Shown piece by piece: positions 1 to 45,402 of a stretch of DNA of 45,402 nt. The position numbers were made by a program, and so were the translations under genes. The stretch comes from Bacillota bacterium (lineage in GTDB: Bacteria; Bacillota_I; Bacilli_A; Acholeplasmatales; Acholeplasmataceae). The DNA lies in assembly GCA_018817915.1 (NCBI GenBank), contig JAHISX010000027.1, positions 1 through 45,402 of the forward strand. The letters are read 5' to 3'. The first letter of the stretch is position 1; every line of letters begins with the position of its first letter. The notes below the pieces were generated by a model. The model was not told the DNA's origin. It saw only the letters and a list, made by a program, of their open reading frames with translations, and did not search any database.

Positions 1-1
1 A

Positions 2-97
2 AGAGCATATGGTGATATGTTTAGAGACAAAAACAATAAAAAAGATGGCCGCTCTCTAAAAGAACAACCATCTTACTTAAATGATTTAAATGATTAA
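2..97 (+). CDS. Possible C-terminal end of a gene entering from the left (partial)
   Basis: One plus-strand frame is open from base 2 and ends with TAA at 95-97, giving about 31 hydrophilic residues that finish in NDLND. It could be the tail of a gene whose body lies outside the window. The stretch is short and no family is recognisable. It also overlaps a hairpin that could terminate the opposite-strand gene at 107-451, so chance openness is a real alternative. Confidence 0.3.
   Translation, partial: RAYGDMFRDKNNKKDGRSLKEQPSYLNDLND
40..76 (-). terminator. Candidate terminator of the 107-451 gene
   Basis: AAGATGG (42-48) and CCATCTT (68-74) form a 7-bp stem with a 19-nt loop. Read on the minus strand the right arm runs into a T-rich tract (CTTTTTTATTG). 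It lies about 30 bases past the stop of the small minus-strand gene. The loop is long, so the call is tentative. Confidence 0.4.
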
Positions 98-106
98 GGT
101 CTTTTT

Positions 107-451
107 TCACTTAGTCCTTGACATAGGGTATACATTAGAATGTAATCCTGTTTTTTCAAACAAATAGACAAAAGTTTTAACACCATCTGTTTTTGTAACA
201 GCAACGTTCTTTCTTGTTTCATTATGCCACTTACATAATCTGTCTGGAGCATTTATGCCATAAACACCACAATAAAGAGCTTCTCTAGGTGACATTTGGC
301 CGTGAGCATAATATATACCGTTTTCATAAACTGTTAATGTAGCTATGCAGTATACATCACCATAAGGTGTAGTAGCCATACCTTTATTTCTTAGATCTCT
401 GTTGCATCCCATTCTGACAGAGTAATCAACAATCTCACTTCTGGTTAACAT
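107..451 (-). CDS. Hypothetical protein, 114 aa
   Basis: I do not recognise the family. The protein has four Cys (GCNRD, VYCIA, LYCGV, RLCKW) and several aromatic residues, with no signal peptide or membrane segment, so a small cytoplasmic domain is likely; metal binding by the cysteines is possible but unproven. The start is well supported: AAGGAGG lies 8 nt before ATG. It follows the sigma factor gene on the same strand after a gap of about 90 bp that contains a TATAAT-like element, so it may have its own promoter or be co-transcribed. A candidate terminator lies just downstream. Confidence 0.7.
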   Translation of the reverse strand: MLTRSEIVDYSVRMGCNRDLRNKGMATTPYGDVYCIATLTVYENGIYYAHGQMSPREALYCGVYGINAPDRLCKWHNETRKNVAVTKTDGVKTFVYLFEKTGLHSNVYPMSRTK

Positions 452-541
452 AATAAAATCCTCCTTAAATAATTTAGTATCTTCAGACTAAAAGTTCTTT
501 ATTATATTTATAGCAATATCATATTGGTATGTTACTTAGCC

Positions 542-1450
542 CTATGTTGCTATTATTATGCGTAATTTTTTTATTGCTTTACATTCGATTTGTCTTACAC
601 GTTCTTTCGAAACATCTAATAATATACCAATTTCTTCTAGTGTTTTTTCATCAGATTCTATACCAAATCTCATTTTAATAATAGTTTGCTCTCGTTCATT
701 TAATTCACGTAAAATTTCAATGACGAATTCCTCAAGTATTTTTGCCTTATCAAAATCATCAGGATTTAAGTTTCTTTTATCCATAGTCAAGTCATTATAT
801 GTGGAATTTCCATCTCCTACAGACTGATCTAATGAAACAGTGCCCTCAATATAAAGGTTAATCATTTCTAATGATGTTGATGATATTTTTGTGATCTTTG
901 AAAGAGTCTCGATGTCTGGCTCTATACCGTGCTCATTAGCATAGTTTCTTTTAACTCTTTGAACTTTTGATAACATATCACTAAAATGTACTGGAAGCCG
1001 TATAGTTCTTGAATTATTAGAGATTGAGCGTGAAATAGACTGTCTAATCCACCAAGTTGCGTATGTTGAAAACTTAAACCCTTTTTCCACCTGATATCTA
1101 TTTACAGCTTTCATCAACCCCATTGTACCTTCTTGAATAAGATCCATCAATGGAACATTGGAATATGAATATTTCTTAGCAATACTCACAACCAATCTGA
1201 GATTCGCCTCAACTAATCTGTCTCTAGCTTCTTTTCCTAGTTTAATAACTGTCTCATCTGTAGAATCACGAGCCATTGATGCAGTTTTGGAAAGCTCGAT
1301 TTCTTCCTCTCTTGTGAGTAATTTCACTTTACCAATATCCTTTAAATAGATACTTAATGGATCGCCTAAATTAAGAAGATCTTTTGAATTTGATAATTCT
1401 TCCTCAATAATCTCCAAATCAAAAATAGTTGGTTCATTTCCCAATTTCAA
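542..1450 (-). CDS. RNA polymerase sigma factor, sigma-70 family (RpoD-like, group 2 type)
   Basis: This 302-residue protein directs RNA polymerase to promoters. Domains in order: region 1.2 near residues 30-50 (DPLSIYLKDIGKVKLLT), region 2 near 80-150 (EANLRLVVSIAKKY, the core-binding DLIQEGTMGLMKA, then the FSTYATWWIRQSI -10-reading helix and RTIRLPVH), region 3 near 155-215, and region 4 near 245-300 with the -35-reading helix (TLEEIGILLDVSKERVRQIE). Region 1.1 and the usual linker of a primary RpoD are absent, so this looks like a second, RpoD-related factor, though a reduced primary factor cannot be excluded. The start is TTG, with AAGGAGA 6 nt upstream. A strong promoter lies at 1495-1522. 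Confidence 0.93.
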   Translation of the reverse strand: MKLGNEPTIFDLEIIEEELSNSKDLLNLGDPLSIYLKDIGKVKLLTREEEIELSKTASMARDSTDETVIKLGKEARDRLVEANLRLVVSIAKKYSYSNVPLMDLIQEGTMGLMKAVNRYQVEKGFKFSTYATWWIRQSISRSISNNSRTIRLPVHFSDMLSKVQRVKRNYANEHGIEPDIETLSKITKISSTSLEMINLYIEGTVSLDQSVGDGNSTYNDLTMDKRNLNPDDFDKAKILEEFVIEILRELNEREQTIIKMRFGIESDEKTLEEIGILLDVSKERVRQIECKAIKKLRIIIAT

Positions 1451-1494
1451 TTTGTTTCTCCTTGTTTATTTTTTGTTTTATAGATGATATATGA

Positions 1495-1522
1495 ATTATA
1501 CACATTCAAATAAACTTGTCAA
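1495..1522 (-). promoter_or_regulatory. Sigma-70 promoter of the sigma factor gene
   Basis: On the minus strand TTGACA (1517-1522) and TATAAT (1495-1500) are separated by 16 bp and lie about 45 bp upstream of the TTG start. Both hexamers match consensus, so the gene is probably read by the housekeeping holoenzyme or by itself. Confidence 0.75.
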
Positions 1523-1607
1523 GGGTGAATTTTTACAATTTATAATTACACTTTATAGTGAATTACGGTTCTATTCGCTTTTTTAATGAATCTTAAAAAT
1601 CTGTTGA

Positions 1608-2732
1608 TTACTTTAAATATGCCATGACTTTCTTAATAACTTCATTAGTAATGGTTTCATGCCCCAACTCAGTAGGATGAACTCCATCCCCCAATATCTC
1701 TTCCATCTTGTATGTCTTCTTATACTCATCAAGGATATCTTGCATTGGTATAAAGTAATCAGCATACTTACTAGCAAGTTCTCTTACAATCATTCTTTCT
1801 TCATCTAGATCTTTTTGCCATTTAGGATCATATTCTCCTATAGGATAGACAAATGGTTCTATTAATAAGATCTTTGTTTTAGGAAGCTTTGTCTTTACTT
1901 CTTCTAATAACTTAATATAGTTTAACTTATATTCTTGAGGGGTGAGCACCTTACCATGTTTATAACGATGCCATACCTCATTAACTCCTATTAAGATAGA
2001 TAAGAAATCAGGTTCTATCTTTATAGTATCTTCTTTCCATCTTTCTAATAAGTCACAAGTTCTATCTCCGCTCACACCTCTATTTAAGACAATCACTTCT
2101 TTAAGCTTCTCGTCAAGCATTCTTACATATCCATGTCCTAAATCATAATATCTTTTTCTATCTCTATTTGAGTCTGTTATGCTATCCCCTTGGAATAGCA
2201 TAACTGGATATTTTTTCTTTGGTATTTCTTTAAAGATGTGGTACTCTAAAATATTTAATTCATTACCACCTAAACCTTTTTCCAAATAGCTATCTCTGAT
2301 GATACCTCTAAGAGTTTTAGGTATATTTCTGCTTGGTATATTTCTCTTATCAACAGGATAAATCAAGTAGTCATAATCTAAATGCTCTTTAGCATACTTT
2401 GCAACTGCTGTCATGCCTTCTAATCCATAATGATGACCATGAGACAAAACCTTTACCCAAACGCCTAATTCAGGTGTTTTCGTGTGCATAAAATGTAAAC
2501 CAAAACAACCAATGAACTCATTGGTTTCCTTTAATCTTCCGATAAAGACGATTTCTTGTTTCTTTTGATATCGAACTAAACAAGATTCGACATACTCTAT
2601 TGTTTCAGATATATCGTCAGCTGGTTTAGGATACATATAAGTGGTTACATTCGCAGTAAAATAAGCAAACATTTCATTTGCATCATTTAAAGTAACGGGT
2701 TTTAATATAAGTCTTTTTGTCTTAATCTCCAT
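1608..2732 (-). CDS. GNAT acetyltransferase fused to an SGNH/GDSL hydrolase
   Basis: The 374-residue protein joins two enzymes. Residues 1-165 resemble RimJ/RimL-type GNAT acetyltransferases (TKRLILKPVTLNDANEMF, then IGCFGLHF and VDKRNIPSRNIPKTL). Residues 175-374 are an SGNH hydrolase: block I GDSITD with Ser184, block II RGVSGD, block III GVNE with Asn251, and block V DGVHP with Asp349 and His352. All four catalytic positions are present, so esterase or deacylase activity on an acylated sugar or cell-surface substrate is plausible. No signal peptide is seen, which suggests a cytoplasmic enzyme. GGGGG precedes the ATG by a few bases. It appears monocistronic. The substrate cannot be told from sequence. 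Confidence 0.88.
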   Translation of the reverse strand: MEIKTKRLILKPVTLNDANEMFAYFTANVTTYMYPKPADDISETIEYVESCLVRYQKKQEIVFIGRLKETNEFIGCFGLHFMHTKTPELGVWVKVLSHGHHYGLEGMTAVAKYAKEHLDYDYLIYPVDKRNIPSRNIPKTLRGIIRDSYLEKGLGGNELNILEYHIFKEIPKKKYPVMLFQGDSITDSNRDRKRYYDLGHGYVRMLDEKLKEVIVLNRGVSGDRTCDLLERWKEDTIKIEPDFLSILIGVNEVWHRYKHGKVLTPQEYKLNYIKLLEEVKTKLPKTKILLIEPFVYPIGEYDPKWQKDLDEERMIVRELASKYADYFIPMQDILDEYKKTYKMEEILGDGVHPTELGHETITNEVIKKVMAYLK

Positions 2733-2887
2733 AATGCCCCCATTATTACTATTTATTATCTATAATTCTATCACAAAAATAACCCTATTTTGATTAAAAT
2801 CAATATTTTTATATAATTGACGGTATATATTTATTTGAACCATCAAATAGATACTAATATTTTCAGAGGAATTGATCATTAGATAAC

Positions 2888-2928
2888 AAAAAAAGGCAAA
2901 AACAATTTACTCGTTTTTGCCTTTTTTT
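2888..2928. terminator. Intrinsic terminator, usable on both strands
   Basis: A near-perfect stem (AAAAAAAGGCAAAAAC at 2888-2903 with its complement at 2913-2928, 9-nt loop) has a U-rich arm on either strand. It lies just downstream of the minus-strand gene ending at 2944. Confidence 0.8.
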
Positions 2929-2943
2929 ATTTTGTTTATAGTA

Positions 2944-3300
2944 TTATTTTTTTATTGACCTTTTAATAGCAAAATAATCATATAAGCCATCAAGTGTTCC
3001 TATAATGAGTAACATCAACATAATATTTATTCTTGATAGAACACTAAAAACTGTTACTAAAACCAATGCAAGCCCAAATAATGAAGTGTATATTGCCTGA
3101 ATTAAATATCTACTTAAAAACAATTCATTATCTAATTGCTTGTTTCTAAGTAGCCAATGCATAAGTAGGACTTTGCCTTTTTTCTTGATACCATAAAACA
3201 TAATCAATCCAATAAACAACAAGACCATCCCCATGGATACAAAAATCCAATAACCAAATGTAGATTCAAAAAAATCAACAATAATCTCAATGATACTCAT
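2944..3300 (-). CDS. Small integral membrane protein, 118 aa
   Basis: No known family is recognised. About four hydrophobic stretches are visible: residues ~17-38 (WIFVSMGMVLLFIGLIMFYGI), two between 60 and 90, and one near 92-105. The C-terminus is basic (AIKRSIKK). This suggests a small multi-pass membrane protein with a cytoplasmic tail. AAAGG precedes the ATG, and a strong terminator follows. The gene stands alone between the BspA-like lipoprotein gene and the GNAT-SGNH fusion, so context gives no function. Confidence 0.65.
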   Translation of the reverse strand: MSIIEIIVDFFESTFGYWIFVSMGMVLLFIGLIMFYGIKKKGKVLLMHWLLRNKQLDNELFLSRYLIQAIYTSLFGLALVLVTVFSVLSRINIMLMLLIIGTLDGLYDYFAIKRSIKK

Positions 3301-3383
3301 AATTTAACCTTTCTGTTTCTTATATTATATTTTTGATTCTCGTTCTTCTTTCCTATTATATCATCTTATTGATTCGTCAAATC

Positions 3384-3430
3384 TGAAAAAAAAGATGCCA
3401 ATGGTAGAAGAATCTATCATTTGGCATCAT
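3384..3430 (-). terminator. Intrinsic terminator of the first BspA-like gene
   Basis: GATGCC and its neighbours (from 3394) pair with the arm ending GGCATC (3423-3428), with one bulge and a wobble pair. On the minus strand the stem is followed by eight T. It begins within 10 bases of the stop codon. Confidence 0.75.
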
Positions 3431-3435
3431 CATTT

Positions 3436-5070
3436 TTAATCTATTAGTTCAGATATCCGATGTATATCTGCTTGTATATAAGTCCATCCTAAATCATCTA
3501 CATAAGCATCATATGAGTCATCTGGTACATAAAAGATAGGTAACCAATCTGGGCTATGTGTAAATCCAATCATTGTAATAGACCCATCTACGATAATACT
3601 TCTGTGAACTACAATTATTTCAATAGAGCTATAGAACATGACACTCATTCCGATATTAACAACTGAACTAGGCCAATCGAGTCTTGTGATTTTTTGTGTT
3701 CCCATGAACGCATAGCTTTCAATCCAAGTAATTTGATCGTTCAGATTCAGTGTTTCTAAATTCTTATTGTTAGCAAATGCATAATCATAAATACAAGTTA
3801 TATCATTGGGAATATCATATGATGATCCAGCTTTATTTGCTGGATAACTGATTAGGGTTGTATTTTTAAATAAGACACCATCAATCACATGATAATCAGA
3901 TGATTCTCCTGTGATTGCAAATTGTTCGAGTGAGGTTGCATAAGCAAATGCACCCATTTCAATATAATCGACTGTATAGGGTATATTGATTGTTACTAAG
4001 GAATCATTAACAAATGCTCTAGCTTCAATGCTTTCAGTTGTATCAGCAATTGTATAAGAGGTTGCAGTAAGTCCTCCAGGATAGTAGATGAGTTCAGTTA
4101 AATCATATGAATACATCACCTGATCAACGATTTGATATGCTCCTGATTCACCAAATATAGATATATCAGAAATTTGGTTTGAGCCTTCTATAATACGTGG
4201 ATTGAATTGAGATAATCTTGATGGTAGTGCGATTGAGGTTAGCAATTCGCAATTAGCAAATGCAAAATCTCTGATTTCTACATAATTCAATTCATCATAG
4301 TATTTTAAATCAATAATTGAATGATAGGTTGTATAGACTTTATCAAGGACAACAATTGATGTCAAACTTTCAACTTCAGAAATAAGACACCCTTCATCAA
4401 AGGTATAACTACCTGATTCAAAGGACCCGCTTGTGATGACACAAGCCGTAGGATTTGATTCCAAAAGCAAATCATACTCCTCTTGATTGAAACTTACTGT
4501 TTTATATCCTTGATACTCGCCATAAAATGATATTTGCTCTAGAAGGGATGAACCCTTGAATGCATCATAATCTATCATTTGAACAGAAGCTGGTATGTCT
4601 ACTTCAACAAGTGTGCTATCTTGAAATGCTCCATATCCGATTTCTGTAATCAAATATCCATCTATGAATTCGGGTATGACAAGATGTGTTTGGCTGCCTG
4701 TGTAATCCATAATAGTAGCTGTCATCAACGCGTCATCTTTGACAATTGTATAATCAAGATAAAGGCTTTCATATACCGCAATAAGTGTTTGATCTTTTGT
4801 AGCAATAAAAGTCGTATTGTATAATTCTTCTCCATCACTCCAACCAAGGAACAAATAACCTTCTTTACTCATATCTGGAAGATTAACCTGATAACTTATG
4901 AAACTATTTTGAAGCCTAAAAAAAACTGTACCATCCTCATCTTGTAGTGTGATCGTATATAGTGGATAAGTAATGAGGCCATCAGGTGGATATGGTTCTT
5001 TTTCACAACCCCAAAGAAGTGTGCTCATAACAACAATAAAAGCAAAACAAATCAATTGATTAATTTTCAT
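3436..5070 (-). CDS. BspA-like leucine-rich-repeat lipoprotein (copy 1)
   Basis: This is a predicted surface lipoprotein of 544 residues. I place the start at 5070: GGGGG lies 5 nt upstream, and the resulting N-terminus is a proper signal peptide with lipobox-like LLWGC (Cys22); a longer frame upstream adds 18 residues without a better signal. Residues ~35-105 resemble a Listeria-Bacteroides (InlB B-repeat) module (GYLFLGWSDG, then TLIAVY). The rest is made of BspA-type repeats with motifs such as IPASVQMIDYDAFKGSSLLEQI. The C-terminus has FYVPDDSYDAYVDD, typical of this family. Such proteins usually mediate binding to host or matrix. It is a clear paralogue of the gene at 19772-21406. Confidence 0.88.
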   Translation of the reverse strand: MKINQLICFAFIVVMSTLLWGCEKEPYPPDGLITYPLYTITLQDEDGTVFFRLQNSFISYQVNLPDMSKEGYLFLGWSDGEELYNTTFIATKDQTLIAVYESLYLDYTIVKDDALMTATIMDYTGSQTHLVIPEFIDGYLITEIGYGAFQDSTLVEVDIPASVQMIDYDAFKGSSLLEQISFYGEYQGYKTVSFNQEEYDLLLESNPTACVITSGSFESGSYTFDEGCLISEVESLTSIVVLDKVYTTYHSIIDLKYYDELNYVEIRDFAFANCELLTSIALPSRLSQFNPRIIEGSNQISDISIFGESGAYQIVDQVMYSYDLTELIYYPGGLTATSYTIADTTESIEARAFVNDSLVTINIPYTVDYIEMGAFAYATSLEQFAITGESSDYHVIDGVLFKNTTLISYPANKAGSSYDIPNDITCIYDYAFANNKNLETLNLNDQITWIESYAFMGTQKITRLDWPSSVVNIGMSVMFYSSIEIIVVHRSIIVDGSITMIGFTHSPDWLPIFYVPDDSYDAYVDDLGWTYIQADIHRISELID

Positions 5071-5307
5071 ATATACCCCCATGAAATAATGATTCAATAG
5101 AAAAACGAGACTTTTTCCTTTCAATTCATATCAATATTATATAACAAATCTCAATAATAATCAATAATAATTTTAAATAATAATATCACCAGTCATGAAT
5201 GCCCCTATATAACTGTTACCAATCCGAAACGTGAAATAAGATAGGTATATAGACAATGTTTCATATTCTATTTCCAAGTGATATACTAGGTATAGGAGGA
5301 GATTTAT

Positions 5308-6564
5308 ATGAAAAATAACCTAATATACTACATCATGACATACATTATGTATCTTTATCCACCATTTATTTTCTTTATGGTGATGATCAACTTTGATCGG
5401 ATGACAGATGATACGCAATGGGTTGTTGGAATCATCATCAATATTGCATTCGTTCTCTCAACCACGCTCGTTTTGTACTTGCTCGCACGTAAGGGGCATA
5501 TCCCTAAAATTGAGCAAGATGAGAAAAATCATTTTATCTTTGGGTATATCGGGAATATCATCGTGTTTCTATACACCTATCAATACTTAATGAGCATCGA
5601 AAGACTCGTTTCTGTATTCAGTTTGGTATTGATCTTAGTCTTGGCTTATAAATATCTCATTTCAAAAAAGATCACATTTAAAGAAATATTGATTTTCAGT
5701 ATCATCTTTAGCATACTCGATTACTTCATCATCATTACAACCGGTAACACCTTATTTAATGAACAAGAACCTATCAGTCATGGACTATCAATTGTATTTC
5801 AAATTTTATTCATAGTTGTATTATTATATTCAATTTATCATTATGTCTTAAAACTTTATAAGAATCATCATTGGACAATTTTAAGATATGTCTTTACGAG
5901 TTTTCTTTTTCTACTTATACTAGTAATGTATATTGATGATTCTCAAGAAGAACTATTAGCAACATTGATGATCTTAGCAGTATTCACATGGATGATTGAT
6001 TTAATCTTAAAGCTGATCCACAAAGAGTTTGTGGTCAGAGATTTGGTATTTTATGCAAGAGTCATTTTATTGACTGTCATCTTTGTCTATATACGAGAAA
6101 CGGAGATTTATACTTTCCCACGTTTTGAGGTAGGACAAATGGGTCTACTGATTGGTATCTTCTATGTGAGTTGCTTCTCAGATATCTTGATGAGTCTATC
6201 TCCCAAAAAACAACAAGAACTCAATTTACATATGACTGTTGAAGAATATATCAAATTACTCTTTAAACCACTTATCTCAAGATATAAAGATATACTTGTC
6301 ATTTCAGAGACTAAAGAACTACCTCATCAACTCGAGAAATTAGGAAGAGACATCATGATTAGATCAAATGAAACAATGAAAGATCATTTGAGTGTTGATG
6401 CAATCTCATTAATCATCATCTACTCAAATGATATAGATATCATTCTATCTGTAATGAATCAATATCCTGATTTAAAAGTATGTGTCATAAGCCCTAATCA
6501 AATAACTCATCCAAAATTAAGTACTTGCTTTACTGATTTCAATGATTACATTTACACTTTATAA
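5308..6564 (+). CDS. Polytopic membrane protein with a C-terminal alpha/beta-like domain
   Basis: I do not recognise a family. The 418-residue protein has roughly ten hydrophobic helices between residues 5 and 295. A ~110-residue soluble tail follows, starting near SLSPKKQQELNLHMTVEEY. The tail alternates hydrophobic strands (DILVISE, AISLIIIYSN, LKVCVISPN) with helices, which looks like a small Rossmann or receiver-like fold without evident catalytic residues. A perfect AGGAGG sits 8 nt before the ATG. It is the only plus-strand gene between two minus-strand blocks and ends in an intrinsic terminator, so it is monocistronic. A role in sensing or in assembling a membrane complex is only a guess. 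Confidence 0.8.
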   Translation: MKNNLIYYIMTYIMYLYPPFIFFMVMINFDRMTDDTQWVVGIIINIAFVLSTTLVLYLLARKGHIPKIEQDEKNHFIFGYIGNIIVFLYTYQYLMSIERLVSVFSLVLILVLAYKYLISKKITFKEILIFSIIFSILDYFIIITTGNTLFNEQEPISHGLSIVFQILFIVVLLYSIYHYVLKLYKNHHWTILRYVFTSFLFLLILVMYIDDSQEELLATLMILAVFTWMIDLILKLIHKEFVVRDLVFYARVILLTVIFVYIRETEIYTFPRFEVGQMGLLIGIFYVSCFSDILMSLSPKKQQELNLHMTVEEYIKLLFKPLISRYKDILVISETKELPHQLEKLGRDIMIRSNETMKDHLSVDAISLIIIYSNDIDIILSVMNQYPDLKVCVISPNQITHPKLSTCFTDFNDYIYTL

Positions 6565-6602
6565 GAAACATTTGTGAATGCGTTTGATTCAAAACACAAT
6601 AA

Positions 6603-6647
6603 AAAAGAAGGGAGACATTAGAATGAATCTAATGAACTCTCTTCTTT
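6603..6647. terminator. Intrinsic terminator between convergent genes
   Basis: The arms AAAGAAG-GGAGACATTAGA and TCTAATGAACTCTC-TTCTTT pair over most of their length between 6603 and 6647, with A-rich and T-rich flanks on either side. It separates the plus-strand gene ending at 6564 from the minus-strand operon ending at 6728. Confidence 0.65.
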
Positions 6648-6727
6648 ATCTTTGTAAATAGATTGATCGTCATATTCGCTTGAAATCACAACTGTCTTGA
6701 TGATTGTTGATTTTATTCTATTTTTTC

Positions 6728-7093
6728 TTACTTATTATGAACTGCATTGTATCTAAATAAAATCATTTCTTTTACTAAATCCTTAGGAATATCTTGTGTA
6801 TATTGAAATTGTACTGTGCCTTCTAGTGTTTTGTATGGCTTGAGTTTGTCTTTAAATGCATCAATGGTCAAATGATGCGGATAAAATCCAACATGACTTT
6901 TAAACCCTGCAATCATAATCTTATCTTGGAGCTTAGCATGGGGTTTCATCGCATATGATGGAACACCATATCCCATGGGTTCCTCAGCATCGGGAACGAC
7001 TTCATGAATTAAGTCATACAATTGATTAAGCATCTCTTTTCCTCTAGGTGTCTGATCATTGATGTATTCTATAAATGATTCATACTTCTTCAT
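6728..7093 (-). CDS. DUF1801 / YdhG-like protein
   Basis: This 121-residue protein matches the DUF1801 (YdhG, 'iron chaperone-like') pattern: an N-terminal helix, VPDAEEPMGYGVPSYA, a central KIMIAGFKSHVGFYP strand pair, then AFKDKLKPYK and a final VQF-DIPKDLVKEMILFR segment. The family adopts a frataxin-like alpha/beta fold. Its biochemical role is poorly defined and iron binding should not be assumed. It is the last gene of the minus-strand operon, 21 bp after the glycosidase gene, so it is probably co-transcribed with it. The ribosome site is weak (GGTGAT). Confidence 0.85.
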   Translation of the reverse strand: MKKYESFIEYINDQTPRGKEMLNQLYDLIHEVVPDAEEPMGYGVPSYAMKPHAKLQDKIMIAGFKSHVGFYPHHLTIDAFKDKLKPYKTLEGTVQFQYTQDIPKDLVKEMILFRYNAVHNK

Positions 7094-7114
7094 AAAATCA
7101 CCACTCTTTGCTTT

Positions 7115-8983
7115 TTAATATTTAAACTGCGTTTTTCTTAGTGTCGTTAATCCATAAGGTATCAATTTGATATCACCCTTATGATTTGTCTTAGGATCAT
7201 AGCCTTCAATTGTTATCCAAATCTTATTATCAAAGAATGTATTTTTGCTATATTCAAAATCTTCAGATTTAACAACAACCTTCTCATTCTTTATTACTGG
7301 AACTAATGACACTTTTTCTAGTGGATGATATCCCCTATCATGAAAAGGTTTCTTCCCTTTAATCAAAAACTCTTCTCCCTTAATCTCTTGAGCAAATAAC
7401 AAAGGTCCTTTTTTAACACTGATAGATTGATCAGGGTTCTTGATAGTTTCAACATGAAAATCGAAATTTAAATTCAGTACATTACCCAATTTAAAGTCTT
7501 CAACAACATATGTGTCTTGATTCTCTATTACTTCTTCTATGATATCATTTCTAGTGATTATAGTCTTTGTTTTAAATGGTATTCTAAGAACTAAATCTCT
7601 TTGTGATTTTCTAATTGTTTTGATACATGTTATCTTGACATAATCTTCAAAAGGATAACTTGTTTCGACTTTTAATGTCATATAACCATCATCAAATTTC
7701 ACTTGATATGTTCCACTCACATACATAAACATATAAACATCATCACCTTTTTTCATGACTGCTCCAGTCATGAGTTTTGGCCATCCTTGATGCATGTTCG
7801 CTGCACAACAGCCAAAATTAGGGGCGACTCCAAATGTATTTGCATATCGATTAGCATCATAAAAATCATGTCTTTTCACTTCACAATCAAGTTGATTGAC
7901 CTGTTGAACATATTGATGACTACAAAAATCTTTTGATATCGTCGCTAGCAAAGCATTATATGCATAATATTCTAAATAATCTGCTGCTTTCATACTGCCA
8001 GTAAGTCTCATGGTTTCTTCCATGGTATACATCATCTCTACTACGGTACATAATTCAATGCCTGTTTCTGGTGATAATCCATTAAGATGTTCATCTGATG
8101 AAAATAGATTTAAAGCATTACCATGTGATTGAAGCACTTTATCTAGTGCTTCAAACATGATGTCTTCTTTTTCTTCAATGTAAACAAGATACTTTAACGC
8201 CATGGCAAGGTTAACGCCATGTGTGGTTAGGTAAGTATAATTGCTTTTAGATTGTCTTGCTTTTAGTATCTTATTCTTCTCTTTAATTTTTGGGTTCTTT
8301 CTTGTCTTTGCGATGTGATCGAAAAAGACAAGAAATGGTTTAACTGCATGAAAAAAATATTTATTGATATAGCTATGTGTCGGTTTCTCATATGGGAATT
8401 GCTTAAAAAACGATGCCCAGTCAAGAGTATTATCTTTAAGTTTTTGTTCCAATTGATCTATATCTTTAATTTCACTTATTGTTCTCATCAAATCTAGTGT
8501 TTCTTTTCCCTCTAACCCTCTAGCATATCCCCAAAACTCAAAGGGTTGATCATCAATGTGTTGATTTAAATATTTGATATAATTTTCAAGAAAAGTCACT
8601 ACTCTGAAATCTTCTGTTGCTAAATAATATGAAACCATTGCTTTCATAACAACCGCTCTAGGCCAAGAGTCATGATTACTCTTAGGTCCAAAAAAGCCTG
8701 AATCATCTTGTGATTCAAAGATTTTTTCAATCCATTTTTTTGCTTGATTAATTAACTCTTGATCATCTAATAGATATGCAAGAGGGATGAGCCCATCAAT
8801 ATAATAAGGACCTCTTTCCCATGACTCTCCATCTCCTCCGAGCCATGCTGAATGATCAGATAAATCTTTAAAGACACTTCCTATATGTTTGGTTAGTCCT
8901 TCTCCTTGATGATCTAAAAGATTCTTGTGGATTCCAGATAACTTAATCCCTTTGATTGGAATCTTTTCCCATATATCTTTCAT
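7115..8983 (-). CDS. Glycoside hydrolase, GH127/DUF1680 type (beta-L-arabinofuranosidase-like)
   Basis: This 622-residue intracellular enzyme has the DUF1680 layout: an alpha/alpha barrel over the first ~420 residues, then beta-rich C-terminal domains. In characterised GH127 enzymes a Glu-x-Cys pair and a Cys-Cys pair bind zinc, and one Cys of the pair is the nucleophile. Here these appear as GIELCTVVEMM and FGCCAANMHQGWPKL. The Glu in SSDEHLNG, just before, is a candidate acid/base. The cysteine that precedes the pair in some relatives is replaced by Phe. Other DUF1680 members act on different sugars, so the substrate is uncertain. No signal peptide is present, so it acts on imported oligosaccharides. 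GGAGG precedes the ATG; it follows the membrane-protein gene by 15 bp. Confidence 0.88.
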   Translation of the reverse strand: MKDIWEKIPIKGIKLSGIHKNLLDHQGEGLTKHIGSVFKDLSDHSAWLGGDGESWERGPYYIDGLIPLAYLLDDQELINQAKKWIEKIFESQDDSGFFGPKSNHDSWPRAVVMKAMVSYYLATEDFRVVTFLENYIKYLNQHIDDQPFEFWGYARGLEGKETLDLMRTISEIKDIDQLEQKLKDNTLDWASFFKQFPYEKPTHSYINKYFFHAVKPFLVFFDHIAKTRKNPKIKEKNKILKARQSKSNYTYLTTHGVNLAMALKYLVYIEEKEDIMFEALDKVLQSHGNALNLFSSDEHLNGLSPETGIELCTVVEMMYTMEETMRLTGSMKAADYLEYYAYNALLATISKDFCSHQYVQQVNQLDCEVKRHDFYDANRYANTFGVAPNFGCCAANMHQGWPKLMTGAVMKKGDDVYMFMYVSGTYQVKFDDGYMTLKVETSYPFEDYVKITCIKTIRKSQRDLVLRIPFKTKTIITRNDIIEEVIENQDTYVVEDFKLGNVLNLNFDFHVETIKNPDQSISVKKGPLLFAQEIKGEEFLIKGKKPFHDRGYHPLEKVSLVPVIKNEKVVVKSEDFEYSKNTFFDNKIWITIEGYDPKTNHKGDIKLIPYGLTTLRKTQFKY

Positions 8984-8998
8984 TAAACTACCTCCAAA

Positions 8999-9763
8999 TT
9001 AAATAACCCCTAGTGGTATCAAAACAATTAAAAGTATTGCAACCAATCCCCAAACAATCATAAGAAACTTCTTTTGAGTCTTTGGCTTTGCATCATACAT
9101 TAAGAAAGCTGCTAAAAAGAATGGAATATAGGTTGTAATAAATACAGGTATAGCTCCCCACCAATTATAAGTCCAGATGAAAGCAGGTGTACCTGCTAAG
9201 AAAATCTCAAATAACCCAAAGAATGCGGCATTACCTATCGCAAACACAACGCGATTGTTCATACCTAATATCTTCATCTTAGGATCATCAGGAAGTAGTT
9301 TAGACATCACTAATCCCGCAACAGCAAACATCATTGATAATTCCCATGAAACACCAATCAACAAAATGAAAGATGTGCTTTGTGCGGACACAGTCCACAA
9401 AGCATATCCAGTTGTTGATCCAATGATTGCATTTCCAATCTCATATAACCAATGCACACCATATAATGATAATGCAGCAACAATTCCTTTATAGTTCTTG
9501 TTTTTTAATTCTGTCCCATAAATATAAATGATGACCGTTAAAATGAAAATGAAAGTCCAATCAAAGTTATTGGTTGACCTTACTGCAGCCACAGCAAGGT
9601 TCGCTGCCGTTTGATTGACATCGCTTCCCCAAAATATAAACTGTGTACTACCTTGCCCTAATAACGATAAAATGAACATAACAAGACTAATTCCTAAAAT
9701 CAAACCAGCGATTGGAATCGCCTTATTCAAATAACCTTTAAATCCAAGTGTTTTATTTTCCAT
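8999..9763 (-). CDS. Polytopic membrane protein of unknown function, 254 aa
   Basis: I do not recognise this protein. The start at 9763 (MENKTLGFKG) is preferred over an ATG six codons earlier because AGGGAG sits 6 nt before it. About seven hydrophobic helices are visible, rich in Trp and aromatic residues (LYGVHWLYEIGNAIIG, TYNWWGAIPVFITTYIPFF), with short loops and a lysine-rich stretch near residue 230 (DAKPKTQKK). It lies between an inositol-phosphatase-like gene and a GH127-like gene in one operon, so a role in uptake or handling of the sugar cleaved by the glycosidase is a reasonable but untested idea. Confidence 0.75.
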   Translation of the reverse strand: MENKTLGFKGYLNKAIPIAGLILGISLVMFILSLLGQGSTQFIFWGSDVNQTAANLAVAAVRSTNNFDWTFIFILTVIIYIYGTELKNKNYKGIVAALSLYGVHWLYEIGNAIIGSTTGYALWTVSAQSTSFILLIGVSWELSMMFAVAGLVMSKLLPDDPKMKILGMNNRVVFAIGNAAFFGLFEIFLAGTPAFIWTYNWWGAIPVFITTYIPFFLAAFLMYDAKPKTQKKFLMIVWGLVAILLIVLIPLGVI

Positions 9764-9795
9764 TGTTTTCTCCCTATTCATATTGTGATTCTTAC

Positions 9796-10560
9796 TTAAA
9801 GAATCTTTATAATTTTATCTTTAATCTGTTCATCACAAAAACAAAACATATGATGATCTCCCATCACATATGCTCTACCTTCTTGATTTAAAACAATGCC
9901 TCCTGCTTCTCTTACTAATAACAAGCCAGGAGCAATATCCCAAAAGTTTGTAACATCCGTATAGAGCACTATAAATGAGCCTTCAGCAACTGCTGTCATT
10001 TCATAACCTAAGGTACCTAACATTCTAATCTTAATGCTATTTTGATAAGCAAAATCAAGCATATCATAAAATAAGCTCTTATCTTTTTCTGTTTTATGGG
10101 AAATACCAACTAGGCTCATGAGCATATTGGGGTGATTGCTATTTGCCGTATAAATTCTTTTCCCATTTAAATAAGCGCCTTCACCCTTGATGGCATGAAA
10201 GACCTTACTTGCTCTTGGTACATAGATATATGATAGGACAACTTCACCTTTGTCATAAAATGCTATTTGATTCACAAATAAATCCAAATGATGAACATAA
10301 TTGCTTGTTCCATCAATGGGATCAATAATCCATGTTCTATCTTGAAGGTCTGTGAATTTATTGAATTCTTCGCTATGGAAGTGGTCATTAGGAAATGAAT
10401 TCTTAATCACTTTAATCAGTTCTGTTTCGATAAACAGATCTGATGATGTGACGATTTCATTTCTTTCTTTATATGATACTTCTTTTTGCTGTAATTCAGT
10501 CAATTTAAAAAGACTAGGTACTGTCTCTTGAAGCAACTTTAACTCTTTTAAATATTTCAT
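9796..10560 (-). CDS. Inositol monophosphatase family phosphatase
   Basis: This is a Mg-dependent sugar- or inositol-phosphate phosphatase of 254 residues, close to the usual family length. The start is set at 10560, where GGGAGG lies 6 nt upstream; an upstream in-frame ATG has no such site. Metal-binding residues are visible: Glu64/Glu65 (HSEEF), then Asp80, Asp83 and Thr85 in WIIDPIDGTSNY, and the C-terminal NFWDIAPG-REAGG motif. It is the first gene of a four-gene minus-strand operon driven by the promoter at 10629-10657. Substrates in the family include inositol phosphates, fructose-1,6-bisphosphate and PAP; the glycosidase two genes downstream favours a sugar phosphate. Confidence 0.9.
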   Translation of the reverse strand: MKYLKELKLLQETVPSLFKLTELQQKEVSYKERNEIVTSSDLFIETELIKVIKNSFPNDHFHSEEFNKFTDLQDRTWIIDPIDGTSNYVHHLDLFVNQIAFYDKGEVVLSYIYVPRASKVFHAIKGEGAYLNGKRIYTANSNHPNMLMSLVGISHKTEKDKSLFYDMLDFAYQNSIKIRMLGTLGYEMTAVAEGSFIVLYTDVTNFWDIAPGLLLVREAGGIVLNQEGRAYVMGDHHMFCFCDEQIKDKIIKIL

Positions 10561-10628
10561 TTTTGTCCTCCCAATTAGATGAGCCAATGAAACATGACTT
10601 TGATATAAAACCATCTGATGACCTCTTT

Positions 10629-10657
10629 ATTATAACATTATGATTTATTTATGCCAA
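10629..10657 (-). promoter_or_regulatory. Promoter of the phosphatase-glycosidase operon
   Basis: On the minus strand TTGGCA (10652-10657), a 17-bp spacer and TATAAT (10629-10634) lie about 70 bp upstream of the start at 10560. The next genes follow with gaps of 32, 15 and 21 bp, so one transcript probably covers all four. Confidence 0.75.
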
Positions 10658-10695
10658 TCCAAGTTTTTTTTAGATTGAGTATGATACTCCAGTCA

Positions 10696-10727
10696 ACAAA
10701 AAAAGAAACCATAGTTTCTTTTTTTGT
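10696..10727. terminator. Intrinsic terminator of the tandem-GNAT gene
   Basis: ACAAAAAAAGAAAC (10696-10709) and its exact complement (10714-10727) form a stem with a 4-nt loop, directly next to the stop at 10729. The A/T-rich arms give a U-tract on either strand. Confidence 0.75.
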
Positions 10728-10728
10728 C

Positions 10729-11577
10729 TTATTTCTTACCTATTTTCATTTTCTTATACAATGTATATTCTTGAAATCCTTTAGGGAAATCATCGATTGT
10801 CATCACAACTTTAAATCCATGTTTCTGGTAGAATCCCAAAGCTTGAAACTCAAAGGTTGTGACATAAACATTGACCACATCTCTTTTGACTGCTTCAGCT
10901 TCTATTAAGCCCATGAGCTTAGAGGCTATTCGATTGCCTCTATACTTTTTATCAACAAATAACATGTTGATAAACAAGTACTCGTATTGCACATGGCCAT
11001 AGATGCCACCAACAAACTTATCACGATCTAATACTACATATTGCAAATCAATCTTTTCAGTTGAAAAGTCTAAGCTCTCTCTAAACTTATGAATTTCTTT
11101 TTTCCATACTTTAGCATGAGACTTCATGGGTTCCTTAGATGATTTAGATTCATAATCATGATCTACATCAAGAATAACTAATTCTGTGTCCTTTAGGAAG
11201 ACATTATCATTACCACTAGGCATATCTTTGAGCTTTCCTTCAACGGTAAACCCTATTTCTTTAAAATCACTAACTCTTTGGTCTAAGACTGAATCAAATG
11301 AAATGCCAACAACGTTATCTCTATAATATTCTTTAATGTCATTAATGATTGCTTTTAAGACATCGATATTTTCATAATATAATCCATTGATGTCACACCA
11401 ATCAGCATAAAGCTTAGTGTGACATGCGCCTACGAGCACATCATCATCAAAAACATAAAAATCACGATAGTCTTTTTCTCTATATCCAGATTGGTTTCTA
11501 TTGTATAACTGCAACCCATCAATAATGTTTTGATTATATTCAAACTTTGTATCTGCTATATATTTAATATTAAGCAT
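10729..11577 (-). CDS. Protein with two GNAT acetyltransferase domains
   Basis: The 282-residue protein has two GNAT-like halves. The N-terminal half (about 1-130) keeps the fold pattern but lacks a clear acetyl-CoA loop and may be degenerate. The C-terminal half (about 145-282) has the active pattern: FVGGIYGHVQ, FINMLFVDKKYRGNRIASKLM with the RGNRIA pyrophosphate-binding loop, and LGFYQKHGFKVV. It is a cytoplasmic acetyltransferase of unknown acceptor. GAGGAG precedes the ATG. Its promoter lies inside an inverted repeat at 11594-11632, pointing to a dedicated repressor. It diverges from the XRE/DUF2975-like operon. Confidence 0.87.
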   Translation of the reverse strand: MLNIKYIADTKFEYNQNIIDGLQLYNRNQSGYREKDYRDFYVFDDDVLVGACHTKLYADWCDINGLYYENIDVLKAIINDIKEYYRDNVVGISFDSVLDQRVSDFKEIGFTVEGKLKDMPSGNDNVFLKDTELVILDVDHDYESKSSKEPMKSHAKVWKKEIHKFRESLDFSTEKIDLQYVVLDRDKFVGGIYGHVQYEYLFINMLFVDKKYRGNRIASKLMGLIEAEAVKRDVVNVYVTTFEFQALGFYQKHGFKVVMTIDDFPKGFQEYTLYKKMKIGKK

Positions 11578-11593
11578 GATTTAAAACTCCTCT

Positions 11594-11632
11594 ATTTTAC
11601 ATGCACAACCTATTTTAAATCAACTTGTGCAT
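11594..11632 (-). promoter_or_regulatory. Promoter with overlapping dyad, tandem-GNAT gene
   Basis: On the minus strand TTGATT (11618-11623), an 18-bp spacer and TAAAAT (11594-11599) form a promoter just upstream of the GAGGAG site. A perfect inverted repeat, ATGCACAA (11601-11608) and TTGTGCAT (11625-11632), brackets the -35 element and spacer, as expected for a repressor operator. Confidence 0.55.
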
Positions 11633-11741
11633 CTTATTATACCATAGTAAGCCCATTGATCTGGGTTTCCCCTCAATATCCATGTGCTTAACTCTCCAAT
11701 ATACTTCGTAAAAAAATGAAGAATAAAAATTAATTTTAAGA

Positions 11742-11789
11742 TTGACTTATTTTTGAATAATGCATATAATATTATTGATAAACGATAAT
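11742..11789 (+). promoter_or_regulatory. Promoter and candidate operator of the XRE/DUF2975-like operon
   Basis: TTGACT (11742-11747), a 17-bp spacer and TATAAT (11765-11770) form a strong promoter. Directly after it comes the dyad ATTATTG-ATAAA-CGATAAT (11771-11789, one mismatch in seven). The XRE protein of the operon could bind there and regulate itself. Confidence 0.65.
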
Positions 11790-11804
11790 TTTAGGGGGAT
11801 ATTC

Positions 11805-12590
11805 ATGATAAAATTCATAATTGCACTATCCATATCATCATTGACTCTTCTTTGTATTCTTGCGCTTGTACCCATCCAATTAGATGGAAATCTCATTTAC
11901 TTACAAGATGAGACAAATGATCAATATGTGACGGATCAGGGATTAAATTCTGATGATTTTTCTCATATCGAAAAATCATTAATTTTTAATGATGACCTTC
12001 AATATTTAGCAAAATCTACATCCGTTGACTTTATTGTTTCTTCTGTGAACCCTTACGTTTTTTCAAGGGATTGGTCTTTTACTGGTTCACTTGAATATGA
12101 TTCAACATCTATCATCATTCCAAACTCTTACCTATTTATTGACTCTGATGATTTCTATCATATCCTCATTACATTTGAATTTCCCTCAAGATATGCAAAC
12201 AATCATTTACTTAATCTATCTTATTCAGAGCATATCGAGTTTCAACTTGAACAATATGGTATGATTTTAAAATATAAAGATCGAGAGTTTATGACTTTAG
12301 AGTCTACGTCATCTCAAATAGCTCAAGATGGATTTTATGAGATTTATAACCCAGGATTTACCCAATACTTCAAAAATCCGACATGCAGAGGTTATTATTA
12401 CTTTAAATTAGTACCTATTGATACGTATGAAATCAGCGTCGTATCACTTACTGCAAATTTCTTTGAGAGACAAGAGCCTCAAACCGATATCATTCTACTT
12501 GGTTTCTCAGGGTTTAGACCAAACCCAAATCAAGTGATTTATATTCCGCAGACCATTGACCTATTCTATATCAAGGAGGATTTAATATGA
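11805..12590 (+). CDS. Membrane-anchored or secreted protein of unknown function, 261 aa
   Basis: I do not recognise the family. The start at 11805 is supported by AGGGGG 6 nt upstream and gives an N-terminus MIKFIIALSISSLTLLCILAL, an uncleaved anchor or signal peptide. The single Cys there is not followed by a convincing lipobox. The remaining ~235 residues are acidic and rich in Tyr, Phe and Ser, with many predicted beta strands (SLEYDSTSIIIPNSYLF, GYYYFKLVPIDTYEISVVSL), so a beta-sandwich outside the membrane is likely. Its stop overlaps the next start (ATGA at 12587-12590), which couples its translation to the DUF2975-like gene. First gene of a four-gene operon. Confidence 0.75.
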   Translation: MIKFIIALSISSLTLLCILALVPIQLDGNLIYLQDETNDQYVTDQGLNSDDFSHIEKSLIFNDDLQYLAKSTSVDFIVSSVNPYVFSRDWSFTGSLEYDSTSIIIPNSYLFIDSDDFYHILITFEFPSRYANNHLLNLSYSEHIEFQLEQYGMILKYKDREFMTLESTSSQIAQDGFYEIYNPGFTQYFKNPTCRGYYYFKLVPIDTYEISVVSLTANFFERQEPQTDIILLGFSGFRPNPNQVIYIPQTIDLFYIKEDLI

Positions 12591-13147
12591 TTCTATTTAC
12601 ATTTCTGATTATAGGATTTCTACTCTTTTTCGTTATCTTTAGTATGAAGCTTCTTAACATCGTTAAGCAACGAAACTTTGATCATACAATCGCATTCTTT
12701 AGAAAGTATTTATATGTTATCTTTTTCTCATTATTTATCTTCTATATTTTAATGGTTGTCTTGACTGGAATCTATTTAAGCACTTATGAATATATCTATG
12801 TCTTATTCTTTAAAACACTGATTCATCTTCTCTTCTTTATCGCAATCTTTAATCGAGCAAAACAAATTATTACCAACCTAGAAGTCAACCTTATCTTTGA
12901 AGAATCCAACGCTGACTTAACCTTTCAAATTGGATCTTACTTCATCTATATGGCAATCGTTGAAATCGTGAGTGGTTTCATCTTAAGCATTGTTAATTTC
13001 ATGATGAATACCACTTGGAAAGAATTCTATTTCCAAGTCAACACAACCATCACTTTATTCTTTGCTATTGGATTAATTTTACTTGTTGTTTCTTTCATCT
13101 TAAGAAAAGCGATTGAACTCTATAACGAGAACCAATTAACGATATGA
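12587..13147 (+). CDS. DUF2975-like membrane protein
   Basis: This 186-residue protein has four hydrophobic helices (about residues 2-22, 42-64, 70-90, 112-140 and a last one near 150-172, the third and fourth being less certain). Size, topology and its position directly before a small Cro/C1-type regulator match the DUF2975 family, whose members usually sit next to such a regulator in Bacillota; the function is not established. AAGGAGG precedes the ATG. The gene overlaps both neighbours by the four-base ATGA, so the three products are likely made together. It may sense a membrane signal and control the regulator, but that is inference. Confidence 0.72.
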   Translation: MILFTFLIIGFLLFFVIFSMKLLNIVKQRNFDHTIAFFRKYLYVIFFSLFIFYILMVVLTGIYLSTYEYIYVLFFKTLIHLLFFIAIFNRAKQIITNLEVNLIFEESNADLTFQIGSYFIYMAIVEIVSGFILSIVNFMMNTTWKEFYFQVNTTITLFFAIGLILLVVSFILRKAIELYNENQLTI

Positions 13148-13377
13148 TCTACATAGAATTAAAAGAAATCCTTAAGCAAAGGAACATGACTTCTAAAGAT
13201 TTAGTCCAAATCATTGGAATCACGGAATCAAATCTTTCCATTCTAAGAAGTGGAAAAGCGAAAGCCATTCGCTTTTCCACACTAGATGCGATTTGTAAAG
13301 CTTTAGCTTGTACACCTGGAGATATTCTTAAATTTAGTGAGGGGGACATTGAATATGACGATAATAACGCTTATTAG
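13144..13377 (+). CDS. XRE-family (Cro/C1-type) transcriptional regulator
   Basis: The 77-residue protein is almost entirely a helix-turn-helix domain: IYIELKEILKQRNMTSKDLV, then the recognition region IGITESNLSILRSGKAKA and the closing TLDAICKALACTPGDILKF. This is the short XRE type usually found next to DUF2975 proteins. Translation likely depends on coupling, since its ATG overlaps the preceding stop and only a weak GAGAA precedes it. The dyad after the operon promoter (11771-11789) is a plausible binding site for autoregulation. The last 20 codons overlap the ribosome site and start of the next gene. Confidence 0.9.
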   Translation: MIYIELKEILKQRNMTSKDLVQIIGITESNLSILRSGKAKAIRFSTLDAICKALACTPGDILKFSEGDIEYDDNNAY

Positions 13378-14347
13378 CATCATTTTCATCTTAATATTTT
13401 CCGCATCAATCATTTTTTTCGTAATCAAGAAACGACAAGTATATCTATTTGCTACAGTTACTATTTTTGTTATAGGTGGCATCTTTTTTGCAATTAATCT
13501 TGGTAACGTTTATCCTCAAGAATTCAATGGTGTCAATATGGATGATATTGAATCACTTGACTCAGTTGTAATTCAGTATGACGATGATATCCCATATCTT
13601 TATGACTCCATAGATAATCAACGGCTTGTCTTAACTGATTTTAGAGGTGATGTTAAACATCCAAATCAATATCCTGTCTATTTACGTGATTTAAATGAAA
13701 CATTCTATTTAATCATCTTTAGTTTTGATTCCAATCAATCCTATGATTCTGGATATTTTAGACAAAGTGATTATGAAAGATATTCTGACTGTGACTATTT
13801 AGCTTTATTAAATAAAGAAACAGGAGATATCCTTAGATTTCAAATTTATGAATCCATCGGATATAAAATTGATTTGTCGCTTGTTCAAGCAACAACCAAT
13901 TCTGTCTCTATTCCAATGGTTTCAATGCATGAAATTAACCTTTACTTCATCTTTACCTTATTTTTTGATCTCGATCATTTTGCAGCAACAGATCAAGTTG
14001 TATTTAATCATGAATTTATTACTGGAGCCTTTGATGATACATATATTGCTCAATATGCATTATCCAATAACAATCAAATGATATATAGATATGCTGATGG
14101 AACAGTTATGTATGGTTTCTATCAAGTTGCATTTTCAAATAATAGTTCTTACATATCTTATAATGATCGAAACGAAGTTTTTGAAGATGAACTTTATGTA
14201 TCTCAAGGCTATTTCACACTTCATGAAGGTATGATTTACTTTGTTAATAATGATCTTGAATTATGCTATCTATCCGAATCCAATCAAAAGATTTATGTAG
14301 CTGATATTTCGAATCTTGAACTTTGGTTAAATCAACTTCCAAACTAA
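13355..14347 (+). CDS. Membrane protein with two N-terminal helices and a large extracytoplasmic domain
   Basis: I do not recognise the family. GAGGGGG 9 nt before 13355 fixes the start, 23 bases inside the regulator gene. Residues 1-25 and 30-50 are hydrophobic helices separated by the basic loop IKKRQ; the remaining ~280 residues are acidic, Tyr-rich and beta-like (DFRGDVKHPNQYPVYL, EFITGAFDDTYIAQYAL), probably outside the membrane. The late part (MIYRYADGTVMYGFYQ) resembles a repeat-based beta-propeller loosely. With the first gene of this operon it makes two extracytoplasmic proteins flanking a membrane protein and a regulator, a layout that suggests a sensing unit. A terminator follows directly. 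Confidence 0.75.
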   Translation: MTIITLISIIFILIFSASIIFFVIKKRQVYLFATVTIFVIGGIFFAINLGNVYPQEFNGVNMDDIESLDSVVIQYDDDIPYLYDSIDNQRLVLTDFRGDVKHPNQYPVYLRDLNETFYLIIFSFDSNQSYDSGYFRQSDYERYSDCDYLALLNKETGDILRFQIYESIGYKIDLSLVQATTNSVSIPMVSMHEINLYFIFTLFFDLDHFAATDQVVFNHEFITGAFDDTYIAQYALSNNNQMIYRYADGTVMYGFYQVAFSNNSSYISYNDRNEVFEDELYVSQGYFTLHEGMIYFVNNDLELCYLSESNQKIYVADISNLELWLNQLPN

Positions 14348-14356
14348 AAAGGCAAT

Positions 14357-14385
14357 AAAAAAAGGATAAAATTATCCTTTTTTTT
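14357..14385. terminator. Bidirectional intrinsic terminator
   Basis: AAAAAAAGGATAA (14357-14369) and its complement (from 14372) make a 13-bp stem with a 2-nt centre and a run of eight T. It lies between the convergent genes ending at 14347 and 14384 and serves both. Confidence 0.85.
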
Positions 14386-15409
14386 ATGCTTCACTAAAAT
14401 TATGTTTTTCAATCAACTCATCTAAAAATTCAGTGACACTATGATGATTTCTTTTCATATTTCTATAGAGACAAGAACCTATTCTACCTACATGAATTAA
14501 ATCGATATCTACTGTAGCCAGAAGTGTCACTGTGATATCTCTTTTTAAATCAAATAAGACATAGCTTCTGTAATACCCTTGTCCACCAATATGCCAATAA
14601 AAACTACCACTATAAAATGCATTCCATGAATATGCTGAAAATATATTCTTTTTACTATTAATCTTGATATGCATTTTATGAGCTTTATACAATTCATCAC
14701 AATGATCTATTTGATATTTTAAAAAGATCATCATATCATCAACAGTAGAGAATAAACCTCCAGAAGCTAAAAATGGATTGTCTTCTTCCCAATACCATGA
14801 ATACTTCAAGTCTTTCGTTAGTGTCTCATTTCCATATTTGGTTTGCTTCATCCCTATCTCTTCACGAAGAAATGCTTCAATGACTTCCTTATATGGTTTG
14901 TTTTCTACTTTTTCAATCACCATAGCAATGACTGCATAATTATAATCAGAGTACCGATATTTCTTATATTTCAAAGCTCTTCTTCGATTTAAATCTTTAT
15001 CCAACCAATTTGTGTCTAGCTTTGAATAAATATTTTTCTTATTAAAACCTTTAAGGATTAAAACTTTAGTCGATTGGAAAAGCGGAATGAACGCATGATA
15101 ACCAGATGTATGTGTAGCGAGCTGGTTAATGGTCGGATATTTAATTTTAGGATTTAAATCTAAGTATTTATTGATGGAATGATTTAAATTGATCTTTCCT
15201 TGTTTTGACATTTTTACTAAATAAGTTGCAATGATGGTTTTACTCACAGATCCTAGACCATAAAGTTCAACTGGTTCATTCCCGTTTTTGCTTAAATGAT
15301 ACTTAAAAACATCTGTACCCTTGGTTATACCAATCGACATAGATGAATTTTTACTTCTGATAAAGTGACGTTCAAATAACCCTTGAATCTCCTCTATATT
15401 TTTATTCAT
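14384..15409 (-). CDS. Serine hydrolase of the beta-lactamase / penicillin-binding fold (class C-like)
   Basis: The 341-residue protein matches the Beta-lactamase family (PF00144 type). The catalytic SxxK is S54-V-S-K57 in GLGSVSKTI. The second motif reads YRYSDYNY, with YSD where YSN or YAN is usual. The third, HxG, is WHIGGQGYY near residue 275. THTSGY and ASGGLFSTVDDM are also typical. Family members include esterases, D-aminopeptidases and beta-lactam hydrolases, so antibiotic hydrolysis should not be assumed. No signal peptide is visible and the N-terminus is hydrophilic, which points to a cytoplasmic esterase-like role. GGGG precedes the ATG. Confidence 0.87.
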   Translation of the reverse strand: MNKNIEEIQGLFERHFIRSKNSSMSIGITKGTDVFKYHLSKNGNEPVELYGLGSVSKTIIATYLVKMSKQGKINLNHSINKYLDLNPKIKYPTINQLATHTSGYHAFIPLFQSTKVLILKGFNKKNIYSKLDTNWLDKDLNRRRALKYKKYRYSDYNYAVIAMVIEKVENKPYKEVIEAFLREEIGMKQTKYGNETLTKDLKYSWYWEEDNPFLASGGLFSTVDDMMIFLKYQIDHCDELYKAHKMHIKINSKKNIFSAYSWNAFYSGSFYWHIGGQGYYRSYVLFDLKRDITVTLLATVDIDLIHVGRIGSCLYRNMKRNHHSVTEFLDELIEKHNFSEA

Positions 15410-15532
15410 ACATTTTTCCCCATGTAATGATTTGCTTTATGATGATTATATCATATATTTCTTACCTTAACTTAATCTTCTCAAGCATTTAAAAAACAAT
15501 CATTTTAAAAGAAGACCAAAGCGTACATAAAA

Positions 15533-15554
15533 AAAGAAGCCAAGAGGCTTCTTT
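15533..15554 (-). terminator. Intrinsic terminator of the Hsp20 gene
   Basis: AAAGAAGCC (15533-15541) and GGCTTCTTT (15546-15554) pair around a 4-nt loop, directly after the Hsp20 stop codon. On the minus strand a T run follows. Confidence 0.8.
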
Positions 15555-15998
15555 CTACTTAATTTCAATTCTTCTTTTTGTTTCAACTTGCTGTGCTTTT
15601 GGTGCTTTGATAGTAAGTATACCATCTTGAAGTTTTGCTTCAATCTGATCAAAATCTAGATCACCTAGATATAGACTGCGATGCATTGAACATTGTCTGC
15701 GTTCACGATGAACATATTGTTTGTTTTCTTCATCTTTCTTTTCTTCTTTTTCAATACCAATGCTTAAGTAACCCTCATGAAATTCAAGATGTACTTCATC
15801 TTTTTTGACACCTGGCATGTCAGCTTCAACGATGTAAGCATCAGCTTCTTCTTTGACATCTACTTTAAAGGTGTCATGGCGAAGGCTTCTTACAGGAAAG
15901 AAGTCATCCGAGAAGAAATCATCAATCCAGTCAGCAAGTGGCTTTTGTTCATTTGAACTACGTATCACAGCGCGGTTGAATGGTGTTAGACCAAACAT
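15555..15998 (-). CDS. Small heat-shock protein, Hsp20 / alpha-crystallin family
   Basis: This 147-residue chaperone binds unfolding proteins. The alpha-crystallin domain spans about residues 45-140, with DTFKVDVKEEADAYIVEADMPG at its start (broken here: VEADMPGVKKDEVHL) and GILTIKAPK as the conserved end; the C-terminal IEI anchor motif RRIEIK follows. The start at 15998 has AAGGAGG upstream; a longer frame would begin inside the promoter. Regulation is clear: a TTGACA-N17-TAAAAT promoter (16054-16082) is followed by a CIRCE-like dyad (16018-16044), so HrcA repression and heat induction are expected. The gene is monocistronic. Confidence 0.95.
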   Translation of the reverse strand: MFGLTPFNRAVIRSSNEQKPLADWIDDFFSDDFFPVRSLRHDTFKVDVKEEADAYIVEADMPGVKKDEVHLEFHEGYLSIGIEKEEKKDEENKQYVHRERRQCSMHRSLYLGDLDFDQIEAKLQDGILTIKAPKAQQVETKRRIEIK

Positions 15999-16017
15999 AT
16001 TACGACCTCCTTTTTTA

Positions 16018-16044
16018 TTGGCACTCTTATACTTTAAGTGCCAT
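16018..16044 (-). promoter_or_regulatory. CIRCE-like operator (HrcA site)
   Basis: TTGGCACTC-N9-AAGTGCCAT resembles the CIRCE consensus TTAGCACTC-N9-GAGTGCTAA. The arms are GGCACT and AGTGCC and the spacing is exactly nine bases. It lies between the Hsp20 promoter and its ribosome site, the usual CIRCE position. Confidence 0.8.
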
Positions 16045-16053
16045 TTCAACTTT

Positions 16054-16082
16054 ATTTTATCACTACCTTTTTTTACTGTCAA
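16054..16082 (-). promoter_or_regulatory. Promoter of the Hsp20 gene
   Basis: On the minus strand TTGACA (16077-16082), a 17-bp spacer and TAAAAT (16054-16059). The predicted start of transcription falls at or just before the CIRCE-like dyad. Confidence 0.8.
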
Positions 16083-16168
16083 TATTTTTGCTTAAATTTC
16101 ATCAATTTTTATATTACTAGTAATATAGAATCAATATTCTCGTTTTTAAAGCCTTTAATCGATAGATC

Positions 16169-16216
16169 TAAACAAACATGACAAGTTCATGATAAAATAG
16201 TATCAAACGATACTAT
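16169..16216 (+). promoter_or_regulatory. Candidate promoter with inverted repeat, thioesterase gene
   Basis: TAAACA (16169-16174), an 18-bp spacer and TAAAAT (16193-16198) form a weak promoter. The perfect 8-bp inverted repeat ATAGTATC-AAAC-GATACTAT (16197-16216) overlaps the -10 element and the expected transcript start, so a repressor could act here. Confidence 0.45.
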
Positions 16217-16243
16217 GAAAGAAAATATGGAAAGGACTACACC

Positions 16244-16675
16244 ATGAACACCTTCAATTTAAAGCATCTCCTACTAGAAAACTATCCTATCAAAACCTAT
16301 GATAAGATTAGATATCCCGATACAGATCGTCAAGGACATGTCAACAATTCTGTCTTCTCAACTTATTTTGAAACTGGAAGAATTGAATTTCTTTATCATC
16401 CTAACAATGGATTCCTTGATGATAGCACTTATGTGATTGCACGTCTAGAATTGGATTTCATCGATGAAATCAAATGGCCAGGAAATATTGATATAGGAAC
16501 AGCAGTGATTCACATTGGAAACAGTTCGATGCGTCTAGCTCAAGGACTTTATCAAGATGGACGACTTGTTGCTACTGCTGAATCAGTCATTGTACAAGTA
16601 GATCAACAGCATAAAAAATCAAAAGCCTTAACAGATAAACAAAAAGAATCATTATCCCATTTAACACTTAAATAA
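16244..16675 (+). CDS. Acyl-CoA thioesterase, hotdog fold (YbgC/4HBT type)
   Basis: The 143-residue protein shows the 4-hydroxybenzoyl-CoA thioesterase-type hotdog pattern: KIRYPDTDRQGHVNNSVF at residues ~21-38, with the Asp and His-Val-Asn-Asn expected near the active site, then a long helix (YFETGRIEFLY) and the strands YVIARLELDFIDEI and SMRLAQGLYQDGRLVATAESVIVQVD (split by a turn). It probably hydrolyses acyl-CoA or acyl-ACP in the cytoplasm; chain length is unknown. GGAAAGGA precedes the ATG. The gene stands alone behind a candidate operator and ends in a bidirectional terminator. Confidence 0.88.
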   Translation: MNTFNLKHLLLENYPIKTYDKIRYPDTDRQGHVNNSVFSTYFETGRIEFLYHPNNGFLDDSTYVIARLELDFIDEIKWPGNIDIGTAVIHIGNSSMRLAQGLYQDGRLVATAESVIVQVDQQHKKSKALTDKQKESLSHLTLK

Positions 16676-16680
16676 AGACA

Positions 16681-16715
16681 AAAAAGAGTATCCAAATCGA
16701 TACTCTTTATTTTTT
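16681..16715. terminator. Bidirectional intrinsic terminator
   Basis: AAAGAGTATC (16683-16692) and GATACTCTTT (16699-16708) pair across a 6-nt loop, with A-rich and T-rich flanks. It separates the thioesterase gene from the convergent lipoprotein gene ending at 16721. Confidence 0.8.
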
Positions 16716-16720
16716 AATTT

Positions 16721-19657
16721 TCAGTCGATGATTATTTCTACGATAGCTGTTATATCTGGGGATTCTAAAATGTCTACTAAAATATAGTAATCACCTACCG
16801 GTAATAAAACATCAAAATCCCAGAATTCGTCATCAATTAAAGTTCCATTGCTCTGATAAAGATAATCTCTAAATATAATGCTATCAAATTGAATGTAATT
16901 CATTTGGATATGATAAGATCTTTCTTCGGTAATTGAAAAGTCTATCCGTGCTTGATTGATACCTTCACCCAAGAAGACGCGTGGTATATCGTTCAAATCA
17001 ATTGCTTGATAATTTGAACTCGCTTCTGGATCTAAGACTGTGAAATCATAATTAAATGATACGTCACCAAGTATATCTGTACTTATTTCTAATTTATATT
17101 CAATGCCGCTCTTGATATCAAAATAGCAATCAAAGCTTTCATCCTGATCTGTTAACATACACATTTCATTGCTGTTTGCTTCAAATGGATCAGCAAACAA
17201 CATGAAAATTTGTTCTTGACCTAAAGAAATCTTAGTAGCATCTAAGAAGACATGCAATAGTCTATTGTCTTCATTTTCTAAGATATAAATATAATATATA
17301 TTCTCTGCTTCAATCGTGACGCTATATGTTCCTGAATCTAGACTAAGAATTGATTCATCAAACTCAGGTAGGTCATATGGATAAATATACAGTTCAACTT
17401 CTTGATCTAATACAGAATGAATCGCTATATAATAATATCCTGCCTCAGGTATCGTAAATATTTCATTATCACTAAGTAATGTTCCACTACTATCTAAGAC
17501 ACTGACATCTACACCATAGCCTGAGCTTGTTCTAATTCTTGTTCCGCCAGCCTCTAGATAAATACTTGCATAATTGGTTCCAGTATGAAGACGGTATCTT
17601 GTTGTTGATTCAAATTGTGAATATCTTAAGATGTCATCTTTATCTGTTGGTAGATAAAGGATGTCATCTTCTGTTATTGGTTCTATCACAAGAACAGTCT
17701 CTAAAGATACAATACCTTCTCCATAATAAGAGATTTCTTTTGGATTGTAGTAGAAACTATAATCTAATAAACCAGTAATCTCTATTTCATACGTGTAATA
17801 TGTGTCATCGCTATCAAAGTAGAATATTGCAGTGATCAAAGCATCATGTAATCCGTATAAGTTATAATCATCAATAAAATAATCTCCAAGCATACCTAAT
17901 GCGCCACTATTCATCACAACACTGTAAACATGATTTTCAACGATGTTAACTGACTCAATGCCCGTCATTGGGTCAGCAAAATTCGTATTCGCATTGATAA
18001 GTTTCGTAAAATTCGCTACACTTGCAATATCATTGATACTATAATAATCAACAGTCATACCTTTATCTTCAAATGCAAATAGACGATCATCTTTTTCCAT
18101 GATTGTATAAGAACTATAAGATGAACCAAAGATAGACATATTCAAAAACGTTTCATTTTGATTAACACTTAAATTCAAGATGACATCATTTTCTACAGTG
18201 CTCTCAGTTCTCGTATCATAAGATGAAATTGTACCCACTTCTAGTTGTTTGATTTGTGGGTTACTTGCATAATCACTATAGAAGGCATCCATTAATGCTG
18301 TAAACTCTTCTACACCATCACCAGTAATCACTCGTGATAAGTCGTTGGTGCCTTCAATACTTGCTTGAATATCATCATCTAGATAGTTATAAAGTTCTTC
18401 TTCTAAATCATCAGCAAAGAAATTAAGGTCATCTAATATGAATGTTTGTTTTACTTCATTAAAATCAGTAATTCGAATTTGATTGAAATAAGCTAGTGTT
18501 GCTTGAGGCACATCTAAATCCAGTCCAAACGAGGATAAATTAAAATCATCATCAGATAGTTCTCCGTGCTTCACATATTGATCAATGGCTGCATATGCAT
18601 AGGTAGGAGAATAGGTAAGTCTAATTCTTCCAGAATATAAGGCTTGATCATTGGTATCATAGATACCATCTAAATCTCCAGCACCTCCACCATTGTTGTT
18701 ACAAACAACGATATGGTCCCAACCAATAGCTTCAATGATGTTAACAATTAAAATAATGTCTTCTCCATAAACTGGATGGTCGATGTAACTATATACTGAA
18801 CCATGTTCATTAAAAATATCATAACTTTCGGATATGATCTGATCATCGACAACACTTAAGAAAGTCTGTGCCATTGCTTCAGAATCATAAAAATTGATGG
18901 TATATCCTAAACTTGGAACTTCTTGTCCAAGTTCAGTAACTCCATAAGATATATCAAAATGAGAATTGGTTTCAATTGATGTGTAATTTAAAGTGAAATA
19001 ATCATTTAAGCTGTTGATGTATACCGCTTCTTTACCTTCAATAAAAGTAAAGTAGTTATACATTAAATCCTGATTATCCAATGGATCAAAAGTCCCTGCA
19101 TAAGAATACATGAGTTCAGCATATTCTAAGACATCATCATTCATTCCTATTTTAATAAAAGTATGTTCAATACCGTTAGCAGCATCAATGACAATATAAT
19201 TTTCAGGACTTACAAGAAACTTATAGACTAAATCATCATTTGTAGGATCTGGATGAAAGGATTGCCCTATTTCTTGATCTAAGTCATCAGCAATTAAAGC
19301 TCTAACTGATGCAACAAAATCCTTTGTTGTCATCAGTTGTTCTTTATAGCCTTCAGCAACCATATCAAATGAACTTCCTAAGTAAGTAGCAAGCAACTCT
19401 TCTTTCGTATATGTATCATACTGATAGACATCTAAAGCAGTGATATTATGATCATCACTGATTTCAGAGTTCGTATTTACTGCAAGCTCACTTAATCTTT
19501 CTTCATACGCAATCAAGTCATCATAAAAAACCGATAAGTTGTGACTTGTAATATTTATATCATCTGTTGGTTCATCCTTGCATGACATTAACATTACCCC
19601 AAATAAAACGATAAAAATAATGAATATATAAAACTTAACTTGAGTAAAAATTTTCAT
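16721..19657 (-). CDS. Large lipoprotein of unknown function, 978 aa
   Basis: The N-terminus is a signal peptide ending in a lipobox-like MLMSC (Cys26), so this is a membrane-anchored surface protein. I do not recognise the central ~600 residues, which are very acidic and rich in Tyr and Asp. From about residue 690 on, segments such as YRLHTGTNYASIYLEAGG, GYYYIAIHSVLDQEVELYIYP and YHIQMNYIQFD resemble successive jelly-roll (PPC-like) beta domains, a common C-terminal feature of secreted proteins. AGGGGA precedes the ATG. The gene ends with TGA and a bidirectional terminator. It follows the second BspA-like gene but a terminator separates them, so it probably has its own promoter (a TATAAT lies near 19715). 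Confidence 0.8.
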   Translation of the reverse strand: MKIFTQVKFYIFIIFIVLFGVMLMSCKDEPTDDINITSHNLSVFYDDLIAYEERLSELAVNTNSEISDDHNITALDVYQYDTYTKEELLATYLGSSFDMVAEGYKEQLMTTKDFVASVRALIADDLDQEIGQSFHPDPTNDDLVYKFLVSPENYIVIDAANGIEHTFIKIGMNDDVLEYAELMYSYAGTFDPLDNQDLMYNYFTFIEGKEAVYINSLNDYFTLNYTSIETNSHFDISYGVTELGQEVPSLGYTINFYDSEAMAQTFLSVVDDQIISESYDIFNEHGSVYSYIDHPVYGEDIILIVNIIEAIGWDHIVVCNNNGGGAGDLDGIYDTNDQALYSGRIRLTYSPTYAYAAIDQYVKHGELSDDDFNLSSFGLDLDVPQATLAYFNQIRITDFNEVKQTFILDDLNFFADDLEEELYNYLDDDIQASIEGTNDLSRVITGDGVEEFTALMDAFYSDYASNPQIKQLEVGTISSYDTRTESTVENDVILNLSVNQNETFLNMSIFGSSYSSYTIMEKDDRLFAFEDKGMTVDYYSINDIASVANFTKLINANTNFADPMTGIESVNIVENHVYSVVMNSGALGMLGDYFIDDYNLYGLHDALITAIFYFDSDDTYYTYEIEITGLLDYSFYYNPKEISYYGEGIVSLETVLVIEPITEDDILYLPTDKDDILRYSQFESTTRYRLHTGTNYASIYLEAGGTRIRTSSGYGVDVSVLDSSGTLLSDNEIFTIPEAGYYYIAIHSVLDQEVELYIYPYDLPEFDESILSLDSGTYSVTIEAENIYYIYILENEDNRLLHVFLDATKISLGQEQIFMLFADPFEANSNEMCMLTDQDESFDCYFDIKSGIEYKLEISTDILGDVSFNYDFTVLDPEASSNYQAIDLNDIPRVFLGEGINQARIDFSITEERSYHIQMNYIQFDSIIFRDYLYQSNGTLIDDEFWDFDVLLPVGDYYILVDILESPDITAIVEIIID

Positions 19658-19732
19658 AGATTATCCCCTTGTTTGATTAAGATGTATCGCTGTTAATTTA
19701 TCAATTAAATTATATCACGACACTATAAAAAA

Positions 19733-19760
19733 ATATTGATGAAAATGAATTCATCAATAT
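19733..19760 (-). terminator. Intrinsic terminator of the second BspA-like gene
   Basis: ATATTGATGAA (19733-19743) and TTCATCAATAT (19750-19760) form an 11-bp stem with a 6-nt loop. On the minus strand it is followed by seven T, 12 bases after the stop codon. Confidence 0.8.
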
Positions 19761-19771
19761 ATACATACATT

Positions 19772-21406
19772 TTATGATAGTTCTGATATGGGATGTATTT
19801 CTACATATAAGTGAGACCAATGAAAGTCATTAATATAATTTTGATATGAATCATCAGGGACATAGAAAGTTGGTTGAAGCTCTTGCATATCATTATCTGG
19901 ACTGATGTAAACGATCCCCCCATCGATGACTACACTTCTGTGAATGATGATTGTTCTAATCTGACTATCAACAATAAACTTCTCAAGGATATGAGTCGTC
20001 GATGCAGGTATATCTAGTACGGTGAGCTTTTCTGCCCCCATAAAAGCATATCCTCCTATGACATAAAGATTTTCACCTAAATCAATAGTTTCTAGATTTC
20101 TATTATTTGCAAAAGCGTATTGCGAAATAGATCGTGTCTCAACAGGCAAAATATAATGCGTGCCAGTTTTATTTACTGGATAAGAGACAAGATCCTCCCA
20201 ATAATTAAATAAAACACCATCGATCGTTAAAAATCTTGTTGATTCTTCATATATCGCAAATGCTTCAAGTGAAGAAATTTCTTTGAATGCATCTCCTGCA
20301 ATATCATAAAGTGATCCAGGAATCTCAATCAGTTTCAAATGTTGACTATAAAAAGCAAGCTCTCCAATTTCTATAACTCCAGAGGGAATGATATAGTTTT
20401 CAGCAAGTAACCCTGAAGGATAATAGACAAGAAATGTATCATTTTCTGAATAAACCACTTGATTTATAACACGATATTCATCATTTTCATCAAAGGAAAC
20501 ATCAGTTATATTGGGTGATGAATCTAGTATTCTTGGATTAAAGCTAGCTAGTCTAGAAGGAAACTCAATCGTTGTTAACGATTCACAACTTGAAAAAGCA
20601 TAATCTCTAATAACTATATGGTTGGGTTCTGTATAAAATCTATAATCCAAAATGACTTGATATGAATGATAAGTAATACCTCCCAATGTAATTGACTCTA
20701 TGCTTACAACTTCTGAAATTGGGCATCCTAAACTTAAAGTGTAGGTACCTGATTCTATTGAACCAATCGTTATTGAACACGAACCCATATTTGCATCTAC
20801 AATTTCATCATATTGGGACTGACTTATCATCTCTTCTAAAAATCCTTGGTATTCACCATAAAAAGAAACCTTTTCTAATGCTGCTGAATTGGCAAAAGCA
20901 TAAAAATCAATCAATTGAACTGAATTTGGTATTTCAACTTCAATGAATTGGCTATTTTCAAATGCCCGTAAACTAATTTCATTAACTAAATATCCTTGTA
21001 TATGATCAGGTATCGTTAAATATGTTTCATTGCCTGTATATCCTACAATAGATGCTGTCATTGTTAGATCATCAGTTATGAGGGTATATTCTAGATATTG
21101 GTTTTCAAATACTGCTCTTAATGTAAGATCGCTAGTTACTTGAAATCTTTGATTATGGATGCTTGTTCCATCATCCCAACCTATAAAGAGAAAACCTTCT
21201 TTTTCAATAACAGGCAAGTAAATATCAGTACCAACTAAAAGATCATCAAGTGAAAGATAAATACTACCATCTTCATTCTCTAAGGTTATTGTATAACGCG
21301 AAAGATCAACCACATCTATTATCTCTTCAGGATCATTATTACATCCGGATAAAAGAAAAATAACAAGTATACTTAATATGAACTTACTGATGTTTAAATA
21401 TCTCAT
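19772..21406 (-). CDS. BspA-like leucine-rich-repeat lipoprotein (copy 2)
   Basis: This 544-residue surface lipoprotein has exactly the same length and domain order as copy 1 (3436-5070). A signal peptide ends at LLSGC (Cys22). An InlB B-repeat-like module follows (GFLFIGWDDG at ~70, TLRAVFENQYLEY at ~95). BspA-type repeats then carry motifs such as IPNSVQLIDFYAFANSAALE and LGENLYVIGGYAFMGAEKL. The protein ends with FYVPDDSYQNYIND and ISEL, again like copy 1. Such proteins commonly bind host or extracellular ligands. AGGAGGGG precedes the ATG by 4 nt. It sits inside a block of lipoprotein genes, with its own terminator at 19733-19760. Confidence 0.88.
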   Translation of the reverse strand: MRYLNISKFILSILVIFLLSGCNNDPEEIIDVVDLSRYTITLENEDGSIYLSLDDLLVGTDIYLPVIEKEGFLFIGWDDGTSIHNQRFQVTSDLTLRAVFENQYLEYTLITDDLTMTASIVGYTGNETYLTIPDHIQGYLVNEISLRAFENSQFIEVEIPNSVQLIDFYAFANSAALEKVSFYGEYQGFLEEMISQSQYDEIVDANMGSCSITIGSIESGTYTLSLGCPISEVVSIESITLGGITYHSYQVILDYRFYTEPNHIVIRDYAFSSCESLTTIEFPSRLASFNPRILDSSPNITDVSFDENDEYRVINQVVYSENDTFLVYYPSGLLAENYIIPSGVIEIGELAFYSQHLKLIEIPGSLYDIAGDAFKEISSLEAFAIYEESTRFLTIDGVLFNYWEDLVSYPVNKTGTHYILPVETRSISQYAFANNRNLETIDLGENLYVIGGYAFMGAEKLTVLDIPASTTHILEKFIVDSQIRTIIIHRSVVIDGGIVYISPDNDMQELQPTFYVPDDSYQNYINDFHWSHLYVEIHPISELS

Positions 21407-21502
21407 CTTCCCCTCCTAAAAGAATGTCTATTTTAATTGAATCTTGAATATCTATCATTTTACCATACAAGTTTTAATAATAAAAAGTCATTAAATAAAT
21501 AT

Positions 21503-21526
21503 AAGAAGGTCCTTTTGGACCTTCTT
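21503..21526 (-). terminator. Hairpin after the tandem lipoprotein pair
   Basis: AAGAAGGTCC (21503-21512) and GGACCTTCTT (21517-21526) pair across a TTTT loop. It lies 26 bases past the stop of the last gene of the pair. The following U-tract is short and interrupted, but a terminator is the likely role. Confidence 0.65.
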
Positions 21527-21551
21527 CATTGATATTTATATTGATATTTGT

Positions 21552-22760
21552 TTAATTTTCTTTAATGATTGCTAATATTTCTAAGCATTTCTCTTTGATT
21601 AAATCCGGGGTAAGATTTTCTATAGACAATATATTTTCTTTACTGCTAAGATCCTTATACGCTTGTACCAGCTGACTAAAAGTGATGTCACCTGTAAATT
21701 CTTCAGGGAAATTAAATTCACTCAATTCTGTTTCTGATAAGTTTTTTTGAATATTTACTGAATAATAGTTGCTTCCATTGGGATAAGCCATAATGTTAAA
21801 GTCTGAGAAGACTCTATATCCAGCATTATACACTGAGCTATAAGGTCTAAGAAAATAATCATTATAAGTCAACTGATCCCATCCATCCATAAAGTATAAA
21901 CTAAACTGCAGCAAATAATCTTCAAGGGCATATGTTAAAAAAGTAACACACTCCATATCGTGATATAAAGATACGGAATACTTTGAGTTATGTTGTTCAT
22001 AAAACATTTGAGTTTCAGGGTCATATATTTCTGTCTCTTTCGCACCATTGTCTAAAGTATAGCCGATATGACGACCTGTATTGATATCGATGTATTTAAA
22101 TGAATACTCATCATTTGAAACATATGAATAAGCTCTATAAATATCATTAAACAAGTAATTATAAACTAATTTCCCTGTATTCGGATAATAGAAACTTGCT
22201 TCAAACTCAAGATTATCGGGACTAATGTTAAAAATAAAAGAACTCTTAATGCTGATAATTCCTTGTACGTCTGAAGTGTAGGTAACTGTTTGATCGTAAT
22301 ATCCACCATACGCATCAAACCCATAACTTCTATTGGTTATTTGATAAGTTATATTCGTATTGGAATCTTTGTATAAATCATTACCCATGTCAATCATCGA
22401 CGTATAAAATTCTAACAGATCAAAGTAATACGAAACCACTCTACTTGGATTTACGATAGGAATCGCATCATTATCCGTGATTGGATCTATTCTTGATATT
22501 TGTTCTCTTGGATATGTATTTCCAGTATTGAGATAAATTCTGTCTTCATTTTTATTTTCAGCAATCGTTAATTGATATGCCTCTAAATTTTCACGATAAG
22601 TGATGACATAATCACTAAATGATTGTAGATCAATATCGCATGTGTCTTGACACACCTTGATATCGTGATCAAATGATTCAAGTATGACTTCTTTCGAACT
22701 TGTACACCCTGTTAAAAATGCAAGACCTAAAATAAGTAAACCAATATATAATTTTCTCAT
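21552..22760 (-). CDS. Lipoprotein of unknown family, tandem copy B, 402 aa
   Basis: The start at 22760 has GGGGG upstream and gives a signal peptide ending at FLTGC, followed by TSSKE. The mature protein begins with CQDTCDIDLQSF, a CxxxC pair, then a helix (YRENLEAYQLTIAE), a beta-rich middle (SFIFNISPDNLEFEASFYYP), and a helical tail ending in NLTPDLIKEKCLEILAIIKEN. I do not recognise the family. It aligns along its whole length with the neighbouring gene at 22797-24014, so the two arose by tandem duplication; the gap is 36 bp and they are probably co-transcribed. The role is unknown; attachment to the outer face of the membrane is likely. Confidence 0.82.
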   Translation of the reverse strand: MRKLYIGLLILGLAFLTGCTSSKEVILESFDHDIKVCQDTCDIDLQSFSDYVITYRENLEAYQLTIAENKNEDRIYLNTGNTYPREQISRIDPITDNDAIPIVNPSRVVSYYFDLLEFYTSMIDMGNDLYKDSNTNITYQITNRSYGFDAYGGYYDQTVTYTSDVQGIISIKSSFIFNISPDNLEFEASFYYPNTGKLVYNYLFNDIYRAYSYVSNDEYSFKYIDINTGRHIGYTLDNGAKETEIYDPETQMFYEQHNSKYSVSLYHDMECVTFLTYALEDYLLQFSLYFMDGWDQLTYNDYFLRPYSSVYNAGYRVFSDFNIMAYPNGSNYYSVNIQKNLSETELSEFNFPEEFTGDITFSQLVQAYKDLSSKENILSIENLTPDLIKEKCLEILAIIKEN

Positions 22761-22796
22761 ATGTTCCCCCTTCATATTAATTTATATCTCGTCATT

Positions 22797-24014
22797 TTAA
22801 TCTAAGTAATTTTCGCTCAATAATGATAAGACTTCCAAACACTTTTCTTTAATTAAATCCGGACTAAGATCTTCCATCGATAGTATATTATCATTATCCA
22901 ATAAATCTTCATATGCTTGAACAAGTTGATCAAATGTTATATCGCCTACAAATTCATCAGGAAAATTAAAAGTGCTTAATTCTTCAGTAGTTAATGCTTT
23001 TTGAATATTAACTTGATAATAATTGCTGCTTTGACGATACGTCAAGATGTCAAAATCAGTAAATACTCTTTGGTCGTTATTATATGCGATGCTATAAGGT
23101 GAAACAGAAACATCATTATACGTTAGGCTGTCCCATCCATCCATAAAATGTAAACTGAATTCAAGGAAATTCTCCTCATTCTGATTATCTAAGGATGCGA
23201 CAAACTGCATGTCTTGATAAAAGGCTACATGATCAAAGTTTCCATTCTTTTCATAAAACATTTGTGTATCTGGATTGTAGATTTGAGTGACTTCATTATC
23301 ATTTGTTAAGTTGTAGCTAATATAATGGCCAGTACTCGTGTTGATATATTGGAATGAATAATTATCATCTGCAAAATATGAATACCCTCGATATACATTA
23401 TTGGCGTAAGACATATATTGATAACGATCAGAACTAGGGAAATAGATGATTGATTCAAATGCAATATGCTCAAGGTTTAGGTTGAAACTAAAGTAAACAT
23501 AACTTTCTGTAGCCTCTGATGCATTGGTTGTTAGAAATAATCTATGGGTGTAATATCCACTAAGATCATCAAAGCCATAACTTCTATCTGTAATTTGATA
23601 TAGATCATTTGACACCGGATTACTATAGTTGTCTCCACCCTCAGAGACATAAAGTGATATGACTTCTATGTAACTGAATATAAGTGCAAATCCATTGCTG
23701 TGCAATGTAGTGGGAATTGCACTATTATCTGTTATAGGATCTGAAACTGGAATTTGAAGTCTTGTGTAATTGCTTTGACTAACTAAAAATTCTGATTCTT
23801 GATTGCTGTTTTCAGCAATTGTTAATTCATAAGCCGCTAAAGCATCTCTATAAGCACTCAAATTATCACTGAAAGTTTGAAGATCAGTACTACAAGTGTC
23901 TTGACATGTATTAAAATCAACATCCAATGTCCCAAATATTGATTCTTTGGAACTGGTGCACCCAGTTAAAACGGTAATGATTATTGCAAATAAAAGAACT
24001 ATAACTTTTTTCAT
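22797..24014 (-). CDS. Lipoprotein of unknown family, tandem copy A, 405 aa
   Basis: The start at 24014 is chosen because GGAGGA lies 5 nt upstream. The signal peptide ends at VLTGC, again followed by TSSKE. As in copy B, a CxxxC pair (CQDTCSTDLQTF) starts the mature region, followed by AYRDALAAYELTIAENSN, a beta-rich middle with SYGFDDLSGYY and FHFMDGWD-like aromatic motifs, and the tail DLSPDLIKEKCLEVL. The shared blocks are spread over the full length, which argues for a whole-gene duplication followed by divergence. It is the upstream gene of the pair. Function unknown; the paired cysteines could form a disulfide. Confidence 0.82.
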   Translation of the reverse strand: MKKVIVLLFAIIITVLTGCTSSKESIFGTLDVDFNTCQDTCSTDLQTFSDNLSAYRDALAAYELTIAENSNQESEFLVSQSNYTRLQIPVSDPITDNSAIPTTLHSNGFALIFSYIEVISLYVSEGGDNYSNPVSNDLYQITDRSYGFDDLSGYYTHRLFLTTNASEATESYVYFSFNLNLEHIAFESIIYFPSSDRYQYMSYANNVYRGYSYFADDNYSFQYINTSTGHYISYNLTNDNEVTQIYNPDTQMFYEKNGNFDHVAFYQDMQFVASLDNQNEENFLEFSLHFMDGWDSLTYNDVSVSPYSIAYNNDQRVFTDFDILTYRQSSNYYQVNIQKALTTEELSTFNFPDEFVGDITFDQLVQAYEDLLDNDNILSMEDLSPDLIKEKCLEVLSLLSENYLD

Positions 24015-24123
24015 ATAATCCTCCATGAGTTTAAATATATATTTTGTAATTAATGGGATATCTTTACTCGTTATTATATCACTTTGTACAATTGTTTCAA
24101 TAGATACTAATATATTTCTTTAT

Positions 24124-25005
24124 TTATTCCTTATAAGTCAAGACCTTTTGTTTCAGCAGATTGATTGATTCGCTAATTTCTTTATGCACAACCTTTGATT
24201 GCTTCATCGGTAAAAGCATAAAGACATGTGGACAATTATAATAGATTTTTAAGTCGATCTTTGGGTTATTATCCTCAAACAGCAACATATCAGGATACAA
24301 CATATCATTTGTTCCACCATAAATATGAATGGGTTCATCATATTCATACTCCAAAGGATTCATAATGCCTGATTTTTTGTCAAGGTTATCATAATCTTCG
24401 ATGCCTTTAAATCTAGCTAATGATAACACCTTATCTTTTGTTTCATATAAAGGTATGTCAGGATGAGATAATGAAAAATCAATCCATGGCGACAATAAAA
24501 TGTTTAATGCTGGTTTTTTGATGTTTCTTTTTTTAATGAGTTGGAGTATCGATAAAATAACAAGTCCTCCAGCACTAGACCCTATTAAAATCATTTCATC
24601 GTTAGGATATTTAGATAGGATTTGTTCATATATACCATAGGATAAATCATATATTTCTTGAGTTTTATACTGTGGTATTAAAGGATAAATGACATAACTA
24701 GCTTTAGCATCTGTCTTTTTAACCCATTTGTCAATCATCATCCATTCAGCCAAACCACCATTTAAACAAAGTGCACCACCATGAAAATAAACGATATGAA
24801 GATTATTCTTTGATTTTTCATTGATGGTATGAAAATCAAAGTCTTGATATGTTTGAGTGTTTACTTTATGCTTTGCTTTGATTAAGAAGGGTAGTTTTTC
24901 AGGCTCTTCTTTTTGAGCACGTTCTAAAAAGGTCTTTGGTGTGGAAACGAACTTTAAGATGATTTTAGATATTCTATTTGTTGATCCATTAACATATGTT
25001 TTCAT
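24124..25005 (-). CDS. Alpha/beta-hydrolase fold esterase (hormone-sensitive-lipase-like)
   Basis: The 293-residue enzyme has the HSL-type pattern: the oxyanion motif YFHGGAL near residue 75, the nucleophile elbow GSSAGG near 145, an acid in GGTNDML near 235 and the catalytic His in CPHVFMLL near 262. It probably hydrolyses short-chain esters in the cytoplasm. The N-terminus has no signal peptide. It is the last gene of a likely minus-strand operon TetR - membrane protein - esterase, 25 bp after the middle gene. No convincing terminator is visible after it. Confidence 0.88.
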   Translation of the reverse strand: MKTYVNGSTNRISKIILKFVSTPKTFLERAQKEEPEKLPFLIKAKHKVNTQTYQDFDFHTINEKSKNNLHIVYFHGGALCLNGGLAEWMMIDKWVKKTDAKASYVIYPLIPQYKTQEIYDLSYGIYEQILSKYPNDEMILIGSSAGGLVILSILQLIKKRNIKKPALNILLSPWIDFSLSHPDIPLYETKDKVLSLARFKGIEDYDNLDKKSGIMNPLEYEYDEPIHIYGGTNDMLYPDMLLFEDNNPKIDLKIYYNCPHVFMLLPMKQSKVVHKEISESINLLKQKVLTYKE

Positions 25006-25030
25006 TTAAAGGCCCTTCTTACTTCAATTT

Positions 25031-25741
25031 TTAATTAAAAAAGACAAGATAAGTAATTAATGCGATAAAGAAAGTTAATGCTACATAGTCTTGAACTAGC
25101 TTACTCTTACGGCTAGTGTAAAGTAGAAATGCAATGAACAACCCCAATACTGTCGATATAATCGCTTGATACAAATAAGTTATGTTGATTTGAGGTACAC
25201 CTTGATAAACCCATACACCAAATATAGCAATCACGCCAATCACTGGAATGAACCAATTAAAGGATGTATATCTTTTTTCTTCGATTTTTCTATCAACCTT
25301 TTTATAGTTTTTCGCTGTTGTGAAATCATAATGAATTTTTTTAGTTGCTCTCATTTCCATAATGATCTTATTGATCTCACCTAGTGAGATACTATATTCA
25401 TCATTAAATATCGCAATCTTAAGACGATCGTTTCTTTCATACACTACAATCAGTTGTTCTATGTTATTAAAATCAGCATAAATAAACGCTTGATATATGT
25501 CTTTAAAATAGATCTCTTTTTTACTGATATTAACCTTGATATATTCATCAGTCATCTTTAATGCAGGCTTTCCACTCATGATGATATAGATCGTCATCAG
25601 ATAAGCAAAAGTGCTTATCATCAGTTCTACAGTCATATTTCTACCATTAAAAATAACACTCATATAAATAAGACATGAAAATAAAATGGTCGGCAAGATA
25701 AGCGCTTTAAGTTTTGATCTATATTTTATTTCATGAGTCAT
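25031..25741 (-). CDS. Membrane protein with a PH-like cytoplasmic loop, 236 aa
   Basis: No family is recognised with confidence. Two helices lie at residues ~12-60, then a soluble region of about 90 residues (ALKMTDEYIKVNISKKEIYF, LIVVYERNDRLKIAIFNDEY) whose alternating strands resemble bacterial PH-like domains. Three more helices follow (FNWFIPVIGVIAIFGVWVY, YQAIISTVLGLFIAFLLY, YVALTFFIALITYLVFF). GGGGG precedes the ATG. It sits between the TetR regulator and the esterase, all on one strand with gaps of 60 and 25 bp, so regulation by the TetR protein is plausible. Confidence 0.72.
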   Translation of the reverse strand: MTHEIKYRSKLKALILPTILFSCLIYMSVIFNGRNMTVELMISTFAYLMTIYIIMSGKPALKMTDEYIKVNISKKEIYFKDIYQAFIYADFNNIEQLIVVYERNDRLKIAIFNDEYSISLGEINKIIMEMRATKKIHYDFTTAKNYKKVDRKIEEKRYTSFNWFIPVIGVIAIFGVWVYQGVPQINITYLYQAIISTVLGLFIAFLLYTSRKSKLVQDYVALTFFIALITYLVFFN

Positions 25742-25801
25742 GATAATACCCCCAATGTATACTCATTATTTTATGGTTATTATAGCATAATTATAAATAA
25801 A

Positions 25802-26398
25802 TTATGCCATCTTCATAATACTCTTAATGTAGTATTGTCTAAACTCTGGATCCATAAACATTTCAATCTTCATAGAACCATGTAATTTCATCTGAGAAAT
25901 TTGAATAAACAGCGGGATACAAAATGATGAGAACAATAAAATGTATTTTGCAAACAATTCTTTTTTATTGTGGATATTCATTGCTTCTTCTAAGCTCTTA
26001 TAAACAAGCTTTGTGAATTCATTATCCGAAAAGAAGTTATCAATGAGCAAACTTGATGATTCAACCTGAATCTCTTGAGTTAAAAAGAGATAATTTAATA
26101 GTCCAATATTATCAAGTGAGAAATTATAGATGTAATTCATCATCTTTTCAAGTTTTTCTTCAATGGTTTGATTGTCATGGACCTTAATGACTTGATCTGT
26201 AATATATTGTTTGAGCTCGTTCAACACTTCTTCAACGACAATCTTCATCAATTTTTCTTTACTTCCAAAATGATAGTTGACTGCTGCAATATTAACAAAT
26301 GATGCTTCAGCAATATCCTTAATAGTAACTGTCGCATGCTTTTGAATTAAAATCTTTGTGTTTTCAATTAACTTTCTTTTAATTTCCTGACTAGACAT
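25802..26398 (-). CDS. TetR-family transcriptional regulator
   Basis: The 198-residue protein starts at 26398, where AGAAGG lies 7 nt upstream. The N-terminal helix-turn-helix domain (residues ~5-55) reads LIENTKILIQKHATVTIKDI, then EASFVNIAAVNYHFGSKEKL, the standard TetR signature. The C-terminal ligand domain is helical and aromatic (YIYNFSLDNIGLLNYLF) and cannot be assigned. It diverges from the MMPL exporter gene at 26526. The intergenic region contains two symmetric sites (26417-26443 and 26464-26501), so it most likely represses itself and the exporter, with the exported compound as inducer. Confidence 0.92.
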   Translation of the reverse strand: MSSQEIKRKLIENTKILIQKHATVTIKDIAEASFVNIAAVNYHFGSKEKLMKIVVEEVLNELKQYITDQVIKVHDNQTIEEKLEKMMNYIYNFSLDNIGLLNYLFLTQEIQVESSSLLIDNFFSDNEFTKLVYKSLEEAMNIHNKKELFAKYILLFSSFCIPLFIQISQMKLHGSMKIEMFMDPEFRQYYIKSIMKMA

Positions 26399-26416
26399 AA
26401 GATACCTTCTTTCAAT

Positions 26417-26443
26417 TGAAACGTCATTTAAAACCATGTTTCA
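26417..26443. promoter_or_regulatory. Dyad near the TetR gene start
   Basis: TGAAAC-N15-GTTTCA (26417-26422 and 26438-26443) lies between the TetR start codon and a TATAAA-like -10 on the minus strand. It is a possible autoregulatory site; the arms are short. Confidence 0.35.
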
Positions 26444-26463
26444 TATCTCATTTATACCATAAA

Positions 26464-26501
26464 AAACATATAATTAAAATGTACATTTAAAATTATTGTT
26501 T
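26464..26501. promoter_or_regulatory. Palindrome between TetR and MMPL genes, likely operator
   Basis: The core AAATGTACATTT (26477-26488) is a perfect 12-bp palindrome. It lies at the centre of a 38-bp dyad whose ends are AAACA and TGTTT; 13 of 19 positions match between the arms. It is placed in the middle of the divergent intergenic region, as expected for a TetR operator. Confidence 0.55.
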
Positions 26502-26525
26502 AAATTATATATTTGAGGTGATCTA

Positions 26526-28571
26526 ATGAGAAAACTACTCATCTTCGTGGGTGTGATGCTTCTGTTGCTTGCATCATTCCTTTTTATCCCCAAAACAACA
26601 ACCAATTATGATATGACCATCTACCTTCCTGATGATTCAGGAACGAAACAAGGACTAGAAATCATCAAAGATGAATTCAACGAAGAGTCATCGATTCAAA
26701 TTCTTGTGATGGCTATCACATCAACTGATCTAATTTTTTTGATGAATTCAATTGAATCTGTATCTTTAGTCAAAAATGTCATCTGGTTAGATGACTATGT
26801 TGACTTATCTTTAGTTCCTATAGAATTTATTGATTCACAAACGCTTGCTCCATTTTATCAAGATGGAGATGCGCTTTTTACAATCATCTTTGCTACGGAT
26901 GCTTATGACACTGATCTAGAAACATCAATCAACTCAATTAAAGATATCTTATCTGATTATGAGATTCACTTAAGAGGTGATGTTTTAGCTAACATTCAAG
27001 CTAGAACGGTTGCTAAGGGTGAAGTTACTAAAATTATGTATTTGATCATCCCGATCATCTTAATCATTTTACTTCTAGCATCACATGCTTGGATTGAACC
27101 AATTTTAGTCCTAATTACTTTAGGTGTTGCTGTTCTATTTAATATATTCACTAATGGATTACTCCCTAATGTATCATTCATCACACGAACGATGGCGCTT
27201 GCGCTTCAGCTTGCCTTATCGATTGATTATGCATTATTTATGATTCATCGGTTTTACGAGGAAAGGAAGACCAATACAGCTCACGATGCTGCAATGCTTT
27301 CTAGAAAACACGCATTTAAATCCATTACTGCTTCAGCTTTAACAACAATCGCAGGGTTTACTGCTCTATTCTTTATGAAGTATCAAATTGGATTCGATAT
27401 CGGACTAGTCTTATCTAAAGGTATCATCTTCAGTTATCTATCGACCATGATTATTTTACCAACACTCCTTGTCTGGTTTGATCCATTAATTCAAAAGACA
27501 AAGCATGGTATGCTCATTCCCTCATTTAAAAAATTCTTTAAGCTTCAATATAAGATTAGATACCTCTTATTCTTTATTTTGGTTACATCTATTGGATTAG
27601 GTGCTTACTTTCAAACACATACAACCTATATTTATGGATCTAGCACGGTCGGAGGTTCTGTAAGTACACTTTCAACAGATCAAGCTTTAATTAGAGAAAG
27701 ATTCGGATACAACAACCAGCTTGTCATCTTATTTCCTAATGAAACGGTCAATCAAGAAGTTCAACTTTCGGCATCTCTACTAGCAAATACGGATATCACA
27801 AATGTTCAAGCACTTGTTACAAGTGTTGATCCAAACATTCCAAGGGAATTCTTACCTGTTGAGCTTGTTGATCAATTTGTGGGAACAAATTATTCTAGAA
27901 TCATTATCACAACTTCTCTATATCAAGAAAATGCTGCACTCTATTCATTTGTTGATGACTTAAATGATATCATCTCTTCAGAGTATGATGAGTTCTATAT
28001 CGTCGGTAATGCATCAGCATTAACGGATATTAGAACATCTATACTCGATCAAAATCTATTGATCACACTTTTGACAATCATCTCTGTTGGCGTGATTGTA
28101 GGTATCATCTTTAAATCATTTACAATTCCAATCCTATTAGTAGGTATCATACAAGGTGCCGTTTGGATTAATCTTTCTATTCTATACTTCATGCATACAG
28201 AAGTCATCTACATAGGCTATTTGGTTGTTATGAGTATTCAATTAGGAGCGACGATTGACTACGCAGTTCTTCTAACCAATAGGTACTTAGACGAAAGGAA
28301 GCTCCTACCAAAGAAAGAAGCCATGCTAGAAGCCTATTCCAAATCTTCAATTTCAATATTGATTTCAGGAACAATCTTAACGATTGCAGGTTTTGTTGAA
28401 GGATTGTTTTCAGATATTGATTCAGTTACTGATATTGGTCTTTTATTAGGTAAAGGGGCAATGATTTCATCGTTGATGATTTTCATCTTCTTACCTACTG
28501 CACTCGTCCTTTTAGATAAAATCATTGTTAAACAACCTAAAAAGACTAAAAATGTGGTCAAAATGACTTGA
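26526..28571 (+). CDS. MMPL/RND-superfamily exporter (copy 1)
   Basis: The 681-residue protein is a membrane exporter driven by the proton gradient, of the MMPL type. Two similar halves each contain one N-terminal helix, an extracytoplasmic loop (residues ~25-165 and ~365-505) and a five-helix bundle. The conserved transmembrane Asp pattern appears in both: SIDYALFMIHRFYEER and ATIDYAVLLTNRYLDER. Substrates of the family are mostly lipids, siderophores or drugs; none can be named here. GAGGTGA precedes the ATG. Control by the divergent TetR protein is likely. The stop is TGA. The first small-RNA candidate begins about 80 bases further on. Confidence 0.92.
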   Translation: MRKLLIFVGVMLLLLASFLFIPKTTTNYDMTIYLPDDSGTKQGLEIIKDEFNEESSIQILVMAITSTDLIFLMNSIESVSLVKNVIWLDDYVDLSLVPIEFIDSQTLAPFYQDGDALFTIIFATDAYDTDLETSINSIKDILSDYEIHLRGDVLANIQARTVAKGEVTKIMYLIIPIILIILLLASHAWIEPILVLITLGVAVLFNIFTNGLLPNVSFITRTMALALQLALSIDYALFMIHRFYEERKTNTAHDAAMLSRKHAFKSITASALTTIAGFTALFFMKYQIGFDIGLVLSKGIIFSYLSTMIILPTLLVWFDPLIQKTKHGMLIPSFKKFFKLQYKIRYLLFFILVTSIGLGAYFQTHTTYIYGSSTVGGSVSTLSTDQALIRERFGYNNQLVILFPNETVNQEVQLSASLLANTDITNVQALVTSVDPNIPREFLPVELVDQFVGTNYSRIIITTSLYQENAALYSFVDDLNDIISSEYDEFYIVGNASALTDIRTSILDQNLLITLLTIISVGVIVGIIFKSFTIPILLVGIIQGAVWINLSILYFMHTEVIYIGYLVVMSIQLGATIDYAVLLTNRYLDERKLLPKKEAMLEAYSKSSISILISGTILTIAGFVEGLFSDIDSVTDIGLLLGKGAMISSLMIFIFLPTALVLLDKIIVKQPKKTKNVVKMT

Positions 28572-28574
28572 TTT

Positions 28575-28652
28575 TAACACACACTATCATAGTTTCTCAT
28601 AAAATAACATAATCCTTAACAAATGCTTAATTTGGGTTTACAATGTAAGTGT
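28575..28652 (+). repeat. Direct repeat, copy 1 (promoter block of sRNA candidate 1)
   Basis: TTAACACACACTATCATAGT and the bases to AAGTG at 28652 match the block at 28831-28909 over most positions. The shared elements are the palindrome ACTATCATAGT (28584-28594) and the promoter TTAACA-N17-TACAAT (28617-28645). The two copies are about 256 bp apart. Confidence 0.85.
28617..28645 (+). promoter_or_regulatory. Promoter of sRNA candidate 1
   Basis: TTAACA (28617-28622), a 17-bp spacer and TACAAT (28640-28645). The same hexamers and spacing are kept in copy 2 although the spacer itself differs, which suggests selection for the promoter. Confidence 0.7.
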
Positions 28653-28789
28653 ATCTTAGTTTAAAGCATATTTATGATAAACCGTGCCAAAGTTAATACC
28701 ACAAATAAGAACTTAAAACTAAAATCATTTTTTTCTCCCCTATACAAAAAAAGATGCCGGGACAAAACCCAAAAGAGCGTCTTTTTTTT
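28652..28789 (+). ncRNA. Candidate small RNA 1
   Basis: The region has a conserved promoter, no convincing reading frame and an intrinsic terminator, giving an RNA of about 140 nt. The 5' part (28654-28667) can pair with 28712-28725 and an inner segment (28671-28677) with 28700-28706, making a long imperfect hairpin. A single-stranded UCUCCCC (28734-28740) lies between this hairpin and the terminator. C-rich runs of this kind bind ribosome sites in known Gram-positive small RNAs (FsrA, RsaE). A 6S-like role is an alternative, because of the rod shape. Existence of the RNA is inferred. Confidence 0.55.
28746..28789 (+). terminator. Terminator of sRNA candidate 1
   Basis: AAAAAAAGATGC (28746-28757) pairs with GCGTC and the following T run (28777-28789) with one wobble; GGG (28759-28761) and CCC (28768-28770) extend the stem. 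Eight T follow. It may also end read-through from the MMPL gene. Confidence 0.75.
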
Positions 28790-28830
28790 AATGTAATTTT
28801 CTCATTATATTCACATACTTGAGATCTCAA

Positions 28831-28909
28831 TTAACACATACTATCATAGTTTTTCATAAAGTCCCATAATGCTTAACATTTAAAACAATTAGGTATACAA
28901 TCATAAGTG
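28831..28909 (+). repeat. Direct repeat, copy 2 (promoter block of sRNA candidate 2)
   Basis: This block matches 28575-28652, including TTAACACATACTATCATAGT, the palindrome at 28840-28850 and the promoter at 28873-28901, and ends in the shared AAGTG. Most differences are single substitutions plus one inserted base. Confidence 0.85.
28873..28901 (+). promoter_or_regulatory. Promoter of sRNA candidate 2
   Basis: TTAACA (28873-28878), a 17-bp spacer and TACAAT (28896-28901), identical in hexamers and spacing to copy 1. Confidence 0.7.
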
Positions 28910-29075
28910 AAAAGCAAATCCCCTTGTTTATGCGATTCAATCTTGACTAAGAATGAGCGTCGCTTAACATATAATTCATCAAAAAGCAGTATTACAAATA
29001 GAACAGTAAGAACTTCATTTTCTCTCCCAGAAAAGAAAAAAAGCCAATGGCAATTGCTATTGGCTTCTTTTTTAT
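28908..29075 (+). ncRNA. Candidate small RNA 2
   Basis: About 165 nt between the conserved promoter and a strong terminator. The body differs from copy 1 in its middle but shares ACAAATA-GAAC and the pyrimidine-rich CATTTT-CTCTCCC tract; UCUCUCCC lies at 29021-29028 and a second C run (CCCC) at 28920-28923. A GTG-led frame of 64 codons runs through it, but it has no ribosome site and continues through the terminator into the opposite gene, so I do not treat it as a gene. The RNA is inferred from structure only. Confidence 0.5.
29034..29075. terminator. Bidirectional terminator, sRNA 2 and MMPL copy 2
   Basis: AAGCCAATGGC (from 29041) pairs with GCTATTGGCTT (from 29055) with one mismatch around AATT, flanked by A-rich and T-rich runs. 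On the plus strand it ends the RNA candidate, and on the minus strand the MMPL gene whose stop is at 29076. Confidence 0.85.
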
Positions 29076-31223
29076 CTATTTCTTTTTCTTTTCTATTCTA
29101 AAGATTGTAGGAAGTAATGTTAATGTGACAAAGACACTCACAACCATACTAACCCACATTAAGATAGAGACATTAAAATGAATATTTAATGGTGAAAACA
29201 TTAAGACAGTTAATCCTAAAGAAATACCGAGGGCATTTGCGATGATTGGTCTAGATGAATTCTGATAAGCTTTATCAACGGCTTCATGTCTGGAATTACC
29301 TTCTTTTACGTAGTACTTATAGACACTTGAGAAATGGACTGCATAATCTATACCAACACCAATGGTGATACTAAAGATAATAACTGTTGTAATATTTAAT
29401 GAAATACCTGTAATACCTAAGAATGCATATAGAGCACCTACAGTAACTACGATAGGAATTAAGCTTGCAACAGCAATCTTAATATTTCTAAGTGTCGCAA
29501 CCATCATCAATAAGACAACACCTAAAGCAAGTAAAATACTATTGATTTGCATCGTTGTGATATTGACATTTAAGTCTCTCATCAAATACTGAACACCAGT
29601 AACTGATGCATTCGTATTGTTAAGTTCAACTGTATTTTCAATAGTAAACAATGTGCTATTTTCCATATCGCTAGGGAAAACTAGAAGACGTACAACTTGA
29701 TGATCTGTTGAAATTAAATTGTGAATAACACTTTGCTCATCAGCTGCAATCGCAGTATACACCACATTCATGATTGGATCACTTGGTATTTCTCCAACAA
29801 ATGTCATTTGATAAAATATATTCATTAAGGCGTAAGGATTTACAACTTTATTAACTTCATCTAAGCTATTGAGTTGATCAGCAAGAAGATTAATCTCATT
29901 CATTGAATCAACCGTTAAGGGACTACCTTCTAATTCCACATAGACATAAATCGGTATAGATCCACCATTAACTTCTTGAATCTTTTCAGCATTTTGAGCA
30001 ACAATGGTTGAGTCTTTATAAATCATGAGCATATTAAACTCATTGTTAATTTGTCCACTAAAAATAAAGAAGTTAAAAGCAATCAATATAACAATTAATA
30101 AGGATGGAATACCCCATAATTTTTTTAATCCTTTAGATAAATCAACTTTCTTAACATGAACCTTTTTAGGAAGCACATTAATGTTATTAGATAAAATAAG
30201 TGGTAACACATACCATGTTGCTATCCCAGCAAGTAAGATACCTAATGCACTATAAACCGCTAAATCTTTAACGCTATCTGTACTCATCGATAATAAGCTT
30301 AAGAATCCAGCCATTGATGTTAATGTTGTTACAATCATGGGAATACCCACAATTTTCAATGTGTTATTTAAAGCGGTCTTTGTATTTTTCCCTTCTTTTT
30401 TAGAGTCTTGATAATGAGACATGAAGTGAAGTCCATCTGCTGAACCGATAACAATAATGAATATCGGAACAACCGCTGTTAAGATTGACACTTCATTACC
30501 TAACCATCCGATAATCCCTAAAGTCCATAATGATCCGATACCAGCAGGGAGCACACTCAACATGGTTGGCTTAAATGCACCAATTTGCCATCTAAATACT
30601 AATAGTATGACGAGCAGTGCCAAAGGGGGGAGCACAAGTAAGATTCTTATAATATAATCTGTAATCTTTGTCTGGTTATATGTATCACCTGATATATAGG
30701 ATTGATAATCATAAGCACTCAAAGTATCTTCTATTTCATGAATGTTTGTCTTACTGAAATCTTCAGTAATAAAAACATTGAAAATCGAATAATATGTGTC
30801 TGTATCTACAACTAAAGGTGAGAACTCGCCAAATCCTAAATAGTAATTTTTAACATAGGTAGGATCCAAAGTCTCAATATCAGTTAAAGACCCACTAGAC
30901 ATAATTTGATCAGGTGCAACGCCTTGAACTGTCGTGACATTAGGAATTGCTCCTAATGCTGTTTGAATGTCATGAAGATCTGCAATCGTTATAGAATCAA
31001 AATTTTCATGTTCGACAACAACTACAATTTGATTCAAACTACCAAATACCTCTTCTTGTTGTAAGATGCGTGTTTCATAGATGGAATCATTGGTCGAAAA
31101 TAATGAAAAATCCGTATTTAATTTAACCATGAAAACTCCAGCAATAGAAAAACCTATGGTTAAGATCAAAAAGATAAACAATGGCTTTTTAAACTTAAAA
31201 ATAATGTTCGTATATTTATTCAT
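29076..31223 (-). CDS. MMPL/RND-superfamily exporter (copy 2)
   Basis: This 715-residue exporter is of the same superfamily as copy 1 but only distantly similar. The start at 31223 has GGAG 6 nt upstream. Both halves show a single helix, an extracytoplasmic loop and a helix bundle. The transmembrane motif reads IGSADGLHFMSHYQ in the first half, with Asp shifted relative to the usual IDY, and IGVGIDYAVHFSSVY in the second. The pattern fits RND proteins of the hopanoid/SSD-like and patched-related type. A perfect TTGACA-N17-TATAAT promoter (31259-31287) suggests strong constitutive expression. It converges on copy 1, with the small-RNA pair between them. Confidence 0.92.
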   Translation of the reverse strand: MNKYTNIIFKFKKPLFIFLILTIGFSIAGVFMVKLNTDFSLFSTNDSIYETRILQQEEVFGSLNQIVVVVEHENFDSITIADLHDIQTALGAIPNVTTVQGVAPDQIMSSGSLTDIETLDPTYVKNYYLGFGEFSPLVVDTDTYYSIFNVFITEDFSKTNIHEIEDTLSAYDYQSYISGDTYNQTKITDYIIRILLVLPPLALLVILLVFRWQIGAFKPTMLSVLPAGIGSLWTLGIIGWLGNEVSILTAVVPIFIIVIGSADGLHFMSHYQDSKKEGKNTKTALNNTLKIVGIPMIVTTLTSMAGFLSLLSMSTDSVKDLAVYSALGILLAGIATWYVLPLILSNNINVLPKKVHVKKVDLSKGLKKLWGIPSLLIVILIAFNFFIFSGQINNEFNMLMIYKDSTIVAQNAEKIQEVNGGSIPIYVYVELEGSPLTVDSMNEINLLADQLNSLDEVNKVVNPYALMNIFYQMTFVGEIPSDPIMNVVYTAIAADEQSVIHNLISTDHQVVRLLVFPSDMENSTLFTIENTVELNNTNASVTGVQYLMRDLNVNITTMQINSILLALGVVLLMMVATLRNIKIAVASLIPIVVTVGALYAFLGITGISLNITTVIIFSITIGVGIDYAVHFSSVYKYYVKEGNSRHEAVDKAYQNSSRPIIANALGISLGLTVLMFSPLNIHFNVSILMWVSMVVSVFVTLTLLPTIFRIEKKKK

Positions 31224-31258
31224 AAATAGCTCCATTCATTCGGATATGCAACGTTACT

Positions 31259-31287
31259 ATTATAGGACTGTAAAAAAGATATGTCAA
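31259..31287 (-). promoter_or_regulatory. Consensus promoter of MMPL copy 2
   Basis: On the minus strand TTGACA (31282-31287), a 17-bp spacer and TATAAT (31259-31264). Both hexamers and the spacing are exact consensus. Confidence 0.85.
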
Positions 31288-31309
31288 TAGACGAAGATGC
31301 ACGGTAGAG

Positions 31310-31349
31310 ATAAAGAAAAGGATACTAACAATGAGTATCCTTTATCTTA
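31310..31349 (-). terminator. Intrinsic terminator of the nitroreductase-like gene
   Basis: AAAGGATACT (31317-31326) and AGTATCCTTT (31334-31343) form a 10-bp stem with a 7-nt loop, extended by GATAA / TTATC further out. It lies directly after the stop at 31351. Confidence 0.75.
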
Positions 31350-31350
31350 T

Positions 31351-32190
31351 CTAATTTAAATCATGATCTTTAATACAATCAAATGAAATAATGTATTTCA
31401 TCTGATCGACTTGTGGGTGATCTGAATCAACTACAATCGCATAGGTCTTCTGATCTTCAATAAGTCCCAATTCAAAATGACATATCGCTATACCCAAATC
31501 AAGTGCTTGAATATCAAAAGGCATATTTTCAGCATACCCCTTAGTCTTTTCTAAATAGAAATGGACTTTATTGCCTTTAACTATTACTCTCCATGGTTGT
31601 TTATTGGAAGCGGATGGTCCAATACGAACCAGTTCTAAATATTTTGCAATTTGATGCGCTTTATTTAAAGGTGTTTTTATATCGTTTTCAAAAAATAATG
31701 TTTCAAATGGGAGTCTTCTATCGCCTTTAATGGCTGTGCGAATGACTTTCTCTTTAATTGATCGATTTTCAGCAGGATATCCAACAGGTGTAACCGCAGG
31801 AACTACCTCGCCTTCAGCAAGTAAGTAATCGAAAGCTTCTCGATTGAATGTACCACCTAGCCAGACACTACCTAAATTCATTTGAGTAAGTCTTAAGATG
31901 ACTTTTTCAAATAAATATCCATAATCGACAATACCTTCAAAATCGTTTTTTACACATCCAGCAACAAATGCTGGTGGATTTTTAACAAATCCATAAGTGC
32001 CTATTTGAATTTGAACTTCATCTCCGGTATATGGGCTATCATAGAAAAATAATCTTACCGAATGACCAAAAGGTCCTTTTTTATCTGTTAGTTCTTCAAT
32101 GATATCCTTAACTGCTTTTTCATCATTCTTTAGTAATGGTTTCTTCTGATAAGTGCGTACCGAAACTCTTTTTTCGATTGTTTTAATCAT
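31351..32190 (-). CDS. Nitroreductase-family flavoprotein (TM1586 type)
   Basis: The 279-residue protein matches the TM1586-like nitroreductase group, in which two half-domains lie in one chain. The N-terminal KRVSVRTYQKKPL is the FMN-phosphate-binding pattern. Further motifs are FVKNPPAFVAGCV, LGSVWLGGTFNR and VGYPAENR, and IGPSASNKQPWRVIV in the second half. These proteins bind FMN and use NAD(P)H; the physiological substrate is unknown. AAGGAG precedes the ATG. The membrane-protein gene upstream ends only 11 bp away, so the two form an operon. Confidence 0.87.
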   Translation of the reverse strand: MIKTIEKRVSVRTYQKKPLLKNDEKAVKDIIEELTDKKGPFGHSVRLFFYDSPYTGDEVQIQIGTYGFVKNPPAFVAGCVKNDFEGIVDYGYLFEKVILRLTQMNLGSVWLGGTFNREAFDYLLAEGEVVPAVTPVGYPAENRSIKEKVIRTAIKGDRRLPFETLFFENDIKTPLNKAHQIAKYLELVRIGPSASNKQPWRVIVKGNKVHFYLEKTKGYAENMPFDIQALDLGIAICHFELGLIEDQKTYAIVVDSDHPQVDQMKYIISFDCIKDHDLN

Positions 32191-32201
32191 AGATAAGCTC
32201 C

Positions 32202-32531
32202 TTACTTAGAAAATTTAAATGTAACAAACTCAATGATCATACCATAGATAATACCAGCAATGAATCCGGTCGTATCAAAAAATGCGGTAGAGCAATAGAA
32301 AGCAAATGACACAAATGCTCCTAAGATAGCCCCTCTTAAGATTGCTTTTGGCAACGTGAAGCATCGACTCGCTAAGCCAATCACTAAACCAATTAAGACT
32401 CTATTAAACCAAAATGCAAATAAATAGAGAGGTTCTAATGTTTGAGTATATCTAAGTTGTGCTCCAACAATACATAAGACTCCTAAAAGAGCTCCTGTTA
32501 AAAGACCAATCAATATTCTTCTTTTGTTCAT
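32202..32531 (-). CDS. Small membrane protein, 109 aa
   Basis: I do not recognise a family. Three or four hydrophobic helices contain glycine-rich faces (LIGLLTGALLGVLCIVGA, RVLIGLVIGLASR, AILRGAILGAFVSFAFY, GFIAGIIYGMIIEF), a pattern seen in small proteins that pack tightly in the membrane. AAAGGAA precedes the ATG. It is the first gene of a two-gene operon with the nitroreductase-like gene. Confidence 0.7.
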   Translation of the reverse strand: MNKRRILIGLLTGALLGVLCIVGAQLRYTQTLEPLYLFAFWFNRVLIGLVIGLASRCFTLPKAILRGAILGAFVSFAFYCSTAFFDTTGFIAGIIYGMIIEFVTFKFSK

Positions 32532-32628
32532 ATCAAATTCCTTTCTATTATTTTAGATTTTTCATGCTTATGATTATAGTATAGCATATGGAAGATGAAC
32601 AAAATGATATCCAAATTCCAAAATAGAC

Positions 32629-33777
32629 TTAAAGACTGTTTTTATATTGTTGATAAATGAACTCACCGGCATGGACATACATGGTAGGTAGTTTACGATC
32701 TTTAAAAATGAACTGATACAATTGATTTCCCTCATAAATTTGAACATTGATACCAATATCAGAAGGTAATGTTGATACATTTTTGATATCAAATACGAGT
32801 GACTCTGGTTTCCCATCAATCACGCCTTCAAATGTATATGCTTTTGGATTCAATGTTAATTTACCGTATCCAACTTCAACAACTCTATTATTTCTAAAGC
32901 TTTCAAGTTTAACTTGATGTGATAAAACAAACTCTGGATGATTTAAAATCCGATTTTGAACTGTTTTTTCTTGAATACCAAATAGGTAATCAATTGAATA
33001 TCCCCCAATCTTGCCGTACTGATCATACTTCAAATCTGTGGAACATTGTGGACAATGTAAATGATCTTTATCAGCAACCAATCCTTCATACGAACATTTT
33101 GGACATTGATAAATAACATTTTCTAAGTTAGCAATATTATTTAATTTATATGTATATTTCTTTTCCTCATTATATTCAGAAGCATTGAAATAGATCTTAT
33201 CAACGACAATATCATAAATTTGTTGATCATTTAAAGTGCTTAATGTTTCTTTGCTGATGATGAGTTCCATCTTTGTCTCTATTTTCCCTCTAAAAGTTTT
33301 CTTTGACCAAGGAGGATTAACAAAATAGGCATTGTGATGGATCACTGTGTAAACATCTACACCAGCTTTTCTTAAAAACTTAGCAATCGAAAAAGCAGGA
33401 ACTAAAGATTTACCATATGGTGAGATCTGTCCTTCAGGAAAGACAGAAACAAGCCCACCTTTTTTTAAGATCTTGAAAGCCTTTAAGGTTGCTGCTGGGT
33501 CAGGCTGAAAAAGCGATTTAGGAATCGCTCTAGCCAATCTTAAAAACGGACCCAACAAGGGATCATAAAACATCTTATTAGCAGCTAAATAGCTGACTCT
33601 ATTTGGATAGAGTGCTGCTGTCGTATAAATGAAATCATAAAATGATGTATGATTAGATAAAGCGATTGCAGGTTGATTGATTTTAATCTTTTGAATCACT
33701 CTTTGCCCTTTGAGATATGCAAATATCTTAATGAAAAATCCAAGAGTGATATAAAAGATTGCATTCGGGCGCTTCAT
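32629..33777 (-). CDS. 1-acyl-glycerol-3-phosphate acyltransferase-like protein with zinc ribbon
   Basis: The 382-residue protein has a PlsC-type acyltransferase domain: NHTSFYD with the catalytic H43-x4-D48, and FPEG at 113-116. It would acylate lysophosphatidate or a similar acceptor at the membrane surface. The chain then extends beyond a usual PlsC (about 200-250 residues). Two CPxC pairs at residues ~227-247 (CPKC and CPQC) form a likely zinc ribbon, and a further ~130-residue beta-rich domain follows (SHQVKLESFRNNRVVEVGYG). It starts directly at the stop of the transporter gene (TAAATG) with no ribosome site of its own, so its translation is probably coupled. Confidence 0.87.
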   Translation of the reverse strand: MKRPNAIFYITLGFFIKIFAYLKGQRVIQKIKINQPAIALSNHTSFYDFIYTTAALYPNRVSYLAANKMFYDPLLGPFLRLARAIPKSLFQPDPAATLKAFKILKKGGLVSVFPEGQISPYGKSLVPAFSIAKFLRKAGVDVYTVIHHNAYFVNPPWSKKTFRGKIETKMELIISKETLSTLNDQQIYDIVVDKIYFNASEYNEEKKYTYKLNNIANLENVIYQCPKCSYEGLVADKDHLHCPQCSTDLKYDQYGKIGGYSIDYLFGIQEKTVQNRILNHPEFVLSHQVKLESFRNNRVVEVGYGKLTLNPKAYTFEGVIDGKPESLVFDIKNVSTLPSDIGINVQIYEGNQLYQFIFKDRKLPTMYVHAGEFIYQQYKNSL

Positions 33778-35187
33778 TTATAATGTAGCAATCAACTCAT
33801 CATGATTTGATGACTCATCATGTATTGCATCGCTGATTTCCTTTTGTTTTTTAGCATCAATCTTATATTTAAGTGAAATAAAAATACCAATGCTCATAAA
33901 AATAAGTGGCGTCAACGCCATAATAATCTTAATCATCAGCATTGCTGAATCTGGTTGACTTAAAACGGGATCAATTGAATCTAGTGGTTTTTCTTTGAAA
34001 CCCGCTGCTCCAATTAAAAACATCACAAGTGCCAAGCCTATCGCTTGTGCAATCTTATTAATGAAGTTAGTAAACCCACTCATTTGGCCATCTAGACGAT
34101 CTTTAAATTTAATCTGACCTGCATCAACCACGTCGCCATACATTGTATGAGGAACGAGGCCTGGACCGCTAATACCCAATCCCATCACTGCAGCCAAGGC
34201 AAAGAGTATCAATGGATTAACGTCTTGAGGAATAACAAAAATAAAGAGTGCAGTAACAATCCATAAAACAGCGCCTGTACGATATGCAAAAGTTTTACCT
34301 TTCTTCTCGATGATCTTTAAATAGATTGGTAAAGCGACGATTTGCATGGAAAACATCAATGCAGCTGCAATCAGACCAACTATGGTGCTTTCACCAATAG
34401 AGGTTTGTGTCTTTGTAATATAAAAATCAACATAAAAGAAGAATAATCCACTCATAATTGCCATAGACATTTGAAGCACTAGAAACATACCTAAATATTG
34501 ACGAAAAGGTCTAAGTGATAAAGGTTTTGATAAACTCTTAAAGCTTAACTTAGTTTCAACAACAGGTGTTTGTATTTCTTCTCTTGCATATAAACCTGTA
34601 AATAGAACGCTTAATGCAAATAAAGTACCAAATGATAAACTCATGACTTGATATCCAATGTTTGCATCACCAAACATACCAACAATAATTCCAGGAACAG
34701 CTACACAAAGGATTGATGAGAAGATTGAAAATCCTAAGCGATATGAATTGTAGGATGCACGCTTTTGATAATCTCCGGTAATTTCACTAGATAGTGAGTA
34801 GTAAGGAATCATCACACTTGTCTGCACGGTTGTAAAGACTAAATAAGATAATAGTACAGCTATGATTCTAAGCGCTAATGATGAAAAGCCATATGGGAAG
34901 AATAAAAAATACATCGAAATCAAAATGAATGGTGAAGCGAAAACAAGATAAATACGACGTTTCCCCATCTTAGATTTTGTTCTATCTGAAATGTGACCCA
35001 TTAAAGGATCTGTAAATGCATCCCAGAATCTAGCAACTAACATAATAACCCCAATCCAATAAGGATCAATTCCTACTGTTAATGCTAAAAACCCTGGATA
35101 TAAAAAGTTGATAATGTTAAATGAACCTCCACCAAAAATGTCGGCGGATGCAAAAGCCATTCTTTTTCTTACTTCTTTGTTTGCCAT
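33778..35187 (-). CDS. GPH-type sugar/cation symporter (MFS)
   Basis: The 469-residue transporter has the glycoside-pentoside-hexuronide signature in its first third: GIDPYWIGVIMLVARFWDAF, then TDPLMGHISDRTKSKMGKRR, with the conserved DPLMG and charged loop. About twelve helices follow. Family members import sugars or glycosides with Na+ or H+, and some relatives carry other solutes. GAGGAG precedes the ATG. The stop abuts the start of the acyltransferase gene, an unexpected partner for a sugar importer; a lipid-related substrate, as in MFSD2A-like relatives, is therefore worth considering. Confidence 0.87.
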   Translation of the reverse strand: MANKEVRKRMAFASADIFGGGSFNIINFLYPGFLALTVGIDPYWIGVIMLVARFWDAFTDPLMGHISDRTKSKMGKRRIYLVFASPFILISMYFLFFPYGFSSLALRIIAVLLSYLVFTTVQTSVMIPYYSLSSEITGDYQKRASYNSYRLGFSIFSSILCVAVPGIIVGMFGDANIGYQVMSLSFGTLFALSVLFTGLYAREEIQTPVVETKLSFKSLSKPLSLRPFRQYLGMFLVLQMSMAIMSGLFFFYVDFYITKTQTSIGESTIVGLIAAALMFSMQIVALPIYLKIIEKKGKTFAYRTGAVLWIVTALFIFVIPQDVNPLILFALAAVMGLGISGPGLVPHTMYGDVVDAGQIKFKDRLDGQMSGFTNFINKIAQAIGLALVMFLIGAAGFKEKPLDSIDPVLSQPDSAMLMIKIIMALTPLIFMSIGIFISLKYKIDAKKQKEISDAIHDESSNHDELIATL

Positions 35188-35264
35188 CGTTTTCTCCTCG
35201 TATAAATATATATAAGTATATTATAAGTTAAAAGTGCCTTATATTTATCATTTTTTTGTTAGGC

Positions 35265-35298
35265 AACAAAAAAAGACACAATTAATATTATGTCTTTT
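35265..35298 (-). terminator. Intrinsic terminator of the CyuA-to-ABC operon
   Basis: AAAAGACACAAT (35271-35282) and ATTATGTCTTTT (35287-35298) form a 12-bp stem with one mismatch. On the minus strand a run of T follows, about 12 bases after the last stop codon. Confidence 0.75.
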
Positions 35299-35310
35299 AC
35301 ATCATTTTTC

Positions 35311-36207
35311 TTAAATATATAAATCTCTTCTTCTATAGAAGTAAAATAATCCTGTAATGCCTGAGATAACAATAACAACACTAATGATGATATATTCTAA
35401 GTGGAATGTTCCAGTTAGCATGTCACTTGCTTCAAAATACTTAAATGGAATAATATATTTTAAAAAGTCAAGTTGATCGATAAATCCAATGAGAACAAAG
35501 AGTAAATATGATCCCATCACATACCCCAAGGTTGCTGCACCAGATTTCTTATATTGTTTTAATACAGAAGCCATGAGCATACCAACCGACATGAAGATGA
35601 GTTGTGTAACGATGACTCCGATGGATAAATACCCAATAAACTCATAGAACACTTGTTCTGGTGAGAATCTAACATAAGTAAGCATTGCACCCGCCATGAT
35701 AATAACATTGATTACTATATTATAGAAAACGCCAACAATAACTTTACTGACTAAAACCTTTGTTCTTGTTACGGGCAATGTAAATAGATACTCTGCAGTT
35801 TTATCCCTTTCTTCTTTTGAAATCAAAGAACTACCTAAAAGTGCTGCATAAATTCCAAGTGGTATATAAAAATAGATAGACTCGAAACTTAAAAACCCTT
35901 CAGGTGTTGATAAATTTGTTATTTGAAGCCCCAAAGCTTCAAATAAAGCAACAAATGATTGCATCGATTCCATTAAATTAGGACTATCTCTAAATGCAAC
36001 AAACTCCATACTTGCTACATATGCTATACCTGTAAGTGATATTGTCCAAATAAGGAAGGATTTTAAGTTTGCTCTTAATTCTCTTCTGATGATGTTCGTT
36101 TTTCTTAATATCCAGTGGTAAATTTTGATTGCATAACGCACTATAAATTTAACAACACGCACCCATAGGGATTTAATTGTTGATCCAAAAAATTTTAATT
36201 TTTTCAT
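35311..36207 (-). CDS. ABC-2 type transporter permease (second subunit)
   Basis: The 298-residue permease starts at 36207, where AGGAGG lies 5 nt upstream. An unusual basic, amphipathic stretch of about 55 residues (KLKFFGSTIKSLWVRVVKF onward) precedes the permease proper, which starts near IIRRELRANLKSFLIWT. Six helices follow; the loop SKEERDKTAEYLFTLPVTR is the conserved motif that contacts the ATPase in such exporters, and a similar loop occurs in the other permease. It probably forms a heterodimer with the product of 36216-37019. Substrate unknown. Confidence 0.88.
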   Translation of the reverse strand: MKKLKFFGSTIKSLWVRVVKFIVRYAIKIYHWILRKTNIIRRELRANLKSFLIWTISLTGIAYVASMEFVAFRDSPNLMESMQSFVALFEALGLQITNLSTPEGFLSFESIYFYIPLGIYAALLGSSLISKEERDKTAEYLFTLPVTRTKVLVSKVIVGVFYNIVINVIIMAGAMLTYVRFSPEQVFYEFIGYLSIGVIVTQLIFMSVGMLMASVLKQYKKSGAATLGYVMGSYLLFVLIGFIDQLDFLKYIIPFKYFEASDMLTGTFHLEYIIISVVIVISGITGLFYFYRRRDLYI

Positions 36208-36215
36208 AAATCCTC

Positions 36216-37019
36216 CTAAAGTGAATGAATATTTCTTTTGTTGTATAAATAGTATGTCATTCCAAATGTGAATAGAATTACCGCGACACAAATCATGGTA
36301 TAAACCAAATCATATTGACCAGTAATCAATATTTCAGCTGGTTCAAAATATGCATAAGGTGTGATATATCCTAAAAAGTTGGTACCCACAGATGATCTCA
36401 ATCCAAATAAAATGTATAGACCAAACCCTAATGCCATGGAATAACTGATGACACTCGCAATCTTTTTAACACTGACTGAAATCAACATTCCAATACCAAC
36501 AAAGAATAATTGAAACAAGACTGTTGTTGATAATAGAACATAGATTCTATTCATTTCAATGACTGAATCACCTTTGAATAGAGCAATTGCAACAAGTGTT
36601 GTACCTGCAAAGAGAATATTGACAATGGTTAACGATGTAAATGCTGCTAGAAACTTAGAGACTAAAATCTTATTTCTTGATACAGGTTTGCTTAATAGAA
36701 AATCAGCAGTCATTTCTCTTTCTTCAACTGAAAGAAAGGCAATACCATAATTAGCAGCTTGTATTGCAATTGGAATTTGCATCATTCCAAATGTAATAGT
36801 TAAATAACCAGGTAGTGAACTCATAGGAAGTTCGGGTCTCATGCCAAAAAAAGCAAGAAGTTCAGGGGGATAGTTTTCCATAAGGGCATCAAATGCACTG
36901 GTATCTGCTGAAATGGTTGGAAAGAAAGCAAGATACATGAATAATGCTAGCGGAATCGCTAATCCCCATATTAAGATGGAAGATTTTAACATCTTCAATT
37001 CAAATTTATAAATATTCAT
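36216..37019 (-). CDS. ABC-2 type transporter permease (first subunit)
   Basis: The 267-residue permease has a cytoplasmic N-terminus (NIYKFELKMLKSSILIWG), six helices and the conserved loop SVEEREMTADFLLSKPVSR after helix 2. It is similar to the next gene, so the pair came from a duplication. AGGTGA precedes the ATG. The ATPase gene ends 8 bp upstream and the second permease starts 8 bp downstream, so all three are co-translated. ABC exporters of this layout move antibiotics, lipids or peptides outward; no substrate-specific feature is visible. Confidence 0.9.
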   Translation of the reverse strand: MNIYKFELKMLKSSILIWGLAIPLALFMYLAFFPTISADTSAFDALMENYPPELLAFFGMRPELPMSSLPGYLTITFGMMQIPIAIQAANYGIAFLSVEEREMTADFLLSKPVSRNKILVSKFLAAFTSLTIVNILFAGTTLVAIALFKGDSVIEMNRIYVLLSTTVLFQLFFVGIGMLISVSVKKIASVISYSMALGFGLYILFGLRSSVGTNFLGYITPYAYFEPAEILITGQYDLVYTMICVAVILFTFGMTYYLYNKRNIHSL

Positions 37020-37027
37020 ATCATCAC

Positions 37028-37900
37028 CTACTCGTAGTAATGCATGAAGATTTCTTCTAATGTTGGTTCTTCAATTGTAAGATCAGTTAACTTCAATTCA
37101 GAGATGATCTTAACCACTTGATTCACATCACCTTTAAAGAAGAAAGATACTTTATCTTCTCTTGTCTTAAGTTCTGTTACACCTTCGATATTAAACTGAG
37201 CATGATCCAATTTTTTCCCACGCAAAATGAACTTCTTATAATTGTCACGTTGCATTGCTTTAACATCTTGAATACTCACGATACTACCATCTTTAATGAT
37301 CGCAACACGGTTGCATAATTGTTGAACTTCACTTAAGATGTGTGAACTAAATAAGATGGTCGCACCTTTTTTATTTTCTTCAACAATCAAATTAAAGAAT
37401 TTTTGTTGCATCAAAGGATCTAAACCGCTTGTTGGCTCATCTAATACAATGAGCTTTGGTGAATGGAGAAGTCCTTGTACGATACCAACTTTTTTCTTAT
37501 TACCATAAGATAAATCTTGAATCTTCCTATTTAAGTCAAGCTCCATAATTTCTGATAACTCATGGATACGATCCGTACAATCATGCTTATAAAAACTTGC
37601 TGAATATTTGAGTAAATCAATTACTTTCATTTGATCATAATAAAAAATTTCAGAAGGAAGATACCCAATATTTTTTCTAACTTTACTACCTTCTTTAATT
37701 GCATCTTTACCAAAGATGGTAACTGATCCACTTGTTGGATAGATCAAAGAAAGCATGGTTCTTATCGTTGTACTCTTACCAGCGCCATTTGGCCCAATAA
37801 AGCCAAATATCTCTCCTTCTTTAACTTGAAAGTTAATATCTTCACAACCCTTGACTTTCCCATAATACTTTGTTAAATGATTAAATTCAATTGCGTTCAT
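37028..37900 (-). CDS. ABC transporter ATP-binding protein
   Basis: The 290-residue ATPase powers the two permeases downstream. Motifs in order are Walker A GPNGAGKST (36-44), the Q-loop region, signature LSYGNKKKVGI (~131) with Tyr in place of the second Ser/Gly position, Walker B LIVLDEPTSGLDP (~155), and the switch His in FSSHIL (~188). A C-terminal ~80-residue domain ends in TIEEPTLEEIFMHYYE, typical of ATPases for ABC-2 permeases. AAAGGAG precedes the ATG, which lies 14 bp inside the end of the flavoprotein gene. Confidence 0.95.
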   Translation of the reverse strand: MNAIEFNHLTKYYGKVKGCEDINFQVKEGEIFGFIGPNGAGKSTTIRTMLSLIYPTSGSVTIFGKDAIKEGSKVRKNIGYLPSEIFYYDQMKVIDLLKYSASFYKHDCTDRIHELSEIMELDLNRKIQDLSYGNKKKVGIVQGLLHSPKLIVLDEPTSGLDPLMQQKFFNLIVEENKKGATILFSSHILSEVQQLCNRVAIIKDGSIVSIQDVKAMQRDNYKKFILRGKKLDHAQFNIEGVTELKTREDKVSFFFKGDVNQVVKIISELKLTDLTIEEPTLEEIFMHYYE

Positions 37901-39134
37901 ACGGTTCTCCTTTATGTAAATAATTTGTTATATAGTTTGCACACATGTGTCCTGTGGATAATGCAATCGTGACATTAAATCCACCAATAGGTCCGTGAAG
38001 GTCTACCGTTTCTCCAATGAAGTACATACCTTCAACGTGTTTAACTCCCATTGATTTAGGATCAAGTTCTTTCGTGCTAATTCCACCGGCATTAACGAAT
38101 GCAAAGTCTCTTGTTTGGACACGGTCAATTGAAACAGTAAAGTTTGTTAAATACTCAATCATGGTATTGATATCTTTTTTTGATATCTCATTAATATGTT
38201 TATTATCAATACCCGTTAGATCAAGCATTTTTTGAGCTAGCTTCTTTGTTGTTATTGATTCTAAGAACTTGATGATAAAGACTTTTTGGTCTTTGGCTTG
38301 ATTGAGCATGTGGATTAATACTTCTCTTGATTGCTCAATCAGTGAAAATGAAATAGATACCTTATCTGTTAAGAGTGCTTTATAAATGTCTTCTGAAGCA
38401 TGTAAGATTACCGGTCCTGAAAGTCCAAAGTGGGTGAAGAGTAATCCTCCGTTATATGTAAGGTTTGTTCCATTGATTTTAACTTTTGTTTGAGCAATTG
38501 AAATCCCTTGAAGATCTTTATGTTTTTCCACAATTTCATTCGAAAAGATATGTGTTTCAGCTGGTGTAAACGGAATGTAATCAATATTTAAGTGACGCGC
38601 AAATTCTAATCCATCACCATTACTTCCAGTTGTTGGGTAACTGTTCGACCCGGTAGCAATCACGACGTGTTTGGCTTGAAAGATCTCATGTGCTGTATGA
38701 ATGGTGAAGTAGTCATCCTCTTTATCAATTCTTTTAACTGAATGATTTGTTTTGATCCTATTTAGATTAAGATCTTGCGTTAAGGCTTCTAAGACACTAG
38801 AACTCTTTTGAGTTTCAGGAAAGTATCTAAAATTATCTTCTAAAACAAGATTTAAACCATGCTCTTGAAAGAATGAAATAATCTCTTTTGGACCAAAAGC
38901 CTTAAGTGTTGTATATAAAAATTTCTTAAGCTTCAAATTTAAAGACGCAATAAAATCATCAACCGATAAGTTATTGGTGACATTACATCTTTTTCCACCT
39001 GAGATTAATAATTTTTTAGCAAGCTTCTCATTTTTTTCAAGCAATAAATAATTGACTTTATTTTGCTCAAATATATTACAAGCCATCAAGCCTGCCGGTC
39101 CACCGCCTATTACGATAACATCATAGATCATCAT
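37887..39134 (-). CDS. FAD-dependent oxidoreductase, HI0933/BaiN-like family
   Basis: The 415-residue flavoprotein has the N-terminal dinucleotide-binding motif VIGGGPAGLMA, the family signature SGGKRCNVTNN, VIATGSNSYPTTGSNGDG, and the C-terminal FVNAGGISTKELDPKSMG and GPIGGFNVTIALSTGHMC. Together these mark the HI0933 (YhiN/BaiN-like) family, which contains two-domain FAD proteins of mostly undefined function. One member acts in bile-acid dehydroxylation, which does not define this one. The start at 39134 has GGAG 6 nt upstream; the first Met is followed by a second. It overlaps the ABC ATPase gene by 14 bp. Confidence 0.9.
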   Translation of the reverse strand: MMIYDVIVIGGGPAGLMACNIFEQNKVNYLLLEKNEKLAKKLLISGGKRCNVTNNLSVDDFIASLNLKLKKFLYTTLKAFGPKEIISFFQEHGLNLVLEDNFRYFPETQKSSSVLEALTQDLNLNRIKTNHSVKRIDKEDDYFTIHTAHEIFQAKHVVIATGSNSYPTTGSNGDGLEFARHLNIDYIPFTPAETHIFSNEIVEKHKDLQGISIAQTKVKINGTNLTYNGGLLFTHFGLSGPVILHASEDIYKALLTDKVSISFSLIEQSREVLIHMLNQAKDQKVFIIKFLESITTKKLAQKMLDLTGIDNKHINEISKKDINTMIEYLTNFTVSIDRVQTRDFAFVNAGGISTKELDPKSMGVKHVEGMYFIGETVDLHGPIGGFNVTIALSTGHMCANYITNYLHKGEPYERN

Positions 39135-39173
39135 AAAAAAACTCCATTCCAACCCTTTTAACGTGCACTATGA

Positions 39174-40178
39174 TTATATACCTGATTCTGTTAAAACAGA
39201 TGTTTTCTTAGGAAATATACTCTTGATTACAGTGTTTATGAATAAAACAACACCTACTGTAAAATATCCTAAATAGGATATAAACAATATCCCATTGGCT
39301 ATATCAGGAATGAAAACAAATATATTGATTAATATAAGAATAACACTCGAAAATATCATTAAATCCTTCAGTTGATAACAATCAGAATCTAAATCTACTT
39401 CTTCTATTTCACTCTTCTTCGTTCTTTTTAAAAGTAAGATCGCAATTAAATAGAATGCAAACACAGATAGATAAGGCATGATTGTATCAGGTATGCGCTC
39501 AGGTAACAAAAACTTATATGAGATGCCATATAATAAGATCAACCCTAAAACCCAAATTGAAACGCGAATACTCTTAAGATGTGAAATTTGAAGCGGTTTT
39601 TTCTTAAGCAATGCATAAACGAGCCATATTAAAAATAATGTTCCAATCAAAGCTCCATTAGCTGAAATGATATTAAACGCATTGCCATTGACAATAAATG
39701 AAGGAATGCCTAATAAGACCAATCCAATATATACATTTTTCATCCGACTTCTCTTTAAGATTTGTAGGTGAGAAATGATTTGTTTCTTAGTGATAATCTC
39801 ATAAGCTAAAATAGGAAGGATAAATGAGAAAATCGGATGCCAGAAAAAGACGAGCATCGGAAACTCATTAATTGCTAGACCTAAGAATGTTCCCCAAGTT
39901 GGTCCAGTTTCATTAAAGTATCCAAGCCACAAGACCTTTGTTATGAATGCTTCATAAAGACCGAAAATCATTCCAAACAAATAAAGTTGTGTTATGGATA
40001 CCTTTTTTGTTCTATATGCTAGAAAAAAAAGAAAAACAATATGCATCATATATAAAGGAAGCGTAACAAACCATCCCCACAAAGTAAAAAACCAGAGTTG
40101 TGAAGCTCCGGAAAATATTTCAGCAAAAAGCATAGATAATAGACCTAACAATAGAATTGAATATGCTTTATTTTTCAT
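39174..40178 (-). CDS. Polytopic membrane protein of unknown function, 334 aa
   Basis: I do not recognise the family. About ten hydrophobic helices are visible, among them LLLGLLSMLFAEIFSGASQL, FPMLVFFWHPIFSFILPILAYEI and GYFTVGVVLFINTVI. An in-frame GTG two codons earlier has no ribosome site; GAGG upstream of the ATG at 40178 is close but usable. The gene sits between a CyuA-like enzyme (gap about 30 bp) and an HI0933-like flavoprotein (gap about 39 bp), so all are on one transcript. A role in transport of a sulfur compound or cysteine is a guess from context. Confidence 0.72.
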   Translation of the reverse strand: MKNKAYSILLLGLLSMLFAEIFSGASQLWFFTLWGWFVTLPLYMMHIVFLFFLAYRTKKVSITQLYLFGMIFGLYEAFITKVLWLGYFNETGPTWGTFLGLAINEFPMLVFFWHPIFSFILPILAYEIITKKQIISHLQILKRSRMKNVYIGLVLLGIPSFIVNGNAFNIISANGALIGTLFLIWLVYALLKKKPLQISHLKSIRVSIWVLGLILLYGISYKFLLPERIPDTIMPYLSVFAFYLIAILLLKRTKKSEIEEVDLDSDCYQLKDLMIFSSVILILINIFVFIPDIANGILFISYLGYFTVGVVLFINTVIKSIFPKKTSVLTESGI

Positions 40179-40208
40179 AGTCACCTCAAAAATTTGTTGT
40201 GTTTTTTA

Positions 40209-41474
40209 TTAAATGAGATCAATAATACCTTTATTTGCTGAATTTAAAATCTCATTATTTAATTTACCTAGATTTCTAATGGTTTGATCCACATCAGTTT
40301 TATTCAATCCAAATCCATCACATGATACAGATTGATCTAAAACCATCTTTCCAGCAATGATGCCATTCATTGCTGCAAATGATACTTTATAAATGCAAGA
40401 TACCTTAGCACCATCACAAACAAAGCCCATGGATGTAGAAAGATATAAATTGATAGAATCCTTCACTTGTTCTCTTGTGCCACCTTTAACGAACGTTAAA
40501 CATGCAGCACTGCTACATCCTGTAGCATGACCTGTACCACATAAGACAGTCACAATATTCATTTCTTGTTTAATATAAACGCTTGTGTAAAAGGATAAGA
40601 CAATTAATTTTTGTCTTTCTAACTCACTAAGCGCATAAACATCACTTAAGAACATCGGTGTTACCAAAGTTCCAATCCCTAAATTACCACTACCTGCAAC
40701 ACCGTAAACTGTATAGATATCCCCGATCATTCTCTTTCTTGAGGGTACTTCAATGTGCTCTCTTAAAAAATTGGACAAATCATGGAAACAACTTTTTTGT
40801 TCCTTTGATAAATTTTCAGCGAGAAAATTGCCATTTTGTTTCTTGATTTCATCTCTTGCATTTTCATACTGGATGAAAGCTATATTAAATAATTCTTCTA
40901 ATCCCTCAAAATCACCTTGAGCAACAAAGTCATAGATTTCATCATATGTTTCAATTCGATATTTATTAACTCTTCCAATGAGTGCTTCTTTTTCATATTC
41001 AGGTAACTTTTCACCATTCCGAACAACACTAACGACATTATCATAAAAATCTTTAATAATGATTCTAACTTCATCACCTTCATGTGTTGTCATATAGAGT
41101 TCTTCATAGATGACAGTATCTATGAATTTTTTATGTTTGATTGTAACTTTTATAGCACTTAATAATGACTCGATTTGATCGATGTCATCATTGGTTACAC
41201 TTTCAAAAACACTGAGTTGTTTCTTAGGGTTCTTTAATAATACACCTAAAGCGAGTGCCTTATCTAATCCACTCTTTCTTAAACCTGGAACACCGACATT
41301 GACGCTATTTTTATAAAGTTCTTCACTCATGAGTAAATCGATAGATTTAATCTTGCTGTTTCTCAATATATATGCCCCTATAGAGGCAATATATCCTACA
41401 ACACCGATATCTGTACAACCCATGGTTTTTGTTAAATTACTCTCTAAAATCTTTTTCGCTGTAATCTTATCCAA
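40209..41474 (-). CDS. L-cysteine desulfidase-like protein (CyuA / UPF0597 family)
   Basis: The 421-residue protein belongs to the UPF0597/CyuA family, whose characterised members split L-cysteine into pyruvate, ammonia and sulfide with a [4Fe-4S] cluster. The cluster cysteines are conserved: C20 in MGCTDIG, a Cys in CGTGHATGCSSAAC, and the pair in FVCDGAKVSC near residues 355-362. GVPGLRKSG and GSGNLGIG are also family motifs. Related proteins may act on other amino acids, so the substrate is not certain. The start is TTG with GAGGTG 5 nt upstream. It heads an operon running to the ABC exporter at 35311. Confidence 0.9.
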   Translation of the reverse strand: MDKITAKKILESNLTKTMGCTDIGVVGYIASIGAYILRNSKIKSIDLLMSEELYKNSVNVGVPGLRKSGLDKALALGVLLKNPKKQLSVFESVTNDDIDQIESLLSAIKVTIKHKKFIDTVIYEELYMTTHEGDEVRIIIKDFYDNVVSVVRNGEKLPEYEKEALIGRVNKYRIETYDEIYDFVAQGDFEGLEELFNIAFIQYENARDEIKKQNGNFLAENLSKEQKSCFHDLSNFLREHIEVPSRKRMIGDIYTVYGVAGSGNLGIGTLVTPMFLSDVYALSELERQKLIVLSFYTSVYIKQEMNIVTVLCGTGHATGCSSAACLTFVKGGTREQVKDSINLYLSTSMGFVCDGAKVSCIYKVSFAAMNGIIAGKMVLDQSVSCDGFGLNKTDVDQTIRNLGKLNNEILNSANKGIIDLI

Positions 41475-41515
41475 AATAGCACCTCATTAATCTCTAGTCA
41501 TCGAATAATTACTTA

Positions 41516-41535
41516 ATCACATTATACCATGTGAT
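41516..41535 (-). promoter_or_regulatory. -10 element inside a dyad, CyuA-like operon
   Basis: The perfect 7-bp inverted repeat ATCACAT-TATACC-ATGTGAT (41516-41535) contains a minus-strand TATAAT (41521-41526) about 45 bp upstream of the TTG start. The -35 is weak, so an activator or repressor may act at the dyad. Confidence 0.5.
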
Positions 41536-41635
41536 AATATCGATATGCTAATGCAATCAAAAATTATAAAACAGAGTTTATGTTCGTTTTTCTTATCATT
41601 TATACTAAAAATAAGGTTGTATACAGACATATAAA

Positions 41636-41664
41636 TTGCAAATATCTTTTTTAAGGGGTAAGAT
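41636..41664 (+). promoter_or_regulatory. Promoter of the SDR gene
   Basis: TTGCAA (41636-41641), a 17-bp spacer and TAAGAT (41659-41664) lie about 37 bp upstream of the ATG at 41701. Confidence 0.55.
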
Positions 41665-41700
41665 GAACTTATAGATAGATTAAAAAAGGAGAGTTAAATA

Positions 41701-42498
41701 ATGAAAGTTAAAGACAAAGTAATTGTTGTAACTGGTGCCGGTGGTGGTGTTGGTAGAGAACTCGTACTCAATCTAATTAAAAAGGGTGCTACCGTGGCAG
41801 CGCTAGACATCAATAAAGAAAGATTAGAAGAAACTGCTAAGCTTGTTGATAATCCAGATAAGGTATCTACTTATATTTGTGATATCTCAAAGCTAGATAC
41901 TGTTGAAGCTATTTCTAAAGAAGTTGTATTAAAATATGGAGGCGTTGATGGACTCATCAATAACGCTGGAATCATTCAACCATTTGTTCCTGTTAATGAT
42001 TTAACATATAAACAAATCAATTTGGTCATGAATGTCAATTTCTATGGCACACTCAATATGATCAAGACTTATTTACCTTTACTTCTTACACGTCCAGAAG
42101 GTCATATCGTAAATGTATCTTCAATGGGTGGATTCTTTCCATTCCCAGGTCAATCCATTTATGGTGCTTCAAAGGCAGCAATCAAATTATTAACAGAAGG
42201 TTTATATGCAGAATTGATTGAAACAAATGTTGGTGTCACTGTTGTTTTCCCAGGTGCGATTGCTACCGATATTTCAAAGAACTCTGGTGTTGAAATGAAG
42301 GCACAAAAAGAAGGTGAAAAACCAGCAATGAAGATGACTGAAGCTGATGATTGTGCTGAACAAATCATTCATGGTATGGAAAAGAATAAGTTCCAAATCT
42401 ATGTTGGTAAAGATTCTAAGATGATGAAATTCATGTATAGAATGAGCCCAAAAAGAGCAATTAAGTTCATCAGTAAAATGATGAGGGGTATGAATTAA
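41701..42498 (+). CDS. Short-chain dehydrogenase/reductase
   Basis: The 265-residue enzyme shows the classical SDR pattern: cofactor motif TGAGGGVG at residues ~12-19, NNAGI near 86, the catalytic Ser in VSSMGG, and Y-x3-K in YGASKAA near 155. It is an NAD(P)H-dependent oxidoreductase. The Asp in ALDINKE after the second strand favours NAD over NADP. The C-terminus is basic and amphipathic (MKFMYRMSPKRAIKFISKMM), possibly resting on the membrane. AAGGAG precedes the ATG. It stands alone and ends in a strong bidirectional terminator. Confidence 0.93.
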   Translation: MKVKDKVIVVTGAGGGVGRELVLNLIKKGATVAALDINKERLEETAKLVDNPDKVSTYICDISKLDTVEAISKEVVLKYGGVDGLINNAGIIQPFVPVNDLTYKQINLVMNVNFYGTLNMIKTYLPLLLTRPEGHIVNVSSMGGFFPFPGQSIYGASKAAIKLLTEGLYAELIETNVGVTVVFPGAIATDISKNSGVEMKAQKEGEKPAMKMTEADDCAEQIIHGMEKNKFQIYVGKDSKMMKFMYRMSPKRAIKFISKMMRGMN

Positions 42499-42514
42499 GA
42501 ATTAACAAGAAGAT

Positions 42515-42555
42515 ATAAAAAGAGGTGTTCATCAATCTGAACATCTCTTTTTTAT
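42515..42555. terminator. Bidirectional intrinsic terminator
   Basis: AAAAAGAGGTGTTCA (42517-42531) and TGAACATCTCTTTTT (42538-42552) form a 15-bp stem with one wobble and a 6-nt loop. It lies between the convergent SDR and MFS genes and touches the MFS stop codon. Confidence 0.88.
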
Positions 42556-43712
42556 GCAATCTTTTTCATAAACATTCGTGTTAGAAAAATCAGAATGACA
42601 CCAACACCAATAATAAAGTATGGATAAATTGATATCGTTGTTAGATCAAAAATTAATCCAGCCAGAGGTGTGAGCAATCCAAATCCCATATAACCAATTG
42701 CCATTTGTAGACTCATCATCTTTGATAGCTTTCGCTTTTCAAAATTTTTTGAATTCATAAACATCATATTAGGATAGATAGGTGCAGCTCCTAATCCAAA
42801 TAACCCAACAATCGCAAAGTAAAACCATAATGAGCTCGTTTGAATTAACATAAGTAATCCTGCACAAAGCATGAACACCTCACCAATCTTAATTAATGTA
42901 TTAGGATTCACCTTAATTGATAAGACACCACTTAACAACCTTCCTAGCGTAAACATAAGAAAGAATGCTGTGGTAAATAGTGCTGCAGTTGCGTAGCTTA
43001 CATTCTTTTCAATAAAGAAATAACTCGCAATCCAGACGCCACCTAAAGACTCAATGTGAACATAAAATAAGAAGATAAGAATACTCAAAACAGAACCTTT
43101 TGTTTTCAGTATTTCTTTAAGTGTGATATGTGTATGTTGATCCTCACGCTCTTCTTCTGTCTCATTTTTCCACATGGGAAATGAAAATAGAATAATGACT
43201 GAAATCACCAATAAAATAGATCCAACAATGACATATCCTAATCTCCATGAGTTTTCTCTTAAGGTGAATGCCATAATTGTTGGCCCTAAGGTCACTCCAA
43301 TACCATAGAATGAATGTAAATAATTCATATGCTGTGCTTTATAATTAACAGCTAAATAATGATTAAGTGATACATCGATTGCTCCTGCACCCATACCAAG
43401 TGGAATCGCAAAGAATAACATTTGATAAAAAGTATCAACTCTACTCATCACAATCAATGAGATACCTGTAAATACAATGCTGACAAATACAATTTTTCTT
43501 GTTTGTAAAAAGCGTAATAGTCTTGGCGCATTAAAAGTGGATAAAATTGACATAATATAAACAATAACTGTCATGATTCCTAATGTTCCAAGTGAAGTAC
43601 TTAAATCAACCCGCACAAGATTCCATGATGAACCTAAAAGAGCATCGGGAAGTCCCAATGCGATGAAAGATATATAAATGATGATTAATAAAAGTATGCC
43701 CTTACGTTTCAT
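42552..43712 (-). CDS. MFS transporter
   Basis: The 386-residue protein is a major-facilitator transporter with about twelve helices. The start at 43712 has AGGAG 5 nt upstream; a longer frame would add 23 hydrophilic residues without a ribosome site. The first helix reads ILLLIIIYISFIALGLPDALLGSSW, interrupted by GLPDALLG, which is typical of the FucP/YbjJ-like MFS group. LGMGAGAIDVSLNHYLA and YLHSFYGIGVTLGP in the first half fit the same group, which often carries sugars. A hydrophilic central loop (WKNETEEEREDQHTH) links the two halves. Substrate not known. Confidence 0.88.
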   Translation of the reverse strand: MKRKGILLLIIIYISFIALGLPDALLGSSWNLVRVDLSTSLGTLGIMTVIVYIMSILSTFNAPRLLRFLQTRKIVFVSIVFTGISLIVMSRVDTFYQMLFFAIPLGMGAGAIDVSLNHYLAVNYKAQHMNYLHSFYGIGVTLGPTIMAFTLRENSWRLGYVIVGSILLVISVIILFSFPMWKNETEEEREDQHTHITLKEILKTKGSVLSILIFLFYVHIESLGGVWIASYFFIEKNVSYATAALFTTAFFLMFTLGRLLSGVLSIKVNPNTLIKIGEVFMLCAGLLMLIQTSSLWFYFAIVGLFGLGAAPIYPNMMFMNSKNFEKRKLSKMMSLQMAIGYMGFGLLTPLAGLIFDLTTISIYPYFIIGVGVILIFLTRMFMKKIA

Positions 43713-43783
43713 ATAACTCCTATAAAAAAATAACCTTGTTTCTATCATAACATAATCATTCTCATTTGGATTGGAAAACATAA

Positions 43784-43822
43784 AAAAAAGGACACTCTAT
43801 TTCTAGAGAATCCCTTGATTTA
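43784..43822 (-). terminator. Likely terminator of the cold-shock gene
   Basis: CTCTA and TAGAG with flanking GG/CC pairs form an imperfect hairpin, and a run of eight T follows on the minus strand (43784-43792 region). It lies about 20 bases past the stop codon. Confidence 0.55.
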
Positions 43823-43838
43823 CAGACTCATTGAAAAC

Positions 43839-44036
43839 TTATAGTTTAACAACGTTTGCTGCAGTTTCGCCGCGATCGCTGTTGATAACGTTAAATTCTA
43901 CTTTGTCGCCTTCTTCTAGTGATTTGTATCCATCAGATTGAATTGCGCTGAAGTGTACAAATACATCCTTGCCTTCTTCAGTTGAGATAAATCCGTATCC
44001 CTTGTCTGAATTAAACCATTTTACTGTTCCTGTCAT
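43839..44036 (-). CDS. Cold-shock protein, CspA family
   Basis: The 65-residue protein is a complete cold-shock domain that binds single-stranded RNA and DNA. RNP1 is KGYGFIS (residues ~12-18) and RNP2 is VFVHFSA (~25-31); TGTVKWFN at the start and the ANVVKL end are typical. It acts as an RNA chaperone. GGAG precedes the ATG. A promoter at 44096-44123 leaves a leader of about 50 nt, shorter than the long thermosensing leader of E. coli cspA. The gene is monocistronic with a terminator after it. Confidence 0.96.
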
Positions 44037-44095
44037 GTCGATTACTCCTTTTTTTTATTGTGCTCTATCGTCATTGCTGACTTTCACCATGTATA

Positions 44096-44123
44096 AGTAT
44101 ACCTTAATTTAGGCAAAAATCAA
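44096..44123 (-). promoter_or_regulatory. Promoter of the cold-shock gene
   Basis: On the minus strand TTGATT (44118-44123), a 16-bp spacer and TATACT (44096-44101). Confidence 0.55.
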
Positions 44124-44193
44124 AACTTTAGTGTATTTATCTTCAATATAAAGACATAATATTGGCCAAATTGTTAGTTCAAACCAAATAAGT

Positions 44194-44508
44194 CTACTTT
44201 AATTGATAAAGAAAGTCTAGATATCTTTTTAATGATTTTTTCGCGATAGGGTAATATTTTAAGCTTTTAAAATGATCATGATTCATAATTTTCCCATAAG
44301 CGACCAAATATTCTCTTGACTGATCATAATCAAATAAGTTTTTTTTGATCATCTCATCGCTTATTTTTAAATCATTTACGATATGCTTTAAAACATCCGT
44401 ATAAGCAGAAAGAGTGGAATCTTGCCATACGTTTTTACTAAAATTAACATTTGCATTCTTGGGTTGCCAACCTTGTAACCATTTTTTAAACAGCTGTTCT
44501 CGTTCCAT
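44194..44508 (-). CDS. Small helical protein of unknown function, 104 aa
   Basis: I do not recognise it securely. The protein is basic and helical, with no membrane segment. The sequence NFSKNVWQDSTLSAYTDVL and the end SLKRYLDFLYQL recall short helical regions found at the start of some McrB-like or HNH-associated proteins, where a SLxxYLxFL helix is common, but no catalytic domain is attached, so it may be a remnant or a free-standing domain. GAGG lies 7 nt before the ATG. It is placed between the cold-shock gene and the repeat-containing surface protein. Confidence 0.6.
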   Translation of the reverse strand: MEREQLFKKWLQGWQPKNANVNFSKNVWQDSTLSAYTDVLKHIVNDLKISDEMIKKNLFDYDQSREYLVAYGKIMNHDHFKSLKYYPIAKKSLKRYLDFLYQLK

Positions 44509-44542
44509 GAACTATCCTCATATTTCAAATTTGCGTCTTTGC

Positions 44543-44563
44543 CCAACTCAAAAAATGAGTTGG
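44543..44563. repeat. Short inverted repeat between two genes
   Basis: CCAACTCA (44543-44550) and TGAGTTGG (44556-44563) pair around a 5-nt loop, 15 bases past the stop of the surface protein. No T run follows, so a terminator role is weak. Confidence 0.5.
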
Positions 44564-44577
44564 ACACAAGACATTGT

Positions 44578-45402
44578 TTATCTAATAAATGTAACATCTA
44601 TATTCATAGATATTGTTGCAGCGTTCTTAACGATTGATATTGTATAAGTTGCATCATTTCTGGTGACTGTAATGGTATTTGTAATTGAAACAGTTACACC
44701 AAGACTACTTACAATCTCATTAGCTTTAGCGGTAAATGCAGTTGCTTTAATTGTGTTACTATTTAATCTTGATACGATAACATCGTTTGCAGCAAAATAA
44801 TTGATAATGATTGTTTGAGCTAGCCCTACATCGATAATATCTTGTACTGCATTCAGTCTATTTTGAAGATCTGTTTTCGCAGTTCCATTTGGTAATGCTG
44901 TAACTAAAGCTTGTGCAGCATCTAAATCTGTTTGTAAATTACTACCTTCAGCAATCACGACTGCTGCTGTTGCTACTTGAAGAGCTGCGAGTTCATTTTC
45001 TGCGGATGTTAATACTGCTTCATATAATACAAATAATTGTTGTGCTGTTGTTAATGCATCATATGCAGTTCTTGCTGCTTCTATTTGTGCTTGGTTACTT
45101 AATATAATTGCTCCAGAAGCTGGTATAGCTGTAATTAAATCATCTACTGAAGATGCTGCTTCTGCATCAATAATACCTTGGAGTGCGTCTAGTCTATCTT
45201 GTAGGTCTATCTTTTCTGTGCTAGATGGTAATGCTGTAACCAAAGCTTGTGCTGTATTAAAATCTGTTTGTAGGTGACTGCTTTCTGCTATTTCTACAGC
45301 TAGAGTTGCTTCTTGAATTTCAATTTCTACTAGTAAACTATCAAGTAATGCTTTTTCAGCTGTTAATTCAGCTTTTGCATCAACTGTTAAGAGATCATAA
45401 GC
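44578..45402 (-). CDS. Surface protein with 112-residue helical repeats (partial, start outside window)
   Basis: The minus-strand frame is open from the right edge to the stop at 44578, giving 274 residues of the C-terminal part of a larger protein; the TTG near 45243 is not a real start. Two copies of a 112-residue unit are visible, each with AYDxLT, then a heptad-like helix, a QxAT-AVxIAE segment, LQTDxxxAQALVTALP and DLQxRLxAxQxIID. The I-A-x-Y-D-A-L-T-x-A-Q pattern is common in helical repeats of Gram-positive surface proteins. The last ~75 residues (TIIINYFAAND onward) form a beta-rich cap. There is no LPXTG or hydrophobic anchor at the end, so attachment must lie at the missing N-terminus. 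Confidence 0.8.
   Translation of the reverse strand, partial: AYDLLTVDAKAELTAEKALLDSLLVEIEIQEATLAVEIAESSHLQTDFNTAQALVTALPSSTEKIDLQDRLDALQGIIDAEAASSVDDLITAIPASGAIILSNQAQIEAARTAYDALTTAQQLFVLYEAVLTSAENELAALQVATAAVVIAEGSNLQTDLDAAQALVTALPNGTAKTDLQNRLNAVQDIIDVGLAQTIIINYFAANDVIVSRLNSNTIKATAFTAKANEIVSSLGVTVSITNTITVTRNDATYTISIVKNAATISMNIDVTFIR

Follow-up and report, generated by a model that had tools for sequence, protein, structure and literature searches.

In Listeria monocytogenes, the multicopy small RNAs (sRNAs) LhrC1-5 (RF00616) bind Shine-Dalgarno (SD) regions through accessible, CU-rich CUCCC motifs; their targets include a surface protein, and their transcription depends on LisR, a response regulator that acts through a promoter element located some 53 to 75 nt upstream (about -53 to -75; PMC4132741, PMC5880928). 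RoxS of Bacillus subtilis and RsaE of Staphylococcus aureus pair with SD sequences through C-rich regions. RoxS contains CCCCUUUGUU twice and is activated by the response regulator ResD from about -65 (PMC4409812). The csRNAs of streptococci are several siblings under a single response regulator, CiaR, which binds a phased direct repeat TTTAAG-N5-TTTAAG, and they have an unpaired region in which an anti-SD sequence is combined with a CAU anti-start codon (PMC3091779). The literature searched contained no report on trans-acting sRNAs from Acholeplasma-like bacteria.

The stretch of DNA analysed here (the window) is a complete contig of 45.4 kb from a 2.1-Mb draft genome. Between two convergent genes for MMPL exporters, it probably carries two tandem sibling genes, A and B, for trans-acting sRNAs that block translation, both derived from one duplicated promoter-RNA-terminator unit. 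This reading is preferred because of the anatomy of the locus and the unequal conservation between the copies. Two related promoter-RNA-terminator units stand in tandem, as in the class of tandem-sibling sRNAs. The original prediction of a duplicated sRNA gene is therefore supported, in that promoter, body and terminator are all repeated and neither copy has an SD-like site or a convincing frame.

Exporter 1 (26526..28571, + strand; PF03176, 1.1e-42) ends with its stop codon 3 nt ahead of promoter block A, and exporter 2 (29076..31235, - strand; PF03176, 1.4e-30) converges on it from the other side. A repeat search recovered the two blocks as a two-copy repeat of 71 nt (28574-28644 and 28831-28901) with 77% identity and a spacing of 257 bp, in agreement with the paired block predicted from the sequence at the outset. 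Their local alignment scores 82, whereas 1000 dinucleotide shuffles reach at most 45.5. Both contain a TTAACA-N17-TACAAT promoter on the + strand, at 28616..28644 in A (predicted start at about 28651) and at 28873..28901 in B (predicted start at about 28908). The hexamer pair alone is unremarkable, with 8 found against 4.5 expected. What is remarkable is the conservation of the hexamers between the copies, rather than their occurrence. Identity between A and B amounts to 36/42 upstream of the -35 and 12/12 in the hexamers, and to 7/17 in the spacer; hexamers and upstream sequence together (48/54) differ from the spacer with a Fisher p of 0.00017. The earlier argument for selection, namely that the hexamers were kept while the spacer changed, thus holds numerically.

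Is it possible that the promoter block alone was duplicated, so that at most one sRNA works, the other copy is decaying, and the terminators serve mainly to end the convergent MMPL mRNAs? The two bodies show no relationship in their 5' halves (324/1000 shuffles align equally well), block A follows closely on exporter 1 with no other terminator behind that gene, terminator B is also usable on the - strand, and no relative searched has kept the pair, all of which is as this alternative would have it. However, it predicts equal divergence of hexamers, spacer and upstream array, which is at odds with the proportions given above, and both copies have kept the 3' module described below together with its predicted accessibility. 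A decaying second copy is accordingly considered unlikely.

The gene for RNA A (28651..28790, + strand) would give about 139 nt including the terminator, with the 5' end placed from the promoter; its 140 nt comprise 16 G, 26 C, 56 A and 42 T. RNA B (28908..29074, + strand) would measure about 166 nt with its terminator, and its z-score is -2.83 (terminator included). Each copy has its own intrinsic terminator, as had been claimed. That of A (28746..28788, + strand; AAAAAAAGATGC..GCGTCTTTTTTTT, with an inner GGG/CCC stem) was missed by the + strand scan but folds into a long stem with interruptions, behind which comes U8. That of B (29041..29073, + strand) was found by the scanner and is strong, with an 11-bp stem at 29041-29066 and a T run; on the - strand it could also terminate exporter 2, the MMPL gene that converges on the locus. 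Apart from the terminators, folding gives weak structures for both RNAs. With the terminators removed, the bodies show a weak relationship that comes from their 3' parts (11/1000 shuffles equally good). A perfect TATAAT (28970-28975) and a TTGACT (28943-28948), 21 nt apart, lie inside RNA B and may mark a second, internal start, from which a B shortened to about 90 nt would be made.

Do the units encode short peptides, for example small membrane or leader peptides, instead of regulatory RNAs? There are short + strand frames of 40 aa (28674-28796) and 64 aa (28907-29101). Both run into or through the terminators, the frames of A and B do not match each other, and no SD-like motif occurs in either RNA; a simple motif scan finds such a motif ahead of 17 of the 32 genes of the window. 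The initial description of roughly 140-170 nt per copy without a convincing frame is borne out, at about 140-165 nt. Between the copies, moreover, the conserved 3' module differs by an indel of about 12 nt, and CAUUUU..CUCCC is complementary to translation starts and follows no codon pattern. The peptide explanation is highly improbable, and the two units are read here as sRNA genes.

The 3' parts of the two RNAs share a module with the features of an anti-AUG and an anti-SD sequence. In A (28706..28739, + strand) it runs as TAAGAACTT..CATTTTTTTCTCCC, followed by CTATAC; in B (29007..29028, + strand) it is TAAGAACTTCATTTTCTCTCCC, with CUCCC in the loop of a hairpin that has a UUUUCU/AGAAAA stem. 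The combination TAAGAACTT..CATTTT..CTCCC occurs exactly twice in the genome, in the two sRNA copies, and is absent from 19 congeners; a reversed control motif has 0 matches. It is a stronger match than the shared ACAAATA-GAAC to which the original prediction had pointed. CUCCCC of A is predicted to be unpaired with a probability of about 1.0, and CUCCC of B with 0.94-1.0.

Written as its target, the module reads GGGAGAGAAAATG for B and GGGGAGAAAAAAATG for A, that is, an SD sequence, a spacer and a start codon. When the motif was placed over 587 ATG starts sampled from this genome, the best register set CAU on AUG and CUCCC on the SD. There the match reached 7.41 of 13 (B) and 8.78 of 15 (A), against at most 5.76 (B) and 6.57 (A) in the remaining registers, a result that is partly expected because SD strength was used in the choice of start codons. 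In comparison with shuffles of the same letters, the upstream part of the motif was equalled in 23/2000 cases for A and in 130/2000 for B, the latter being marginal. The module can be read as an anti-start codon joined to an anti-SD sequence, and it is predicted to be single-stranded.

Upstream of the promoters, CAYA recurs in each block at 10-bp intervals, phased with the -35 TTAACA (28616 in A). Array A (28576..28611, + strand) consists of AACACA, ATCATA, CTCATA and AACATA, with CAYA at 28578, 28588, 28598 and 28608; array B (28833..28868, + strand) consists of AACACA, ATCATA, TTCATA and CCCATA in the same phase. Ahead of the -35, A and B differ at six positions, none of which is a CAYA letter. 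A pattern of three CATA spaced 10 bp apart is matched twice in the window, with 0 expected from shuffles, and the array combined with TTNACA is unique to the locus in the genome, apart from one match with two mismatches, which equals the control count.

Which type of regulator might bind this array? OmpR-type response regulators typically have phased direct repeats adjoining the -35 as their sites; the csRNAs offer an example (PMC3091779). The genome encodes at least seven regulators of this type (PF00486). No CAYA decamer pairs were found near the six response-regulator genes that were scanned. By analogy, the array looks like a response-regulator site. A TetR operator was also considered for the palindrome ACTATCATAGT that lies within array A (28583-28593; 28840-28850 in array B), and was rejected: the stretch from the TetR gene to exporter 1 does not contain the palindrome.

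How does the pair compare with the described sRNAs? With LhrC, A and B share CU-rich anti-SD motifs that are predicted to be unpaired. However, the LhrC model scores 20.8 bits at 28705-28788 (E 1.7) against a gathering threshold of 110, LhrC has five copies as opposed to two here, and the sequence of the CAYA array was found nowhere else. The repeated CCCCUUUGUU of RoxS is not present; RNA B has one CCCCUUGUUU, which is one U shorter, and RNA A has none. There is no match to the RsaE model at E <=10 for copy B or at E <=5 for both copies, RoxS and RsaE are not described as a tandem pair, and their overall sequence is unrelated to that of A and B. The likeness to csRNAs lies in CAUUUU(UU)CUCCC, with its best register at start codons and CUCCC predicted to be unpaired. 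In contrast to csRNAs, A and B lack the NTTAAG-N5-TTTAAG repeat that overlaps the promoter and have four CAYA units at 10-bp intervals instead; csRNAs form two clear stem-loops, whereas A and B have a terminator hairpin and otherwise weak structure, and no csRNA family is matched.

OmrA and OmrB are Gram-negative, Hfq-dependent sRNAs with outer-membrane targets. In Escherichia coli they are tandem siblings with common parts and a divergent middle, for which shared and private targets have been suggested (PMC4211561). A and B are likewise tandem siblings that share parts, but their sequence is unrelated to that of OmrA and OmrB. 6S RNA was rejected as a candidate, with no model match at gathering or permissive thresholds and folds that lack a rod.

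Against Rfam as a whole, both gathering and permissive thresholds returned chance-level terminator matches only. The original statement that the RNAs could not be assigned to a known family has therefore withstood a covariance search, in which no family, 6S included, was found to fit. The proposed search for the promoter block in related genomes came back empty: no related block was detected in 20 genomes of the genus, 88 of the family and 160 of the order, the last set covering about half of the known species. In the family, matches to the block pattern stay at control level (8 outside the genome itself against 7 for the control), and viral contigs contain none. Those weak matches of a block-profile search that were inspected sit in coding genes or at ordinary gene starts; a 90% match ahead of a gene start in one genome (G044) was judged to be due to chance. 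BLAST of the locus against the genus, family and order sets, plasmids and phages gave no homologue above AT-rich noise. That no genome searched has a homologue, and hence that neither covariation nor cross-species conservation backs the pair, counts against the sRNA reading.

Relatives of exporter 1 are present in several congeners, and in nine of these the sRNA locus is absent behind the gene and other genes are found there instead. The closest orthologue, with 87% identity, is in G013; the contig concerned (C96, L053) has its edge 2 nt behind the exporter 1 match, at the very point at which the sRNA locus would start. Behind exporter 2 orthologues, another gene comes next (205-206 aa in L022 and L023, and TetR-like by eye in G007). 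Among 19 congeners, only G007 has exporter 2 itself at high identity (69%); two MAGs that are more distant also have it (62% and 59%), and in the present genome it may be a lateral acquisition. Named MAGs with relatives of exporter 2 carry the labels 'Bacilli bacterium' and 'Candidatus Izemoplasma acidinucleici'; the present genome probably belongs near Acholeplasma.

Given their location between convergent exporters, the RNAs might work chiefly in cis: as antisense or 3' UTR elements of the two MMPL genes, or by forming a transcription roadblock that separates these genes. This is very unlikely: the units are complete from promoter to terminator and, with the upstream array, all lie on one strand; the top predicted pairings include the start of neither MMPL exporter; and the exporter 1 relatives of congeners manage without the locus.

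Targets in trans were predicted on a sample of 648 gene starts from about 0.7 Mb of the genome, in stretches of up to 20 kb. RNA B has a 5' hairpin (28913..28929, + strand; AGCAAAUCCCCUUGUUU) that exposes UCCCC, unpaired with a probability of 0.98-1.0. Over 12 nt, the loop sequence AUCCCCUUGUUU is perfectly complementary to the SD region at the start of gene 16721-19657 (- strand), which encodes a lipoprotein-like protein of 978 aa on the same contig; this pairing, at -19.2 kcal/mol, ranks top among the 648 starts. For the LRR lipoprotein gene 19772-21406, pairing with the 3' motif of B is predicted at -19.8 kcal/mol. Overall, 38 lipoprotein-like starts pair better than the 610 others (p = 9e-6 for A and 4.5e-4 for the 3' motif of B), and the preference is also seen when only the held-out half is considered (p = 0.003 for A and 0.045 for B). 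Controls that keep the C-rich core are equally good in 6/60, 5/60 and 6/60 trials. The preference for lipoprotein genes thus reflects, for the most part, generic complementarity to SD sequences and, because such core-kept controls recover most of the effect, a lipoprotein regulon, or specificity beyond generic SD pairing, is taken as suggestive. Pairing with translation starts in general is better supported than a lipoprotein regulon.

Near the two predicted target genes, the LRR (BspA-like) lipoprotein gene and the 978-aa lipoprotein-like gene, lie two adjacent lipoprotein genes on the - strand (21552-22775 and 22797-24026). They encode about 405 aa each, have similar starts (TGCTSSKE) and no Pfam match, and look like a tandem paralogue pair.

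The similarity of A and B is patchy in a functional way: array, hexamers and anti-SD module are kept, and the spacer and 5' body are not. In the proposed sequence of events, one promoter-RNA-terminator unit would have been duplicated to give A and B. Both would be switched on together by an activator that binds the decamer array and is most likely a response regulator of the OmpR type. The RNAs would then pair through CAU, the U-rich spacer and CUCCC with the translation starts of several mRNAs, the best predicted of which are those of lipoproteins and membrane proteins, and ribosome loading would be blocked. RNA B, with its additional C-rich loop, may have a target preference of its own, such that the siblings would share some targets and split others. 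It is a doubtful further step to view the pair as a lineage-specific, response-regulator-controlled system whose near-universal anti-start and anti-SD modules jointly repress the repertoire of lipoproteins and surface proteins, with targets on the same contig.

A and B would act much like LhrC, RoxS/RsaE and csRNAs, which are sibling or C-rich sRNAs that mask SDs under two-component control; judged by sequence, on the tests made, they are members of none of these families. The kind of control would be a known one, and the pair itself is apparently lineage-specific and unrelated in sequence. If the RNAs are expressed, they would provide a clear case of siblings in which promoter and pairing module are kept while the remainder turns over. 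The C-rich, anti-SD, response-regulator-driven design of Listeria, Bacillus/Staphylococcus and Streptococcus would then extend to Acholeplasma-like bacteria.
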